64,000 bases of DNA from Nostoc sp. FACHB-152 (lineage in GTDB: Bacteria; Cyanobacteriota; Cyanobacteriia; Cyanobacteriales; Nostocaceae): the NCBI RefSeq assembly GCF_014697475.1, contig NZ_JACJRV010000003.1, positions 124,001 to 188,000 of the forward strand. The letters are read 5' to 3'. Below are positions 1 through 64,000 of the stretch, in pieces. The translations under genes and the position numbers were made by a program. Position 1 is the stretch's first letter; every line of letters starts with the position of its first letter. The notes below the pieces were generated by a model. It had not been told where the DNA came from. It worked only from the letters and a program-made list of their open reading frames with translations, and searched no databases.

Positions 1-743
1 CAGTCTTCTAGTAATCCTTCTTCATCTAAGACTAAATCAGAAATCCCTTGAAAATACGAATCTATTGTCTGCTGTTGGGTAATGATGTTTTGTTGAACTG
101 TCAGCAGGTTTTGTTGAATTGTCAGGTCTTTGGAAATTACATACTGTCGCCACGCTACGTAAACGGCAATAATTGCAATTGAGATTTGTCCCAACGCCCC
201 AAACCATTCTGCTAGAGTCCCCGAAGCTTCCCAGTTAATTTTGCGTCCTAAAATTAACAGGCGATCGCCAATACCACTAAATTTAATTACGCCCACAATA
301 GCGGCGATGATTCCCAAGAAGCCCACAAACACACTTCTATCTTCCGGCGAGAACCATTCTTTGAGGACATACTGTAACCAAGGTAACAAGATTACAAAAG
401 ATAACACCACATCCAGCAGAGTTCCACAAATACCAATGATCCAGTTATTGAGGATAACTCCTACTAAAGTAATGGCGATCGCTACTAGCGTAATCAACAA
501 AGCCCTGGGCTTAACTATAAGTTGAAAAGCTGGGCGTTGCTGAATACCACGGGCTTGTTGCATGGCTGCGTTACTCTGCGCCGACTGCAACGATGAAATC
601 GCAGCTAAAGCCTGTTGTGCTGCCAATGCTTCTGAACTTAAGCGATCGTTATTATTACCGTTATCAAAATCATCTGGTTGCTGTTCGTGTTCTGGTAACG
701 GTTCTGGGGTTGGTAGATTAGGAGAGTTAGATTCAATCGTCAT
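1..743 (-). CDS. Membrane-anchored N-terminal part of a probable pentapeptide-repeat protein (partial)
   Basis: Reading the minus strand from an ATG at 743 gives an open frame that runs off the left edge (about 247 codons visible). The first ~65 residues are polar and rich in Pro, Gln and Asn. A Lys/Arg-Pro stretch follows, then about four hydrophobic segments (roughly residues 73-175), then a Gln-rich helical stretch. The last visible residues include GISDLVLDEEGLLED, which I recall as typical of a family of large cyanobacterial proteins that continue into pentapeptide repeats; the repeats themselves would lie outside the window. The topology suggests an inner- or thylakoid-membrane anchor with a cytoplasmic repeat domain. 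The frame and start are seen directly; the family assignment rests on memory. Function is unknown. Confidence 0.65.
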   Translation of the reverse strand, partial: MTIESNSPNLPTPEPLPEHEQQPDDFDNGNNNDRLSSEALAAQQALAAISSLQSAQSNAAMQQARGIQQRPAFQLIVKPRALLITLVAIAITLVGVILNNWIIGICGTLLDVVLSFVILLPWLQYVLKEWFSPEDRSVFVGFLGIIAAIVGVIKFSGIGDRLLILGRKINWEASGTLAEWFGALGQISIAIIAVYVAWRQYVISKDLTIQQNLLTVQQNIITQQQTIDSYFQGISDLVLDEEGLLED

Positions 744-1366
744 GCTTTCTATTTTGCCCCAGTAGGCTCAGGTCAACAGCTGTTCTATGTTAACCGCTAC
801 TAGGTAAAAAGTTGCCTTTAATCAACAGTTATCATACAGCAGCCACAATAATTAGTGGCACTAGTTTCACCATTGTCATCCACAAATTGTGATAAATCAA
901 ACTGTAAAATTTACCGAAATTTGGGGATAAATTTTTTTTCTAAACCTTGACTATGTTATGAATAGTAGACCTTATAAGATATTTAAAATATTAATCATTC
1001 ATTTATCTTGATTAGTATTAACTTTTAGGCAATGATTGGTCATGATAAATCACAACCGCGAATTATTCATTATTCTGGAGGGTTGAATTCACCTATAACT
1101 TCTATATCTTAGGTATTAATTCATTATATAAATGTAATTTTTAGCCGGATTTGTGCAGATGAATGAAGCGAAATCAAAGTAATAATTTAATTTTTATCAA
1201 CCTCATGTGGTAAAATTTTGCACAATCGCTTTGAAAATAGCTCAATATAGCCAAATTATGGTTATCGAAGTCATAAGCAAATTAATCAAAAAAAAGAGTG
1301 TTTCCTGATACTATTAGGAAATATCAAAATGATTTAACATCAAACAAAGGGTTCTGTAGGTATAGC
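744..1366. other. A+T-rich intergenic region
   Basis: About 620 bases between the divergently transcribed partial membrane-protein gene and the TPR lipoprotein gene. It is A+T-rich with no convincing open frame on either strand. It must hold both divergent promoters, but I could not identify -10/-35 boxes or operators with confidence. Confidence 0.5.
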
Positions 1367-2110
1367 ATGGTCTTTTGGCGCTGCTTCGCTGCATCTAGCT
1401 TAATTACTGGCTTACTATATGGCTGCGGTAATGGGACATACTTATCAACAGAAAATACCAAACAGGTAGTGCAAGAAATCAATGTTTCGCAACTACTAAC
1501 AGAAGCAAAAGCTAGTCAGAAAGCAGAAGATTTCTTTAATCAGGGCAATAGATTATTAGATGAGCAACGCTATCAAGATGCGATCGCATCATATGACAAA
1601 GCGATCGCTTTTAAACCAGAAAGTGCTGATGCATGGATTAACCGAGGCATCGCTCTCACAAAATTACAAAAACATACAGAAGCATTAGCATCATACGACA
1701 AAGCGATCGCTATCAATAACGATAAAGACGAAGCTTGGTATAACAGAGGCAATACCTTAGTTTCCTTGCAAAGATACACAGAAGCATTAGCATCATACAA
1801 TAAAGCGATCGCTATTAAACCAAACAAGCACGAAGCCTGGATTAATCGCGGTATTGCTTTGACAAAACTGCAACGCTATTCAGAAGCACTAGCATCATAC
1901 GATAAAGCGATCGCCATTAAACCAAACAAGCCAGAAGCTTATTACAACAGAGCTTGTACTTATGCCCTGCAAGGCAAAGTAGAATTAGCAATTAAGAACT
2001 TGAAAGCAGCAACACAGTTAGTTCCCAAAAAATTCCAGAAGTTAGCTAAAACTGATCCAGACTTCAAAAAAGTACGTAGTGATCAAAGATTTCAGGAATT
2101 AATTCAATAG
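1367..2110 (+). CDS. TPR-repeat lipoprotein
   Basis: About 247 residues. The frame is open upstream to a GTG at 1298, but the ATG at 1367 gives a clean lipoprotein signal: Met-Val-Phe-Trp-Arg, a hydrophobic stretch, then a lipobox-like LLYGC with the Cys near residue 20. The body holds four to five tandem TPR units (A-x-ASYDKAIAI-x-P pattern, about 34 residues each). They are so alike at DNA level that each carries the same HIP1 GCGATCGC in its 'KAIA' codons. The C-terminus (KKVRSDQRFQELI) is typical of cyanobacterial TPR proteins. It is probably an envelope-exposed protein-interaction scaffold; partners are unknown. The TPR call is strong, the start choice is inference. Confidence 0.85.
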   Translation: MVFWRCFAASSLITGLLYGCGNGTYLSTENTKQVVQEINVSQLLTEAKASQKAEDFFNQGNRLLDEQRYQDAIASYDKAIAFKPESADAWINRGIALTKLQKHTEALASYDKAIAINNDKDEAWYNRGNTLVSLQRYTEALASYNKAIAIKPNKHEAWINRGIALTKLQRYSEALASYDKAIAIKPNKPEAYYNRACTYALQGKVELAIKNLKAATQLVPKKFQKLAKTDPDFKKVRSDQRFQELIQ

Positions 2111-2478
2111 CCGATTTTCATCGCTATCAAGCAGAAAGCAAGATACAATCTCTGTCAACTTCTAAGGTATGATTTGGATTAATTTAATCTAAATATCTGC
2201 ATTAGACTCATCCGCAAATGGCAAATGCTTACGGGTACAGGGTTTGACAAATTTGGTTAGAATAGGCGATCGCTAAAAGTAGTGACGAAAAAATCGGTCT
2301 TTGAGAGCATTCAGAGGCAAAAAATTAACTTGCTTGAAACTCCGTTCTTAAGAACGGAGTCCCTACACCCCACATCCCTTCATCTTCCCACTGTAAACAA
2401 ATATTTTTAATCTTGACTAAATACTAGTATTTACCGGAGAATAAATCTCACTTATACAAATAAGCAAGGAGCTATACC
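2111..2478. other. Intergenic region upstream of the ABC transporter locus
   Basis: About 370 bases without a gene. It contains a HIP1-like GCGATCGC near 2267 and a perfect 22-bp palindrome (2339-2360, listed separately). The end nearest the next gene carries AAGGAG at 2466-2471, a good ribosome binding site for the TTG start at 2479. Confidence 0.5.
2339..2360. repeat. Perfect 22-bp palindrome
   Basis: ACTCCGTTCTT followed directly by its reverse complement AAGAACGGAGT. It lies 118 bp upstream of the first ABC gene. It could be an operator, but similar short palindromes followed by 'CCCTACA' are, from memory, dispersed repeats in Nostoc-type genomes, so a mobile or structural repeat is at least as likely. 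Confidence 0.6.
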
Positions 2479-3417
2479 TTGAGTAACACAAATTTGGCAC
2501 TCAAGAAAATTACGAATGAGATTAGTGGGACAGTTTTTTCACTGCCTTACTATGTAGCTCGCGATCAAGGCTACTTTGCGGAAGAAGGGCTAGAGATCGA
2601 ATTTATCAAACGGAACTATGGCGATCGCCCTCCCAATATCACATTAATTGAAGATCACCGTCTGGTCAGTTCTTTTGGTGGCCCCTCTCTTTTTGAGCAA
2701 GGACAAAGCACCCTTTATCGCGCTTGCGAGTGGGGACAAGTACGCCGCACCTACGACAGTTCCCGTGGTGGACAGGTAATAGCCAAGCGTGCTGCGATTG
2801 CAAGCCAAGCCATCATTGTACGTCCAGACTCGCCCTATAACATTCCTCAAGACCTAGCTAACGTCCCCGTTGGTGTGAACTTCCATCACGGTTCTCACTA
2901 TATCGCTATCCAAACTCTTGAAGGTTTCCTCCCACAAGAAGAGATAAAAGTAGTACACATTGAGGGTGGTAGTCAACCCAAACAATTCAACCGCTTTGTG
3001 GCTTTGCGTGATGGTCTTGTTGATGCGGTTGCTGTGATGGAACCTTGGATTACAGTTGCCGAAAAACTGGGCTACAAGATTATTGCCGAGGCTCATTATG
3101 TAGGTCTAGAAATTGCTAGTCCTGACCTAGATAAAGAAAGCTTCGAGGCTATTAACAAAGCCATCCGCCGAGCAGTTCAGGATCTGCAAAAAGACCCAAT
3201 CCGCTACGTACAATATCTAATAGATGACGTATCTGACGAGATTGTACACTTAGAGCCATCGGACTTCCGCAAGAATCGCCTGCGCTACGCAGACCCCGCA
3301 CCATATTCAGAAAAAGACTTTTCTCGGACATACAATTGGATGGTGAAGTGGGGACTTATTCAACCTGATGCTACATTCCAACAAATAGTTGATAACCGAG
3401 TTTTGACAGTTGGTTAA
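2479..3417 (+). CDS. NitT/TauT (SsuA/THI5-like) binding-protein homologue without signal peptide
   Basis: 312 residues with a TTG start, supported by AAGGAG seven bases upstream; there is no alternative ATG near the N-terminus. The fold signatures of the NMT1/SsuA binding-protein family are visible: 'FSLPYYVARDQGYFAEEGLEIEF' type strand-helix start near residues 20-42, a ligand loop, and 'LRDGLVDAVAVMEPW' near residues 178-192. Unlike a periplasmic receptor it has no hydrophobic signal, lipobox or Tat motif, so it should stay in the cytoplasm. It is the first gene of the transporter locus but is separated from the next by a strong hairpin terminator. Possible roles are a cytoplasmic ligand sensor or an enzyme built on this fold, as in THI5. 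Substrate is unknown. Confidence 0.75.
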   Translation: MSNTNLALKKITNEISGTVFSLPYYVARDQGYFAEEGLEIEFIKRNYGDRPPNITLIEDHRLVSSFGGPSLFEQGQSTLYRACEWGQVRRTYDSSRGGQVIAKRAAIASQAIIVRPDSPYNIPQDLANVPVGVNFHHGSHYIAIQTLEGFLPQEEIKVVHIEGGSQPKQFNRFVALRDGLVDAVAVMEPWITVAEKLGYKIIAEAHYVGLEIASPDLDKESFEAINKAIRRAVQDLQKDPIRYVQYLIDDVSDEIVHLEPSDFRKNRLRYADPAPYSEKDFSRTYNWMVKWGLIQPDATFQQIVDNRVLTVG

Positions 3418-3435
3418 GTGTTTAATTTGCCCTAC

Positions 3436-3475
3436 AAACGTGGGCTTACCCGAATCCGGCAAACCCACGTTTTTT
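3436..3475 (+). terminator. Rho-independent terminator after the signal-less binding-protein gene
   Basis: Stem AAACGTGGG (3436-3444) pairs with CCCACGTTT (3464-3472) around a 19-base loop and runs straight into a T tract. It lies about 20 bases past the TAA, so transcription of the following ABC genes probably restarts or relies on read-through. Confidence 0.8.
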
Positions 3476-3517
3476 GTTGATTGGGTAGTGCTGATTGAAT
3501 AAATCTTGGATAAGCAA

Positions 3518-4543
3518 ATGCACACACGTAGAGATTTTTTAAAATATGCTTCTCTAGGAGTCACAACTGCTCTAGCTACACAAGCTTGTAATAGCATTAA
3601 TCAGCCTGCTGCTAGTCAAGGAACTATCAGCATTAAATTGGGTGCGGTGAGTGGGATTAACTCTATTGATGTTTGGATTCCAGAGGATTTAGGTTATTTT
3701 GATGCGGCTGGTTTGAATGCGGAAGTAATTACTTTTCAAAGTAGTGCCAAAATGCGAGATGCGCTAATTGCTGGAGAGATTGATTTCACAGCCCAAGCAC
3801 CTTTACACGTCTATCTTTCTCGGTTAAAAGGAGTGCCTTTAAATGTTGTAGCCAATCGGCGTAATCTTGTTGATACTTCCTTAATTGTCCGTTCTGATTT
3901 ACGTTCTCAAATTAAGAGCGTAGCTGACCTCAAAGGAAGAAAAATTTCAGCAGGTGAAATTGGTACTTGGAGTTGGGCTGTGTTCGTCAAATACCTGCGC
4001 CAAAATGGTCTGAGCGATAAAGATGTTGAATATCTTCAAAGTACAACCGCTTCTACTTATACATTAATCAAATCTCGTCAGGTTGATGCAGCGATCGCAG
4101 GTGCGCCCGACCTTCATAAACTACTTAAAGAAGGAACTGTTTTTCAACTATTGAATGCGTTAGATCCCAGCGTACATAAAAAATATTTTGGTGCTAACGA
4201 GGCGATGACTCGTGCGTGGCTTAGTCATGAGCGCGTTACTTACCAGAAGCCGGAAGCTGTGAAAAGATTGGTCGAAGTTGTAAATCGCACTTTTACGTAT
4301 ATGCATCAAACCCCACCAGAACAAATTCTCAAAGTTGTGGGCAAACATTTTGATAGCCAAAATTTAGACGCTATTCTCACAGGACTGAATACAGAACTTA
4401 AACGCTCAGTTCCTAAAGATGCTTCAATCAGTCAGGAAGCTTATCTTGCAGACCAAAGAGTATTTTTTGACACAGGAATTATTAAGAAAATAGTTCCATA
4501 TGCTGAAGGGGTATTTGACAAATTTTCAGGTCGTCGTGCTTAG
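3518..4543 (+). CDS. Tat-exported ABC transporter binding protein, SsuA/NitT family
   Basis: About 341 residues from the ATG at 3518; a TTG at 3506 is also open, but the ATG places a twin-arginine motif (TRRDFLK) at residues 3-9, followed by a short hydrophobic stretch and Cys24 in an ATQAC context, so it may be a Tat-exported lipoprotein. The mature part has the family pattern 'DVWIPEDLGYFDAAGLNAEVI' and 'AGEIDFTAQAPLHVYLSRLKG', typical of aliphatic sulfonate/taurine/nitrate-type receptors. It is followed by an ATPase and permease, giving a complete importer. The real ligand cannot be read from sequence; sulfonates are only a family guess. Confidence 0.85.
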   Translation: MHTRRDFLKYASLGVTTALATQACNSINQPAASQGTISIKLGAVSGINSIDVWIPEDLGYFDAAGLNAEVITFQSSAKMRDALIAGEIDFTAQAPLHVYLSRLKGVPLNVVANRRNLVDTSLIVRSDLRSQIKSVADLKGRKISAGEIGTWSWAVFVKYLRQNGLSDKDVEYLQSTTASTYTLIKSRQVDAAIAGAPDLHKLLKEGTVFQLLNALDPSVHKKYFGANEAMTRAWLSHERVTYQKPEAVKRLVEVVNRTFTYMHQTPPEQILKVVGKHFDSQNLDAILTGLNTELKRSVPKDASISQEAYLADQRVFFDTGIIKKIVPYAEGVFDKFSGRRA

Positions 4544-4573
4544 TTAGCTTGATAGAGTAATAGGGAGAATAAT

Positions 4574-5371
4574 ATGTCAGTCCCGACAATCAATACTCAA
4601 AATCTCTGCATTTCTTATTGGAGTAAGAATAAGCGAATTGAAGCCTTACAAAATGTCAGCTTGACTATAAATGCTGGTGAATTCGTGAGCTTAATTGGCC
4701 CTAGTGGTTGTGGCAAGAGTACATTACTAAATGTGATTGCAGGACTAATTGGTGTTGGTACAGAAATAAATGGTAGTTTTAATACGAGTGGTATTAAAGA
4801 AATAGGTTATTTATTTCAAAAGCAAACTTTGTTACCTTGGCGAACAGTCATCGATAATGTGACTGCACCTCTGGAAATTCGTGGTGTACCTCGGACGGAA
4901 AGAAGAAGAAAAGCCTTGGCAATGTTAGAAAAATATGGCTTATCAGGGTTTGAAAATAGTTTTCCTAGAGAACTATCGGGAGGAATGCAGCAGCGCGTGT
5001 TGCTAATTCGGACGTTGATTTATGAACCCGATGTAGTATTACTTGACGAGCCTCTGAGTAGTTTGGATGCCCAAACACGCGCGCTCTTACAAGATGAATT
5101 TCTGCGATTATGGCGTGATACGGGATGCACCTTTATTTTGGTAACTCATGACTTGGATGAAGCGATCGCACTTTCAGAGCGTGTATTTTTACTAAGTGCG
5201 CGTCCTGGCAGAATAGTTAAGGAATTTAAGATTGATTTACCCACAGAACGATCTGCGATCGCAATTCGTACCGATCCTAGATTTCAGCAAATCCAGCGTG
5301 AAATGTGGTCAGAGTTAACCACACAAGTATTACAACAACAAGATCGAGGATTTGCTATTTTTAAAACTTAA
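4574..5371 (+). CDS. ABC transporter ATP-binding protein, SsuB/TauB/NrtD type
   Basis: 265 residues. Walker A GPSGCGKST (about residues 42-50), Q-loop 'YLFQKQTLLPW', ABC signature LSGGMQQR, Walker B VVLLDEP and the switch histidine in LVTHD are all present. The order and spacing are those of the NitT/TauT-family ATPases. It starts 30 bp after the binding-protein gene and its stop TAA ends two codons before the permease start, so the three are co-transcribed. It energises uptake of the same unknown substrate. Confidence 0.92.
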   Translation: MSVPTINTQNLCISYWSKNKRIEALQNVSLTINAGEFVSLIGPSGCGKSTLLNVIAGLIGVGTEINGSFNTSGIKEIGYLFQKQTLLPWRTVIDNVTAPLEIRGVPRTERRRKALAMLEKYGLSGFENSFPRELSGGMQQRVLLIRTLIYEPDVVLLDEPLSSLDAQTRALLQDEFLRLWRDTGCTFILVTHDLDEAIALSERVFLLSARPGRIVKEFKIDLPTERSAIAIRTDPRFQQIQREMWSELTTQVLQQQDRGFAIFKT

Positions 5372-5380
5372 TTGAATAAT

Positions 5381-6265
5381 ATGAAAACTACCCGCCATAA
5401 AACATTAACAATCGGACAGTCGGCTCTTTCTGCTAACAATAACAAACCAAAAAATTACAGTTCTTTACCCAATCAAGTTAGTTGGAAAAAGCGCATACTT
5501 CAAATAGCAATTCAGCTAACACCTCTGGCTGTGATTTTGCTGGTATGGGAAATTGGTACAGGCGCATTTAATAGTCCTCCGTTTATTGAACCGTCCCTTG
5601 TCGGTAAGCCGAGTGCTATTGTTCAAGAAATAGGGCAACTATTAGCTAGCGGTAGTATATTTCAACATATCTTTGTTACCTTTCAAGAAGCGATGACTGG
5701 ACTAGCCTTAGCAATGTTTGGTGGTATCAGTCTCGGAATTGTTTTAGCATATTCTCCATCAGGAGCAAAAATTACTCTTCCTTACGTTCAGATATTTAAT
5801 TCTCTTCCTCGCATTGCTCTAGCTCCTTTTTTTATTGTCTGGTTTGGCATAGGATTACTCTCAAAAGTATTATTAGCAGCTTTAGCCGCTTTTTTTCCGA
5901 TATTTTTTACAACTTATCAGGGACTCCAAAGTATTGAGCGCGAGTTAGTTTCGGCTTTTCAAGTCATGGGTGCAAATCGTTGGCAGATGTTGTATATGGT
6001 TGTATTGCCTTCAGTTCTGAGTTGGGTAATTGCCGGAATTCGCACAAGTTTGGGTATGGCTTTAGTGGGGGCTTTAGTAGCTGAATATATCGGTTCAACC
6101 CAGGGGTTAGGTTATTTATTAATGGCAGCACAGGGAACTTTGAATGTTGATAAAGCTTGGGCAATATTGGTAGTTTTGGCATTCATTAGCGTATTCCTCG
6201 ATTGGGGCGTACGTGTTCTAGAAGCTTACGTTTTACGTTGGCGACCCAATCCTAAACAATTATAA
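5381..6265 (+). CDS. ABC transporter permease, SsuC/TauC type
   Basis: About 295 residues from the ATG at 5381 (a TTG at 5372 is also open but less likely). A polar N-terminal tail of about 45 residues precedes six predicted membrane segments. The EAA-type loop 'ERELVSAFQVMGANRWQML' that contacts the ATPase lies near residues 185-203. Length and layout match the BPD_transp_1 permeases of the NitT/TauT importer family. It is the last gene of the binding protein-ATPase-permease unit. Confidence 0.9.
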   Translation: MKTTRHKTLTIGQSALSANNNKPKNYSSLPNQVSWKKRILQIAIQLTPLAVILLVWEIGTGAFNSPPFIEPSLVGKPSAIVQEIGQLLASGSIFQHIFVTFQEAMTGLALAMFGGISLGIVLAYSPSGAKITLPYVQIFNSLPRIALAPFFIVWFGIGLLSKVLLAALAAFFPIFFTTYQGLQSIERELVSAFQVMGANRWQMLYMVVLPSVLSWVIAGIRTSLGMALVGALVAEYIGSTQGLGYLLMAAQGTLNVDKAWAILVVLAFISVFLDWGVRVLEAYVLRWRPNPKQL

Positions 6266-6518
6266 TCACTCCGATAAAATTATTAGTTTTAACAAGTGCG
6301 ATCGCTAAAAATCATACTTGAATCTCCAAAAATAGTTTCATCAAAAAAATGCCCTCACCAAAAGGCAAGGGGCTACGCTACGCGCCTAGGAAAAGAGAAC
6401 GCTGACTATAAGATTCAAATTTCAGATTTATCACCGATTTTATACTCCTTATAATATATCGGAATACCGGAGTTGACAATCTATAATTTGGATGAAATTT
6501 TAGTAAAACCCAAGCCCA

Positions 6519-6905
6519 TTAAACTTCGATGTTGTAATTGAGTTGATGCTCATCTCCTGGTAGACCTCGAAAACCCCAGTTGTGTTTAGGAGTTTCAAAA
6601 ATAGTTATCTCTAAATCTTGTGTAGATATTCCTAGTGGCTGTACACGCTCAAATAGTAAACGAATCAACTGCTTTTTCGCTTCAACACTGCGTCCCTCGA
6701 TCATACTAAATTCAATGATTGTATAACGCTCGGTTCTCCCCTGTGGATAGAAAAAATCATCTCTTTCCAAAGGAAAAAATCGGTGTGCGCGTTTTTCTGG
6801 GGGATATTTAAGTGCATCTATTATACAGGAATGAATAATATCGGAGAGTTTTGGCTTAATCGGGTTAAGATGTTCTCTCAATCCATAAATTTTGGTCTGT
6901 ACCAT
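6519..6905 (-). CDS. Tautomerase-superfamily protein lacking N-terminal proline
   Basis: 128 residues from ATG 6905 (MVQTKIYG). The pattern 'ERYTIIEFSMIEGRSVEAKKQLIRLLFERV' and 'ITIFETPKHNWGFRGLPGDE' fits the tautomerase (4-OT/MIF-like, Tautomerase_2-type) family, which as I recall has many cyanobacterial members of this length. The catalytic Pro-1 of classical tautomerases is absent (Val after Met), so the activity may differ. Its start codon lies inside the end of the upstream methyltransferase remnant frame, and an AAAAGAGG in that remnant is the likely ribosome binding site. The frame extends upstream to 6968, but those residues come from the remnant. Substrate unknown. Confidence 0.8.
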   Translation of the reverse strand: MVQTKIYGLREHLNPIKPKLSDIIHSCIIDALKYPPEKRAHRFFPLERDDFFYPQGRTERYTIIEFSMIEGRSVEAKKQLIRLLFERVQPLGISTQDLEITIFETPKHNWGFRGLPGDEHQLNYNIEV

Positions 6906-7101
6906 AATATGAATAACCTCTTTTAGCAATGGGAACGGCAATTCTACCTGTACCAATACCAGTTTCATAAAACTTAGTTTCTGGTGTTGGCGAAACTAAG
7001 TTCAAAATAAAGTCAGTCACCTGCTCAGAAACCCCTGGTGGAAAGCCTCTGGTAGCATCGTAAATATCAGAAACTCTGTCAAAGGAAACAGTCGTGGTCA
7101 T
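6865..7101 (-). pseudogene. Truncated SAM-dependent methyltransferase (5' remnant)
   Basis: The frame begins like a normal class I methyltransferase: 'VSFDRVSDIYDATRGFPPG' and a glycine-rich SAM site 'YETGIGTGRIAVPIAKRG' (motif I, about residues 45-62). It stops after 78 codons, just after the second strand, whereas the family needs about 250 residues. The last ~11 codons overlap the tautomerase in another frame. This looks like a deletion that removed the catalytic remainder and joined the remnant to the tautomerase gene. It could still be translated and serve as a leader for the tautomerase. Confidence 0.7.
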
Positions 7102-7253
7102 ATATATCCTTAATACAGCTTGCTTAGAAATAAGTTAAAAATGCCATCATCATCCGGCTTCGGAATAAATTTCAAATCTTGTAGTGCAACCTATTGGAAG
7201 TGGAGATAACGAAAAATTATATAGATTTTTGATTTAATTGCACATTAGATAAA

Positions 7254-8519
7254 TTAATTAGCAACTGGGTTTGTTCCTAATTGGATTAATTTCACCATTT
7301 GGGGCAATTGTTGTATGAATAGCAATGAACCTGAAATACAGACTACACCACCTAAAATCAACGTATTGGGAGCCTGAAAGTAATTGGCGAGAGTTCCTGC
7401 TAAGAGATTACCGAAAGGAGCCATACCCATAAAACACATAGCATAAAAACTCATTACTCTGCCCCGCTTGCTATCTTCCACAATAAATTGCAGCAATGTG
7501 TTACTTGCAGCTACCTGAAGTGTAGAACTCCAACCAACTAATACCAAAGCTAACTGAGAAATCCAAAAGACTTGAGAGATAGAAAAAAAGATAAATCCAA
7601 TTCCCATCATGCCAGGGCAGAAGGCAATTAGACGCTCTAAACCTGCCACATTTTGCCGAAAACTCAGATAAACACAGGCGAAAACCGAACCCATAGCTGC
7701 GGCGGCAGAGAGAAACCCTAATGTTTCTGAGCCTCCGTGCAGAATTTCGACGGCAAAGATGGGTAGAAGTGTTGTATATGACATACCAACTAAACTAGCT
7801 GTTGCCAGTAACAGCAGGATAGAACGCACAGGTAGAAAATGGTAAGCATATTGAAACCCTTCTTGCAAATTCCGCCAAGGATTACTTGTCTGTATTGCTA
7901 CTGTACGAGGTGTAATATCCATTGTAGCGATCGCCCAAATAGCCACAAGATAGCTGAGACTATCGTAGAGAAAGCAATAGCCTGCGCCAAACTTAGCAAT
8001 AAAAATCCCACCCAGAGCAGGGCCAATCAGACGCGCTCCGTTCAGAAAGGCTGCATTGAGCGCGATCGCATTTGCCATCAGTTCACGACTAACCATATCA
8101 CTGACAAATGCGTGACGAACAGGAACATCTAACCCTTTGAGCAACCCTAACAATGTACTCAGGATCAGCAATGTCCAAAAATTTGCCCATCCCAAAAATG
8201 TGATGACTGTCAAAATTACAGATAAAGAAATCCCCGCCACTTGAAGCAACAACAACAGGTGATGACGGTTGTAGCGATCGGCTAAAATTCCGGAAATTGG
8301 AGCTAAAGCAAATACTGGTAACTGCCCAAAAAATCCTGCTATTCCCAGTAGTAAAGCCGAATCTGTTAAGCGATAAATCAACCACAGAACCGCTACTTGT
8401 GTCATGAAGTTACCTGTCATCGACAAGGCTTGTCCTGCAAAGTAGAGGCGATAATTACGCGATCGCCACGCAGGCAAATCGAGATGCAAATTTAATCTAA
8501 ATTTAGACAATAATTTCAT
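7254..8519 (-). CDS. MFS transporter, EntS/MFS_3-type exporter
   Basis: 421 residues with about 12 predicted membrane segments. The N-terminus 'LPAWRSRNYRLYFAGQALSMTG' and the loop 'GILADRYNRHHLL' (the MFS motif A region between segments 2 and 3) are characteristic of the enterobactin-exporter-like MFS_3 group. The same-strand neighbours are the flavoprotein gene upstream and the tautomerase downstream, so it may export or import a compound handled by this locus. The start ATG at 8519 has no strong Shine-Dalgarno site. Substrate is unknown. Confidence 0.85.
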   Translation of the reverse strand: MKLLSKFRLNLHLDLPAWRSRNYRLYFAGQALSMTGNFMTQVAVLWLIYRLTDSALLLGIAGFFGQLPVFALAPISGILADRYNRHHLLLLLQVAGISLSVILTVITFLGWANFWTLLILSTLLGLLKGLDVPVRHAFVSDMVSRELMANAIALNAAFLNGARLIGPALGGIFIAKFGAGYCFLYDSLSYLVAIWAIATMDITPRTVAIQTSNPWRNLQEGFQYAYHFLPVRSILLLLATASLVGMSYTTLLPIFAVEILHGGSETLGFLSAAAAMGSVFACVYLSFRQNVAGLERLIAFCPGMMGIGFIFFSISQVFWISQLALVLVGWSSTLQVAASNTLLQFIVEDSKRGRVMSFYAMCFMGMAPFGNLLAGTLANYFQAPNTLILGGVVCISGSLLFIQQLPQMVKLIQLGTNPVAN

Positions 8520-8552
8520 GTATAAGATTTCACAACTTCTGAACTCTTCAAT

Positions 8553-8651
8553 TCTCTGCGCCCCTCCCTTCGGGTTCGCCAGTCCCCCATCGTGACGGAG
8601 ACCGCCAAGACGGGGGCTGGTCTCACCGCGCTAACCTTGCGTACCTCTGCG
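8553..8651. repeat. Dispersed G+C-rich palindromic repeat
   Basis: A G+C-rich island in A+T-rich intergenic DNA. It holds the interrupted palindrome CCAGTCCCCC (8579-8588) / GGGGGCTGG (8612-8620) and ends in 'CTAACCTTGCGTACCTCTGCG', a phrase typical of dispersed repeats in Nostoc-type genomes. It could act as a terminator for the flavoprotein gene or be a non-autonomous repeat. Confidence 0.6.
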
Positions 8652-8699
8652 TTGAAAAAAGGAAGAAATCAAGCAACAGCCTCATTTCTTCCTCAAAAC

Positions 8700-10310
8700 T
8701 TACACTGTTACTAATTCCCGTTTTCCAACCACAGACTCAGGCTTAACCCAAATCTGATCTAAACCACCACTCAACAGGCGATATTGTTGGTCGGGGTCTT
8801 GTTGAGGAAAATCCATGCGCTTGTGCATCCCTCTAGTTTCTTGGCGTTGCAAACCACTGTTGTACATCCAGCGTGCAGTCGCAACCATCGCCGCCGCTTC
8901 ACGCGATCGCACAATTTGGCTATCATCTGGTGTGTGGCTATGGCGGATTTCTTGCCAGAGGTTATCTAGTCTTTCTAAAGATTCACCCAATACGGATTCA
9001 CTGCGGAAGAGGTTGCGGTCATAGGGGAAAACTTCTGCTTGGGTTGCGGCGATCGCTTCATCAGGAGAAAATTTATGATCACCTTCACCACGTAATCCCG
9101 TTGTACCAACTGAGCTAACACTGCGCTGGCTGGCTTTTTCACCTAAACTTAGCGCATAGTTAGCCGCAGATTGTCCAGACCAATAGCCAGAAGACATTGC
9201 CCAAGCTGCGTTATGGCTACCACCACCCGTAAAACCGCCACAGATTAACTCTCTAGTAGCTGCATCCCCCGCAGCATAAAGTCCGTTCACTGAAGTAGCA
9301 CAGGTATGCTCAGTAATCCGAATCCCACCAGTACCGCGTACAGTTCCTTCTAAACGCAAAGTTATCGGGAATCGTTGCGTGAAGGGATCAATACCAGCGC
9401 GATCAAACACTACAAAGAAGTTAGGCTGAGAGGCTCGCATCCATGCTTTTGTTGCCTCATCCATATTTTGGTCGAGACGTGCATACACTGGCTGAGTCAG
9501 CAATGTTTTGGCAATCACTGAACGACCACGCTTAGAACCTGCACCTTCAATAACTGTGCCATCTTCATAGGTGAAAGAAGCCCAATCGTAATAACGTGTC
9601 TTCGTGACAGAAGAAAACGCCGGAGAAATCGCATAGGCATTAGAAAATTCCATCCCAGAGAAGTCTGCACCAGCTTCGGCTGCCATTAAATAACCGTCTC
9701 CTGTCAGGACATTACAACCCAGAGCCTTACTTAAAAAAGCACAACCACCAGTCGCAATCACAACTGCTCCGGCTCTAACTTTCCAACGTTCCCCAGTTTG
9801 GCGATTAACGCCCTTCGCACCAGCTACTGCGCCTTCTGCATCCACTAATAACTCTAAAGCGGGACTATGGTCTAAAATTTTTACGCCTGCTTGCTTAATC
9901 TTTCTCCGCATAAAGCGCATATACTCTGGGCCTTGCAAGGAGCGACGAATCACTTTTCCCTCAGCATCCACACTAAAACGGTAGCCTTCATCGGCAAGGG
10001 AATTAATGTTGTCGTAGGTACGATCTAATACCCTTTTCATCCACTGCCGATCTGCTAGGAAACCTCCCATCGCTTCTCGGCTTGCCATTGCGGCTTCTCT
10101 TTGTTCGGGGTCTGGTGGCACATACCATACACCATTTCCAGATGCGGCAGCTGCACCACTTGTACCGCAGTAACCTTTGTCTACTAAAACAACTTTTGCG
10201 CCACTAGTAGCTGCACTCCAAGCTGCCCAAGTTCCAGAGGGGCCACCACCAATAATCAAAACATCAGCAGCCAGATTCAAGTAAGAAGCATTTTGATGAG
10301 AATCATTCAT
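8700..10310 (-). CDS. FAD-dependent oxidoreductase, fumarate reductase/AprA flavoprotein-like
   Basis: About 536 residues from ATG 10310, chosen because an AGGAG lies just upstream; the frame is open a further 16 codons. The N-terminal dinucleotide-binding motif DVLIIGGGPSGTWAAWSAA (about residues 18-36) ends in a helix leading to 'LVDKGYCGTSGAAAASGNG'. A second FAD contact 'GLYAAGDAATRELICGGFTGGGSHNAAWAMSSG' lies near residues 385-417. This is the FAD_binding_2 architecture of fumarate reductase/succinate dehydrogenase and APS reductase alpha chains. No adjacent ferredoxin (AprB-like) gene is visible. It shares the locus with a sulfonate/nitrate-type importer, suggesting a redox step on the imported compound; that link is inference. 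Confidence 0.85.
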   Translation of the reverse strand: MNDSHQNASYLNLAADVLIIGGGPSGTWAAWSAATSGAKVVLVDKGYCGTSGAAAASGNGVWYVPPDPEQREAAMASREAMGGFLADRQWMKRVLDRTYDNINSLADEGYRFSVDAEGKVIRRSLQGPEYMRFMRRKIKQAGVKILDHSPALELLVDAEGAVAGAKGVNRQTGERWKVRAGAVVIATGGCAFLSKALGCNVLTGDGYLMAAEAGADFSGMEFSNAYAISPAFSSVTKTRYYDWASFTYEDGTVIEGAGSKRGRSVIAKTLLTQPVYARLDQNMDEATKAWMRASQPNFFVVFDRAGIDPFTQRFPITLRLEGTVRGTGGIRITEHTCATSVNGLYAAGDAATRELICGGFTGGGSHNAAWAMSSGYWSGQSAANYALSLGEKASQRSVSSVGTTGLRGEGDHKFSPDEAIAATQAEVFPYDRNLFRSESVLGESLERLDNLWQEIRHSHTPDDSQIVRSREAAAMVATARWMYNSGLQRQETRGMHKRMDFPQQDPDQQYRLLSGGLDQIWVKPESVVGKRELVTV

Positions 10311-10974
10311 GATATTTACTCCTGTAGAAGTAAGAAATGGGGAATGGTGATTCCCCAAAGAGCGAGGTTAAACCGCATATATGACTAGCCAGGTGCATCT
10401 AGGCATAACTTTAAAAGACCTGAAAGGCTATTTTTTCATTTAGTACAGAGGGTTTTAGATAAAATACTAATTATTGACCGATTTAATGGGTTTAATTTAG
10501 CAGTATTGCATTGCACTCCAGAAAATTCAAGTCCTTAGCGATTTAAATATATGTATCACAAATATTTAGAAAAGCTAAGTATTAAGAACCGAGTCAAGTT
10601 AGATTCCTTAATAAGAATGTATATAAGCGTCAGATGTTGAAAACAAAAGATATTTTGCGTAATTCAAGCTTATAGCTAGATTAAATCCGAAAAACAGATA
10701 TTCTAACTTATAAATGTTTCAATTTAACTTAGGAAGAACTGGTTGATTTTTTTAAAATTATGTGACATTATACTTAACACGACAAACAACGGTATTTCGA
10801 TAGACTTAATGTAGTTACTCCTCTACTGGCAATTCTGATTTAACTAACTATTTATTAGTTGGTTTAATCAGAACCCCTTCCATGCCTGCGGTTTAAGTTG
10901 AAAAACACAACCTATGAGGAATTTTCCTCTCAGTTGAACATTGACCTCAAGAAAGTGAGTTTGGAGAATTTTGT
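10311..10974. other. Long upstream region of groES
   Basis: About 660 bases, divergent between the flavoprotein gene and groES. It is A+T-rich without a credible gene. Near groES it holds an imperfect inverted repeat (10833-10873) and a 14-bp palindrome GAGGAATTTTCCTC (10916-10929) in the likely leader. No CIRCE element (TTAGCACTC-N9-GAGTGCTAA) was found. Confidence 0.5.
10833..10873. promoter_or_regulatory. Imperfect inverted repeat upstream of groES
   Basis: TTCTGATTTAACTAAC (10833-10848) and GTTGGTTTAATCAGAA (10858-10873) match in 14 of 16 positions as an inverted repeat around a 9-base spacer. It is centred about 120 bp before the groES start. It could be a regulator site or an RNA hairpin in the leader. 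Confidence 0.45.
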
Positions 10975-11286
10975 ATGGCAGCTATAGCGTTGAGCGTATC
11001 TACTGTTAAACCCCTGGGCGATCGCGTTTTTATTAAAATTAGCGAGTCGGAAGAGAAAACTGCGGGTGGCATTCTTCTGCCTGATAGTGCTAAAGAAAAG
11101 CCGCAGGTGGGTGAAATTGTCGCAGTCGGCTCTGGTAAACGCAACGATGACGGCACCCATCAATCTATTGATATTAAGATTGGCGATAAAGTTCTGTTCT
11201 CTAAGTACGCTGGCACCGACATTAAGCTAGGTACAGAAGAGTATGTCCTATTGTCGGAAAAGGATATTTTGGCAATTGTGTCATAG
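10975..11286 (+). CDS. groES: Co-chaperonin GroES
   Basis: 103 residues, the usual cyanobacterial length. Typical elements are '[35 protein letters not shown]', with the mobile loop that binds GroEL, and '[32 protein letters not shown]' at the C-terminus. It caps the GroEL cavity in ATP-dependent folding, for example of Rubisco subunits. It lies 231 bp before groEL on the same strand, the classic groESL arrangement with an unusually long gap that contains a hairpin. Confidence 0.98.
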
Positions 11287-11394
11287 GCCGCCATATCAAG
11301 GAAGTCAGGAGGCAGGAAAGAGGAAAACAGCATAGCTGTAACAGCCCGTACCATCACAACAGGGTGAAACACCTCATCAAATTTTCAATTTGGT

Positions 11395-11438
11395 GGCTCT
11401 TATTAAGGAGGGATCTGAATCTCCTTCTTAATAAAGCC
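11395..11438 (+). other. Imperfect hairpin between groES and groEL
   Basis: GGCTCTTATTAAGGAG (11395-11410) can pair imperfectly with CTCCTTCTTAATAAAGCC (11421-11438). There is no T tract, so this is more likely an RNA-processing or attenuation hairpin, or a small repeat, than a full terminator. It may set the GroES:GroEL ratio. Confidence 0.4.
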
Positions 11439-11475
11439 TCCTGCATCCTTCAATATTACTCCCCAAACCAAATAA

Positions 11476-13158
<1,683 letters not shown>

Positions 13159-13177
13159 TCCATATTGACTAAATTAT

Positions 13178-13215
13178 AGAGAGGCGATCGCAACATCTCG
13201 TGATCGCCTCTCTTC
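13178..13215 (+). terminator. Terminator hairpin after groEL
   Basis: A perfect 12-bp stem AGAGAGGCGATC (13178-13189) / GATCGCCTCTCT (13202-13213) lies 20 bases after the groEL stop. The stem uses a HIP1 octamer. The trailing T tract is weak (TTCTGTCC). Confidence 0.7.
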
Positions 13216-13315
13216 TGTCCGACTTTTCCCGTTCAGTCTCGAAAAGCTTGCTGGCAAAGGCTAAATTCATTTTCTTAATTAATCAGCAATACAAAATTTC
13301 TTTTTGTGTCTGTAC

Positions 13316-15022
13316 CTAACATGAAGACAAAACACTTCCCAGTTTTTCACGTCCCAAGCGATCGCAAACTTTACCCTGATCAACAACTCTAACTCCATTA
13401 ATATAAACTGCTTGCACAATCTCATCTGAACCCCGCTTCACCATCCGAGGTTCCCCATCCAAAATTGGATCTGATATCTCCACTTGCGGACTGATTGGTT
13501 GATTTAAACCATTGGGGTTGAGTAAAACTATATCGGCTTTAGCACCAACTCTCAGCACTCCTGTATCCAAACGAAACCATTGGGCTGGTTCTCCCGTAAC
13601 CCGATAAATCGCCGCCTCCGGTGCAAGGAACTTCGTTGACACCGCTTGTTTGAGTAAAGACAAAGCCCCATCGTAGTAGCCAAGATTACGCACGTGTGCG
13701 CCAGCATCCGTGAAGCCAGGGAAAATATAGGGATCTCGCATCATAGCCAAACGTGGTTTTAAGCGATCGTTAGCTCCGGTTGCCACCCAGCGCAAATCTG
13801 TATCGTAAGTCTGCAATGCTTGGATAAAGAAATCAACAGGTTCCTGTTGCTTTTTGCGCGCAATCTCTGCAAAGCTTAAACCTCGCCAACTATTTTCAGG
13901 ACAATCAACAACTTCCATTAAATTTAACTGACGATGGAATGATTTACGCCACTTACTGAGCCATTCTTGACGAAACTGGCGGCAAAAACTGTTCGATTTC
14001 CAAAGTTGTTGGCGTTCCTGTCGTGACTCGCAACCATTCAGCTGTGCGCCTGTGGAGAATTCTTCAAATAAAGGTGTGACAGGGCCATCTGAGTAAATCG
14101 TAAAAGGTTCAGTCAGAGTTTGAAAGCGTACATTACCATTGAGTATGCGGTTCCAAATAAATAGAATTGGAGAAAATACTCGCCATAGTTTGCGATCGTG
14201 TACAGCATCCAAAGCTGAGAGAACAGTTAGCCGCAGAGGCCGTTTTCCAATCCCCAAACCCATCCGCAGAATATCTACAAAGGATGTGAGCTTTTGTAAG
14301 TTGGGAGTGACTTGAAAAACGCGATCGCTTTGCCGACAAAGTTTAGCTAACATCGCATATTCTTTAAATTTCGCGTGTTGTGAGGGAATTGTGTAACCTT
14401 GCCATTCTCCACTCATCCGATGCCAAGGAAACATATCAATAGAAACCCCAACAAATCCAGCCTCTAAAGCATCTGCCGTAATTCGCTGCATGAGTTTTAG
14501 CTCAAATTTGCTGGGTTGAACTGTTAAGCTGCGTTCCAATCCCATAACATGAGCGCGCAAGGCACTATGACCAAACAAAGGCGCAACATTGGGGCCAAGG
14601 GGTAACTGTTGCAAATGCTGTAAATATTCTGCTGGTGTCTGCCAAGAAAGCGATTTTTTCAGCCATTTGGCAATCAGACGGTGAGAAAGTGTCTCTACTC
14701 GCTGAAAAATATCTGCCAGCATTTGCGGCTCACCGATCGCAATTGATAAACTACAGTTACCAATCACAACACTGGTTACACCATGACGCACTGACTCACT
14801 CAATCCTGGTGCAATCTCTAACTCTAAATCGTAGTGGGTGTGAATATCGATGAATCCTGGTGTTACCCACAGATTGGAGGCATCAACCACTGCATGGGCA
14901 GGTAGAGTTAATGATGGTGCGATCGCTACAATCCGGCCATTTTGAATCCCAATATCTCCGCGCACAGGTGCAGATCTTAAACCATCAAAAATCAACCCGT
15001 TTTGAATCAGCAAATCCAACAT
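13316..15022 (-). CDS. Amidohydrolase family protein, N-acyl-D-amino-acid deacylase-like
   Basis: 568 residues. The N-terminal small beta domain (MLDLLIQNGLIFDG...) is followed by the metal-binding 'TPGFIDIHTHYDLELEIAPG' with His61 and His63. The C-terminal part has 'FTDAGAHVRNLGYYDGALSLL' and a second beta-domain piece 'VLRVGAKADIVLLNP'. This is the Amidohydrolase_3/D-aminoacylase layout, acting on N-acyl amides in the cytoplasm with one or two zinc ions. Length is slightly above the ~480-550 usual. The true substrate cannot be told from sequence. It stands alone on the minus strand, convergent with groEL. Confidence 0.82.
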   Translation of the reverse strand: MLDLLIQNGLIFDGLRSAPVRGDIGIQNGRIVAIAPSLTLPAHAVVDASNLWVTPGFIDIHTHYDLELEIAPGLSESVRHGVTSVVIGNCSLSIAIGEPQMLADIFQRVETLSHRLIAKWLKKSLSWQTPAEYLQHLQQLPLGPNVAPLFGHSALRAHVMGLERSLTVQPSKFELKLMQRITADALEAGFVGVSIDMFPWHRMSGEWQGYTIPSQHAKFKEYAMLAKLCRQSDRVFQVTPNLQKLTSFVDILRMGLGIGKRPLRLTVLSALDAVHDRKLWRVFSPILFIWNRILNGNVRFQTLTEPFTIYSDGPVTPLFEEFSTGAQLNGCESRQERQQLWKSNSFCRQFRQEWLSKWRKSFHRQLNLMEVVDCPENSWRGLSFAEIARKKQQEPVDFFIQALQTYDTDLRWVATGANDRLKPRLAMMRDPYIFPGFTDAGAHVRNLGYYDGALSLLKQAVSTKFLAPEAAIYRVTGEPAQWFRLDTGVLRVGAKADIVLLNPNGLNQPISPQVEISDPILDGEPRMVKRGSDEIVQAVYINGVRVVDQGKVCDRLGREKLGSVLSSC

Positions 15023-15060
15023 GATTCTTTATTGCCCCTTAGTTGTGATTGGATCTGTAT

Positions 15061-15273
15061 TATGGTCAAATAGAAACTCCAATTAATACTAAGCTGTTAA
15101 ATGACCCGCAAAAATTAGGCGCACTATTACAAAATATTCCGCTTGGTCGTTTGGGTCAACCAAAAAATGTTGCTTCCTTAGTGACGTTTTTAGCTTCTTC
15201 TGAAGCTGACTATATTACAAGTAGCACTTTCTTTATGGATGGTGGTCTACTTTGGAACTATCAAGAACAATAA
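15061..15273 (+). pseudogene. C-terminal remnant of a short-chain dehydrogenase
   Basis: About 70 codons match only the end of classical SDR enzymes: 'ETPINTKLLNDPQ' followed by 'IPLGRLGQPKNVASLVTFLASSEADYITSSTFFMDGG', the usual SDR C-terminus with the 'YITG' position altered to 'YITS'. The Rossmann fold and the Tyr-x3-Lys active site are missing, so it is inactive. It is joined upstream to unrelated sequence next to the amidohydrolase start. Confidence 0.75.
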
Positions 15274-15283
15274 GGGGAAAAAT

Positions 15284-15460
15284 GTGCTAGATTCATCCTT
15301 ATTTATTCCACTTATTCTTGGCACTGCTCGTCAAAGGCGGCAAAGTGAATATGTTGCGAAAATTATTGTTAAACAAGTTGCCGCACGCAATGGCCTATAA
15401 ACCGAACTCATCGATATTATAAAAATGGCGATCGCAAGTCAGTCTAGGGAAAAAAGATAG
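15284..15460 (+). pseudogene. Broken NADPH-dependent FMN reductase remnant
   Basis: From a GTG at 15284 the frame reads 'FIPLILGTARQRRQSEYVAKII', the N-terminal flavodoxin-like signature of NADPH-dependent FMN reductases. A TAA at 15398-15400 interrupts it. The frame then continues with 'TELIDIIKMAIA', again as in the family, before a second stop at 15458. The rest of the ~190-residue enzyme is missing. Together with the preceding SDR remnant it marks a decayed oxidoreductase gene pair. Confidence 0.7.
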
Positions 15461-15574
15461 TGCATAAACCAGCATTTACTTACCAATCTTTTTATCAAGT
15501 TTAATCAAAACCTCAGCTATACCTAGGAGAAGAACGAGATACTCCAGATAGCAAATGAATAAAAATGCAGTGCT

Positions 15575-18313
15575 ATGATGACACATCTTACCCAAGAAGA
15601 AATTAGATTACAAGAAGCCTTGCATCACGTAGCTCATTGGCGCAGATGGGGGCCTTATTTAAGCGATCGCCAGTGGGGAACGGTGCGCGAAGACTATAGC
15701 CCAAATGGTTCTGCATGGGACTATTTCACCCATGACCAAGCACGTTCTCGCACCTATCGTTGGGGTGAAGATGGGCTTTTTGGGATTTCTGATAATCATC
15801 AACGTCTTTGTTTTGCGATCGCGCTTTGGAATGGCGAAGATTCTATTATCAAAGAAAGGTTTTTCGGCTTAACTGGTAATGAAGGTAATCACGGCGAAGA
15901 TGTCAAAGAATATTATTTTTATTTAGACAGCACTCCCACCCATTCTTATATGAAGGCGTTGTATAAATATCCTCAAGCCGCCTTTCCCTACTCGCAATTA
16001 GTTACAGAAAATCAATGTCGCAATCGTCGAGAACTAGAATTTGAACTTTTAGATACAGGTATATTTGATGACAACCGCTACTTTGATGTTTTTGTGGAAT
16101 ATGCCAAGCATTCTGCTGAAGATATCCTCATTCAAATTAAAGTAGTTAACCGAGGAACTGAATCTAAGACGCTGCACTTATTACCTACTCTCTGGTTTCG
16201 TAATACTTGGTGTTGGGACGGAGATACAATTAAACCTACCCTACAACAGATTAAATCAGATAATAGCCTTAACATCATTGAAGCATCTCACCCAACATTA
16301 GGAAATCGATGGCTGTATTGCCAAGCAGCAGACGAAATTCTGTTTACAGAAAATGAGACAAATACAGAGCGATTGTTTGGATATTCAAATACGTCACTTT
16401 ATGTCAAAGATGGCATTAATGACTATATCGTAAATGGTAAACTCTCAGCAGTAAATCCTGACCAAATTGGGACAAAAGCAGCTGCTAATTATTTGTTGAC
16501 AGTTGGTGCTGGCGAAACTAAAGTTATCAAGTTACGACTTAGTAATGCATCAAATATGATTGCGCCACTGGGCAAAGATTTTGATGCAATATTTGGGAAA
16601 CGGCAACAAGAAGCAGATGAATTTTATCAGCGCATTACTCCATTTAATTTAAGCGAAGATATGCGGAATGTGCAGCGTCAAGCATTTGCTGGAATGTTGT
16701 GGAGTAAGCAATTTTATCATTATATTGTCGAGGATTGGCTTAAAGGCGATCGCAACACGCCACCCCCACCGCCAGAACGTCAAAATGGCAGAAATCAAGA
16801 GTGGTTTCATCTCTACAATGAAGACATTCTTTCAATGCCTGATAAGTGGGAATATCCCTGGTTTGCGGCTTGGGATTTAGCATTCCATACGATTCCGTTG
16901 GCAATGATTGACCCAGATTTTGCCAAATACCAATTGGATGTTTTAACACGAGAATGGTATATGCATCCCAATGGACAAATTCCTGCTTATGAGTGGAAGT
17001 TTAGCGATGTTAATCCACCTGTTCATGCTTGGGCAACTTGGCGCATTTATAAGATTGAACAAAAGATGTATGGACGGGCAGATCGGCAATTTTTAGAGCG
17101 AGTATTCCAAAAGCTGATGCTCAATTTTACTTGGTGGGTAAATCGTAAAGATGCCGAGGGTAACAATGTCTTTCAAGGCGGATTTTTAGGATTAGATAAT
17201 ATTGGCGTATTTGACCGGAGTGCAGACCTGCCGACAGGTGGGCATATTGACCAATCTGATGGTACTAGTTGGATGGGAATGTATTGTTTAAATATGCTGG
17301 CGATCGCTTTAGAATTAGCTAAGACTAATTCGGTTTACGAAGATATCGCTACTAAGTTTTTTGAACATTTCCTCTACATAGCTGATGCGATGAACAAAAT
17401 TGGCGAAATGGAAGCCAGCTTATGGAATGAGTCAGATGGTTTTTATTACGATGTATTGCATTTACCAGAAAAGCAAATTACCTTAAAAGTCAGGTCAATG
17501 GTAGGCTTAATTCCCTTGTTTGCCGTTGAAACAATTGAACCAGATATTTTAAAAATGCTTCCTGGTTTTAAAAAGCGTTTAGAATGGTTTATCCAAAACC
17601 GCCCTGAGTTAAAACAAAATGTAGCTTGTATGGAAACAAAAGGCACAGGTGCTAGAAGATTACTGGCGATTGTTTCCCGCGATAAGCTCAGAAGTATTCT
17701 GCAAAAAATGCTAGATGAAAGTGAGTTTTTTAGTCCCTATGGGATTCGCGCTCTTTCTAGATTTCATGCCGAACATCCTTATACTTTTAATGTTAACGGT
17801 ACTCAATTTCGTGTAGATTATGAACCGGCTGAATCTAGTAGTGGCTTATTTGGTGGTAATTCTAATTGGCGCGGCCCGATTTGGTTTCCAGTTAACTTCT
17901 TATTAATTGAATCTCTGCAAAAGTTTCACTATTATCTGGGAGATGATTTTAAAGTAGAATGTCCTACAGGTTCTGGGCAAATGATGACACTTTGGGAAGT
18001 CGCATCAGAATTATCTCAAAGGTTAACTAGAATCTTTCTCAAAGATGATTCTGGTCAACGGCCTGTTTATGGTGGAATACAGAAGTTTCAGACTGATCCA
18101 CACTGGCGAGATTTGATTTTATTCTATGAGTATTTTCATGGTGATAATGGAGCCGGAATTGGAGCCAGCCATCAAACTGGCTGGACAGGTTTAGTTGCTA
18201 AATTAATTCAGCAATTTTGTGAATATGAAGCAAAAAACTACGAACCAGAAATTGAGCAGGATAAAGAAGCGATCGCTCTAGTTAAAAGTCAGGCAAAAAG
18301 CATAATTAGTTAA
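15575..18313 (+). CDS. Large glycoside hydrolase, GH63/glucosidase-like
   Basis: 912 residues. Conserved stretches include '[35 protein letters not shown]' near the N-terminus, a beta-sandwich region to about residue 330, and an (alpha/alpha)6-type catalytic part with '[25 protein letters not shown]', '[14 protein letters not shown]' and '[20 protein letters not shown]'. This matches GH63-like glucosidases, often annotated 'glucosidase' in cyanobacteria, and related to mannosylglycerate hydrolases. No signal peptide is visible, so it should act in the cytoplasm on an alpha-glucoside or compatible-solute glycoside. Either ATG (15575 or 15578) could be the start. Confidence 0.8.
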
Positions 18314-18347
18314 TTGTAATAAGTACTCAACCTAAAAAATATAAAAT

Positions 18348-18385
18348 GTAGGATGTGTTGTCGCACAGCGCAACGCACCATATCG
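18348..18385. repeat. Short dispersed inverted repeat
   Basis: 'GATGTGTTGTCGCACAGCG' followed by 'CAACGCACCA' forms an imperfect inverted repeat of a kind I recall as dispersed in Nostoc-type genomes. It lies in the gap between the convergent glycosidase and hemN genes and may serve as a terminator. Confidence 0.45.
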
Positions 18386-18502
18386 TCTGCAAAATAAAAA
18401 CTTACCTAACTGTCAAATTCTCTAGGTTGAAACAAGAAGTAGATGCAAAGACCCTATCGTAATGCTGTTTTCACCTCTAGCTGGAAAACAGGCACTCTAG
18501 TA

Positions 18503-19885
18503 TTAAATCGCACGAGAGAATTGTTTATCTCTTGTTTGATTATGAGCATCAAAAACAACGGCAATATTTCTTACTAGCAATCTGCCGATATCTGTAATTT
18601 GTATGTGGTTGGAAGTTAACTTTAGCAACCCATCTGCTGCTAAAGGTTGTAATGCTTCTAGTTCGTGGGAGAAATATTGATCAAAATCGATGTGATATTT
18701 CTCTGCAATATCTTGTTTATACAGTTGGAAATGAGACATAATACACATGATGACATCTCGGCGGATAATGTCATCTTGAGTTAGTTTGATACCTTTACTT
18801 ACAGGTAAAACATTATTGGCAACTGCCTGATAATAATCTTTTAATTGTTTGTGGTTCTGGACATAGGCATCGTTTAACATACTGATAGATGTTGCACCAA
18901 ACCCAAACAAATCTGTGCCAGCGTGGGTAGTATAACCTTGAAAATTACGCTGGAGGGTGCGATTACGTTGAGCGATCGCTAATTCATCGTTAGGTTTGGC
19001 AAAGTGATCCATGCCAATAAATAAATACTGACTACTCGTTAATTCCTCAATGGTCATTTTCAAAATTTCTAACTTTTCTTGAGGTTTTGGTAATGCTTCT
19101 TGAGGAATATTTTTTTGTGCAGGCTTCAGCCAAGGAACATAGGCAAAGTTAAACACCACAATTCGGTCGGGATCTAATGCAACGGTCTTTTGGATTGTGT
19201 CTCGAAATGTTTGCAGAGTTTGATAGGGTAAACCATAAATTAAATCTACATTCACACTGTCAAACTTGGCTTCTTTAATCCAGTCCATGACATTGAATAA
19301 CAATTCTTCTGGCTGGATACGATTGACAGCTATTTGGACTTCATTATTAAAGTCTTGGATACCAAAACTAACGCGATTAAATCCCAGTTCTCGCAAAAAG
19401 AAAATATACTCTTTATCAACGTAGCGGGGATTAATTTCAATGGAAATTTCTGCTTGAGGGTCAAACTCAAAGTGTTGTGTAATCTTCTTCCACAAAAATT
19501 CTACTTGCTTTAGTTCTAAGTAATTAGGTGTACCTCCGCCCCAGTGCATTTGTAATACTTTTCTCTCTGGAGAAATCAAGGTAGCCATATTCTTGATTTC
19601 TTGAGCCAAGTGTTCTAGATAAGGTATGGCAATATTCTTGTTGTTGGAGATTACTGTATTACAGCCGCAGAAATAGCAAGAACTTTGGCAAAAAGGAATG
19701 TGGAAATAAAATGATAGCGGAGAATTTCTTTGATTAGAAGCGGCGATCGCCGCATGAAAATCACTAGTTGTAAATGATTCACTTAACTCTGTAGCAGGCG
19801 GATAACTGGTGTATCTCGGTGCAGCCGTATCGTATTTTTTGATCAAATCCAGATCAAATTTGACACCAGGTGATACAAATACCAT
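18503..19885 (-). CDS. hemN: Oxygen-independent coproporphyrinogen III oxidase
   Basis: 460 residues from ATG 19885, set by the strong Shine-Dalgarno GGAGG five bases upstream. The N-terminus 'KYDTAAPRYTSYPPATEL' and the radical-SAM cluster 'HIPFCQSSCYFCGCN' (Cys66, Cys70, Cys73 plus Cys75) are diagnostic of HemN. It converts coproporphyrinogen III to protoporphyrinogen IX without O2, using a 4Fe-4S cluster and SAM, and so replaces HemF under low oxygen. It lies downstream of a heme oxygenase gene on the same strand, as in the micro-oxic chlAII-ho2-hemN cluster of Synechocystis. Confidence 0.95.
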   Translation of the reverse strand: MVFVSPGVKFDLDLIKKYDTAAPRYTSYPPATELSESFTTSDFHAAIAASNQRNSPLSFYFHIPFCQSSCYFCGCNTVISNNKNIAIPYLEHLAQEIKNMATLISPERKVLQMHWGGGTPNYLELKQVEFLWKKITQHFEFDPQAEISIEINPRYVDKEYIFFLRELGFNRVSFGIQDFNNEVQIAVNRIQPEELLFNVMDWIKEAKFDSVNVDLIYGLPYQTLQTFRDTIQKTVALDPDRIVVFNFAYVPWLKPAQKNIPQEALPKPQEKLEILKMTIEELTSSQYLFIGMDHFAKPNDELAIAQRNRTLQRNFQGYTTHAGTDLFGFGATSISMLNDAYVQNHKQLKDYYQAVANNVLPVSKGIKLTQDDIIRRDVIMCIMSHFQLYKQDIAEKYHIDFDQYFSHELEALQPLAADGLLKLTSNHIQITDIGRLLVRNIAVVFDAHNQTRDKQFSRAI

Positions 19886-20364
19886 TAAAACCTCCAATGT
19901 ATTAGGTAGACTGGATTTTCAAACTTGAAAATCAGCCTGAGTGGTTGGTTGTATTGCAAATAGAGGTTAGAGACTAGAGAAGAACTTTTTGCTGGCATTG
20001 CATAAATTCGGGATTAATTTTCTCACGCAGAGGAGCCAGTGCGTTGGGGAGGCAGCGCGTTGGACGGGTTTCCCGGCTTGAAGCGACTGCCGTCGGCTTT
20101 GCCGACTTGAAGCAACTGGCGTAGCGCAGAGGCGCGGAGAGTATCAGGAATTTTACATTTGAGTACCTGGAATTTCATCCCTTTTTCCTGTAATTACTTT
20201 TTTCCTGTAATTAATTACCTTGAAAGTGCCGAGTACAAATACTAGTCTCTAGTCCCTAGCCTAAGCGTCTCTAATCTCTTTTTCTTCTAGCTGCTGTCTA
20301 GTTTAGATATCAGTTGCAGCGCATGATGTGTTGACTCAAACCAAACAGCTTAATTTCGAGAAAA
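19886..20364. other. Intergenic region between heme oxygenase and hemN, with dispersed repeat
   Basis: About 480 bases without a gene. The central part (about 20025-20140) is a G+C-rich dispersed repeat listed separately. The remainder is A+T-rich and includes 'TTTTTCCTGTAATTA' twice in tandem near 20180-20217. HemN may therefore have its own promoter here. Confidence 0.5.
20025..20140. repeat. Dispersed G+C-rich repeat element
   Basis: G+C-rich block containing 'GTTTCCCGGCTTGAAGCGAC', the small palindrome GTCGGCTTTGCCGAC and a second 'TTGAAGCAACTGGCG', ending in 'GCAGAGGCGCGGA'. Such 'TTGAAGC(G/A)ACTG' blocks recur in Nostoc-type intergenic DNA. It shares the style of the 8553-8651 element. 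No coding capacity. Confidence 0.6.
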
Positions 20365-21081
20365 TTAATTAGTTGCAGCTGCTTCAGTGCTACCTTGGTT
20401 ATGAGAACGAGTCAAGTTATTAAATAATACTTGACCGATCGCTTTAATTAAACTTCCTTCTAATTCTTCAGCCATTTGCATATTGAAACTAAAAGCATTA
20501 TTGGCTTCAACTACAATTTTGTCGGCTGTAACATCATCAACAGGTACGGCGTTTAAAGCATCACGGTATTTATCTTTGAAGGCTTTTTTGTCGGGAATTT
20601 GCTCAAAGTTATAAAACGATGTACCTTCGTAGTCAGAAAGCTTGAGGGTTGACTGGGCAATTTTTTGTAACATCTGACCACCAGACAGGTCGCCCATGTA
20701 GCGGGTATAAGCATGACCGATTAATAAGGCAGGTTCAGATGCAGATAATTGTTGAATGCGGGTGATATATTTCTTGGCATTGGTGGAAGGCGCGATTAAA
20801 TTTCGCCAGTCGCTGCCATAGTAAAATACCATGTCTTTTTCTAAAGACGCGCGGCGATTTAATTCGGGAAAGTACACTCCACCAACTACAGGATTGTTTT
20901 GATGACTGGCTAATGCTGTTTCTAGTTCGGTGTATACAAAATACAAGTTACCGAGAAACTTCGCAAAGCAGTCTTTATCGACAACACCTTTCAGAAAACA
21001 TTTCATGAATCCGACATTTTCTGCGGCTGTGTGAGCTTTTTGTGTACCAGCACGCAGTTTTAGGGCTAAGTTACTACTCAT
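20365..21081 (-). CDS. Heme oxygenase (biliverdin-forming)
   Basis: 238 residues from ATG 21081; AAGGAAC upstream is the ribosome site, and the frame is open six codons further. The N-terminus 'LALKLRAGTQKAHTAAENVGFMKCFLKG' carries the proximal heme ligand His17. The distal helix shows 'YTRYMGDLSGGQML', the flexible glycine region over the heme. It cleaves heme to biliverdin IX-alpha, CO and iron with reduced ferredoxin, feeding phycobilin synthesis. Position next to hemN and acsF suggests the low-O2 isoform (ho2 type), but ho1 cannot be excluded from sequence alone. Confidence 0.95.
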   Translation of the reverse strand: MSSNLALKLRAGTQKAHTAAENVGFMKCFLKGVVDKDCFAKFLGNLYFVYTELETALASHQNNPVVGGVYFPELNRRASLEKDMVFYYGSDWRNLIAPSTNAKKYITRIQQLSASEPALLIGHAYTRYMGDLSGGQMLQKIAQSTLKLSDYEGTSFYNFEQIPDKKAFKDKYRDALNAVPVDDVTADKIVVEANNAFSFNMQMAEELEGSLIKAIGQVLFNNLTRSHNQGSTEAAATN

Positions 21082-21381
21082 TTTTAGTTCCTTCATCACC
21101 GACTTACACTAAATCGAGAGGCTAGAGGCTAGGGATTAGAGATTAGGGGCTAGTCTTATTGCACGGGCTAAACGCCCCGCTACCGCTAACAGCACTTTGA
21201 AGAGAATTCACGCCAGAGTTAAAGGATTGTTATTCTAGATGGAGAGGGGAAAAGCATCGGCAGCACTTCAGCTAGCACATACCACTGCCGACATAGTTCT
21301 TGAGGATTTTTATTCTCCCAAAATTATTTAACTATCAATACTTGTATAACTATACAGCTATTAATATTTCTTTATATTCCT
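21082..21381. other. Intergenic region with short tandem repeats
   Basis: 300 bases. Near 21110-21155 the sequence is a degenerate run of 'GAGGCTAGAGGCTAGGGATTAG' type heptads, the short tandem repeats common between genes in heterocystous cyanobacteria. No gene is visible. It separates heme oxygenase from the upstream sensor kinase on the same strand. Confidence 0.5.
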
Positions 21382-22656
21382 CTATTGGCAAAACGGAATT
21401 TCTATAGCAAATTCACATCCTTTACCGCATTCCGACACCAAATTCAGTTGTCCTCCATGCTTTTCTTCAATAATCTGCCGAGCAATTGATAGTCCTAGTC
21501 CTGTGCCTTTGCCAGGTGGTTTGGTGGTAAATAACGGCTCAAACAATCGTGACTTAACTTCCTCACAGATTCCCTTACCATTATCTGCAATCCGAATCAA
21601 GACCCGTTCTTCAGGAAGTATTTCTGTACAGATGCGGATTTGTGGATTGGGTCGTTCTTCCACAGCATCAACAGCATTAGCTAACACATTCATAAATACT
21701 TGATTCAGTAGACTTGGATAACACTCGACTTCTGGTATATTGCTATATTCTTTGATGATTTCAATTGCCGGACGGCAACCTACAGCTTTGAGGCGATGGT
21801 GTAAAATTAATAACGTGCTATCAAGTCCATCATGTAAATTTGTTAGCACTTTTGTATTAGTATCCAAGCGAGAGAAATTTCGTAATGATGCTGAGATTTC
21901 TTGAATGCGCTTAGTACTCAATTCAATAGTATCGAGCAGCTTCAAAAAGTCTTCTAAGATAAAATCTATGTCAATGTCTTTTAACGCCTGTTTAATTTCT
22001 GGTGTCAATGAGACGGAAGATTGTTGATAGAGTCGAATAATTGTAGTTATATCTGTCAGGTATTCGTGAGCGATAGGAATATTACTATAAATACAGCCCA
22101 TCGGATTATTAATTTCGTGGGCTATTCCTGCCACTAGTTGACCTAGTGTAGCAAGCTTTTCTTGTTGTACCAATTGTATTTGTGCTTTTTGCAGGGCGCT
22201 GGTACGCTCTGTAACTCGTTGTTCTAATTGCTCGTTCCATTGCTGGAGGGTTTTGTTAAGAAGACGCATTTGCAAATGGACTCGCACTCTGGCTAAGACT
22301 TCTTCGCCTTCAAACGGTTTAGTAATGTAATCTACAGCACCCAGTGACAGCCCTTTGACTTTGCTTTCGGTATCTGTTAAAGCAGTCATAAAAATGACTG
22401 GAATATCTTGCGTTGTAGGATTTGCCTTGATTTGGCGGCAGGTTTCAAATCCATCAATTCTTGGCATCTGGACATCAAGGAGGATCAATTCGGGGCGATC
22501 GCAGTTGTCTGCAAGTTGTTCCAGCGCACTTTCGCCATCTGTGGCAATGCGGATAGATAAGCCTGCTGCTTTCAGAGTTTGAGCTAATACTGATAAGTTA
22601 GTTGGATTATCATCGACGATCAGGATAAAGCTAGTTTCTAAATTGGAAGCGAGCAT
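21382..22656 (-). CDS. Response regulator-histidine kinase (REC-HisKA-HATPase)
   Basis: 424 residues. An N-terminal receiver domain has the acidic pair in 'LIVDDN', phospho-acceptor Asp61 (LLDVQMP) and Lys113 (ITKPFEG). A coiled-coil linker (about 130-165) leads to the kinase box 'LATLGQLVAGIAHEINNPMG' with His180. The ATPase domain carries the N-box 'NVLANAVDAVEE', G1 'IRIADNGKGI' and G2 'GKGTGLGLSIARQII'. There is no membrane segment, so it is cytosolic. It sits 73 bp downstream of a MASE1 hybrid kinase, which probably passes phosphate to its receiver. Output is unknown; a role in the neighbouring tetrapyrrole genes is speculation. Confidence 0.93.
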   Translation of the reverse strand: MLASNLETSFILIVDDNPTNLSVLAQTLKAAGLSIRIATDGESALEQLADNCDRPELILLDVQMPRIDGFETCRQIKANPTTQDIPVIFMTALTDTESKVKGLSLGAVDYITKPFEGEEVLARVRVHLQMRLLNKTLQQWNEQLEQRVTERTSALQKAQIQLVQQEKLATLGQLVAGIAHEINNPMGCIYSNIPIAHEYLTDITTIIRLYQQSSVSLTPEIKQALKDIDIDFILEDFLKLLDTIELSTKRIQEISASLRNFSRLDTNTKVLTNLHDGLDSTLLILHHRLKAVGCRPAIEIIKEYSNIPEVECYPSLLNQVFMNVLANAVDAVEERPNPQIRICTEILPEERVLIRIADNGKGICEEVKSRLFEPLFTTKPPGKGTGLGLSIARQIIEEKHGGQLNLVSECGKGCEFAIEIPFCQ

Positions 22657-22729
22657 AAATTTATAGCAGTAAACAGTAAACAGACTGGAGAGTCTTTTAA
22701 CCTGAGGACATCTGAAGAATTAGGAACAT

Positions 22730-25147
22730 TTAGGGATTAGCCAAATATTCTTTGATAAACTCCCGTAATGGATTAAGTTGAAAGTTCTCTGCTAAGTGAA
22801 TTAATTTCTGAGCGAAAGGAACCAAAGTATGATCCTGCTGTTTCATTTGATTGGCTTGGTCTACAATTCCGTAAACATCGCCTTTTTTTACCAACTGATA
22901 CAGATGGTTTAATACTTCTAGTGCTGGCGGGGCGATCGCTTCTGCTAACATCGGATCTGGTGAGGAGGCGATCGCTTGGTCTGATATTTCTTGATACACC
23001 CATTCCAATTGTAGATACTTGCAAAGCAGATCTAGCAGACTGTCCATTTGCACAGGTTTTGGCAAAAAGGCATTCGCTCCGACATCCAAACTTTTGTATT
23101 GATCTGTCTCAAACACACTGGCAGAAGAGGCAAGAACGACCACATTCTTGAGTTGGGGCGACTGTCGCAGATGTTTGATTAATTCCAAGCCATGCATCAC
23201 AGGCATTATAAGGTCGGTAATAATTAAGTCAGGTTGCCATTGCATCGCCTGATCTAACCCTTCTTGACCGTTACTTGCCTCAGCGAGTTCAAAACCAATC
23301 GGTGCAAGCAAATTCACAATTACAGAGCGGTTTTCCCATTTGTCATCCACAACTAAGATTTTTTGCTTTCTGCCTTGATATCCCGAAATTATGCCTTGCT
23401 GTGATAACCTTGCTGCTTCTGCCCAATCAGGAACATTAGGTAACTCCACCTCAAACCAGAAACTAGTGCCTTTACCTAGCTCACTTTGTACCTCAATTTG
23501 GCTGTTCATCAACGAAACAATTTTTGAGCTAATTGCCAATCCTAAACCTGTACCTTCAGCTTGTTTCTTAATATCTCCTACTTGCTCAAAAGGTAGGAAA
23601 ATTTTCTCTACTTGTTCTTTTGCCATCCCCACCCCTGTGTCTTCCACCTCAAACCGAATTTTGTAAATTGCAGATTGTTCTTGGGCTTGGTTGACAACTG
23701 GTTGAGATGTGATCCGAAAAACTACGCTGCCTTTATCGGTAAACTTAATAGCATTTCCAAGCAGGTTGATTAAAACCTGTCGCAGGCGCTTTTCATCAGC
23801 CCGAACGCCTACAGGTAGTCGAGCATCGCCTTGGTAAATAAATGAAATACCTTTTTGTTCGGCACGGATGCGACAAATTTCAGTAACGCCTTCAAGAAAG
23901 GATGGAAAATGAAACTCAATAGGATGGAGTTCCATTTTTTGGGCTTCGATTTTGGAGAGATCTAAAACATCGTTGATCAGGGTTAACAGGTGGGAACCAC
24001 ACTGATAGATGATATCGATGCCGTGAAACCCAGGCTCTGTTAAGGGTTCTGAACGACGGAGAATTTGAGCATAGCCAAGTATACCGTTAAGTGGAGTTCT
24101 CAACTCATGGCTCATGTTGGCGAGAAACTCGCTTTTGGCTTTATTGGCACTATCGGCAGCGACTTTAGCTGCATCGGCAGTTTCTAATGCTTGACTTAGC
24201 TGTTGGGTGCGTTCTTGTACCCTTTGCTCTAGGTCATCATTTGTCCTTTTGAGTGTTGCTTGTGCTTTGCGGTTTTCATTAATGACAGCGCAAAGGATAA
24301 AGGTAGTGATGGCCACAACGCCAATAAAAGATTGTAATAGTAACAGCGATTGATTGACCGACCCCAGTTTTGCAAATGCTCCTACACCACGAGCCGTAGT
24401 AAAAACTGCGATCGCTGACACAATAACTACAAGTAAAGTCGATTCTCGTTGTCCAAACCGAAACGCTGACCAAATTAACAGTGGAACTATCATGTACTCT
24501 ACAGGATACCCTTGCCAAAAGGTAATTCGACTGATGGTAATTAAAGATAACAGCAGCAGTGCTAATTCAATAATTTTGTCTCGGTTGAGCCGTTCTTGTT
24601 TCCCTGATTTTTGGAACCATGTTAATAGCATTGGTGTGACAACAAGTGCGCCGCCAATAAGTGCTGTAAACCAACTCCGCCAGAGTTCTGCATAAGCAGT
24701 CCAAGGAGTGATGTTACGTAGACAAAGTGTGGTTGCGGCAAGGGTGGTTCCTACGACTGGAGTAGGCACTAAAAGTACTAAAAATTTGAAAGTATCACCA
24801 GATCGCTCTAATATATTGCGGTGTTTAATCAAACGATTGATCAAAAAACTTGCTACCAAGGAGTCAACGGTATCCCAAACAGAGATAAGGCTACTTGCCA
24901 GAAGGTCATTAGGATACAAGTGTACATACTCGGCAATGATGTCGCCGAAGAAAATTACAGGCCAAATTCGATATCCCAGTAATAAAAAACTAGCTAAAAA
25001 AAGACCTGCTGAAGGCCAAATAGCGGCTGATCCATTTTCAAAGGACATCGACACAGATACTTTGCAAAGGTAGAAGTGCATCAAGGGAATTATCAAAGAT
25101 GCTATAAGTATTTTCCGCCCTGAGAACAATTTATATTTCCACTTCAT
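22730..25147 (-). CDS. MASE1-domain hybrid sensor histidine kinase
   Basis: About 805 residues from ATG 25147 (a TTG at 25171 is also open). The first ~285 residues contain about eight membrane segments with the MASE1 features 'ENGSAAIWPSAGLFLASFLLLGYRIWPVIFFGDI'. Next come a coiled coil, HisKA 'SEFLANMSHELRTPLNGILG' (His about 348), HATPase with 'LINLLGNAIKFTD' and 'GTGLGLAIS', and a receiver domain (VVDDKWENRS; ITDLIMP). It ends in a short helical domain. The MASE1 ligand is not generally known. It is divergent from acsF and may regulate it; that is inference. Confidence 0.92.
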   Translation of the reverse strand: MKWKYKLFSGRKILIASLIIPLMHFYLCKVSVSMSFENGSAAIWPSAGLFLASFLLLGYRIWPVIFFGDIIAEYVHLYPNDLLASSLISVWDTVDSLVASFLINRLIKHRNILERSGDTFKFLVLLVPTPVVGTTLAATTLCLRNITPWTAYAELWRSWFTALIGGALVVTPMLLTWFQKSGKQERLNRDKIIELALLLLSLITISRITFWQGYPVEYMIVPLLIWSAFRFGQRESTLLVVIVSAIAVFTTARGVGAFAKLGSVNQSLLLLQSFIGVVAITTFILCAVINENRKAQATLKRTNDDLEQRVQERTQQLSQALETADAAKVAADSANKAKSEFLANMSHELRTPLNGILGYAQILRRSEPLTEPGFHGIDIIYQCGSHLLTLINDVLDLSKIEAQKMELHPIEFHFPSFLEGVTEICRIRAEQKGISFIYQGDARLPVGVRADEKRLRQVLINLLGNAIKFTDKGSVVFRITSQPVVNQAQEQSAIYKIRFEVEDTGVGMAKEQVEKIFLPFEQVGDIKKQAEGTGLGLAISSKIVSLMNSQIEVQSELGKGTSFWFEVELPNVPDWAEAARLSQQGIISGYQGRKQKILVVDDKWENRSVIVNLLAPIGFELAEASNGQEGLDQAMQWQPDLIITDLIMPVMHGLELIKHLRQSPQLKNVVVLASSASVFETDQYKSLDVGANAFLPKPVQMDSLLDLLCKYLQLEWVYQEISDQAIASSPDPMLAEAIAPPALEVLNHLYQLVKKGDVYGIVDQANQMKQQDHTLVPFAQKLIHLAENFQLNPLREFIKEYLANP

Positions 25148-25634
25148 GAGGCTGAGGCTGCACAAGAACAACTGATAGCGAATGTAGTAAATTTATAGTT
25201 CCCAAAAATAAATACAGTGTTTAACTATGATGTAAATTTAGTTACAGATACTTAAAAAGATATTTTTTTAGTTAGCAAATATACATATTAATTCTGTAGA
25301 GATGTAGCATTGCTTAGTCTCTCTTGAGCAAAAAATATGTTTTTCTTTTAAAAGAAATTGGTATAACCAGGACTTACGCAGAGAGGCGAAAAATCACCTT
25401 TTTGGGAAAGAGTTCAGGTGTGTAGAACTGTAGGTATTTCAAATACTTACACCCTGACGCTAGATTTCAAAAACTAATATTTGTGCGCCAGCCCTGACTT
25501 ATACAAACTCTACGCAAAAGGTCTTTCAAGTCTGTTTACTGCTATATACCGCTTTTCAATAATTTAACTGATGTGGAATTAATAAAATTTATGCTTATAT
25601 AACTATTGAAAGATAAAACAACATAAGGAGTCTC
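25148..25634. other. Divergent promoter region between MASE1 kinase and acsF
   Basis: About 490 bases. It contains the palindrome at 25429-25451 (listed separately). 'AGGACTTACGCAGAGAGGCG' near 25371 resembles a common dispersed repeat. AAGGAG at 25625-25630 is the acsF ribosome site. No gene is seen. Confidence 0.5.
25429..25451. promoter_or_regulatory. Candidate operator palindrome upstream of acsF
   Basis: TGTAGGTATTT-C-AAATACTTACA is a 23-bp inverted repeat with 10 of 11 matching positions, typical in size for a dimeric MarR/TetR-type regulator. It lies about 185 bp before the acsF ATG in the shared region with the MASE1 kinase gene. In Synechocystis the equivalent genes are activated at low O2 by the MarR-type ChlR; whether this is such a site is inference. 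Confidence 0.45.
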
Positions 25635-26711
25635 ATGGTCAATACAGTTGCAACTCCAGAGCCTCAATTGCTGAAGCCAGGTATTAAAGCACCTGTTCAA
25701 GAAACATTATTAACACCTCGGTTTTATACCACTGACTTTGATGCGGTGGCGAAATTAGATATATCGACCAATGAGACTGAAATCAGGGCTATTATTGAGG
25801 AATTGCGTGCTGACTACAACCGCCATCACTTTGTACGTGATGATGAGTTTAAGCAAACATGGGATCACATTACAGGGGAAAAACGCCGCGCGTTTATTGA
25901 CTTTTTAGAACGCTCTTGTACTTCGGAGTTTTCTGGATTTCTGCTGTTTAAAGAATTATCCCGTCGTCTGAAAAAAAATAACCCTCTACTATCCCAAGCT
26001 TTTGAATACTTGGCGCGAGATGAAGCACGCCATGCAGGATTTTTGAATAAATCAATGGCAGATTTGAACCTTTCTCTAGATTTAAACTTTTTAACTAAGA
26101 ACCGCACATATACCTTTTTCCCGCCAGAGTGGATTATTTACACAGTTTACCTATCGGAGAAAATTGGTTATTGGCGGTATATTTTAGTGCATCAGCATAT
26201 GCAGGAGCATCCTGAATATCAGTTTTATCCGTTGTTCCGGAAATTTGAGAGTTGGTGTCAAGACGAAAATCGCCACGGAGATTTCTTTAAAGCATTGTTG
26301 CGATCGCAACCCAAACTATGGAAAGATTGGAAAGCAAAACTCTGGGTGCGGTTTTTCTTATTAACTGTGTTTGCTACCCATACAATGACAGTATTTGAAC
26401 GGGCATCATTCTACGAAACTATTGGTATTCATCCCCGCAAATACAACAACAGAGTTATTCAAGAAACCAACAACACCTCTGCACGGGCGTTTCCCCTCAT
26501 CTTAAATACAAATCACCCCGAATTTTTCTGGCGTTTAGAACAGTGTTCCGAAAATAACTTGAAAATTGCGGCAATTCAACGAAATAACTTACCCGGTTTT
26601 GTGAAATTCTTCCAAAAAATTCCGCCAATTATTGCGATCGTTTGGCATATGCTACAGCTATATCTGATCAAGCCAATTGAAACAGAAGCAACACGCGGCA
26701 CAGTTCTTTAA
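25635..26711 (+). CDS. acsF: Mg-protoporphyrin IX monomethyl ester oxidative cyclase, AcsF/ChlA
   Basis: 358 residues starting at ATG 25635 behind AAGGAG. Characteristic motifs are 'LTPRFYTTDFDAVAKLDIS', 'DYNRHHFVRDDEF', 'LARDEARHAGFLNKS' and 'WCQDENRHGDFFKALL', which hold the di-iron ligands (Glu and E/D-x-x-H). It forms the isocyclic ring of chlorophyll using O2. Cyanobacteria often have two copies, one used at low oxygen. Linkage to hemN and a heme oxygenase suggests this is the low-oxygen (chlAII-like) copy, but paralogue identity cannot be settled here. Confidence 0.95.
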   Translation: MVNTVATPEPQLLKPGIKAPVQETLLTPRFYTTDFDAVAKLDISTNETEIRAIIEELRADYNRHHFVRDDEFKQTWDHITGEKRRAFIDFLERSCTSEFSGFLLFKELSRRLKKNNPLLSQAFEYLARDEARHAGFLNKSMADLNLSLDLNFLTKNRTYTFFPPEWIIYTVYLSEKIGYWRYILVHQHMQEHPEYQFYPLFRKFESWCQDENRHGDFFKALLRSQPKLWKDWKAKLWVRFFLLTVFATHTMTVFERASFYETIGIHPRKYNNRVIQETNNTSARAFPLILNTNHPEFFWRLEQCSENNLKIAAIQRNNLPGFVKFFQKIPPIIAIVWHMLQLYLIKPIETEATRGTVL

Positions 26712-26847
26712 TTGCTGTATAGCAGGTAACAGGTGATAGGCAACAGGTTACAGGGTTAAAAGCCTATTGGTGTCTGAGTTTTATCTTCTGTTAATGTTCT
26801 AACCACCTTGGCTATTTTTATATATTTCACTCTGCGTAAATCATACA

Positions 26848-27270
26848 TTAGCGATCGCTGCCTAAATATATCCACATTGGTTCGGTTTTACCAGCACGCT
26901 GAAAACCACATTTTTTATAAAAATAGAGGGCGTTGCTATCTGCAATTAAGATTTGTTGATGAAAGCCTGCGTAACGTGTTGTTAGACGCTGGATAATGCC
27001 ACTACCGATACCTTGTCGTTGATAATCAGGCAAAACTAGCAAATGTGGGTAATAAACAACTAAAAAACCGTCAGAAATAGCATTACCCAAACCAACTAAC
27101 TTGTCTCCATCCCAAGCAGAAATCAGCGAGTCAGAGTTCATTAAACCTTTGTAGAGTAAATCTGGCTTTTCTGAGGATGACCAATAATTAGCTTTATACA
27201 AAGCAATAATACTATCTTGCTCAATCTCGCGCGTATCTTTAAACTCAATTTCTGCTTGGGCTGTCTTCAT
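26848..27270 (-). CDS. GNAT family N-acetyltransferase
   Basis: 140 residues. The acetyl-CoA loop 'LLVLPDYQRQGIGSGIIQRL' (Q/R-x-x-G-x-G/A) and the following 'LIADSNALYFYKKCGFQRAG' are the standard GNAT motifs A and B. The stop of the upstream lyase-family gene lies two bases before this start, so the two are co-transcribed. The acceptor substrate is unknown; small-molecule or protein acetylation is possible. Confidence 0.88.
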   Translation of the reverse strand: MKTAQAEIEFKDTREIEQDSIIALYKANYWSSSEKPDLLYKGLMNSDSLISAWDGDKLVGLGNAISDGFLVVYYPHLLVLPDYQRQGIGSGIIQRLTTRYAGFHQQILIADSNALYFYKKCGFQRAGKTEPMWIYLGSDR

Positions 27271-27272
27271 TG

Positions 27273-28166
27273 CTAGATATTATTCGATATTGATGTGTCC
27301 TTTCTTATGGCAAACTTCTGTTCCATTTGCAGAAATTGCGGAACGCCGACAAGTTCTTGAAAATCTTGAAAGTTCACCAAGTCAGTAAAATTAGCTGTAG
27401 TTCCCTGTTCTTTGAGTTGGCGGAAGCAAGTTGAGATGACTTGTGTGGCTGCAAACAAACCAGTCAGTGGGAAGAACACAATTTTGTAACCTAACTGTTG
27501 TAACTCAAAAGCAGAAAGTTGGGGAGTTTTGCCACCTTCAACAATGTTGGCTACTAATGGGATATCAGGAAAAGCAGAGGCGATCGCTTTTAATTCTTCC
27601 ACAGATTGCGGTGCTTCTACGAATAGTATATCTGCTCCGGCGGCAATGTAAGCACGACCACGGGCGATCGCTTCCTCTAAACCCAGTGGCGCACGCGCAT
27701 CAGTCCGAGCGATAATTACCAAGCCGCTATCACCACGCGCCTCAACAGCAGCACGAATTTTTCCGGCGTGTTCTGCGGTGGGGATGACTCGCTTTCCTTC
27801 AAAATGACCGCACTTTTTTGGCCATTCTTGGTCTTCCAAGAGTACCCCAGCCACACCCAACTGCACAGCATCCTTAATAGTCCGCATCACATTCAGCGCA
27901 TTGCCATAACCAGTATCCAAATCAGCAATTAAGGGTACACTTACTGACTGAGCAATTCGCCCTACACTATAAAGGATTTCTGTAGCTGTGAGGAAACCGT
28001 AATCAGGCACACCTAAGGTAGACGCAGCAATCCCAAAACCACTAGTAGCAATCACATCAAAACCGATATTTTCTGCCAGTTTGGCACTTAGACAGTCATA
28101 AACACCAGGAATGATCATAATTTCAGGACGTACAAGTAACTGCCGCAGTTTTTGGCTATGAGACAT
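27273..28166 (-). CDS. Isocitrate lyase/PEP mutase family protein
   Basis: 297 residues, a typical length. The beta-barrel motifs are 'IPGVYDCLSAKLAENIGFDVIATSG', 'PLIADLDTGYGNALNV' (Mg2+ Asp residues) and the catalytic loop 'LLEDQEWPKKCGHFEGKRVI' with the KKCGH active-site cysteine of lyases such as 2-methylisocitrate lyase. No prp genes are nearby, so it may instead be an oxaloacetate decarboxylase or other 2-oxoacid C-C lyase. It is first in an operon with the GNAT gene. Confidence 0.85.
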   Translation of the reverse strand: MSHSQKLRQLLVRPEIMIIPGVYDCLSAKLAENIGFDVIATSGFGIAASTLGVPDYGFLTATEILYSVGRIAQSVSVPLIADLDTGYGNALNVMRTIKDAVQLGVAGVLLEDQEWPKKCGHFEGKRVIPTAEHAGKIRAAVEARGDSGLVIIARTDARAPLGLEEAIARGRAYIAAGADILFVEAPQSVEELKAIASAFPDIPLVANIVEGGKTPQLSAFELQQLGYKIVFFPLTGLFAATQVISTCFRQLKEQGTTANFTDLVNFQDFQELVGVPQFLQMEQKFAIRKDTSISNNI

Positions 28167-28920
28167 AAATTAGATAGGTAGTTGGACAAAATTTAATTTT
28201 TTGGAATAAAAAATCAACAAGAAGCAATGTATGTAATCAATCAGATGTTCCAGATAAAGCTTGCATATTTAGTGGTGTTTACTGTTGACTGTAAATTCTA
28301 ATTTATTACAGTCCTGAGCAAATAAAAGCTAAATTTTATTTTTTGAACAGATAAAATATATTTGTCGCGCTTGCGTTCTACTCAAAGCACCACAAGGGTT
28401 TTGATTCCCTATTTGCAGCGATTTTATGTAAATTAATTTACTTTTTTAGGAACCAACTATATTCGACTACGGCTTTTTAAACATCCTCTAAATTTTCTCA
28501 GTAATTTCTCACTAAAAATATTCATTTCCAGGCTGGCATAAGCTTTTATCTATCATTTTTATAATTAATTTTAATTAAAATCAAACAAATACTGATATAA
28601 CTCTTCTTAACTGAAAACTTCTAGAGAATCTCTTATGTATTTTCACTATATTTAGTGTCTAACCATTTGCCAGAAAATAATAATTGCATCAATTTTTTTT
28701 ATTCTCAGACTCTTTTCCGCTCCATTAATAAAGAGTTTGCAAAAACTAATCTTAACTGTAGACGTTCAAAACATAATTGCGTTACAAAGTATTTACCCAG
28801 AAAAAAGCCGCTCCCATACAACCAGTTTTATCCAATACTTATCAAGTTAATGATTTTTAGTTCATGACTTGAATACAAAACAAAAAATAACATCAGGTGC
28901 AATTACTTAATAGGACATTT
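28167..28920. other. Long A+T-rich intergenic region
   Basis: About 750 bases upstream of both the lyase-family gene (divergent) and the PEP-CTERM protein gene. A 70-codon frame at 28655-28867 has no recognisable features and I do not call it. No repeats or operators stood out. The length suggests a regulated promoter for the exported protein. Confidence 0.4.
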
Positions 28921-30339
28921 ATGAACAGAATTTGCGTTGGGTTGATGGCTGCTACTTTCAGTTTTACGCTTTCCACGGTAGCTTCAGCAAGTGCAACAAC
29001 TTCTAATACTACATCTACAAAAGTCACTCCAATTCAAGAAGCTATCAAAGAAGCATCAGTGGCTGCTCAAAAAGTAAAAGAAAGTGCAGAAGCTCTTAAA
29101 AAAGCAGAAGACGCTCTCAAAATTGCTACCCAAGCTGCAACAACGGCTAAACAAAGTGCTAACAAAGCTCTTAGTGTAGCAGAACAGGCATTCCAAAAAG
29201 CAGACGCAGATTTTAATACAGCTAAATTAGCTGCTGATACTGCTGCAAAAAATCTAGCTGATGCTAAAACATCTGTTGATACTGCTACCAAAAATTTTGC
29301 TAATGCAAAAACACTAGAGGCGGCTGCTAAAACTAAAACTGAAAAAGACTTAGCACAAAAAGCAGTTAAGGATGCAACTACAAACTTGAATGCTGCTAAT
29401 ACAAAGCTGAACGATGCTAATAACAAATTTAATTCTGCAAATACTAAGTTAAATGACGCGACAACTAAGCGTAGTGCAGCTGAACAAGTTAAAAATCAAG
29501 CCAGCTTACAAGCAAAGACAGTGACTGAGAACGCAGATAACTCTGTTAAAGCGGCAGATGATTTTAAAAATCAAGCTAAATTAACAGCAGATAACGCCGT
29601 TCAGTATTTTTTAAAAGCCCAAGAAGAGGCTAAAAAAGCTAGTGACTGGAGTACAATGAAGCGGCTGACCATTAAAGATAGGTCAGAAGATAAAAATTTC
29701 TTACCTTTAATTCCTCAGTTTCAAGCTTTAGTTCAAAAAGAAAGAGTCGGAATTTCTGCTGATAAAGTAGAGGCACAAAAATTAGACTTTACTCAGCTAT
29801 TTCTCAAACAAAAACACAATGTGCGTGTTTGGTTTATCAATGAAGGTGCTAGCTATAGAAATCAGTTAGCTTATGAAGCAATTAAAGGTGAAAAATATGA
29901 TAAAGGCATGATTTTTGAAGATGTCTCTTGTAACAGCACAAGAAATAAGTGCCAATTAGGAGAGAAGGATGGTGTTTTAGATATTGGTGATTTTGTAGAC
30001 TTGGGTAGTTTTAAGGCTGGTACACAGCTGAATTTCTTACTCAAAGCCGATGGTTATAGCAAAACATCAAGAAATGGCGATATTTATGGTGCAGATGCTT
30101 CTCTCAACCCAGATGGTTTACAGCACCTAATGGCTTGGAAAGTGGGCAATTACTTGATGATGGGTTTTGAAGATTTACGCAAGGGTGGCGATAAAGACTA
30201 TAACGATACTGTATTTGTTATGGACTTCGGCAAAAATAATTTCAAAACTGCTGCGGTACCAGAACCTTCAGCTACACTCCCACTATTAGGTTTAGGCGCA
30301 TTGGGGATGTTGAAGTTGCGTCGTCGTCGAGTTAATTAG
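28921..30339 (+). CDS. Exported PEP-CTERM protein with coiled coil and DUF4114 domain
   Basis: About 472 residues from ATG 28921 (a TTG at 28897 is open). A signal peptide (MNRICVGLMAATFSFTLSTVASAS) leads to about 220 residues of Ala/Lys/Asp/Thr-rich heptads (AEALKKAEDALKIATQ pattern), a long coiled coil. A beta-rich domain follows, ending 'FEDLRKGGDKDYNDTVFVM', the calcium-binding-like DUF4114 signature. The C-terminus VPEPSATLPLLGLGALG + RRRR is a PEP-CTERM sorting tag, cut by an exosortase encoded elsewhere. It is likely a surface or extracellular-matrix protein. The fibrous stalk plus Ca-binding head arrangement is notable. Confidence 0.85.
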   Translation: MNRICVGLMAATFSFTLSTVASASATTSNTTSTKVTPIQEAIKEASVAAQKVKESAEALKKAEDALKIATQAATTAKQSANKALSVAEQAFQKADADFNTAKLAADTAAKNLADAKTSVDTATKNFANAKTLEAAAKTKTEKDLAQKAVKDATTNLNAANTKLNDANNKFNSANTKLNDATTKRSAAEQVKNQASLQAKTVTENADNSVKAADDFKNQAKLTADNAVQYFLKAQEEAKKASDWSTMKRLTIKDRSEDKNFLPLIPQFQALVQKERVGISADKVEAQKLDFTQLFLKQKHNVRVWFINEGASYRNQLAYEAIKGEKYDKGMIFEDVSCNSTRNKCQLGEKDGVLDIGDFVDLGSFKAGTQLNFLLKADGYSKTSRNGDIYGADASLNPDGLQHLMAWKVGNYLMMGFEDLRKGGDKDYNDTVFVMDFGKNNFKTAAVPEPSATLPLLGLGALGMLKLRRRRVN

Positions 30340-30432
30340 ACTTCTTGCAGAAGTCGGGAAAAGGGTAAGGGGGAAAGGGGAAAGGGATAAGACAAAACCC
30401 TTTCCCTTTTACCTTATCCCTTTCCCCCTCTT
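30340..30432. terminator. Bidirectional terminator between convergent genes
   Basis: Purine-rich 'AAGGGGGAAAGGGGAAAGGG' (from 30366) faces the pyrimidine-rich 'CCCTTTCCCTTTTACCTTAT' and 'CCCTTTCCCCC' (30398-30429), giving a long imperfect stem. Just upstream is the small palindrome GACTTCTTGCAGAAGTC (30339-30355). It separates the convergent PEP-CTERM and symporter genes. Confidence 0.6.
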
Positions 30433-30435
30433 GGT

Positions 30436-32112
30436 TTAATGTTGAGGTATTTCTTGGTCTTCTTCAATGGAAGGAGAACGTAATTCTTCTACCATCGCCT
30501 GAATCTCTTCTGGTGGCGGTGGTGTGAGGCGAGACACAACTAAGGTTACTACTAAGTTTATTAGCATCCCCAAAGTGCCGATGCCTTCCGGAGAAACGCC
30601 AAAAAACCAAGGTTGCATACCAAAAAACTTCACGCCCATGATGTAGATAATTGTAAAAATTAAACCTGTTAACATCCCAGCGATCGCACCTTCTGCATTG
30701 GTACGTTTATCAAAAATACCCAGGACAATCACCGGGAAGAAACTAGCAGCAGCTAACCCGAAAGCAAAAGCTACCACCTGACTCACAAATCCTGGTGGAT
30801 TTACCCCAAAGTACCCAGCCAGAACTAGGGAAAAACCAACCATGATACGCCCAACAAATACGCGTTTGCGTTCCGAAGCACCGGAATCTAAAATCCGGTA
30901 ATAAATATCGTGGGCGACAGAACTGGAAATTACCAACAACAAACCTGATGCTGTAGACAAAGCTGCTGCTAAACCACCAGCCGCAACCAAAGCAATTACC
31001 CAAGGCGCAAGTTTAGCAACTTCTGGAGTAGATAGCACAATGATATCAGGGTCAATCTTAATCTCACTGGTATCTTTATTTGGCGTTAATTGCAGACGAC
31101 CATCTTTATTTTTATCGTCAAAAGCCAACAGTCCTGTTTTTTCCCACTTATTTGCCCAGTCTAGCTGTTGCACTTCTGCTACTGTTTTATTTTGCAGGGA
31201 ATCTATTAAGTTATAGCGTGCAAACATCGAAAGGGCGGGAGCCGTGGTATAAAGAATTGCTATAAATAACAATGCCCAACCTGCCGAAAAACGTGCCGCA
31301 CGTACACTTGGTACAGTGTAAAACCGGACGATGATATGGGGTAAACCAGCAGTACCTACCATGAGTGCAATAGTTGTGAACAATACATCCAGCATGGACT
31401 TGTTCACAAATGGCTGGGTATACTCTTGAAATCCTAAATCAACTTGAATTTGATTGAGTTTGCTGGCAACATCACTAAAGGTAAAGGCTAATTGCGGAAT
31501 CGGATTACCAGTTAATAACCAAGCGATCGCTACAGCCGGAATCAAGTAAGCCAAAATTAATACAAAATATTGGGCGACTTGCGTCCAAGTAATGCCTTTC
31601 ATCCCGCCTAGCACTGCAAAAAAGCCGACAATCACCATACCGATGATTACGCCTGTGTTGATGTCTACTTGTAGGAAGCGGCTAAACACAATGCCTACAC
31701 CGCGCATTTGACCGGCAACATAAGTCAGAGATACAAAAATCGCCGCAACCACAGCTACCAACCGCGCCACATTTGAGTAATAGCGATCGCCTACAAAATC
31801 CGGTACTGTATACTTACCAAATTTTCGTAGGTAGGGAGCCAATAACAACGCCAGCAGCACATAGCCACCAGTCCAACCCATCAAATAAATTGAACCGTCG
31901 TAGCCCAAAAAAGAAATTAGTCCCGCCATTGAAATAAACGAAGCAGCCGACATCCAATCGGCGGCGGTAGCTGCACCATTAGCAATTGAAGGTATCCCCT
32001 GACCAGCAATAAAGAAATCTTTACTATTTTCGACTCGTGATTGCCAACCAATATAAATATAGAGGAGGAAAGAAAGTCCAACTATTAAAATCGTCCAAAG
32101 TTCAACTGACAC
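30436..32112 (-). CDS. Sodium:solute symporter, ActP-like large subunit
   Basis: 558 residues with about 13 membrane segments. Family motifs are 'GQGIPSIANGAATAADWMSAASFISMAGLI', 'GGMKGITWTQVAQY' and 'ALSTASGLLLVISSSVAHDIYYR'. It is followed by a hydrophilic C-terminal tail. A hydrophilic insertion near residue 310-355 (DKNKDGRLQLTPNKD) is characteristic of the VC_2705-type subgroup. It imports a small carboxylate such as acetate with Na+; the exact solute is not readable. The small DUF4212 subunit gene is immediately upstream (9 bp), which is the usual partner. Confidence 0.9.
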   Translation of the reverse strand: MSVELWTILIVGLSFLLYIYIGWQSRVENSKDFFIAGQGIPSIANGAATAADWMSAASFISMAGLISFLGYDGSIYLMGWTGGYVLLALLLAPYLRKFGKYTVPDFVGDRYYSNVARLVAVVAAIFVSLTYVAGQMRGVGIVFSRFLQVDINTGVIIGMVIVGFFAVLGGMKGITWTQVAQYFVLILAYLIPAVAIAWLLTGNPIPQLAFTFSDVASKLNQIQVDLGFQEYTQPFVNKSMLDVLFTTIALMVGTAGLPHIIVRFYTVPSVRAARFSAGWALLFIAILYTTAPALSMFARYNLIDSLQNKTVAEVQQLDWANKWEKTGLLAFDDKNKDGRLQLTPNKDTSEIKIDPDIIVLSTPEVAKLAPWVIALVAAGGLAAALSTASGLLLVISSSVAHDIYYRILDSGASERKRVFVGRIMVGFSLVLAGYFGVNPPGFVSQVVAFAFGLAAASFFPVIVLGIFDKRTNAEGAIAGMLTGLIFTIIYIMGVKFFGMQPWFFGVSPEGIGTLGMLINLVVTLVVSRLTPPPPEEIQAMVEELRSPSIEEDQEIPQH

Positions 32113-32121
32113 TATTTTTTC

Positions 32122-32394
32122 TCACTTTTTATTATATTTGCGGTCTATCTTGTCCATTTGAAAGGCGTAAATAAAAATCAATGCCACAAAAATGATGATT
32201 GACCCCTGCTGCGCCATCCAAAAGCCAAAAGGTACGCCAAAAAAACGTATTCCATTTAACGGTTGAACCAATAAAATACTAAAAACTAGAGAAACCAACG
32301 CCCAAACAATTAAAAGATTACGAATTAAAGCAGTATTAGCACGCCAATAAGAACGGCGTTGATGATCATCCATTGTCGTTTGCCGTAAGTGCAT
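32122..32394 (-). CDS. DUF4212 small subunit of sodium:solute symporter
   Basis: About 90 residues with two membrane segments: 'LLIVWALVSLVFSILLVQPL' and 'GSIIIFVALIFIYAFQMDKID'. The motif 'YWRANTALI', and the terminal 'DKIDRKY', are the DUF4212 pattern. It is co-transcribed with the ActP-like gene and is thought to form its accessory subunit. The start could be ATG 32394, a TTG just before it, or the internal ATG at 32373 (MDDHQRRSYW), which fits the family start better. Confidence 0.88.
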   Translation of the reverse strand: MHLRQTTMDDHQRRSYWRANTALIRNLLIVWALVSLVFSILLVQPLNGIRFFGVPFGFWMAQQGSIIIFVALIFIYAFQMDKIDRKYNKK

Positions 32395-32893
32395 CAAAAT
32401 GATATCAAGATGTCACCATACTTCTTTCTAATACTTAATATTATTTTTACTAAATTCTCAGTATTTCAAGCTAATGGTAGTGAAAATTACTTATATACGC
32501 AGTAATTACAAAAAATACCATTAGCTATTATTGTCTAACTTTAGTTTGCTATTTTATAATAAATATTACCTAAAAATTTAACAAATTGCGTATTTATAAC
32601 TAAGTAAAAAAATAAATATATTATATTAAATGCTTAACGAAATAACAGTTTTAGCATATTAGCTAATTAGATAAATTCTGGTTATCACAAAAAATATACT
32701 AAGAAATACAGTGGTTGTTTAAGTGTCTTTTTAATAGCATTTGTATCAATAGACTGATATAACTACAGACGGTTTATCACAAAAATATCATGATTTGCGA
32801 TCGCCTGTTTTGGGCTAAAAATCACCTTATTTTATTCATGTAGCCATTAATTAGCGTCTATTTCAGCCTTACTCATACCACAAACCATCATTT
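32395..32893. other. A+T-rich intergenic region
   Basis: About 500 bases between the divergent symporter and M50 protease genes, very A+T-rich, with one HIP1 near 32800. No gene, repeat or clear operator found. Confidence 0.4.
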
Positions 32894-33502
32894 ATGTTTA
32901 TCAGGACACTCACCACCGACCCAATTTATTTTTTTCGCATAGTTGCAATTCTCATATTTTCTATCTGTTTGCACGAACTTGCTCACGGTTGGGCAGCGAT
33001 GAGTCAGGGAGATAACACCCCGCAAAAAACTGGTCATCTCACCCTAAACCCTGTTGTTCATATGGGTTGGGAGTCTATTATTTTTCTTTGCTTTACAGGT
33101 ATTGCTTGGGGTCAAATGCCCGTTAACCCCTCTAAATTTCGCTTTGCAAAACTCAGCAATATTTTAGTATCCGCAGCTGGGCCACTATTAAATCTTGCAC
33201 TAGGTCTTGTATTCGTAGTGCTATTAAAAATTTTTTCTCACTCTAATGCGTCAGAACTATTAAGCTTAGACTTTCTTTATTTAGCAGCGCGAATAAATTT
33301 GGCATTATTTCTGTTCAACCTTCTACCAATTCCACCTCTTGATGGCTTTCATGTTTTTAGCGAAATTTTTCCTCAATTGAAGCCTTTAGAAAATACCAAT
33401 TTTGGGATATTTGCAATGATGCTACTCTTCTTGATTCCTGGTGTGGGTATAGGCCTCAGCACTATTGCCAATTTATTTATATATGCAGTAGTCGCTATTT
33501 AA
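32894..33502 (+). CDS. Site-2 protease family (M50) membrane metalloprotease
   Basis: 202 residues and about five membrane segments. The zinc site 'ICLHELAHGWAAMSQGD' (HExxH, about residues 29-33) lies in the first region and the second motif 'LLPIPPLDGFHVF' supplies the third ligand Asp. This compact form without PDZ or CBS domain is common in cyanobacteria. It would cut transmembrane substrates within the bilayer. Neighbouring genes give no hint of the substrate. Confidence 0.9.
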   Translation: MFIRTLTTDPIYFFRIVAILIFSICLHELAHGWAAMSQGDNTPQKTGHLTLNPVVHMGWESIIFLCFTGIAWGQMPVNPSKFRFAKLSNILVSAAGPLLNLALGLVFVVLLKIFSHSNASELLSLDFLYLAARINLALFLFNLLPIPPLDGFHVFSEIFPQLKPLENTNFGIFAMMLLFLIPGVGIGLSTIANLFIYAVVAI

Positions 33503-33545
33503 ATATTTTTAAAACCTCCTCTTAAATTAGACTAGCTATTTAGTC

Positions 33546-34766
33546 TTAATAACCATTTCCCTGAACGCCACCTGTAGACTGACCTGGAACGTAAAAATTA
33601 GACTGTCGTAGCTGATTTCTTATATAGTCATATCTTGAGTTTGTATAACTGGCTGGTGTTGGTGGTGTAATTTGATTTGAATTGATATTTGGATAGACAG
33701 GCTGGACAGAGTAAGGTTGAGTATTAGTAGGTGCAGATGGAGTAACAGGCTGTGTTACAGCCGATGCTGGTACTTGGTAAGGTAATGGCTGAACAGGATT
33801 GTTGTAAGAATTCGGTAAATAGTTTGGTACAGTTGGCTGAATATAGCCTGTGCTGTTATTTAAGTTTGTGTTAGGTATATAAGTTGGGTTATTAGTAGAT
33901 AAATTTTGGGGAACTCCGTTATAAGAAGTTTGCCCTGCTGGGTTACTCAAAATTGCAGTCCCACTATTGTTAGATAAATTCTGGGGAACTCCGTTATAAG
34001 AAGCTTGCCCTGCTGGGTTACTCAAAATTGCAGTTCCACTATTGTTAGATAAATTCTGGGGAACTCCATTGTAGGAATTTTGTACCAAAACATTACTAGG
34101 AGTAGAAACTCCACCATTTGAGTTAGAAAGTGTTGGCGTTGACGATGGTGGCAGAATTGAAGTTGAAGAACTAATTGAGTTGTAGGAATTTGTTGGGCTT
34201 TGATTAACTCCATTACTTACTGTGTTGGGGCTTACTGTAACTCCTTGAGGCTGTGACGACGTAGTTAAAGACTGAGTGTTGCTATTTTGTGTGCTGAACT
34301 TTAACAGGTTTTCGGTTTGTGTAATAAAAGGATTTCTCTCATCAGATGAAGATGAGTTATTGTTGATGTCTAAACTAGGAGTTAATTTAGTATTTTTAGC
34401 AGACTTTTGTTGACTCATTAAATATTGTAAAAAGTCCTTACCCTGATTTGTCTTGGAGTTGTCTTTAGGGGAAAGAATTTTGATTGGCCCAGTTGCTTGT
34501 TGAACATCATTATAAAGAACTGGTAAATTATCAATATCTGCTGCGATCGCTTTATCTTCAGCCGACAGGGAATCATCGGTTTTCTGTGTAGTAACTTCGC
34601 TGTTTTGCTTACCAATAAACGCATCTGGGTTAGACCAGTATTCTCTAATGACCAGCCCTAGCACAGATAAAAAAATTGCTGTTCCCCAAAAGGCAGGTCT
34701 GCTAAGATTCCGTAACCTGGCTTTGAGATAACGTAAGTTGGCGGGTGGATAATGACGATTTGACAT
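33546..34766 (-). CDS. Membrane-anchored, Asn/Ser/Pro-rich low-complexity protein with 25-residue repeats
   Basis: 406 residues. A basic N-terminus (about 30 residues) precedes a single membrane segment 'FWGTAIFLSVLGLVIREYW'. The rest is low-complexity and rich in Asn, Ser, Pro, Gln and Thr. Near residues 230-300 a 25-residue unit (SYNGVPQNLSNNSGTAILSN + PAGQ[A/T]) is repeated about 2.5 times, exact enough in DNA to show recent tandem duplication (period 75 bp). The segment after the membrane helix, 'DDSLSAEDKAIAADIDNLPVLYND', is the most conserved-looking part. Function unknown; probably a periplasm-exposed disordered linker or wall-associated protein. Confidence 0.75.
   Translation of the reverse strand: MSNRHYPPANLRYLKARLRNLSRPAFWGTAIFLSVLGLVIREYWSNPDAFIGKQNSEVTTQKTDDSLSAEDKAIAADIDNLPVLYNDVQQATGPIKILSPKDNSKTNQGKDFLQYLMSQQKSAKNTKLTPSLDINNNSSSSDERNPFITQTENLLKFSTQNSNTQSLTTSSQPQGVTVSPNTVSNGVNQSPTNSYNSISSSTSILPPSSTPTLSNSNGGVSTPSNVLVQNSYNGVPQNLSNNSGTAILSNPAGQASYNGVPQNLSNNSGTAILSNPAGQTSYNGVPQNLSTNNPTYIPNTNLNNSTGYIQPTVPNYLPNSYNNPVQPLPYQVPASAVTQPVTPSAPTNTQPYSVQPVYPNINSNQITPPTPASYTNSRYDYIRNQLRQSNFYVPGQSTGGVQGNGY
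33898..34085. repeat. 75-bp tandem repeat inside a coding region
   Basis: The phrase 'GATAAATT(T/C)TGGGGAACTCC' recurs at 33898, 33973 and 34048, exactly 75 bp apart. The first two units are nearly identical over their whole length and the third is partial. The period is a multiple of three, so the frame is kept. Confidence 0.85.
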
Positions 34767-35263
34767 GGCCGAGTTTCAAGGATTACTGGTAGATGTTATA
34801 CCTGAGTGCAAACTTACAGCAAGCATCAATTGTGTAGTGCTTTTGCTTGACTGTTAGCAGAACGTTTTAGCCGCAGTTAGATGCTGCTGTGATCATCGTA
34901 GCTTGATCACGGATAAACTATGACATCTAGAGAATAAAATTTCATACTTTACATTCCATATTGTTTTGCTCACTAACACCTGCCACCCATATACCCCTAC
35001 ACCTAGTCTCAACCTTTGATTTTTCGTTTCACTGCGTAACTCCTAAATATGATTATCACGATATTTTACGCTTCGGTTACTTTCGATAACATCATGAATT
35101 GAAACCTGGACTAATTTATTGTTGTGGCTGGGCAATTTTCAAAACAAGGGAATAGGGAGTGGGGAGTAGAGAGTAGTGGCTAGGGAATAGACCCCTATTT
35201 CCTCTGCACCTTGTCTACCCTGCCTCTTCTACCTCGCCTGATATTTACCAGGAGACTACAGCA
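34767..35263. other. Intergenic region with purine-rich short repeats
   Basis: About 500 bases between the divergent low-complexity protein and CBS-CP12 genes. Around 35148-35215 there is a degenerate run 'GGGAATAGGGAGTGGGGAGT' whose pyrimidine-rich counterpart follows ('CCCCTATTTCCTCTGCACC'), an imperfect large hairpin of the common Nostoc type. Nothing else recognised. Confidence 0.45.
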
Positions 35264-35884
35264 ATGATGAAAGCTGAAGATATCATGACCAAGGATGTAA
35301 TTACCATTCGCGGGTCGGCAAGCGTCGCTGAAGCAGTTCGGCTGATGAAGGAAAAAAACTTGCGTGCCTTGGTTGTGGATCGTCGCTATGATAATGATGC
35401 CTATGGCATGATTAGTGAAACAGACATTGTTTATAAAGTAATAGCTTACGGTAAAGATCCCAAGCAAGTACGGGTTTATGAAATTATGAGCAAACCCTGC
35501 ATTGTTGTCAATCCTGAGTTGAGCGTGGAATATGTGGCGCGGTTATTTGCCAACACAGGTATCCGTAGAGCACCAGTTATTCAGGGTAAGCTGTTAGGCA
35601 TTATCTCAATTACCGATATTCTAACCAAGAGTAATTTTGTGGAAGCTCCAACAGCACCTAGGTTGGAGGAAAAAATTCAAAAATCTATAGCAGCAGCACG
35701 GGCCATTTGTACCCAATATGGTGCTTATTCTAAAGCCTGTGCTGCTGCTTGGGATGAAGTAGAAGAGTTACAGGCAGAAGCCGCCCATCAAAAAGCTGAG
35801 GGCATGGTTTCGGCTAAAGTTTCTTTTGAAGAATACTGTCGAGAAAATCCCAATGCGCCTGAATGCCGGAATTATAAACCTTGA
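35264..35884 (+). CDS. CBS-CP12 fusion protein
   Basis: 206 residues. Two CBS motifs fill about residues 1-128 ('MKAEDIMTKDVITIRGSASVAEAVRLMKEK...', 'IMSKPCIVVNPELSVEYVARLFANTGIRRAPVI'). The last ~70 residues are a CP12 domain with the hallmark 'AWDEVEELQAEAAHQ'. Flanking Cys pairs are present ('CTQYGAYSKAC' and 'YCRENPNAPEC'). CP12 normally brings GAPDH and phosphoribulokinase into an inactive complex in the dark via disulfides. The CBS pair would add adenine-nucleotide sensing. CBS-CP12 fusions are known in cyanobacteria, but their physiological role is little defined. GGTATT-poor upstream DNA gives no clear promoter; AGGAG at 35250-35254 is the ribosome site. Confidence 0.92.
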   Translation: MMKAEDIMTKDVITIRGSASVAEAVRLMKEKNLRALVVDRRYDNDAYGMISETDIVYKVIAYGKDPKQVRVYEIMSKPCIVVNPELSVEYVARLFANTGIRRAPVIQGKLLGIISITDILTKSNFVEAPTAPRLEEKIQKSIAAARAICTQYGAYSKACAAAWDEVEELQAEAAHQKAEGMVSAKVSFEEYCRENPNAPECRNYKP

Positions 35885-35934
35885 AATTATGAAGTCTGAA
35901 AAATAAATTTCATACTTCATACTTTCCTACTTTC

Positions 35935-36228
35935 CTACTCTTCGCTGTTGAGGATTTTCGGGACTTTAAAAAATTCACCTTCTTGTTCAGGCGCACTGTT
36001 GAGAATGGCATCGCGCTCAGGATAAGGCTGCAATTCATCCTCTCTGGTTACATTGCTGACATCGATTGCTCGTGTAGTTGGTGGCACATCGCTAACATCT
36101 AATTCACTCAGCTGTTCTACATAATCCAAAATATTTCCTAGCTGAGTGGTAAATTGCTCTTCTTCTTCTGGTGTTAAGTCTAACCGAGCGAGAAGAGCTA
36201 CTTTATGAACTTGGTCACGATCAATCAT
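35935..36228 (-). CDS. gatC: Aspartyl/glutamyl-tRNA amidotransferase subunit C
   Basis: 97 residues from ATG 36228 (MIDRDQVHKVALLARLDL), the family's usual start; the frame is open six codons upstream. The pattern 'LTPEEEEQFTTQLGNILDYVEQLSELDVSDVPPT' and 'LREDE'-like 'VTREDELQP' are GatC features. With GatA and GatB it converts Glu-tRNA(Gln) to Gln-tRNA(Gln). It is a single gene here, next to ycf3 on the same strand with repeats between them. Confidence 0.95.
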   Translation of the reverse strand: MIDRDQVHKVALLARLDLTPEEEEQFTTQLGNILDYVEQLSELDVSDVPPTTRAIDVSNVTREDELQPYPERDAILNSAPEQEGEFFKVPKILNSEE

Positions 36229-36237
36229 GGTTTGGTT

Positions 36238-36335
36238 ATAAGTCAATAGTCAAAAGTCCATAGTCAAGAGTCAATAGTCTATTGTTTTCGCTGATTATTA
36301 ACAATTGACCATTGACTAATGACCATTGACTAAAA
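36238..36335. repeat. Short tandem heptad repeats (STRR type)
   Basis: 'AAGTCAATAGTCAAAAGTCC' and following 'ATAGTCAAGAGTCAATAGTC' on one side, and 'CAATTGACCATTGACTAATG' with 'ACCATTGACTA' on the other, form degenerate 7-bp repeats that are also inverted relative to each other. Such CATTGAC-type heptads are a hallmark of heterocystous cyanobacterial intergenic DNA. They lie between ycf3 and gatC. Confidence 0.75.
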
Positions 36336-36851
36336 GAATACGTCAATTTGCATCCGCCCAGTGGTTTTCAGCCAGTTTTGAGCTTCAATATAGTTATTGG
36401 GAGCCATACGAATGGCTCTAATCCAATAATCTGCGGCTTGGTCAAACAGGGCTTCACCACCGTCATGATCTCCAGCTTCTTTAGCTTTTTCGCCTTGGTA
36501 ATGATAAATTACGGCGATGTTATTCAAGGCTTGGGGTATGCGTGGGTTGATTTCAATTGCTCGGTGATAAAGTTCTAAAGCTTTCAGATGATCACCGTTA
36601 CTGGCGTAAATTAGCCCCATGTTATAGAAAATATAACTGCGATCGTTAGGGTCTTCTTCTAGGGTTAGGGCTTCTTCATAATACTCTAATGCTTCGGCGT
36701 ATTCTCCTTCTGCCTGTGCCGACATTCCATCTCGGTAATAAACAAATGCTTCTTTAGCTTTTCTGTTAGTTGGCAGAATCTTCAGAATGATATCCGCCAT
36801 TACTGTAAAAGATTTGTCAATAAAGTTATCGTTTTTCTGTGTTCTTGGCAT
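36330..36851 (-). CDS. ycf3: Photosystem I assembly protein Ycf3
   Basis: 173 residues, the standard length. The N-terminus '[29 protein letters not shown]' is diagnostic. Three TPRs follow: '[28 protein letters not shown]', '[28 protein letters not shown]' and a diverged third. It is a thylakoid-associated chaperone that binds PsaA/PsaD during PSI assembly. Confidence 0.98.
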
Positions 36852-36966
36852 AACTGCCTCTATGGTTGTACAGCTACTAGCTCAAAAGATGCTCTTGGGA
36901 ATTTAGTAACCCCAGACAAAAACTTCTGATATTAATTTTCGCTTGTGTGCCATCAGCACTCAATAG

Positions 36967-37668
36967 TTAATTTAACTGATTTGGCAGGTCATTCTCCTGA
37001 CTAAGGGGGATAATACATTCTGGGCTGTTATGCTGAGGGCTGTTAACCAAGCTACTAACTGGGTAGGCTGTCATGGCCTCAGCCGGATAGGAATCTAGTA
37101 GTGACTGTAGTTTCTCTGGTGTTTGCACTTGAGTATCTAACCATAAATCATAATCTTCGGGAGCCAGAATAACTGGCATACGATCATGGATTGGTGCTAG
37201 TAATTTATTAGCTGTGGTTGTCATAATCGTACAAGAGGCAATTTCTTCTCCTTCTGGTGAGTGCCATATATCCCACAACCCGGCAAAACCAAAAGGTTGC
37301 CCATCTTGAAGCCGAAAATAAAAGGGCTGTTTTTTACCTTGTTGCTTTTGCCATTCATAAAAGCCATCAGCGATTACTAAACAGCGTCGGCGTTTAAAAG
37401 CGGATCTAAATGCTGGTTTTTCTGCCACTGTTTCTGCCCTAGCATTGATCAGCTTTACTCCCATTTTTGCATCTTTTGCCCAACTAGGAATCAATCCCCA
37501 ACGTAACTGTTGAAATTCATACTGCTTACTTGTGGGGTTTTGTAGTACGGTTGGCACGATTTGTGTAGGTGCAATGTTGTATTGGGCAGCTAAATCTGGA
37601 ATTTGCTGGATATGGAAAACCTTCTCTAGAAGGGCAGTTGGCTGATTTAATGTAAATCTTCCACACAT
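36967..37668 (-). CDS. SRAP domain protein (YedK/HMCES family)
   Basis: 233 residues. The N-terminal MCGRF places catalytic Cys2, which forms a thiazolidine crosslink with abasic sites in single-stranded DNA. Other conserved pieces are 'YNIAPTQIVP', 'RWGLIPSWAKD', 'NARAETVAEKPAFRSAF', 'DGFYEW' and 'IHDRMPVIL', containing the active-site Asn, Glu and His. It protects replication forks from abasic-site breakage. A single gene with no operon partner. Confidence 0.96.
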   Translation of the reverse strand: MCGRFTLNQPTALLEKVFHIQQIPDLAAQYNIAPTQIVPTVLQNPTSKQYEFQQLRWGLIPSWAKDAKMGVKLINARAETVAEKPAFRSAFKRRRCLVIADGFYEWQKQQGKKQPFYFRLQDGQPFGFAGLWDIWHSPEGEEIASCTIMTTTANKLLAPIHDRMPVILAPEDYDLWLDTQVQTPEKLQSLLDSYPAEAMTAYPVSSLVNSPQHNSPECIIPLSQENDLPNQLN

Positions 37669-37880
37669 ATTTTTATGTTAACCCCTTGAATTAAATTAAA
37701 CATTTGAAGTTTATAAAGTCTAGTAATTGTTAACTTTTTGTTTTTTATTTATTCAGATAAATCTAGTTTTTATGAAGATGCATAAAAGAGAGATGATGAT
37801 CCTGTTTCTTGGAAAAAATTTTGTAAAATATTGTATTCTAGAGCTTAATTTTTCCCAATAATCTTCATCATATTTTTGAC

Positions 37881-38516
37881 ATGGAAACGCTACGTTTGTA
37901 CGATTTTTTACCGTCTGGCAATGGTTATAAGATACGTCTTTTATTATCACAAATGGGGATTCCCTTTGAAAGAATCGAAGTGAATATTTTAAAGGGAGAA
38001 AGTCGAACACCAGAATTTTTAAGTAAAAATCCTAACGGCAAGATACCTGTTTTGGAAGTTGAACCAGGTAAATACTTAACAGAATCAAATGCTATATTGG
38101 TTTACCTGAGTGAATATACAGAATTTTTACCTTACGATCGCTTCCTAAAAGCCCAAGTTTTTCAATGGTTATTTTTTGAACAATATAGCCATGAACCTTT
38201 TATTGCTACATCCAGATTTTGGATTTCAATTTTAGGTAAAGCCGAAGAATATCAGGCTGCTTTAGAACAAAAGCGTGAACCTGGTTATGCAGCATTAAGA
38301 GTCATGGAAAATCATCTGCAATCTCATCTATATTTTGTGGGCGATCGCTATACTATTGCTGATATAGCCTTATTTGCTTATACCCATGTAGCTGATGAAG
38401 GTGGTTTTGACTTATCAAAATTTACAGCTATTCAAAGATGGATAGAACGAATCAAAGCTCAACCTGGATATATAAGTATTACACAAGAGCCAATGCCACA
38501 AGAAGCAGAATACTAA
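37881..38516 (+). CDS. Glutathione S-transferase family protein
   Basis: 211 residues. A thioredoxin-like N-domain 'METLRLYDFLPSGNGYKIRLLLSQMGIPFERIEVN', with a Ser/Asn active-site region, and the glutathione-contact 'GKIPVLEVEPGKYLTESNAILVYLSE' are seen. An all-helical C-domain has 'FVGDRYTIADIALFAYTHVADEGGFDL'. Typical soluble bacterial GST length. Substrate unknown. Confidence 0.93.
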   Translation: METLRLYDFLPSGNGYKIRLLLSQMGIPFERIEVNILKGESRTPEFLSKNPNGKIPVLEVEPGKYLTESNAILVYLSEYTEFLPYDRFLKAQVFQWLFFEQYSHEPFIATSRFWISILGKAEEYQAALEQKREPGYAALRVMENHLQSHLYFVGDRYTIADIALFAYTHVADEGGFDLSKFTAIQRWIERIKAQPGYISITQEPMPQEAEY

Positions 38517-38861
38517 AATCAGTAAATAGTAATCAGTAAAAAAGCCTGAACGTTTTATATGATATGCCTTCATAAGGCGTTAATGGACTAACATATCTGA
38601 TTACAGATATAGTAATTTTATTTGATTTGTGAAAATTGAGAACCTCAAATCCCTGACTTCTTAAAAAAGTTGGGGATATAGCAATCATAAATGAATTATA
38701 AACAAATCTACTCCCTATTACCTCACTGCCTCAACCAGTACTTTAGAAATCAAATAGGATTGCCATATATTTATTGACAAAGCTGATTTGTACATCATTA
38801 GTATAGGTGTTTTGATGGCGATAAACTTCTAATCCGCGTCTTGTTAAAAATTTACAAAATA
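38517..38861. other. Intergenic region between GST and the nuclease-like gene
   Basis: About 345 bases, A+T-rich. The phrase 'ATATAGTAATTTTATTTGAT' near 38606 recurs near 58198, so it is part of a dispersed repeat. No gene or clear terminator. Confidence 0.45.
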
Positions 38862-41240
38862 TTAGTCTAACTCATCATCTTCTAAATCTTCTAAATCATC
38901 ATCTTCTAAATCCTCTAACTCATCATCTTCTAAATCTTCTAACTCATCATCTTCTAAATCCTCTAACTCATCATCTTCTAAATCTTCTAACTCATCATCT
39001 TCTAAATCCTCTAACTCATCATTTTCTAAATCTTCTAACTCATCATCTTCTAGATATAATTTTTGATTGCGTTTTTTCTCAAGATAAGAAAAGCATTTGT
39101 CACTGCAATAGTAACAGTCATCTTGAGGGCAAATCAGGCGACCACATCTTGAACAATTTTTATGTAGACCCATAACAAGAGGAGAAAATCCACATTTTCC
39201 TTTCCCCTCTACCCATCCACCGCAATAAGCTAAAATAGTCGTTAACAATTTTTCTGATTCTGACCTTTTGGCTTGTAGTAATCCTCTACCATTAAACTTA
39301 AAAATTTTAAACTCCGACAATCTTCCTTTTTCTCGATGTTGCCAAAGGATGTTTAAAGTATCAATAAAACTATCTATTATATGCAAAGGGTCATAAATTT
39401 TTAAAGGATACAATATTTTTTTATAAACTTCAGGAGTAAAATCATTACTTTTGTAAGCCAGCATAGATAAAAAATGTTTTAGCAATGCAAGAAATAGATA
39501 TGGTAGCGATAAGTAGTCTACAGGTATTTCTGTTAATACATTTATAAAACTAGCTTGCCATTTAGGAAAATCAGCAAGCCATTTCTGTGGTAACTTGCGT
39601 CTAGCAGTTATGAACAAAGGCAAAGGATTTTCATCGTCTACCAATGATATATCTTCCCAGTCAGGAATATGCTCTTCTTGCAATGCTCGAAACTTTTTTG
39701 CTATTTCAAGCTGTTGAATATAGAAATATTTATTATAATCAAATACCCAAGGTGGTAAATATCTTTTAGGATCAAAATCTCTAGACACATCAATACTAAA
39801 AAAGTTATCGCTAAAAATATTTTCTAAATTTTCTAATTTTCTTTTATTAAATTCGCCCAAAATTTTAGGAGACTCAACAGAAAAACGAGGTGTTTCTTCT
39901 CCTATCATGTATTTTATTTGAAGATAAGGAGATAAAACACCAACTATTATCACATCAAAACCGCGCTCTATTTTAAAAGCAGGAACACAAAATTCAGAAT
40001 AAAGTTCAGAGTTAACGGAATTACGAGTATTCTTGACATCAATTAAGTGTTTTGAATTTAATCGAATATCTGCTTTTCGCCAATATTGGCTTTCTTGTGT
40101 AATTTGATGAATAGAAATATCTTCTGTTGCAAAATTTAACGATTTAAAATATTTGATTACTAACTTCTCTGCACCACGAGCAGAAATCATTTGAGCTTCT
40201 TTAAATGAATCACCAGTAGGATTCCATTCTCGGATTAATTTCTTATCTGTTTTATCTAAATTATATAATTTATGCCAGCTTGAAGTGATAGCTTCACTAT
40301 AAGGATAGTCAGAATCGTTGAACTGAGAGACTAGAGCAAAAAAAACTTTATATTTATTTTTTATATACTGTTTTTGATATTCAATCGGAGCAAGATTCCA
40401 GAGGAAATCCTTATATCTTAATTTTTCTTGGAGATATTTAATTTGGCTCCAATAAATTTTACGTTCTGAACTATTAGATTCTTCTAATTTTATTAAAACT
40501 TCATTTAATAGTTCTTGTTTTAACGAAGAATCTACTATATCAAGATATTGATTGATATAACTGCTATATGATTCTAAATCATATAAGCTAAGAATATTCC
40601 TAAATTCCAAAGAAGAAACAATAATATTGGGTACTTCTTTCAAAAATGTACGCAATAATTCTTTTTTTTGATAATTATTTAAGTTATTTATTTTGTCTGT
40701 TATTAATTTAACCAACTCTTCATTTGAAAGATTATAAATATATCGATCTAAAAAAATCTTAAAAATATTGTAGTTGTTACTATTAATACATTTATTTATA
40801 ATATTAATATCAGTAGTATTATTATCTATTTTTTGTAAATTAATAGTATTTAAATCATTATATTTGTAATGTTGACGAATTCCAAAATAAACAATATCTC
40901 CTAAATTTATAACTTCATTAGATATAAAATTTATATCAGAATATCCTTCACATTTAATATATCCGCGTCCTCTTTTAACAGTATCAACAATACCAATACA
41001 AGTTTTTAACTCAACGTTAATGGCTCGTTGACGTTCTGTATCAATATCAAATTGAACATAAACTCCTTTTCCTTTACTCCCTTCTATTAGTTCTTGCAAA
41101 TATTTCGGTACATCATCTCGATGCACATAAATACCTTCTTCAGGATTATTATTTTCAATGGGAATGATAAATCCGTAGTTATTAACTTTCTGATTTTTAT
41201 TATTGATTCCACCAAACCAATCAATTTTACCTATAACCAT
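38862..41240 (-). CDS. Unknown multidomain protein: cold-shock-like domains, PD-(D/E)XK nuclease core, zinc ribbon, acidic repeat tail
   Basis: About 792 residues from ATG 41240 (open 11 codons further). Residues 3-78 and ~80-138 look like two cold-shock/OB domains ('YGFIIPIENNNPEEGIYVHR', then 'GRGYIKCEGYSDINFI...GDIVYFGIR'). A helical region (~140-340) follows. Then comes a restriction-endonuclease-like core: Glu358 in 'RGAEKLVIKYF', Asp391 in 'KADIRLN', and Asp401-x-Lys403 in 'LIDVKNTR', the E...D...(D/E)xK pattern. Eight cysteines (673-716; 'CSRCGRLICPQDDCYYCSDKC' region) suggest zinc binding. The tail is seven acidic octads of LEDLEDDE type. It stands alone and is A+T-rich with Asn/Lys/Ile codons unlike its neighbours, suggesting transfer. 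Likely nucleic-acid-targeting, possibly defensive; function unproven. Confidence 0.65.
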   Translation of the reverse strand: MVIGKIDWFGGINNKNQKVNNYGFIIPIENNNPEEGIYVHRDDVPKYLQELIEGSKGKGVYVQFDIDTERQRAINVELKTCIGIVDTVKRGRGYIKCEGYSDINFISNEVINLGDIVYFGIRQHYKYNDLNTINLQKIDNNTTDINIINKCINSNNYNIFKIFLDRYIYNLSNEELVKLITDKINNLNNYQKKELLRTFLKEVPNIIVSSLEFRNILSLYDLESYSSYINQYLDIVDSSLKQELLNEVLIKLEESNSSERKIYWSQIKYLQEKLRYKDFLWNLAPIEYQKQYIKNKYKVFFALVSQFNDSDYPYSEAITSSWHKLYNLDKTDKKLIREWNPTGDSFKEAQMISARGAEKLVIKYFKSLNFATEDISIHQITQESQYWRKADIRLNSKHLIDVKNTRNSVNSELYSEFCVPAFKIERGFDVIIVGVLSPYLQIKYMIGEETPRFSVESPKILGEFNKRKLENLENIFSDNFFSIDVSRDFDPKRYLPPWVFDYNKYFYIQQLEIAKKFRALQEEHIPDWEDISLVDDENPLPLFITARRKLPQKWLADFPKWQASFINVLTEIPVDYLSLPYLFLALLKHFLSMLAYKSNDFTPEVYKKILYPLKIYDPLHIIDSFIDTLNILWQHREKGRLSEFKIFKFNGRGLLQAKRSESEKLLTTILAYCGGWVEGKGKCGFSPLVMGLHKNCSRCGRLICPQDDCYYCSDKCFSYLEKKRNQKLYLEDDELEDLENDELEDLEDDELEDLEDDELEDLEDDELEDLEDDELEDLEDDDLEDLEDDELD
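38865..39055. repeat. 24-bp tandem repeat encoding an acidic tail
   Basis: About seven full copies of a 24-bp unit (TCATCATCTTCTAAATCTTC + TAAC), with TCT/TCC alternating at one site between copies, giving a hint of a 48-bp higher-order unit. On the coding (minus) strand it reads as LEDLEDDE octads. One copy has Asp-to-Asn (LENDE) and one has LEDDD. It is prone to copy-number change. Confidence 0.85.
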
Positions 41241-41446
41241 AATTGATAAATTGATAAAGTATTTAATTACCAAGGTTTTTTATGTTACCAAGTATAATTA
41301 TTTTCAATAATACCATTACTTAAAGCGATATCTCTAGTCTATATGGTGTAACTTAAAACACACCCCAATATTCGGCAGGTTCATTTAGTTAAAGGTTTAT
41401 ATAAATGAAATTCTTGATTGAGATTCAACAGAGCCAAGAATAAATA

Positions 41447-41671
41447 TTATATATCCTCAATTTCAATCAGCTTTTGTCGAGAAGATAAACCTAATTTGAT
41501 GGTAATACAAGATTTCGGCACATCAAATTTATCAGCCAATAATTTAATTAACTCTTCATTGGCTTTACCATCTACTGGCGGCGATTTTAAATGTACGGTC
41601 AAACTACCATCAGATTCTTCGACAATTTTTTGTTGTTTTGAATTAGGTTTAACTTTCACTCTTTTTTGCAT
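41447..41671 (-). CDS. DUF167 (YggU) family protein
   Basis: 74 residues. '[45 protein letters not shown]' with 'PPVDGKAN' is the DUF167 signature. A small cytoplasmic protein of unknown function, found across bacteria and archaea. Its start overlaps the end of the upstream DUF2809 gene by 23 bp on the same strand, implying coupling. Confidence 0.92.
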
Positions 41672-42065
41672 TGCCTATTTCCCATAATTTTTGTAGCCAC
41701 AACCAACCTAAAATAGAACCCAACACATAATAAACAAAGTCCCACCAAGAAAAAGTAGTGCCTAGCAATAATTTACCTATCAATGTGGCACGTATCGCAT
41801 CTAGTATGGGTGGATGCCAAAGTTGCAGAAACTCTAATATACAAGTGATGACAAAAACCCAAATTGGAATTTGTACCACTGCTTTACGACTCTTGAAAAA
41901 CCAAAATCCAAACAAGCACCAAAATATTTCATAAAATATTGCTGCGCCTGAGTTGTTAAACCACTGACGACCAGGCCCAGCGTAATATTTAAACAAAAAG
42001 CCCATCGCTGTAACGATGAGCAAAGACATGATGATGGATATTTTTAAGTTACGGTTGTGGCGCAT
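41649..42065 (-). CDS. DUF2809 (VanZ-like) membrane protein
   Basis: 138 residues with four membrane segments. '[32 protein letters not shown]' and '[40 protein letters not shown]' fit the DUF2809 pattern (conserved R/K-Y-x-G-P, W-x-D-x-x-Y-Y). Function unknown. Overlaps the DUF167 gene downstream. Confidence 0.85.
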
Positions 42066-42125
42066 TTTCTAAAAGCTAGAGACTAAACAAGATTTTAGCC
42101 TTCGTATCTCTAGCCTCCAAGAAAA

Positions 42126-42686
42126 TTAAGGGTATCTTTTACTGCCTGCACCTACTACACCAATTTTGTGGCGATAGGAAAGTTCTGCACCAAACCAGCC
42201 AGAAGCACTAGTCAGTGTCCCAACTACGAGGGATATTAACAATCCCCAAGGTAAGATGCGGGCTTCAGCGTCACCCATACGCAGGAGGAAGTTTACCAAG
42301 GTTAAAACTAGGATAGAAACATTGAGAATCATGTGTACCCAGCCAGCAGTGCGCTTGCGGACGCGCTCAATTCTTAAAAAGTCGCTCATCCCAATAGCAG
42401 CTGCAATTAGTCCTCCACCTAGCCCAAGTCCAATCAACCATAAGGAAGCCCGCGCCCAGAAGAAATCACGAGTTAGCCAGTAGCCAAAATCGCTACCCAA
42501 AGCTGCGGCTAAAAAGGCGATAGGAAATATGACGCTGAGAGGATGTAAGGGATGTCCGGCGATCGCTACTGTACTAGGTACACCTGTATCACGATATTCT
42601 CTATCGTCACTTTCAATAATTGGTGGAATATTAGGAAATGGTGTAGAAGCTGATGATGTTGTTTCTGTAGTTTCCATAGTGTCCAT
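42126..42686 (-). CDS. DUF2231 membrane protein
   Basis: 186 residues. A polar, Thr/Ser-rich N-terminus (about 40 residues) precedes 'GHPLHPLSVIFPIAFLAAALGSDFGYW', the DUF2231 start with conserved His-Pro. Four membrane segments follow and the end is 'SASGWFGAELSYRHKIGV' with the family's G-x-x-L-x-Y-x-H motif. As I understand the family, it may bind heme through its histidines, but this is not established here. Confidence 0.88.
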   Translation of the reverse strand: MDTMETTETTSSASTPFPNIPPIIESDDREYRDTGVPSTVAIAGHPLHPLSVIFPIAFLAAALGSDFGYWLTRDFFWARASLWLIGLGLGGGLIAAAIGMSDFLRIERVRKRTAGWVHMILNVSILVLTLVNFLLRMGDAEARILPWGLLISLVVGTLTSASGWFGAELSYRHKIGVVGAGSKRYP

Positions 42687-42703
42687 GATTTAATATTTAC
42701 GTT

Positions 42704-43471
42704 TTAAGCTGAGGGTATTTGTTCGACATACGCGTCTGCTTGCAGCGTTAGTTTGCCTGGTGCGACTAGAAGTTGCTTAACTCGCAGGCTCATTCCTTCT
42801 AAATCGAAGTTACTTAAATTTAGAATTTCACTGGTTTGCTCAACCAGAGCTTTTGTTAGTTCTGGCGATATTTCTTCACCTTCACCATACTCAACGTTAT
42901 CTAAAGAAACACTTTGTCCATTAGTATTTACCTTAGGTACCGCTGTAAAAGCAATTTGTTGAGTTTCACCTGTTTCTTTGAGTTTTATATTTGCATTTAG
43001 CCCTATTTTCTGATTATCAAGTAAACGGAAATCTACTTGTTGGGTTTCTATACTTGTCGATTGCCCATTGATATGTACTTGCTGATTTTGAAGTTGCGAT
43101 CGCACATATTCAGAATTAAAAGCACGGTTGATATCACTTTCAGTCAGAACCACTCTGGTGCTAGCTTCTGTAGGTTTAGTAAGTTCAATTTTGCCAAAAG
43201 CTACGCTTAAAGGATTGATGGCAACATTACCCATCTGCATATCCAATTTTTCCATGCGGAGGTCTTTCTGCATTATTAAACCTTCGCCTTCAATTTGCAC
43301 TGAATCTACTTGTCCCTGAACAAGTTTAAGCGGGTCAGTTTGAATATTGACATCCAAGTTTTCTACTTCATCTAATTGGCTAGATAAGCCTATTTCGGCA
43401 GCTTTATTTAAAGCCTGCTCTCCTAGTCCAGGGCTTTCTGGCATTGTTCTTTGATTTCCTGATTTGACCAT
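42704..43471 (-). CDS. DUF2993 (LmeA-like) lipid-binding protein
   Basis: 255 residues. 'LGEQALNKAAEIGLSSQLDEVENLDVNIQTDPLKLVQGQVDSVQIEGEGL' and 'VNPLSVAFGKIEL'-like 'AINPLSVAFGKIELTKPTEASTRVVLTESDINRAFNS' match the cyanobacterial DUF2993 family. The fold is a lipid-binding tubular beta sheet (LmeA-like). No signal peptide is evident. It lies 17 bp upstream of the DUF2231 gene on the same strand, so the two are probably co-transcribed. Confidence 0.88.
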   Translation of the reverse strand: MVKSGNQRTMPESPGLGEQALNKAAEIGLSSQLDEVENLDVNIQTDPLKLVQGQVDSVQIEGEGLIMQKDLRMEKLDMQMGNVAINPLSVAFGKIELTKPTEASTRVVLTESDINRAFNSEYVRSQLQNQQVHINGQSTSIETQQVDFRLLDNQKIGLNANIKLKETGETQQIAFTAVPKVNTNGQSVSLDNVEYGEGEEISPELTKALVEQTSEILNLSNFDLEGMSLRVKQLLVAPGKLTLQADAYVEQIPSA

Positions 43472-43701
43472 CTTTCGTCAATCTAGAAAATTAATTTTTA
43501 AAAGTTATCTATCTAACGATGGAGTGAAGTTTTAATACTTGTATATCTAAAAGTGTAATTAGAAAAATTTATATCTAAAAATTTGGCTTTCTACCCAGAG
43601 AAACGCACTTAATCGCTCAAAAGAAAGAGGAAAGATGTTTAACTCTTGTGACAAGCTGTGCTTAGTAATAATACGATTACTTTTTCGAGGAGAACTTCAA
43701 A

Positions 43702-44757
43702 ATGGTATCAACACTAGATGATACAAAGCGTAATGCTATTGCTGCTAAATTAGCAGCAATCAGATTAGTTCAACAGCTACTTATTGAAAATGAAGAACAG
43801 TTTTTAAAAGAATCTACTGACAGCGAAATCTCCAAACGCCTTCAAGATTTCCTCGAAGACGATCGCAAAAACTTGGGCATTATCGAAACTGTAATTGTGC
43901 AGTATGGTATTCAGCAAGAGCCGAAACAAACAATTCGAGACATGGTTGATCAAGTTCGCAAATTGATGCAAGGCTCCCAACTGAGTTTCTATGAAAAAGT
44001 ATCTCAGCACGAATTATTAAAGCATCAGCAAGTTATGAGTGGCTTGCTAGTACACAAAGCAGCACAAAAAGTTGGTGCTGATGTAATGGCAGCAATTGGG
44101 CCTATCAATCCTGTTAACTTTGAAAACCGCGCCCACCAAGAGCAACTCAAAGGTATTCTAGAAATCCTTGGTGTACGTGAGCTAACTGGACAAGACGCTG
44201 ACCAAGGTATTTGGGCAAGAGTTCAAGATGCGATGGCAGCAGTTAGTGGTGTAGTTGGTAGTGCTGTTACCCAAGGTACTGACAAACAAGATATGAACAT
44301 CCAAGATGTTATTCGCTTGGATCACAACAAAGTAAATATCTTGTTCACCGAATTGCTACAAAGCAATGATCCTCAAAAGATTCAAGAGTACTTTGGTCAA
44401 ATCTACAAAGACCTAACAGCCCACGCGGAAGCTGAAGAAGAAGTAGTTTATCCCAGAGTTCGTTCCTTCTATGGCGAAGGCGATACCCAAGAACTCTATG
44501 ATGAACAAGCTGAAATGAAGCGGCTTTTAGACCAAATTAAGGCTATCAGTCCTTCTGCTTCTGAATTCAAAGATAGAGTCAGAAACTTGATGGATATTGT
44601 TGGCGACCATGTTCGTCAAGAAGAAAGCACCATGTTCGCAGCTATTCGCAACAACTTGAACACTCAACAAAGCGAGCAACTAGCTACAGAATTCAAAGCA
44701 GCTAAGGCTAAAATTCAACAAAAATTGGGTGGAACTGCAACTGGCGCAGGTGTGTAA
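43702..44757 (+). CDS. Hemerythrin HHE-domain protein
   Basis: 351 residues. The C-terminal ~150 residues are a hemerythrin-like helical bundle: 'VIRLDHNKVNILFTELL', 'DLTAHAEAEEEVVYPRV' and 'VGDHVRQEESTMFAAIR' supply the His/Glu di-iron ligands. The N-terminal ~190 residues are a separate helical domain with 'EKVSQHELLKHQQVMSGLLVHKAAQ', which may be a degenerate ferritin-like half. GAGGAG at 43689-43694 is the ribosome site. Likely O2/NO/iron binding or stress protection; such proteins are abundant in Nostoc. Confidence 0.9.
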   Translation: MVSTLDDTKRNAIAAKLAAIRLVQQLLIENEEQFLKESTDSEISKRLQDFLEDDRKNLGIIETVIVQYGIQQEPKQTIRDMVDQVRKLMQGSQLSFYEKVSQHELLKHQQVMSGLLVHKAAQKVGADVMAAIGPINPVNFENRAHQEQLKGILEILGVRELTGQDADQGIWARVQDAMAAVSGVVGSAVTQGTDKQDMNIQDVIRLDHNKVNILFTELLQSNDPQKIQEYFGQIYKDLTAHAEAEEEVVYPRVRSFYGEGDTQELYDEQAEMKRLLDQIKAISPSASEFKDRVRNLMDIVGDHVRQEESTMFAAIRNNLNTQQSEQLATEFKAAKAKIQQKLGGTATGAGV

Positions 44758-45213
44758 TCTCAAATTCTGCTGACTTGATGTAAAAAACTCCAAAGGGGAA
44801 ATGATTAAAAGGGAATTGGTGTAATGAGCCTTTCCCTTGCCCCATTCCTCACATCAGAGAAACATACGACTAATGCTCAATTACAAAGGGGATAGGTATA
44901 TCAACCATCCCCTTTTTTGTTTAGTCGATTATGAGTAAGAAATTATTGTACTGTTAGCCTGATTACTTTAAGTGAGATGCAAAAATTGTAATCTAAAGAG
45001 CGATCGCTCTGTATCAAGACAATATAGTTAAAAACAGCTTGAGTATAATGCTATCACTCTCTGAGCGACAATATTTTAAACCTAACCTCCAGTACTTTCG
45101 CTAGACCCTTAGATTAGAGTAAAGTAAACAAGTGTAAAGAACTATCACTTTTCTCTCTTAGTTTTTAAAACAACTTGTTCACTTTTACTGTTGATTTTTG
45201 TATAAAAACATCC
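44758..45213. other. Intergenic region with terminator
   Basis: About 455 bases. It begins with G/C-rich hairpins ending the hemerythrin-like gene (44885-44918 listed separately) and includes a HIP1 near 45000. The remainder, before the TPM gene, shows no recognisable motif. Confidence 0.45.
44885..44918 (+). terminator. Rho-independent terminator
   Basis: Stem AAAGGGGAT (44885-44893) / ATCCCCTTT (44907-44915) with a 13-base loop, followed by a T run (TTTTTTG). It lies about 130 bp after the hemerythrin-like gene. Confidence 0.8.
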
Positions 45214-46023
45214 ATGCAGTCTTGTATTTGGCGACGAATTCTGGTATCTTTTGCGGTATTTTTCTTAGCTGGGTCAATTTGGATAGCAAATCCCTCCTCC
45301 GCACTGGCATATGACAACCCCGACTTGCTGCCTAATTTTCAAACTCCAGTTGTAGATTTGGCTAAATCTCTCACTGATGTTCAAGAAGAACAGCTGGTTT
45401 CAGATATAGAGCAATTTGAAACCGACACTGGCTGGAAACTGCGAGTGTTAACCCAATATGACCGCACCCCTGGCCGGGCAGTAATTAATTATTGGGGTTT
45501 AGATGACAAAAGCATTCTGCTAGTGGCTGATTCTCGTGGCGGTAATATTCTCAGCTTTAGTGTCGGTGATGCAGTTTATGAACTTCTACCCCGCACATTT
45601 TGGATAGAACTACAAACTCGCTTTGGGAATTTGTACTTTGTACGTGAACAAGGCGAAGACCAAGCCATTTTACAAGCCCTAAACTCAGTTAAAGGCTGCT
45701 TACTCAAAGGTGGTTGTACTGTTGTACCTGGACTACCAAGAGAACAGTGGATTCTTACCCTCATTACCTCAGTTATTGGTGGGATCGTTTGTGGTTTTGC
45801 AGCTCAACCCCGTAATGATAAACAAATTTTTGCTTGGCAGTGGGCATTAATTTTTTCACCTCTATGGGGAATTTTATTTATCGCCTTCGGAATAGGGCCT
45901 GTAGTTACACGCACTAGTGATTGGCTGCCTCTAGTTCGTAATATTTCTGGCTTTTTCATCGGTGCTTTAGTTGCTTACCTATCTCCTGTTTTCAGCCGTC
46001 CTTCTTCTAGTGCTGAGTTATAA
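45214..46023 (+). CDS. TPM-domain protein with signal peptide and C-terminal membrane segments
   Basis: About 269 residues from ATG 45214; a TTG at 45175 is open, but the ATG gives a clean signal peptide (RRILVSFAVFFLAGSIW...SSALA/YDNPD). The TPM domain spans about residues 35-165: 'VVDLAKSLTDVQEEQLVSDIEQFETDTGWKLRVLTQYD' and 'LLVADSRGGNILSFSVGDAVYELLP'. Three membrane segments follow. TPM proteins include Arabidopsis TLP18.3, which aids photosystem II repair; the anchored cyanobacterial form likely faces the lumen or periplasm. Phosphatase activity is known for some members, not shown here. Confidence 0.88.
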   Translation: MQSCIWRRILVSFAVFFLAGSIWIANPSSALAYDNPDLLPNFQTPVVDLAKSLTDVQEEQLVSDIEQFETDTGWKLRVLTQYDRTPGRAVINYWGLDDKSILLVADSRGGNILSFSVGDAVYELLPRTFWIELQTRFGNLYFVREQGEDQAILQALNSVKGCLLKGGCTVVPGLPREQWILTLITSVIGGIVCGFAAQPRNDKQIFAWQWALIFSPLWGILFIAFGIGPVVTRTSDWLPLVRNISGFFIGALVAYLSPVFSRPSSSAEL

Positions 46024-46199
46024 ATTCTGAGTGGGAAGAGGAAATGAGGCGGGGGCAATGGGAAAATCTCACAGTACGTTTCTCCCCCTTGCTCCCCTGC
46101 GGCCTAAAAGAGCAAATAAAGTGTTTCACATCTGAACTAATTACTCAGCACTCACCTAAGCTGATAAGCTGAAAGCTGGTATATCAGCACTTAATAGTG

Positions 46200-46829
46200 A
46201 TGGAATGGCACGTAACGGATGCTCAAAGTTTAGCAATCATTGATAGTGAAATTGGCGATCATGTCTTTTCACCCGCAGAGTATGAAATTGTCCGGCGGGT
46301 GGTATATGCCACAGCTGACTTTGAATATAAGTCTTTAATTCGTTTTTCGGAACAAGCTTTGCAAGCTGGGGCAGCAGCGTTAGCAGCACGCACCACAATT
46401 GTGGTAGACGTGCCAATGGTACAGGTAGGTATTGCCTACGACATCCAAAATACGTTCGCTAACCCAGTCTATTGCAGCATGGAAACTGTCACACGTCCCC
46501 AAAAGGAAAAAACTATGGCAGCTTGGGGAATTGAAACCTTAGCCAAGCGTTATCCTGAGGGAATATTTGTGGTTGGTCAAGCACAAACAGCACTGACAGT
46601 ACTGGTTGATTTAATCGAAACTGAGGAAATTCGACCAGCTTTAGTCATTGCTACGCCAGTAGGATTTGTAGATGTAGATACTGCGAAAAGCCGCTTGCAA
46701 GACTCTCTAGTTCCTCATATTACAATTGACAGCCGCAAAGGAAATGCCGTTGTAGCAGCTGCAATTGTTGATGGCTTGGTAGATTTAGCTTGGCAAGCTT
46801 ACGGACAGAATGCGAATCGGGGAAATTAG
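46200..46829 (+). CDS. cobH: Precorrin-8X methylmutase family protein
   Basis: 209 residues from ATG 46200 (a GTG precedes it directly). 'EYEIVRRVVYATADFEYKSLIRFSEQALQAG', 'VDVPMVQVGI' and 'VIATPVGFVDVDTAKSRLQDS' are CobH/CbiC motifs. The enzyme moves a methyl group from C-11 to C-12 in corrin synthesis, making hydrogenobyrinate. The usual catalytic His of the 'RR-hydrophobic-H' motif is Tyr here (RRVVY). From memory this is shared by cyanobacterial members, so it may be a subfamily feature. No other cobalamin genes are adjacent. Confidence 0.88.
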   Translation: MEWHVTDAQSLAIIDSEIGDHVFSPAEYEIVRRVVYATADFEYKSLIRFSEQALQAGAAALAARTTIVVDVPMVQVGIAYDIQNTFANPVYCSMETVTRPQKEKTMAAWGIETLAKRYPEGIFVVGQAQTALTVLVDLIETEEIRPALVIATPVGFVDVDTAKSRLQDSLVPHITIDSRKGNAVVAAAIVDGLVDLAWQAYGQNANRGN

Positions 46830-46834
46830 GGGTG

Positions 46835-46967
46835 AGAGGTTAGGGAAAGGAGAGACTTAGGGATTCGTCATGAAACATTAGAGTCTAGAAATAGGTGGTA
46901 AACATTTTTAGATATAAACAATGAAAAAATTAGTTTTAATTTTTCTAGCCCCTAATCCCTAACCTCT
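46835..46967. repeat. Inverted repeat between convergent genes
   Basis: AGAGGTTAGGGA (46835-46846) is repeated as its exact reverse complement TCCCTAACCTCT (46956-46967), about 110 bp apart. Both lie inside longer stretches of degenerate 'GGTTAGGG' heptads. It may terminate both the cobH and the following minus-strand gene. Confidence 0.6.
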
Positions 46968-46975
46968 AATCCCTT

Positions 46976-47662
46976 CTACTCGTCATACTTCCGGCGACGG
47001 CGGCGTGGTCTGTCTCGTTGGTCTTCACGGAGGCGGCGACTGACTTCACCAAAGAAGTCGCGGCGGAGATAGGGATAATCATTTACCCAAAAATCACGGC
47101 TGGGGATGTAAACATCGCTAAAATCTTCGATGGTGCTTAAATCGGGGCGGTTTGACATGACTATCATTTCCGCTATTTGACCACGGGCGATCGCTTTATG
47201 AAAAGGACGTAGCGGTGCATCTAACTCGACGCTAAATCCGGTATCATCACCCACTTCTAGATTTATCCGTTTCTCCCGATTCTCAACAATTACCAATTCC
47301 CCTTTGCTATTGACAGTTTCTTGTTTTCCCATTACCTGGTCTGTAATCCACCAATCTAAAATTCGACCACGGAAAAAGCCGCTGTACTTATAACGGCGGC
47401 ATTTTGCATTCCGTACACTTGCCTGAAACACTGGAAACCATAGCCAAAAAAGCGCGCCAATGACACCCAGAAAAAATAGGATGGGGCCAAACTCTAGCCC
47501 AAACAAGGCTTTAGTCAGTAATATTACAACTACAGAAACTACAGAAACTAATAGTCGCTGCAAAAAATTAGAAAATTTCCCCCAGTAGTACTTGTACTGC
47601 TGACCAGTAGCAATCAGGGGGATAATTTGTTCAAATTTCTGGCGCGTCAGTGGAACAAGCAT
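46976..47662 (-). CDS. Conserved cyanobacterial membrane protein of unknown function
   Basis: 228 residues. Two membrane segments (about 38-57 and 60-80: 'LLVSVVSVVVILLTKALFG' and 'PILFFLGVIGALFWLWF') are followed by a soluble domain with 'DWWITDQVMGKQETVNSKGELVIVENREKRINLEVGDDTGF'. The C-terminus is very basic (RPRRRRRKYDE). I recognise it only as a conserved cyanobacterial hypothetical. Its start lies 27 bp beyond the dapB stop on the same strand, so it follows dapB in one transcript. Confidence 0.8.
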   Translation of the reverse strand: MLVPLTRQKFEQIIPLIATGQQYKYYWGKFSNFLQRLLVSVVSVVVILLTKALFGLEFGPILFFLGVIGALFWLWFPVFQASVRNAKCRRYKYSGFFRGRILDWWITDQVMGKQETVNSKGELVIVENREKRINLEVGDDTGFSVELDAPLRPFHKAIARGQIAEMIVMSNRPDLSTIEDFSDVYIPSRDFWVNDYPYLRRDFFGEVSRRLREDQRDRPRRRRRKYDE

Positions 47663-47688
47663 GGGTGCTGGGTATTGAGTACTAATGT

Positions 47689-48525
47689 TTAGAGTATCTT
47701 TTCTAAACCATACACTAACGACTTTAACTGTGAGACCTTGCGAATTGCCAGTAGTACCCCAGGCATATAGCAGGCGCGATCGCTTGTATCATGGCGTAAT
47801 GTATAAATTTGACCAGCTGCGCCAAATATTACTTCTTGATGGGCTATCAGTCCTGGTAGACGCACGCTATGAATTCTAATACCTTCGTCTGCTAGACTGC
47901 CTCTAGCCCCTGGTATTTTCTCTGTTTCATGTACAATTGCTGGGTTAAAAGTTTTACCCAATTCTGCTAATAACTGCGCGGTTTGAATTGCTGTACCACT
48001 GGGTGCATCGGCTTTTTGGTTGTGGTGCAGTTCGATAATTTCTACATGGTCAAAATACTGCGATGCGGTGACTGCGGCTTGCTGTAACAACACCATCCCA
48101 ATGGAGAAGTTAGGGATAATCAAGCAACCTGTGCTGGCTTTTTCGGCAAAGTCTGCTAAATTTTGAATTTGTTCTGGGCTTAACCCGGTAGTCCCGACAA
48201 CTGGACGAATACCATAGGCGATCGCACTCCGCACGTTGTCATACACTGAATCAGGATGGGTAAAGTCTACTATTACCCCTGGTGGTAGCTGTCGCTCCCC
48301 AGCTACATATCCCAGCATTGGTTCTAATTGGTCAGTAACAGGTACTTCCAAAGGTTCGCTTAAACCTGCTAGTTCCCCAATATCTTTACCTTGATGTTCC
48401 GGGTTGCGGTCAATTGCACCCATAAGAGTTAAGTCTGGTGCTTGCGCTACGGCTTTGACTACTTCACGTCCCATTTTGCCAGCAGCACCGTTAATAATTA
48501 CCGGAATCGGAGCTTGATTTGTCAT
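47689..48525 (-). CDS. dapB: 4-hydroxy-tetrahydrodipicolinate reductase
   Basis: 278 residues. The NAD(P)H fold '[22 protein letters not shown]', '[15 protein letters not shown]', '[12 protein letters not shown]' and the active-site '[22 protein letters not shown]' (His-His and Lys-x-D-x-P-S-G-T) identify DapB. It acts in the diaminopimelate/lysine pathway, supplying peptidoglycan and lysine. Confidence 0.97.
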
Positions 48526-48835
48526 AGTTACAAAAATATTTTTTAGCCAACAAGGGTTTTATTGTAGAGAGTTTCGTGACCCGGTAGCTAGTCTTAATTT
48601 CGATATGGAGTTAATAGAGCGATCGCTACTGAAATACTTAATGGTAATAATTTAAACTATAAAATTTTACAACTTTTAACCTAGATAAGTTGATTTTTTG
48701 TTGAATAAAATAAACTTTCTGTATAAAAAGTAACTTTTTAATGGTTAAATATCAAACTAATATCACCATTTGAAGGTTCAACTTGAGAACCTGCTATTAG
48801 CTAGGTGATTAATTGAGGGTGGAACTAATAAAAAT
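48526..48835. other. Divergent region between dapB and urtA
   Basis: 310 bases. It contains a HIP1 near 48621 and the NtcA-type promoter at 48721-48763. The leader before urtA has GAGGGTGG near 48816 as the likely ribosome site. Confidence 0.5.
48721..48763 (+). promoter_or_regulatory. Candidate NtcA-activated promoter of urtA
   Basis: GTATAAAAAGTAAC (48721-48734) is GTA-N8-AAC, one base from the NtcA consensus GTA-N8-TAC. Exactly 23 bases later comes TAATAT (48758-48763), a good -10 box, matching class II NtcA-activated promoters (22-23 bp). urt operons are known NtcA targets in Anabaena. The transcription start would be near 48770, about 65 bp before the urtA ATG. Confidence 0.65.
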
Positions 48836-50149
48836 ATGAGTAGACAATTTAACCGCCGGAGATTTTTAATTTTCAGTTCTGCAACTATGGCCAGCAGCAT
48901 TTTGCTGAAGGCTTGCGCTAACAACTCTCCAAGTACAACAACCACTCCAGCCGCAAATAATACGTCTCCTATTGCAGCGACTGGTGGTAACACTATCAAA
49001 ATAGGTTTGTTGCATTCCCTCAGTGGCACAATGGCTATTAGTGAAAAAAGCGTTGTCGATGCTGAAAAATTAGCAATCAAAGAAATTAACGCAGCCGGCG
49101 GTGTTTTAGGTAAACAAATAGAAGCAATTGTTGAAGATGGCGCATCTAATTGGGATACTTTTAGAGAAAAAGCAACCAAACTAATCGATCAAGATAAAGT
49201 AGCTGTAGTGTTTGGTTGTTGGACTTCTGCAAGTCGCAAAAATGTTAAGCCTGTCTTTGAAAGTAAAGACCATATGCTGTGGTATCCCGTGCAGTATGAA
49301 GGTCAAGAATGTTCTAAAAACATTTTTTACACTGGTGCAGCACCAAACCAACAAATTGAACCTTCTGTGGATTGGCTGTTAAAAAATAAGGGTAAACAAT
49401 TCTTTTTAGTAGGTTCGGATTATGTTTTTCCTCGCACTGCTAACACAATTATTAAAGCGCAATTAGAAGCTTTAGGCGGCACAACAGTTGGTGAAGATTA
49501 TTTACCGTTAGGAAACACAGAAGTTACACCTATTATCACAAAAATTAAGCAAAAATTACCTAATGGCGGCGTAATTTACAACACCCTCAATGGTGATAGT
49601 AATGTTGCTTTCTTTAAACAATTAAAAGGTGCAGGTTTAACACCAGATAAATATCCTTCAATGTCAGTAAGTATTGCTGAAGAAGAAGTAAAAGCAATTG
49701 GTGTTGAATATCTCAAAGGACACTATGCCGCTTGGAATTATTTCCAAACAGTAGACACACCTGCTAATAAGAAATTTGTCGCAGCTTTTAAAAAAGAATA
49801 TGGCGAAAATCGGGTAACAAATGACCCAATGGAAGCAGCATATATCGCAGTTTATTTGTGGAAACAAGCAGTAGAAAAAGCCGGGACTCCTGATATAGCT
49901 AAAGTACGTACTGCGGCTTATGATCAAACCATAGATGCACCCGAAGGAAAAGTAACAGTAAATGCCAATCATCACATCTCTAAAATTGTGCGAATTGGTC
50001 AAGTTAGAGACGATGGTTTGTTTGATATTGTCTATGCTACACCTGAACCAGTTGCACCAGTACCTTGGAATCAATTTGTGAAAGAAACCAAGGGATTTGC
50101 TTGTGATTGGTCAGACCCAGCTAAAGGTGGTAAATATAAGCAAGCTTAA
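48836..50149 (+). CDS. urtA: Urea ABC transporter substrate-binding protein
   Basis: 437 residues. The N-terminus has a twin-arginine motif (RRRFLIFSS, residues 7-15) and a lipobox-like LLKAC with Cys27, suggesting a Tat-exported lipoprotein. The mature domain shows '[44 protein letters not shown]' and '[37 protein letters not shown]', characteristic of UrtA/AmiC-like receptors. It heads the urtABCDE operon for high-affinity urea uptake under nitrogen limitation. Confidence 0.96.
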
Positions 50150-50183
50150 TTAGTCCAGAGTCAAAGATCAATAGTTAAGAATC

Positions 50184-50258
50184 GTAGGTTGGGTGTAGCG
50201 ATAGCGAAACCCAACAAAGTCTTGATAATTTTGGGTTCTTTTCCTCTACCCAACCTAC
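50184..50258. repeat. Inverted-repeat element between urtA and urtB
   Basis: GTAGGTTGGGT (50184-50194) and ACCCAACCTAC (50248-50258) are perfect 11-bp inverted ends of a 75-bp element that also holds an internal 'GCGATAGCGAAACCCAACA'. This resembles a small non-autonomous (MITE-like) repeat common in Nostoc. It may form a hairpin that lowers downstream expression relative to urtA. Confidence 0.7.
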
Positions 50259-50302
50259 TAGCTTTAAACTGTTGACCTATCACTAATAATCCGGGTAAAA
50301 AA

Positions 50303-51463
50303 GTGTTAACAGGTTTTTTAGATGCTGTATTTAATGGGATTAGTATCGGTGCTGTATTATTAATTGCAGCCTTGGGACTCGCCATAATATTTGGTTTGAT
50401 GGGTGTGATTAATATGGCGCATGGCGAATTAATGATGTTTGGTGCTTATGCCACATTTGTTGTGCAGAATGGATGCAAACAATTAGGTGGTTTCTGGTTT
50501 GAAATTTATATCTTTTTGGCTTTAATAATCGCTTTTGTTTTTACTGCTGGTGTAGGGTTAATTCTAGAGAGAGGTGTAATTCGTTATCTATATGGGCGAC
50601 CTCTAGAAACTTTACTAGCTACTTGGGGAGTAAGTTTAATTTTTCAGCAGTTTGTTCGCAGCGTAAATTGGGTGCTGATAATTGGGATAGTTTTATTTTC
50701 TCTGCTATTTTTTGGAGGTAAGAGATTTTTAAATTCACGAACAAATGTAGAGAGAATTCGTAAATGGGGTACGGCTGTGATATTGTTACTTTCTGGAGGA
50801 GTAGCGATCGCAATCACTAATTTATTAAGCCAAACTTATCAACTAACAGTAACGCAACCGTGGTTTGGCGCACAAAATGTGGATGTCACAGCACCTAGTT
50901 GGTTACAAGCCGGAATATCTTTGGGTGGTGTGCAAATACCATTTGCCAGATTATTTATTATTACTTTAACAATAATCTGTGTGGTGGGAATTTATCTATT
51001 CTTACAACGTTCTAATTGGGGATTAAGAATTAGGGCGGTAACACAAAACCGCAGCATGAGTGCTTGTTTGGGTATCCCAACTCAAAAAGTTGACGCTATC
51101 ACTTTTGCTTTAGGTTCTGGTTTAGCTGGTGTGGCTGGATGTGCAATTAGTTTACTCGGTTCTGTTGGGCCAAATACTGGACAAAATTATATTATCGACA
51201 CCTTTATGGTGGTTGTAGTCGGTGGTGTCGGTAATTTAGTCGGAACTATTGTTGCTGCTTTAGGAATAGGTACAGCTAATTTTTTAATTGGTTCTGGGAC
51301 TTTGAGTTTATTATTTACGCCTGTAAAACCTTTAGCAGATTTATTTAGTTTTTTCGCTACAACCAGTATGGCTAAAGTGTTGGTATTTGCGCTAATTATT
51401 GGGTTTTTACAATGGAAACCTGCGGGGATTTTTCCGCAAAAAGGCCGGACTGTTGATGTTTAA
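50303..51463 (+). CDS. urtB: Urea ABC transporter permease UrtB
   Basis: 386 residues from GTG 50303. Nine or so membrane segments belong to the LivH family: 'DAVFNGISIGAVLLIAALGLAIIFGLMGVINMAHGELMMFGAYA' at the start, 'RGVIRYLYGRPLETLLATWGVSLIFQQ', and 'NRSMSACLGIPTQKVDAITFALGSGLAGVAG'. It pairs with UrtC to make the membrane channel. Confidence 0.96.
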   Translation: MLTGFLDAVFNGISIGAVLLIAALGLAIIFGLMGVINMAHGELMMFGAYATFVVQNGCKQLGGFWFEIYIFLALIIAFVFTAGVGLILERGVIRYLYGRPLETLLATWGVSLIFQQFVRSVNWVLIIGIVLFSLLFFGGKRFLNSRTNVERIRKWGTAVILLLSGGVAIAITNLLSQTYQLTVTQPWFGAQNVDVTAPSWLQAGISLGGVQIPFARLFIITLTIICVVGIYLFLQRSNWGLRIRAVTQNRSMSACLGIPTQKVDAITFALGSGLAGVAGCAISLLGSVGPNTGQNYIIDTFMVVVVGGVGNLVGTIVAALGIGTANFLIGSGTLSLLFTPVKPLADLFSFFATTSMAKVLVFALIIGFLQWKPAGIFPQKGRTVDV

Positions 51464-51487
51464 ACCGCAGAGGCGCGGAGGGTGTGT

Positions 51488-52606
51488 ATGAAGCAGGGGG
51501 GAAGGTTAATTTTAATTGAGGTTGGGATAGTAGTAGCGATCGCACTTATCCTCATCTTAATTATGCCAGTGCTGCTTTCAGAATTCCGTCTGAATTTGTT
51601 AGGGCGATTTTTATCCCTGGCTATTGTGGCTTTGGGTATTGATTTGATTTGGGGTTACACTGGGCTACTGAGTTTGGGACATGGAATTTTCTTTGGTTTG
51701 GGTGGCTACGCTATAGCTATGTACCTGAAGTTGCAAGTTCCAACAGGGGAGTTACCTGATTTTATGGGCTTGTATGGTGTGACAGAACTTCCTTGGTTTT
51801 GGCTACCTTTTTATTCTTTTCCTGTAGCTGTAGCGGCTGTGGTAATTATTCCTGGTTTGCTGGCGGGATTATTAGGATATTTAGTATTTCGCAACCGCAT
51901 TAAGGGCGTTTATTTTTCAATTTTGACCCAAGCGGCAATTATTGTATTTTTCAACTTTTTTAACGGACAACAACAATTTTTCAACGGCACAAATGGGTTA
52001 ATAGATTTTACAACTTTGTTTGGGGCAACTGTTAGTGATGCCAAAACCCAATTTGTTTTTTATATTCTAACGGTAGTGTTTCTCGCTATTACCTATGCAC
52101 TTTGCCGTTGGTTAACAAGTGGACGTTTTGGCAGATTATTAATCGCCATTCGAGATGATGAAAGTCGGGTGAGATTTTCGGGCTACGATCCTACAGATTA
52201 TAAAACATTAGTCTTTGCAATTTCTGGTGCGATCGCAGGCATAGCAGGAGCATTTTACACCTTACAAAGTGGGTCTGTATCACCCAGAGCAATGGATATT
52301 GCTTTTTCGATTGAAATGGTAATTTGGGTAGCCGTAGGAGGACGTTCTACATTAATTGGGGCAGTTGTTGGTACTTTATTAGTCAATTATGCCCGTGTGC
52401 TTTTAAGCGAAAAATTTGCCGATATTTGGCTATTTTTCCAAGGCGCATTACTATTAATTGTTGTCACAGTCCTTCCTGATGGCATTGTGGGATGGTTACT
52501 AAATCAAAACATTTCACTTTTCCGCCGTCGTCAAAAAATCGCTACATATCCCAGCTTAGAAGAAGACGCAGAAGTGCAAAATGAACGCCAAAATCTTGGA
52601 AACTGA
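51488..52606 (+). CDS. urtC: Urea ABC transporter permease UrtC
   Basis: About 373 residues from ATG 51488 (GTG 51482 also open). LivM-family features are 'GLLSLGHGIFFGLGGYAIAMYLKLQ' and 'RDDESRVRFSGYDPTDYKTLVFAISGAIAGIAGAFYTLQSGSVSP'. The last 26 bases overlap the start of urtD, showing translational coupling. Confidence 0.96.
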   Translation: MKQGGRLILIEVGIVVAIALILILIMPVLLSEFRLNLLGRFLSLAIVALGIDLIWGYTGLLSLGHGIFFGLGGYAIAMYLKLQVPTGELPDFMGLYGVTELPWFWLPFYSFPVAVAAVVIIPGLLAGLLGYLVFRNRIKGVYFSILTQAAIIVFFNFFNGQQQFFNGTNGLIDFTTLFGATVSDAKTQFVFYILTVVFLAITYALCRWLTSGRFGRLLIAIRDDESRVRFSGYDPTDYKTLVFAISGAIAGIAGAFYTLQSGSVSPRAMDIAFSIEMVIWVAVGGRSTLIGAVVGTLLVNYARVLLSEKFADIWLFFQGALLLIVVTVLPDGIVGWLLNQNISLFRRRQKIATYPSLEEDAEVQNERQNLGN

Positions 52607-53327
52607 AAACGTCACTGTTAGTTTTGATGGTTTTAAAGCTATCAATAACCTAAATTTTAGTATGGATGTGGGTGAATTACGCGTCGTAATTGGCCCGAAT
52701 GGTGCAGGAAAAACGACATTTCTTGATGTAATTACAGGCAAAGTTCAACCAACTACAGGACGAGTTTTATTCAAAGGTAAAAATCTGCGTTCCTTGCGCG
52801 AACATCAAATTGCCCGGTTAGGAATTGGACGTAAGTTTCAAACGCCTAGAGTTTATCTCAACCTTACACCACGCGAAAATCTAGAAATTACCAGCAACCG
52901 GAATAAAAACGTTTTTTCTACATTATTTGGGCGTTCTCATACTACTGAAAAAAAGAATATTGCAGGGTTATTAGAAACAATAGGTTTAACATCTAAAGCT
53001 GACATCCCATCCGCTTTACTAGCCCACGGCGAAAAGCAACGTTTAGAAATTGGAATGTTAGTAGCACAATCTCCTGACTTATTACTTGTTGATGAACCAG
53101 TAGCAGGTTTAACAGATGAAGAAACTTATAACATCGGCGAATTACTGTTAACTTTAGCTCAAAGTCATTCAATTTTAGTAATTGAACATGACATGGAATT
53201 CGTCAGACAAATAGCGAGAAAAGTCACAGTATTACATGAAGGTTCAGTCTTGTGTGAAGGCAATTTTGAGGAAGTGCAAAATGACCGTCGTGTTATTGAA
53301 GTATATTTAGGACAACAGCAAGAATGA
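52581..53327 (+). CDS. urtD: Urea ABC transporter ATP-binding protein UrtD
   Basis: 248 residues. Walker A 'GPNGAGKTT' (about 35-43), Q-loop 'RKFQTPRVYLNLTPREN', a shortened signature 'LAHGEKQRLEIGMLV' (typical for UrtD, instead of LSGGQ), Walker B 'LLLVDEPVAGL' and 'VIEHDMEFVRQIA' are seen. Like LivG, it forms a heterodimer with UrtE. In this genome an antisense Uma2 gene separates it from urtE. Confidence 0.96.
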   Translation: MNAKILETENVTVSFDGFKAINNLNFSMDVGELRVVIGPNGAGKTTFLDVITGKVQPTTGRVLFKGKNLRSLREHQIARLGIGRKFQTPRVYLNLTPRENLEITSNRNKNVFSTLFGRSHTTEKKNIAGLLETIGLTSKADIPSALLAHGEKQRLEIGMLVAQSPDLLLVDEPVAGLTDEETYNIGELLLTLAQSHSILVIEHDMEFVRQIARKVTVLHEGSVLCEGNFEEVQNDRRVIEVYLGQQQE

Positions 53328-53357
53328 AAAAATCCGTCTATTATATTTACGTGGTAA

Positions 53358-53951
53358 TTATGGTCTATTTGCGCTATTAAACACCTGCTCTACTGTTAGC
53401 GTCCAATCTGGAATTACTACTGATTCTATAGAATTTGCAGATGTAAACACCTTATCCTCATACTGTCCTTCCACCCACTGACAAACCGTAATTTGTTGTA
53501 TTTCTGGGTCAACAATCCAATACTCTAATATTTCTCTAGCAGCATATTCCGTCCGCTTGTAGCGATAATCACGAACACGGTTTGCCGTTCCCGGAGAAAC
53601 AATTTCAATTACTAATGCAGGCGGTGGCATATCACGGGTGAGGGTAGCACGAGTAGTACCAACAAGGGCAGCATAAGATTCTTCTGTATGAACCATTAAG
53701 TCGGGTAAACGACATCTAGCCCTTCGTCCTGCAACCTCAATTTCTGTATCCTTATGAGCAACTAAATAAAAGGCAAAATGTTTGAGTAGTTCAACGAATA
53801 AAAATCTTGCCAGGTTACTATTTTCCTGACTTTCTGGTGGCATTTCAACTAACTCTCCATCCACCAACTCATACCGCGTGTCTGTACCATCGTCATATGC
53901 AAGATACTCCTCAAATGTCAACAATTTTTTGGTTTTCATCGTTTGAGTCAT
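53358..53951 (-). CDS. Uma2 family endonuclease-like protein
   Basis: 197 residues. 'LTFEEYLAYDDGTDTRYELVDGELVEMPPES' and the PD-(D/E)XK core 'CRLPDLMVHTEES ... PPALVIEIVSPGTANRVRDYRYKRTEYAAREILEYWIVDPE' (Pro-Asp, then Glu-Ile-Val) identify the Uma2/DUF820 family. It is abundant and often mobile in cyanobacteria. The biological role is unknown. It sits antisense between urtD and urtE. A minus-strand heptad-repeat frame ends directly before its ATG. Confidence 0.92.
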   Translation of the reverse strand: MTQTMKTKKLLTFEEYLAYDDGTDTRYELVDGELVEMPPESQENSNLARFLFVELLKHFAFYLVAHKDTEIEVAGRRARCRLPDLMVHTEESYAALVGTTRATLTRDMPPPALVIEIVSPGTANRVRDYRYKRTEYAAREILEYWIVDPEIQQITVCQWVEGQYEDKVFTSANSIESVVIPDWTLTVEQVFNSANRP

Positions 53952-54146
53952 TTACTTTGCATAGCATCTATATATTATGAAGTATGAGCTATATACTCCA
54001 GTTAGCCAAATAGTCAATTTAATTTCTGACTCGAAAACCAATTTTTGCGACTCGAAAACCAATTTTTGCAACTCAAAAACCAATTTTTGCAACTCAAAAA
54101 CCAATTTTTGCAACTCACAAACCAACTTTTGCGACTCAAAAACCAA
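53952..54146 (-). CDS. Possible small coiled-coil peptide encoded by the 21-bp repeat
   Basis: A minus-strand frame of 64 codons reads MVFESQKLVCELQKLV..., with six heptads (FELQKLV) having hydrophobics at a/d-like positions, then a hydrophobic tail (SYFIIYRCYA). Its TAA is directly followed by the Uma2 ATG, so it could be its leader or partner. There is no clear ribosome site, and low complexity alone can create such a frame. Treat it as uncertain. Confidence 0.3.
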   Translation of the reverse strand: MVFESQKLVCELQKLVFELQKLVFELQKLVFESQKLVFESEIKLTIWLTGVYSSYFIIYRCYAK

Positions 54147-54159
54147 TTTTTGCGACTCG
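54028..54159. repeat. 21-bp tandem repeat (6 full copies plus partial)
   Basis: Unit GACTCGAAAACCAATTTTTG+C, with minor variants (AACTCA, AACTCAC), starts at 54028, 54049, 54070, 54091, 54112 and 54133 and ends in a partial copy. The period of 21 leaves both strands open. On the minus strand it reads KLVFELQ heptads, on the plus strand (C/N)SKTNF repeats. It lies in the leader of urtE. Confidence 0.9.
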
Positions 54160-54195
54160 TATCAAGACGTAATTACCGCAAATATACTGTTATTT

Positions 54196-54894
54196 ATGCT
54201 AAAAATCTCAAACCTCAACGTTTACTACGGTGAAAGCCACATTCTTCGCAACGTAGATATGACAGTACCATCCGGGCAAATGGTTTGTTTAATTGGCCGC
54301 AATGGTGTTGGTAAAACAACCATGCTGAAAACAATTATGGGTTTACTCAAACCCCGTAGTGGCACAATTAACTTTGCTGAGGAATTAATTAACGCCAAAT
54401 CCCCAGATCAAAGGGCAAAAATGGGTATTGGTTATGTACCCCAGGGACGAGAAATTATTCCGCGTTTAACAGTCAAAGAAAATCTGCTACTAGGGTTAGA
54501 AGCTAGACGGAAACAGCCAAAAAAAGCCGAAATTCCCGAAGAAATTTTCAGCTTGTTTCCTGTGTTGAAAACTATGCTGTCGCGGATGGGGGGAGATTTG
54601 AGTGGTGGACAACAGCAACAACTAGCGATCGCCCGTGCTTTAATGGGACAACCACAATTACTCGTATTAGATGAACCTACCGAAGGTATTCAACCCTCAA
54701 TCATCTTAGAAATTGAAGCCGCAGTCCGTCGCATCGTTGAAACAACAGGTATTTCTGTATTACTAGTAGAGCAACATTTACACTTTGTGCGTCAAGCTGA
54801 TTACTATTACGCCATGCAAAAAGGTGCTATTGTTGCCTCTGGTTCGACTAACGAACTTAGCCAAGATGTAATTCAAAGATTTTTGGCAGTTTAA
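54196..54894 (+). CDS. urtE: Urea ABC transporter ATP-binding protein UrtE
   Basis: 232 residues from ATG 54196 (MLKISNLNVYYGESHILRN). The frame is open upstream through the 21-bp repeat, but that part is not family sequence. Walker A 'GRNGVGKTTMLK', 'VPQGREIIPRLTVKENLLLGL', signature 'LSGGQQQQLAIARAL', Walker B 'LLVLDEPTEGIQPS' and 'VEQHLHFV' identify the LivF-type UrtE. It lies 868 bp downstream of urtD, beyond the Uma2 gene and repeats, so it probably needs read-through or its own promoter. Confidence 0.95.
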   Translation: MLKISNLNVYYGESHILRNVDMTVPSGQMVCLIGRNGVGKTTMLKTIMGLLKPRSGTINFAEELINAKSPDQRAKMGIGYVPQGREIIPRLTVKENLLLGLEARRKQPKKAEIPEEIFSLFPVLKTMLSRMGGDLSGGQQQQLAIARALMGQPQLLVLDEPTEGIQPSIILEIEAAVRRIVETTGISVLLVEQHLHFVRQADYYYAMQKGAIVASGSTNELSQDVIQRFLAV

Positions 54895-54897
54895 TGC

Positions 54898-55431
54898 CTA
54901 AATCTGCAATGCTTTAAACCATCTATTTACAAGAGTATTAGCAGTTTGCAAAACTGTATTGGCGGTTTGCTTTAGCTGATTCTTGCGATACCATTTTTGA
55001 AAAGCCATTTCATACTCTTCACCTTTGGCATGAAAGTTATTCCAAAAATCTAGCCCTATTTTCAATCCCCAGAAGAGGAAAATGTACAGCGACCAAGGGA
55101 AAATCAAAATATGACCACTGGTAGCAAGAAAATTAATTCCTATTAAAACAGTATTGACAATCGCAAAATTGCCCAAACGCTTTTTAGATTTTGAGAGACG
55201 GTAAGCGTCAAAAGCCTGGCGTTGTTGAATTTCACTTTGTTGCGATCGCCAGTCTTTTTCTGCTAGTTGTAAACATTCAGGCGAAATGTCTAACTCTCCA
55301 GCAATTTCTGACAGCAATTCGTAAGAAAATTCTTTTTCTTGGTCATCAGATTGACGCGCGATCGCCAACTGAAGAATGCGTTGTACATCTTCTTGGCTAT
55401 AACGATTGTGATTCGATTCAAATGCCGCCAT
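54898..55431 (-). CDS. 2TM-domain protein
   Basis: 177 residues. A soluble N-half, 'YSQEDVQRILQLAIARQSDDQEKEFSYELLSEIAGELDISPECLQLAEKDW', is typical of cyanobacterial regulators of this type. It precedes a 2TM unit: 'KRLGNFAIVNTVLIGINFLATSG' and 'IFPWSLYIFLFWGLKIGLDFWNNF'. Function unknown. It ends three bases from the urtE stop (convergent). Confidence 0.85.
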   Translation of the reverse strand: MAAFESNHNRYSQEDVQRILQLAIARQSDDQEKEFSYELLSEIAGELDISPECLQLAEKDWRSQQSEIQQRQAFDAYRLSKSKKRLGNFAIVNTVLIGINFLATSGHILIFPWSLYIFLFWGLKIGLDFWNNFHAKGEEYEMAFQKWYRKNQLKQTANTVLQTANTLVNRWFKALQI

Positions 55432-55677
55432 AGTTTCTATCTCTTATTTAATTCAATAAAATAAATCACCTGTTAGCTTTAATATATCTAAGCTACTAAC
55501 ATCTACCATCTTTACACTAGCAAATCTAGAAGCTGCTGAAAGTAAAAATATAGATTTTATGACTGAAGCAAGAAGTCATAGCTGCTAGCCAATAATTCAA
55601 TGCAATTATCCAGCTTTCTGCCAAATTAATATTTTAAAGAGATAATAAGCTGTGAGTTATAGATTTTACAGAAATTC

Positions 55678-56874
55678 GTGTTGATTCTGTTTATAGCAGG
55701 TTTACTATTCTGGTCAAGTACCGCAGCTTTTTTACCAACTTTACCGCTATACATTGAAGATGTAGGCGGTAGCAAACAAGAAATTGGCATTGTCATGGGA
55801 GGCTTTGCCATCGGATTATTGCTGTTTCGTCCTATGCTAGGAAAACTAGCCGACCAACATGGACGTAAACTTGTTTTATTAATTGGGATGACAGTAGCAG
55901 CGATCGCACCTTTTGGTTATTTAGCGTTTACTTCTATCCCATTATTATTCTGCCTGCGGATTTTTCACGGAGTTAGCATCGCTGCTTTTACCACTGGTTA
56001 CAGTGCTTTGGTGGCTGATTTAGCTCCTGTTGCCATTCGGGGTGAAATTATTAGTTACATGAGTCTAGCAGCTCCCATCGGTTTAGCCATTGGCCCAGCA
56101 CTAGGAGGATATTTACAAGCAAGTTTTGGCTATTCGCCGTTATTTTGGTTTACCGCAGCGATCGCTGTTATTGGATTATTGTGTGCATCACAAGTCATCA
56201 ATCCACCGTTAAATAAACAATCGCCATCAGAAAGCCACAACAGTAATTTTTGGCAAATATTCCTGAGTCCGAGGGTGAGAGTTCCAGCTATTGTGATGTT
56301 GCTGGTGGGGACATCTGTTGGTGCTGTGCATATCTTTGTGGCGTTATTTATTAAATCTACTGGGGTCAATTTTCATGGTGGCTGGTTTTTCACAGTTTCA
56401 GCAGTCTCCAGTTTTACTATTCGGGTATTTGCTGGCAAAGCGAGCGATCGCGTTGGTCGTGGTTTGTTTATTACCTTCGGAATTTTTGCCTATACCTTGA
56501 CTTGTCTACTGCTATGGCAAGCAAATAGTACCAATGCATTCTTAATTTCTGCGATCGCAGAAGGCTGTGGTGGTGGGACAGTAATTTCAATGGTGACAAC
56601 AATGATGGCAGACCGTTCATTGCCACAAGAACGCGGGCGAATTTTTTCCATTTGTATGGCGGGGTTTGACTTCGGAATTGCGATCGCTGCGCCTATCTTT
56701 GGATATGTCAGTGAGCAGGTAGGCTACCGCAATATGTTTGGTTACAGTACAGCCTTAACTGTATTAGCATTAGTAATTTTTGTTAGCCTCTGCAATAAGG
56801 ACTTACCTAGTTCTTTACGTTTTGCTATAGGTCGCGGTGAAGATGCCTATTCCTTGAATAAGATGAATTTATAA
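55678..56874 (+). CDS. MFS transporter
   Basis: 398 residues from GTG 55678. Twelve membrane segments, with the motif A loop 'GKLADQHGRKLVLLIG' and a C-half repeat 'GKASDRVGRGLFITFG'. The first helix begins almost at the start codon, and an in-frame stop lies six codons upstream, so the usual short cytoplasmic N-terminus is missing; a small N-terminal loss is possible. Similar proteins are annotated as multidrug or sugar efflux; substrate unknown. Confidence 0.85.
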   Translation: MLILFIAGLLFWSSTAAFLPTLPLYIEDVGGSKQEIGIVMGGFAIGLLLFRPMLGKLADQHGRKLVLLIGMTVAAIAPFGYLAFTSIPLLFCLRIFHGVSIAAFTTGYSALVADLAPVAIRGEIISYMSLAAPIGLAIGPALGGYLQASFGYSPLFWFTAAIAVIGLLCASQVINPPLNKQSPSESHNSNFWQIFLSPRVRVPAIVMLLVGTSVGAVHIFVALFIKSTGVNFHGGWFFTVSAVSSFTIRVFAGKASDRVGRGLFITFGIFAYTLTCLLLWQANSTNAFLISAIAEGCGGGTVISMVTTMMADRSLPQERGRIFSICMAGFDFGIAIAAPIFGYVSEQVGYRNMFGYSTALTVLALVIFVSLCNKDLPSSLRFAIGRGEDAYSLNKMNL

Positions 56875-56881
56875 ATATAAA

Positions 56882-56918
56882 AGGCAATAGATATATATCT
56901 ACTGCCTCTTTTCTTTTA
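56882..56918 (+). terminator. Terminator after the MFS gene
   Basis: AGGCAATAGAT (from 56882) pairs with ATCTACTGCCT (to 56907) in a nearly perfect stem interrupted by one A-C mismatch. It is followed by CTTTTCTTTT. It ends the MFS transcript and may also act on the antisense tRNA transcript. Confidence 0.75.
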
Positions 56919-56929
56919 AATTAATTAAA

Positions 56930-57003
56930 CGGGCGAGGAGGGATTCGAACCCCCGACACCGTGGTCCGTAGCCACGTGCTCTAGTCCACTGAGCTACACG
57001 CCC
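56930..57003 (-). tRNA. tRNA-Arg (anticodon ACG)
   Basis: 74 nt, no encoded CCA. The minus strand reads GGGCGTG TA GCTC...GAGC, then anticodon stem CGTGG / CCACG around the loop CTACGGA, whose positions 34-36 are ACG. The T arm has TTCGAAT. The acceptor has one T-T mismatch (position 6-67), and discriminator G73. A34 would be edited to inosine by TadA to read CGU/CGC/CGA. Confidence 0.95.
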
Positions 57004-57040
57004 CTGCCAGAAAAATATAGTAGCACTACATTCCTTAGAA

Positions 57041-57550
57041 ATGCAAGACAATTCTCCAAAAAAATTTTCTACCGACTTAACCCATCTAGACGCTCAAGGA
57101 CAAGCACGGATGGTGGATGTTTCTGACAAAGCACTCACAGTCCGCCAAGCAGTTGCCGCCGCTAGGGTGCGGATGTTGCCAGAAACATTAGCAGCCATAG
57201 AAGCTGGCAATACTCCTAAAGGTGACGTGCTGGCAACCGCCCGGATAGCTGGGATTATGGCTGCTAAACAAACATCGAATTTAATTCCCTTATGTCATCC
57301 ACTGCCATTGCAAAAAGTTGCTGTGGAAATTATTCCCGATCCCCAACTACCTGGTTATCAAATTCAAGCCACCGTTAAAACCAAAGCTGAAACTGGAGTA
57401 GAAATGGAAGCATTAACTGCCGTTTCTGTAGCAGCATTGACTTTATACGATATGGCGAAAGCCTTAGAAAAATCGATTCAAATTGAATCGATTTACTTAA
57501 TCAGTAAAACTGGTGGTAAATCAGGAGATTACTTAAATACAAAAATTTAG
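57041..57550 (+). CDS. moaC: Cyclic pyranopterin monophosphate synthase
   Basis: 169 residues. '[33 protein letters not shown]', '[20 protein letters not shown]' and '[24 protein letters not shown]' are the MoaC signature regions with the catalytic Lys and His. It makes cPMP in molybdenum cofactor synthesis. No other moa genes are adjacent. Confidence 0.97.
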
Positions 57551-57741
57551 TTTTGGTTAACATCTTTTGGGCTTTCAAATTCTGCGTCATCTGGTAATTC
57601 TTCTAATATAGAGATAACCTAGCGATCGCCTCCTTGCTTTTGAGCATGACTAACTAATTCTTGCTTACTGGCAGGATAGTCAACACCCTTCAAATGTTTT
57701 TGAATTTCGATTGGGTTTGTCTTAGCTAGGTTTACCTCCAA
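57547..57741 (-). pseudogene. DUF2795 gene with internal stop
   Basis: From a TTG at 57741 with GGAGGT nearby, the minus strand reads 'NPIEIQKHLKGVDYPASKQELVSHAQKQGGDR', then TAG (57619-57621), then 'VISILEELPDDAEFESPKDV' and a natural TAA overlapping the moaC stop. This is the full DUF2795 pattern (NPI-x-VQ-x-xLKGVDYPA ... L-x-x-LPD-x-x-x-x-x-P-x-DV) broken by one nonsense codon next to a HIP1 site. The family is small, of unknown function, and often stress-linked. Read-through cannot be excluded, but inactivation is simplest. Confidence 0.75.
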
Positions 57742-57910
57742 CTTTTCATTATTTCTCCTATCTTTACTAAGTAATATATTGTCTTATTCTCACAAGAGTT
57801 AGAACTATTTTTAATAGGTATACAGATAAATATATTTCATTATTTAATGCAATTTTTTATTATTTAATATTGTATATGTCTGTTGATATTGTTCGTTAAA
57901 TATAGAACTC

Positions 57911-58022
57911 ATATTTGATTTTTGAAAAAAATCAGTGTATTGTTACCTCCTTCTTTACTGTTACTTATTGCCTCTTGCCTGACTACACAAGTATGTTCAT
58001 TAATTAAACCGGATTCCTATAT
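57911..58022. repeat. Direct repeat, copy 1
   Basis: Copy of a ~112-bp unit running from 'ATTTGATTTTT' through 'TTCTTTACTGTT' and 'TATTGCCTCTTG' to 'GATTCCTATAT'. The second copy is at 58208-58319 with scattered substitutions. Confidence 0.8.
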
Positions 58023-58207
58023 AATTTCTAGATTTAGTTTATTAATTTTATATATAAACAAATTTTTATAATCGAATAGGTAAATAATTGTATTTTTATA
58101 ATAGTTTTTGAGCGATGACATAAACAACGCAAATACTTTAAAATGGTAATTTATTGCTAAAATCAATTAATTAATATAGACGTAATATCTAAGCTTATAT
58201 AGTAATT

Positions 58208-58319
58208 TTATTTGATTTTTTCAAAAATCAGTGTGTTGTTACCTGCCTTCTTTACTGTTGCCTATTGCCTCTTGTCTAACTACAGAACTATGTTCATTAA
58301 TCAATCCAGATTCCTATAT
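58208..58319. repeat. Direct repeat, copy 2
   Basis: Second copy of the unit at 57911-58022, about 295 bp downstream and ending just before the response regulator start. The phrase before it, 'ATATAGTAATTTTATTTGAT', also occurs near 38606, so the element is dispersed. Confidence 0.8.
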
Positions 58320-58340
58320 TTACTAATCAAAAAACTATAA

Positions 58341-58724
58341 ATGAATAATCAGAGTAGAGAAAAGCGTAAAGTCCTGATTGCAGATGATGATGATGATAAT
58401 CGAGCTATGCTTGCGTTTCTGCTAGAGGAAGAAGGGTGGGAAACACAAGAAGCTAAGAATGGCAAAGAAGCTATAGAAAAAATTATTAAAGAGCAACCAG
58501 ATTTATTAATTTTAGATAATATGATGCCGGAACTAACAGGAGTTCAGGTGTATCAGCATATTCAATCACAAGGCATTAAGGTAGTAGTTATATTAGTTAC
58601 AGCCCACGGCTATCTAGACGAACTAGCCTCATCCTTGGGAATCGCTGATTTTATTTCTAAACCGTATGATATTCCAGATTTATTAAAAACTATAGAATCG
58701 GCTTATCAGAAATCGCACCATTAG
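58341..58724 (+). CDS. Single-domain response regulator (CheY-like)
   Basis: 127 residues, receiver domain only. The acidic pocket is in 'LIADDDDDNRAM', the phospho-acceptor is Asp59 (LLILDNMMPE), with Thr87 (LVTAHG) and Lys107 (ISKPYD). It has no output domain, so it acts through protein contact, for example a phosphorelay. No kinase gene is adjacent. Confidence 0.95.
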   Translation: MNNQSREKRKVLIADDDDDNRAMLAFLLEEEGWETQEAKNGKEAIEKIIKEQPDLLILDNMMPELTGVQVYQHIQSQGIKVVVILVTAHGYLDELASSLGIADFISKPYDIPDLLKTIESAYQKSHH

Positions 58725-58862
58725 TTATGCTCGAATTTATTCATTTTCAGTTTCTTATGCTGCAAACTGAAATTGTTTGTATAAATCAGCGATCGCTATC
58801 TCTACATTTATATTTCGGCAGTCGCGTTATTTATCAGAGCAATCTATAAAAACTTAAACAAA

Positions 58863-59495
58863 CTAACTAGTGAGAGATTTTAACAACTTAAACTGCTCCA
58901 TTCCAAAATATAAATAGTCAGATTTAGCTTCAAATAAATGACAACTATCATAACTGAAGTTAAACTCAAAGCCGATATCTTTTGAAGAAGTCAATAATTT
59001 CAATATATTAGGTAGTGCTAGGCGGTGAAACATAGGAAGATGAATACGTAAAATCTCACTCTCAACGGTGTACCATTGCCACAGCCATAAAATAGATGGG
59101 CTTGCAAATTTTGTCTCAATTCCTGCTTTCCTAAGATTAGTTTTTAGTTTAATAATTGAAGATTCATCATTACTATAAAACTTAAATCTCATTGATTGGC
59201 CATAAACGCTACTAACTTCCTTGTATGCGTCTCTTACAACTCCAATAGGAATATCAGGGCTTACTGTTAAACCGTTTGGATAAATTACACTTGCTTGAAA
59301 CCCTGGATATGTTTGACTAAATCGAGTTTCTAGCCATTTTGATATGGGCATCTGGCGATTTGCTGCACGGCTAAAAGGATACTCATCAGAACGAAGATTT
59401 GTAGATTTTGCAGAATTTAATTTTTTGCCAGAAACTAAAACTTCAAATCTTTCTACGTACCTTATTCTTTCAGTAATTTCTTGATGTATTCGCAT
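58863..59495 (-). CDS. Unknown protein, second gene of a two-gene unit
   Basis: 210 residues, not recognised. It is soluble and mixed alpha/beta in appearance, with 'FSQTYPGFQASVIYPNGLTVSPDIPIGVVRDAYKEV' centrally and 'SILWLWQWYTVESEILRIHLPMFHRLAL' later. No signal peptide, membrane helix or known catalytic motif is seen. It starts 66 bp after the Gly/Ala-rich gene on the same strand, so the pair is probably co-transcribed. Confidence 0.65.
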   Translation of the reverse strand: MRIHQEITERIRYVERFEVLVSGKKLNSAKSTNLRSDEYPFSRAANRQMPISKWLETRFSQTYPGFQASVIYPNGLTVSPDIPIGVVRDAYKEVSSVYGQSMRFKFYSNDESSIIKLKTNLRKAGIETKFASPSILWLWQWYTVESEILRIHLPMFHRLALPNILKLLTSSKDIGFEFNFSYDSCHLFEAKSDYLYFGMEQFKLLKSLTS

Positions 59496-59560
59496 TATAT
59501 TTAAAATTTTTTTTACTCCAATGCATTATTAAACTGCATTGGATGAGTGAGTTAAAGTAA

Positions 59561-60136
59561 TTATTTACCGCCGCCGAACAGTTTGTATATTCCGTATCCA
59601 ATAGCACCCGCAGCAACAACAGGTGCAGCAGCAACTATGGCAGTACCAGCAATTGCACCCCCTCCAACAACACCACCTATACCAGCAAGGGTACTCATAA
59701 TTGCAGCACCAGAAGCACCAGCTGCTACTGTTACAGCACCAGCACCAGCGATACCAGCAGCAGCACCAATGTTTGTAGCTGTTCTTGCAGCTGCGCGAGC
59801 ATTGCGTTCTTCCTCAGGTAAATCTGGTTGGTCTTTAAATAAAGTTTCATTCATTATTTTTGCCCCAGCATAAGCAGGGCCGGCTGCCAGTACCGCAGGA
59901 GCCGCAGCCATTCCACCACCAACCACACCTCCTGCTGCTGCTAGACCAGAGGTAATTCCTGCTCCTGAAGTTGCTGCCACAGATAGCCCTGTAGCAGCAC
60001 TAACAGCAGCACCTGCTGCTGCACTAGTCTCTGCAACTGCTCGTATAGTTTTTATATCTTTAATCCCTAAAGTTTTTTCAACGGCAGTTTCTACACCTTT
60101 TTCAACAGCTTTATTAGCAATATCTTTTAAATCCAT
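59561..60136 (-). CDS. Gly/Ala-rich hydrophobic protein (glycine-zipper type), unknown function
   Basis: About 191 residues from ATG 60136 (MDLKDIANKAVEKGVE); 12 codons upstream are also open. After a charged amphipathic N-terminus ('KAVEKGVETAVEKTLGIKDIK'), about 60 small residues follow (AAAGAAVSAATGLSVAATSGAG, GGVVGGGMAAAP). A charged break 'KDQPDLPEEERNARAAARTAT' and a second small-residue block with the same GG(V/A)VGGG motif follow, ending in GYGIYKLFGGGK. The pattern is a tandem glycine-zipper membrane-inserting protein. Role unknown; pore, membrane-remodelling or toxin-like activity are guesses. Confidence 0.7.
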   Translation of the reverse strand: MDLKDIANKAVEKGVETAVEKTLGIKDIKTIRAVAETSAAAGAAVSAATGLSVAATSGAGITSGLAAAGGVVGGGMAAAPAVLAAGPAYAGAKIMNETLFKDQPDLPEEERNARAAARTATNIGAAAGIAGAGAVTVAAGASGAAIMSTLAGIGGVVGGGAIAGTAIVAAAPVVAAGAIGYGIYKLFGGGK

Positions 60137-60420
60137 AAATTTAGTTTTTCCTAATTTTCGGAGACGATACAATATTAATAGAACATAATTTATACCAAAT
60201 ACAAATCAGTATTAACCCTGAGAAAATATCTGCGTACTTCAAATAACTCAGCAAGAAATTCTGGTAAAAAACTAATCTAGTTGGGGAAGAAACCAGGATA
60301 ATGAAGCATAATTAACCTTTATAGGTTTGAGCGATGCCTAACGGCAAGTCGCAAAACGGCTACGCCATCAACCAAAATGGTTCATCGTCCAGACTTGTGA
60401 TTCAACTTAAGTAATTAACT

Positions 60421-61425
60421 ATGAGTACAGCAAATATTGCACCAGCTATACGTGTCGGAGTATTAGGTTTCGGTGGACTTGGACAAGCAGCCGCCAAGGT
60501 ACTTGCTGGTAAACGAGAAATGACTTTAGTCGCAGTAGCAGATCAAAAAGGCTATGCCTACGCTGCTGAAGGTTTAAACTTTAAAGATTGTATTGCCACT
60601 TATCAGTCTCAAGGTTCTGTAGGTTATTTAGAACCAATTGGTACATTAACGAACAACAGTATTCAAGACTTAATTGATAGCACCCAACCTGTAGACGGGT
60701 ATTTTTTAGCTTTACCCAACCTACCCAACGACTTTATTCCTTCTGTAGCACGTCAGTTTATTCAATCTGGTTGGCGTGGGGTGTTAGTAGATGCTATTAA
60801 GCGCACCAGTGCGGTAGAACAGTTAATTGCGATGAAAGAAGAACTGCAAGCCGCAGGTATTACCTACATGACAGGATGTGGTGCAACACCCGGACTGTTA
60901 ACTGCGGCGGCGGCCCTAGCCGCCCAAAGCTATGCTGAAATTCATCAAGTAGAAATTACCTTCGGTGTAGGAATTGCTAACTGGGAAGCTTACCGCGCCA
61001 CCGTTCGAGAAGATATTGGTCATATGCCTGGTTATACAGTAGAAGCGGCAAGGGCAATGACTGACGCAGAGGTAGAAGCCTTATTAGATAAAACAAATGG
61101 CGTGTTGACCTTAGAAAATATGGAACACGCCGATGATGTGATGTTAGAGTTAGCAGGAATAGTAGAACGCGATCGCGTAACTGTTGGTGGTGTTGTAGAT
61201 ACGCGCAATCCCAAAAAACCCCTCAGCACCAACGTTAAAGTAACAGGGCGCACTTTTGAAGGTAAGATTTCCACCCACACCTTTACATTAGGAGATGAAA
61301 CCAGCATGGCAGCAAACGTTTGTGGCCCTGCTTTTGGTTATCTCAAAGCAGGTATGCAATTACATCAACGCGGCATTTACGGCATATTCACTGCGGCTGA
61401 AATCATGCCTCAGTTTGTGAAGTAA
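60421..61425 (+). CDS. bioU: (S)-8-amino-7-oxononanoate synthase BioU-like (saccharopine dehydrogenase-like)
   Basis: 334 residues. A Rossmann start '[21 protein letters not shown]' and '[19 protein letters not shown]' are followed by '[16 protein letters not shown]' with Lys127. In Synechocystis BioU (formerly called saccharopine dehydrogenase-like) a lysine near position 124 supplies its own amino group to make diaminopelargonate, a single-turnover suicide enzyme in biotin synthesis that replaces BioA. The position and context of Lys127 fit. I assign BioU from memory of the family; a plain SDH-like oxidoreductase is the alternative. Confidence 0.75.
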
Positions 61426-61436
61426 TGGGCTAGAGG

Positions 61437-61994
61437 TTAGGGGCTAGGGGCTAGCCCCTCTTCATCCCTTCGTTCTTCTTCGATAAACAAATATGATGTT
61501 TGCATAACAAATGGTAGTTCTGCACCTATCAGACCGCGTTGAATGCGTTCTGATGTTTCACTAAAAACCACAAATAAAGGATAGATAGCATTAGCCCCTT
61601 CACTTAAAACATGACTATGGCGAGGAGGCATTAACCACTCATAGTCTTGATTTAAGTAAACTTGGGTTTGTCGCCAACGCCCCAATAAATCAGAAAAGTC
61701 TTCATGGGGACGATGAATAAATATTAAAATTTCGGCTCCAGTTTTAACTTTCCATTCTGGATCGCACATTATAATTGCTACATCACAGGGTAGACGCATT
61801 GCCTGTGGAGTCTCGGACTTAGTATTACGCAGGCGCACAATTGGCAGAGGAATAGTAATGACACTTTCATCTGGACGACGCAAACTAGGAATCATTTCTA
61901 AGTATGGTCGGTGTTGTTTAAGAAGAGCGATCGCCGCTTGATGATTGCTATACTCTGCCAAGCTGGCTTCATAATGAGATTTCTGCACAGGCAT
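61437..61994 (-). CDS. Conserved cyanobacterial hypothetical protein next to pilC
   Basis: About 185 residues from ATG 61994 (MPVQKSHYEASLAEY). The frame is open to 62090, where ATGA overlaps the pilC stop, but the extra 32 codons lie in a hairpin repeat and read as non-protein. Visible parts are 'VITIPLPIVRLRNTKSETPQAMRLPCDVAIIMCDPEWKVKTGAEILIFIHRPHEDFSDLLGRW', a beta-rich soluble protein without signal. Function unknown. Position after pilTC suggests, weakly, a link to type IV pili. Confidence 0.7.
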   Translation of the reverse strand: MPVQKSHYEASLAEYSNHQAAIALLKQHRPYLEMIPSLRRPDESVITIPLPIVRLRNTKSETPQAMRLPCDVAIIMCDPEWKVKTGAEILIFIHRPHEDFSDLLGRWRQTQVYLNQDYEWLMPPRHSHVLSEGANAIYPLFVVFSETSERIQRGLIGAELPFVMQTSYLFIEEERRDEEGLAPSP

Positions 61995-62051
61995 AATGTT
62001 ATTAAGTATGAAATGTGTAGACGCTTCTAGCGGCTTGCCGTAGGCTAGGAT

Positions 62052-62079
62052 GAAGGATGAAATTTTCTCTTCATCCTTC
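62052..62079 (-). terminator. Hairpin just after pilC
   Basis: GAAGGATGAA (62052-62061) and TTCATCCTTC (62070-62079) form a perfect 10-bp stem with an 8-base loop a few bases past the pilC stop. There is no strong T tract on the minus strand, so termination may be partial. Confidence 0.55.
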
Positions 62080-62086
62080 CGATTTT

Positions 62087-63307
62087 TCATCCCAGCTTTT
62101 CAAATACTTTGAATAGTGGCAGATACATTGCTAAAATAATTGTCCCAACCATGCCCCCTAAAACTACAATCATCAGAGGTTCCAAAATACTGGTTAGTGC
62201 TTTTACTGTTTGCTCAACCTCATCTTCATAGAAATCGGCAACTTTCATCAACATTGCATCTAATTCCCCAGTTTCTTCGCCAATACTCATCATTTGAATT
62301 GCCATAGGAGGAAAAATTTTCTCTTTTTGCAACGCAATACTAATCATGCCTCCCTGTTGAACTTCTAAACGCGCTGCATCTATGGCATTAGCAACGATTT
62401 GGTTGCCTGATGTATCTCGAACAATTTCTAAAGAAGTCAGAATTGGTACCCCTGAGCGAGTTAAAGCACCAAAGGTGCGGCTAAAACGAGCAACCGCAGA
62501 TTTTTGAATCAACTCACCAAATAACGGCACTTTTAGAGAAAGACGGTCAATGGTTTGACGACCAGCTTCTGTTTTGTAAAACTGCTTATAGGCAAATCCT
62601 AAACCTATCAAACCTGCAATAATTACCACAGACCAAAAACTTCTCAAAATTGCACTACAAATCATCAAAAATTCAGTTAAAGCCGGTAATTCAGTTCCTA
62701 AATCTTTAAAGATACCAGCAAAAATAGGGATAAGAAAAACTGTCATCCCAACAAAGATAGTGACAGCTATAAAACCCACAACAACTGGATAAGCAAGTGC
62801 TGACTTAATTTGGTTTTGTAATCGAGCTACATCTTCTAATAACTTTGCTAAACGACCTAGTACTTCATCTAGTACACCGCCCACTTCGCCAGCTTGAATC
62901 ATACTCACATACAAACCATCAAAACAGTCAGGATGTTTCCGCATGGCATCGGAAAGATTAACACCACTTTGAACATCGTTACTAATATCAATTAGTGCTT
63001 GTTTCAATTTAGGATTAGTACACTGATCGGACAGTACTCCTAAACCTCTGACAATTGCGACTCCAGCATTCACCAAAGTAGCAAGTTGTCTAGAAAAAAC
63101 TGCTTTCTCTTTAATTGGAACCTTAACAAATGAATTTTGAAATTTTTTGAAGTCAAAAGTTAAAAAGCCTTGAGATTGTTTCAGTTCTTGGACTACAAAA
63201 CCTTTATCTCTGAGATTAGTACGAGCTTGTGCTAAAGATTCAGCAACAACTGTTTCTTTCCGAGATTTGCCTTGAGGATCTCGAATGCGGGCAACAAAGG
63301 TTGGCAT
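62087..63307 (-). CDS. pilC: Type IV pilus assembly inner-membrane protein PilC
   Basis: 406 residues. Two GspF domains: 'FSRQLATLVNAGVAIVRGLGVLSDQC' (about 68-93) and 'FSRTFGALTRSGVPILTSLEIV' (about 272-293), each followed by membrane segments. The C-terminus is 'LTSILEPLMIVVLGGMVGTIILAMYLPLFKV'. It is the platform protein of type IV pili for motility and DNA uptake. It lies downstream of pilT on the same strand. Confidence 0.96.
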   Translation of the reverse strand: MPTFVARIRDPQGKSRKETVVAESLAQARTNLRDKGFVVQELKQSQGFLTFDFKKFQNSFVKVPIKEKAVFSRQLATLVNAGVAIVRGLGVLSDQCTNPKLKQALIDISNDVQSGVNLSDAMRKHPDCFDGLYVSMIQAGEVGGVLDEVLGRLAKLLEDVARLQNQIKSALAYPVVVGFIAVTIFVGMTVFLIPIFAGIFKDLGTELPALTEFLMICSAILRSFWSVVIIAGLIGLGFAYKQFYKTEAGRQTIDRLSLKVPLFGELIQKSAVARFSRTFGALTRSGVPILTSLEIVRDTSGNQIVANAIDAARLEVQQGGMISIALQKEKIFPPMAIQMMSIGEETGELDAMLMKVADFYEDEVEQTVKALTSILEPLMIVVLGGMVGTIILAMYLPLFKVFEKLG

Positions 63308-63402
63308 AAATTAATAATTTCAAAATTTTAAACTTCTTTTATAGGCAATAGTTAATAGTTTTTTTGACTATTAACTATTCCGTTCTTATTCGAGATGAAT
63401 TT

Positions 63403-64000
63403 TTAGTGTGCTTTTGCAGCTCCAGGTTTTGCTGCTGCTTGAGGAGGTGTTGTAGCACCGATGAGACGTTGAATTTCATCTGGCTTAGAAGTTTTAGACA
63501 TTGCCGCTTCAAAAGAGATAACTCCCGCTTTGTAATAATCTGCTAAAACTTTCTCCAGAGTTTGCATTCCCAATTTGCCGCCAGTCTGAATAGCTGAGTA
63601 AATTTGTGATGTTTTACCTTCTCTAATTAAGTTAGAAATAGCCGGAGTAACAATAAGAATTTCTTGAGCCATAACCCGACCATATTCACCTGGTTTGGGG
63701 TTTTTCTTGGATACTAAGGTTTGGCTAAATACGGCTACTAGCGAGTTAGATAATTGCACCCGCACTTGAGTTTGTCTTTCATGGGGGAAAACGTCGATAA
63801 TCCGGTCAACAGTTTGTGCAGCAGAACTGGTGTGTAGTGTACCAAATACCAAGTGTCCGGTTTCTGCTGCGGAAATTGCCAAAGAAATAGTTTCTAAATC
63901 CCGCATTTCCCCTACGAGAATAATATCTGGGTCTTCCCGTAGGGCGGCTTTTAAGGCGTTAGCAAAGCTCTTAGTATCCTCTCCCAATTGCCGTTGGTGG
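63403..64000 (-). CDS. pilT: Twitching motility ATPase PilT (3' part)
   Basis: The C-terminal ~198 residues; the gene continues beyond the right edge. Walker B region '[53 protein letters not shown]' and the His box are typical of PilT/PilU retraction ATPases. It ends in an Ala/Pro/Lys-rich tail ([15 protein letters not shown]). It powers pilus retraction; about 95 bp precede pilC. Confidence 0.95.

Follow-up and report, generated by a model that had tools for sequence, protein, structure and literature searches.

A candidate stand-alone nuclease of Nostoc sp. FACHB-152 with cold-shock-like modules and an eight-cysteine module, and its possible role in defence

Which function could be served by a solitary, A+T-rich gene in the genome of Nostoc sp. 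FACHB-152? The gene was analysed within a window of 64,000 nucleotides (contig NZ_JACJRV010000003.1, forward-strand positions 124,001 to 188,000), of which a preliminary description from the letters of the sequence was available. It occupies positions 38862..41240 on the minus strand and, as that description had it, encodes 792 amino acids from an ATG, followed by a stop codon. A longer form starting from a TTG at 41273 is unlikely, since the near relatives begin with M-x-x-G-K, as does the ATG-started window protein. With a GC content of 28.4%, the gene lies below the 39.5% of the window, and its GC3 of 0.18 is the lowest among the 34 window genes measured, itself included, which bears out the deviant composition noticed earlier. 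The gene occurs once in its 8.6-Mb genome; Nostoc sp. FACHB-110 has a copy 92% identical, in the same gene order. In comparison with the nearest relative, dN is 0.036 and dS 0.093, dN reaching its peak in the helical stretch.

The window protein exhibited no match above cut-off with Pfam, no match at all with NCBIfam and no match with the PADLOC models (library of 2023; 0 families at E up to 10). Sequence comparison places the gene as a member of a coherent nuclease-type family that has no name in Pfam, NCBIfam or PADLOC.

Distribution and insertion of the gene

Whole-genome searches gave protein matches in 25 of the 388 genomes of the order, the genome of the window included. The profile of the core alone was present in 18 of the 388, i.e. 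absent from 370, and the remaining seven matching genomes comprise five with fragments (G379, G380, G117, G124 and G180), one with a different ORF (G140) and one with a low-complexity match (G049). The G049 match, which runs into the acidic tail and has a stop inside, was rejected. In a sample of the phylum, 11 of 386 genomes matched; ten of these are also in the order set, and the eleventh, from another cyanobacterial order, contains two separate copies. Within the genus, the protein was found in 2 of 11 genomes and is missing from nine.

Six plasmids gave matches (Synechocystis, Variovorax, Microvirga, Sinorhizobium and two Roseomonas), and five proteobacterial plasmids carry the core, which is also present in the second cyanobacterial order. 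One viral contig presents a match that likewise includes the core. Further viral-contig scans returned the same contig again or nothing, and phage records gave no match with the window protein or with the viral-contig protein. On the viral contig, the gene lies in antisense orientation, with a tail assembly chaperone gene on one side and a minor tail protein gene on the other; we take this site among phage tail genes as typical of cargo genes. In the gene tree, this copy groups with the plasmid copies of Alphaproteobacteria, joining R. gilardii with a support of 0.98.

Twenty-seven members, spanning Cyanobacteria, Proteobacteria and the viral contig, were aligned, the broken or partial copies L040, L064 and L066-L072 being excluded. 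No stop occurs within any of the 27 aligned stretches, and L002 and G674 very probably represent one genome. The copy on the Synechocystis sp. B12 plasmid (L040, 10043-11720) is split into three annotated ORFs and is surrounded by DUF1156, DUF3883 and toxin-antitoxin genes. In G415, the start of the second copy is overlapped by a small ORF (L063, 11323-11619), HNH-like by eye and with no match in Pfam.

In nine related genomes of the family that were retrieved, GST-like and YggU-like genes lie 90-560 bp apart and the gene is absent, while in the window these two flanks are separated by almost 3 kb. The nine had been chosen for adjacent-looking flanks, G359 and G682, which resembled them in this respect, being left out; nine further genus members, in which the flanks lie at a large distance from each other or on separate contigs, were uninformative. 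The gene is an insertion in the window genome. Its composition, its patchy presence and the gene-free flanks of the nine relatives all point to the horizontal acquisition that had been suggested from its coding style.

The intergenic stretch towards the GST-like gene (38606-38770, approximately 165 bp) is an extended, imperfect inverted repeat (z -4.0), and sequences similar to parts of it occur in many copies elsewhere in the window genome and in relatives; it is probably a MITE-like element. Rfam gave nothing between 36000 and 44000. Elsewhere in the window (53977-54170), a seven-residue repeat, SKTNFCN, seen by eye, lengthens an ABC ATPase ORF at its upstream end; it probably stems from a tandem repeat of the intergenic region that happens to be in frame.

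Nuclease-like core, cysteine module and N-terminal modules

According to the alignment, the family consists of a constant half (residues 325-728) and a variable N-terminal half. Residues 325-505 (39726..40268, minus strand) correspond to a predicted PD-(D/E)XK-type core, recognised by alignment and profile comparison. Residues E358, D374, Q379, W387, D391, D401, K403 and K423 are invariant in 27 of the 27 aligned members, and N404 is kept in 26. The preliminary description had named E358, D391 and D401-x-K403 for such a core, with correct numbering.

The core was compared with a profile of NOV_C/DUF3883 sequences from relatives, built on 12 of 13 NOV_C loci. A probability of 81.5, an E value of 1.1e-5 and a score of 37.0 were obtained, compared to scores of at most 20.0 for 100 column shuffles and 9.9 for the reversed template; two other modules of the window protein scored 11.4 and 12.2. 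In this alignment, D391 falls on gyDI and D401-x-K403 on EVK. With Mrr_cat (PF04471), the score of the core is 27.7, with a shuffle maximum of 19.2. NOV_C/DUF3883 is placed in the PD-(D/E)XK superfamily and, because its profile match exceeds the shuffled and reversed controls, the PD-(D/E)XK assignment is supported by sequence. The chemistry of the family is likely that of a nuclease. Pfam itself found no NOV_C/DUF3883 (PF13020) in the window protein, and this family is not among the 25 listed of the 26 Pfam families matched by 26 members. PDB sequence searches with the protein and with the core profile gave no meaningful match, and the pLDDT values of two AlphaFold2 runs, 39.1 and 44.6 (the latter with four sequences), are too low to show a fold.

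The C-terminal module (residues 610-728; 39057..39413, minus strand), delimited in the alignment, presents eight cysteines, at positions 673, 683, 696, 699, 704, 709, 712 and 716, all of which are kept in 27 of 27 members. It is probably zinc-binding, in agreement with the zinc ribbon described before.

Residues 729-792 (38865..39056, minus strand) make up the acidic tail, which is encoded by a tandem repeat with a 24-bp unit (7.8 copies, 93% matches) and contains 46 D/E and no K/R among its 64 residues. The tail therefore exists as claimed. The additional proposal that it mimics DNA and holds the enzyme inactive fared less well, and as a family feature it was rejected: among 26 aligned members, only the window protein and L002 have it, the other 24 being without a tail, and the tail of the nearest relative has another repeat pattern and 78 residues instead of 64. 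Since only two close relatives have a tail, with differing repeats, a role as functional inhibitor is not supported, and we read the tail as a recent, lineage-specific expansion.

In the variable half, a first cold-shock/OB module covers residues 1-80 (41001..41240, minus strand). It was assigned from Pfam CSD matches in relatives, the window protein itself giving no match with CSD (PF00313). At E 0.1, 8 of 26 members match CSD and, at E up to 1, 7 of the 10 N-termini scanned do so. Two of these ten, L047 (1.4e-8) and L052 (9.2e-8), are above the Pfam cut-off; their best stretch corresponds to the first module, and their second CSD stretch is known only to pass E 1. The second cold-shock/OB-like module (residues 78-140; 40821..41009, minus strand) is weaker. 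In L051, a CSD match below cut-off (residues 83-103, E 0.0033) falls inside it, and the comparison of the two modules gave a score of 20.3, with 100 shuffles reaching at most 15.6. The claim of two cold-shock modules thus stands, by way of the matches in relatives, for the first one and, in a weaker form, for the second.

Many cyanobacterial members open with a cold-shock module, and the weaker second module then follows. Nine members, with five ORFs from plasmids, three from cyanobacteria and one from the viral contig, do not match the profile of the cold-shock region, and they include all six proteobacterial or viral members. The cold-shock part of G137 and of G163 has an ORF of its own, which overlaps that of the nuclease by 4 bp in the former and by 1 bp in the latter; a frameshift could explain this. 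The C-terminus of L061 (G058) carries an SSB domain, which matches solved SSBs at E 4.6e-12. In G140, which gave no match with the nuclease core profile, a 413-aa ORF (L072, 8213-9454) opens with the first cold-shock module of the family; this module may also belong to another protein family.

A unit of about 130 residues, identified by profile copies in relatives, is present once in the window protein (residues 166-300; 40341..40745, minus strand). Among ten members tested, its copy number varies from 1 to 4, with two copies in G217, G120, G322 and G155, four in G235 and three in G353, where the third reaches E 0.025. It is predicted to be helical only in a low-confidence model. Across lineages, the putative recognition half is found as OB modules with repeats, as a separate OB gene, with an added SSB or with other N-termini.

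Genomic neighbourhood and proposed function

In G072, the gene is located inside an hmaA-hmaB-hmaC operon, 20 bp from hmaB. Other copies are found near Orf5 (G322), near DarTG (a truncated copy, G379), near a type I restriction subunit (a broken copy, G124) and 5 kb from PbeC (G058). Three of five proteobacterial plasmid copies lie near Gabija, Ssp or DISARM-type genes: GajA/GajB start 134 bp downstream of the Sinorhizobium copy, the Microvirga copy is near SspH, and that of Roseomonas OT10 is near DrmA and a methylase. No defence neighbour is annotated for the copies of Variovorax and R. gilardii, of whose neighbours one was scanned. Of the control stretches, taken elsewhere on three plasmids, two contain defence-type genes (BREX; an ATPase/UvrD pair) and one has none annotated. 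HmaB is present in 112 of the 388 genomes and close to the gene only in G072, among the places listed, so the gene was not retained as an Hma effector in general; the window genome gave no HmaB match.

By eye, the cyanobacterial copies are mostly single genes amid housekeeping genes. PADLOC matches at E 1e-40 amount to roughly 9-10 of 120 genes near these copies against 5-7 of 120 in the control, both counts being estimates from family lists (for the neighbour set, 25 of 74 families listed, plus DarT). The neighbour set consists of 120 of the 162 genes that passed the size and distance rule, L066 excluded, and the control of 120 of 181. For the control, 20 regions were taken at arbitrarily picked positions in twelve of these genomes, and it was run at 1e-40 only; when relaxed to E 1e-10, the neighbour set gave matches with 157 PADLOC families, many of them generic. 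The comparison therefore gives no clear excess of defence genes near homologues. A location of homologues always in housekeeping loci, which would have spoken against defence, was found mostly so in cyanobacteria, but some copies are near clear defence genes. Defence neighbours, housekeeping surroundings and a slight excess, taken together, give a neighbourhood that fits defence without proving it.

We lean towards a stand-alone nuclease effector, most likely defending against phages or other genetic elements that enter the cell. Defence as such is rather likely, judging from context, and is made plausible by the viral-contig copy, the plasmid copies near defence genes and the copy in the Hma operon. 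Of the sensing-and-cutting defence protein first proposed, the domains are upheld as sequence predictions and defence is kept as plausible, with a neighbourhood count only slightly above control.

An RNA-directed enzyme has also to be considered, in which the cold-shock modules would hold RNA and the core would cut it, in translation-arrest defence or RNA quality control. Related small proteins (28% over 124 aa) are encoded directly upstream of the nuclease in L059 (13179-14072) and L060 (8273-9007), and their R-N-I-A-S-H (R-x4-H) motif is one that we take to be HEPN-like. Such proteins, located 9 and 23 bp upstream of the gene in G082 and G099, favour this explanation, but they have no match in Pfam and are found in one genus only. 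NOV_C/Mrr-like cores, in addition, are mostly regarded as DNA enzymes, which argues against RNA as substrate. Passages of PMC11090510 describe cold-shock domains as generally binding RNA, with single-stranded DNA as another possible ligand. On balance, we consider an RNA-directed enzyme unlikely.

A nuclease acting in host DNA repair, in natural competence or in the processing of replication forks, whose OB modules would hold single-stranded DNA, would account for the presence of these modules, for the SSB domain of L061 and for the housekeeping surroundings of most cyanobacterial copies. A core missing from 370 of the 388 genomes of the order, a protein missing from 9 of 11 in the genus, fragments in five genomes and carriage on plasmids and a viral contig do not fit such a host function, which appears quite improbable. 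A selfish nuclease, aiding its own spread or excluding competing elements with no benefit to the host, is very improbable: the plasmid and viral carriage, the single-gene insertions, the IS elements adjoining two plasmid copies and the multi-copy inverted repeat beside the window copy would suit it, but, by eye, the insertion points mostly differ between loci and no recombinase is regularly adjacent (a recombinase-like ORF is nearby in G217 and an annotated one about 8 kb away in L040).

For a defence effector, we infer the cutting activity, substrate, trigger and protection as follows. The N-terminal half, i.e. two cold-shock OB modules and a variable number of ~130-residue units, would recognise a nucleic-acid state that arises during infection; the simplest candidates are DNA or RNA in single-stranded form, or a protein attached to it. 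This recognition would free or position the NOV_C/DUF3883-like PD-(D/E)XK nuclease, joined to the eight-cysteine, probably zinc-binding module, and the freed nuclease would cut nucleic acid, stopping the invader or the infected cell. We favour the view that the N-terminal half is an exchangeable sensor. More tentatively, the proteins could constitute a new single-protein immune family. Tandem cold-shock modules, together with a variable number of repeats, would directly read the single-stranded nucleic acid of the invader and activate the NOV_C-like nuclease fused to them, which has its own zinc module; neither an ATPase nor a methylase nor a partner protein would take part, and the recognition half would be swapped between lineages. 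The single-gene architecture makes the proposed defence effector directly testable. If defensive, it would suggest that cold-shock domains can sense infection directly without an ATPase, and it would add to the little-explored immunity of filamentous cyanobacteria.

Comparison with known systems

The core is closest to NOV_C/DUF3883 (PF13020), its best profile match; both have an aspartate ahead of one strand and (D/E)-x-K on the following one. It differs from NOV_C by the added invariant Q379 and W387 and the D-V-K-N motif, by its flanking domains and by the absence of a Pfam match. The weaker likeness to Mrr_cat (PF04471) lies over the first helix, in an alignment that spans 35 columns only and does not reach D-x-K.

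According to passages of PMC11090510, the type IV CoCoNuT systems, predicted to serve in defence, bring together cold-shock OB modules, a zinc ribbon and a PD-(D/E)XK nuclease. They are multi-gene McrB/McrC GTPase operons, whereas a single protein is found here; a one-protein form is not mentioned in those passages, and reading of the window by eye gave no McrB-like GTPase ORF beside the gene. In the same way, passages of PMC12458937 report TPR-cold-shock fusion proteins of TALON/TOTE in operons with a nuclease, which differ in being multi-gene, with a YprA helicase and TBP. Membership of TOTE was rejected, Pfam TOTE S1CSD reaching only E 0.17, in 1 of 10 N-termini.

The titles and abstract openings surveyed, and passages of PMC7159879 and PMC12839542, do not describe this architecture. 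The domain combination is apparently new, and its likeness to Hma, as presented in passages of PMC8565338, lies in one member, that of G072, encoded within the Hma operon.
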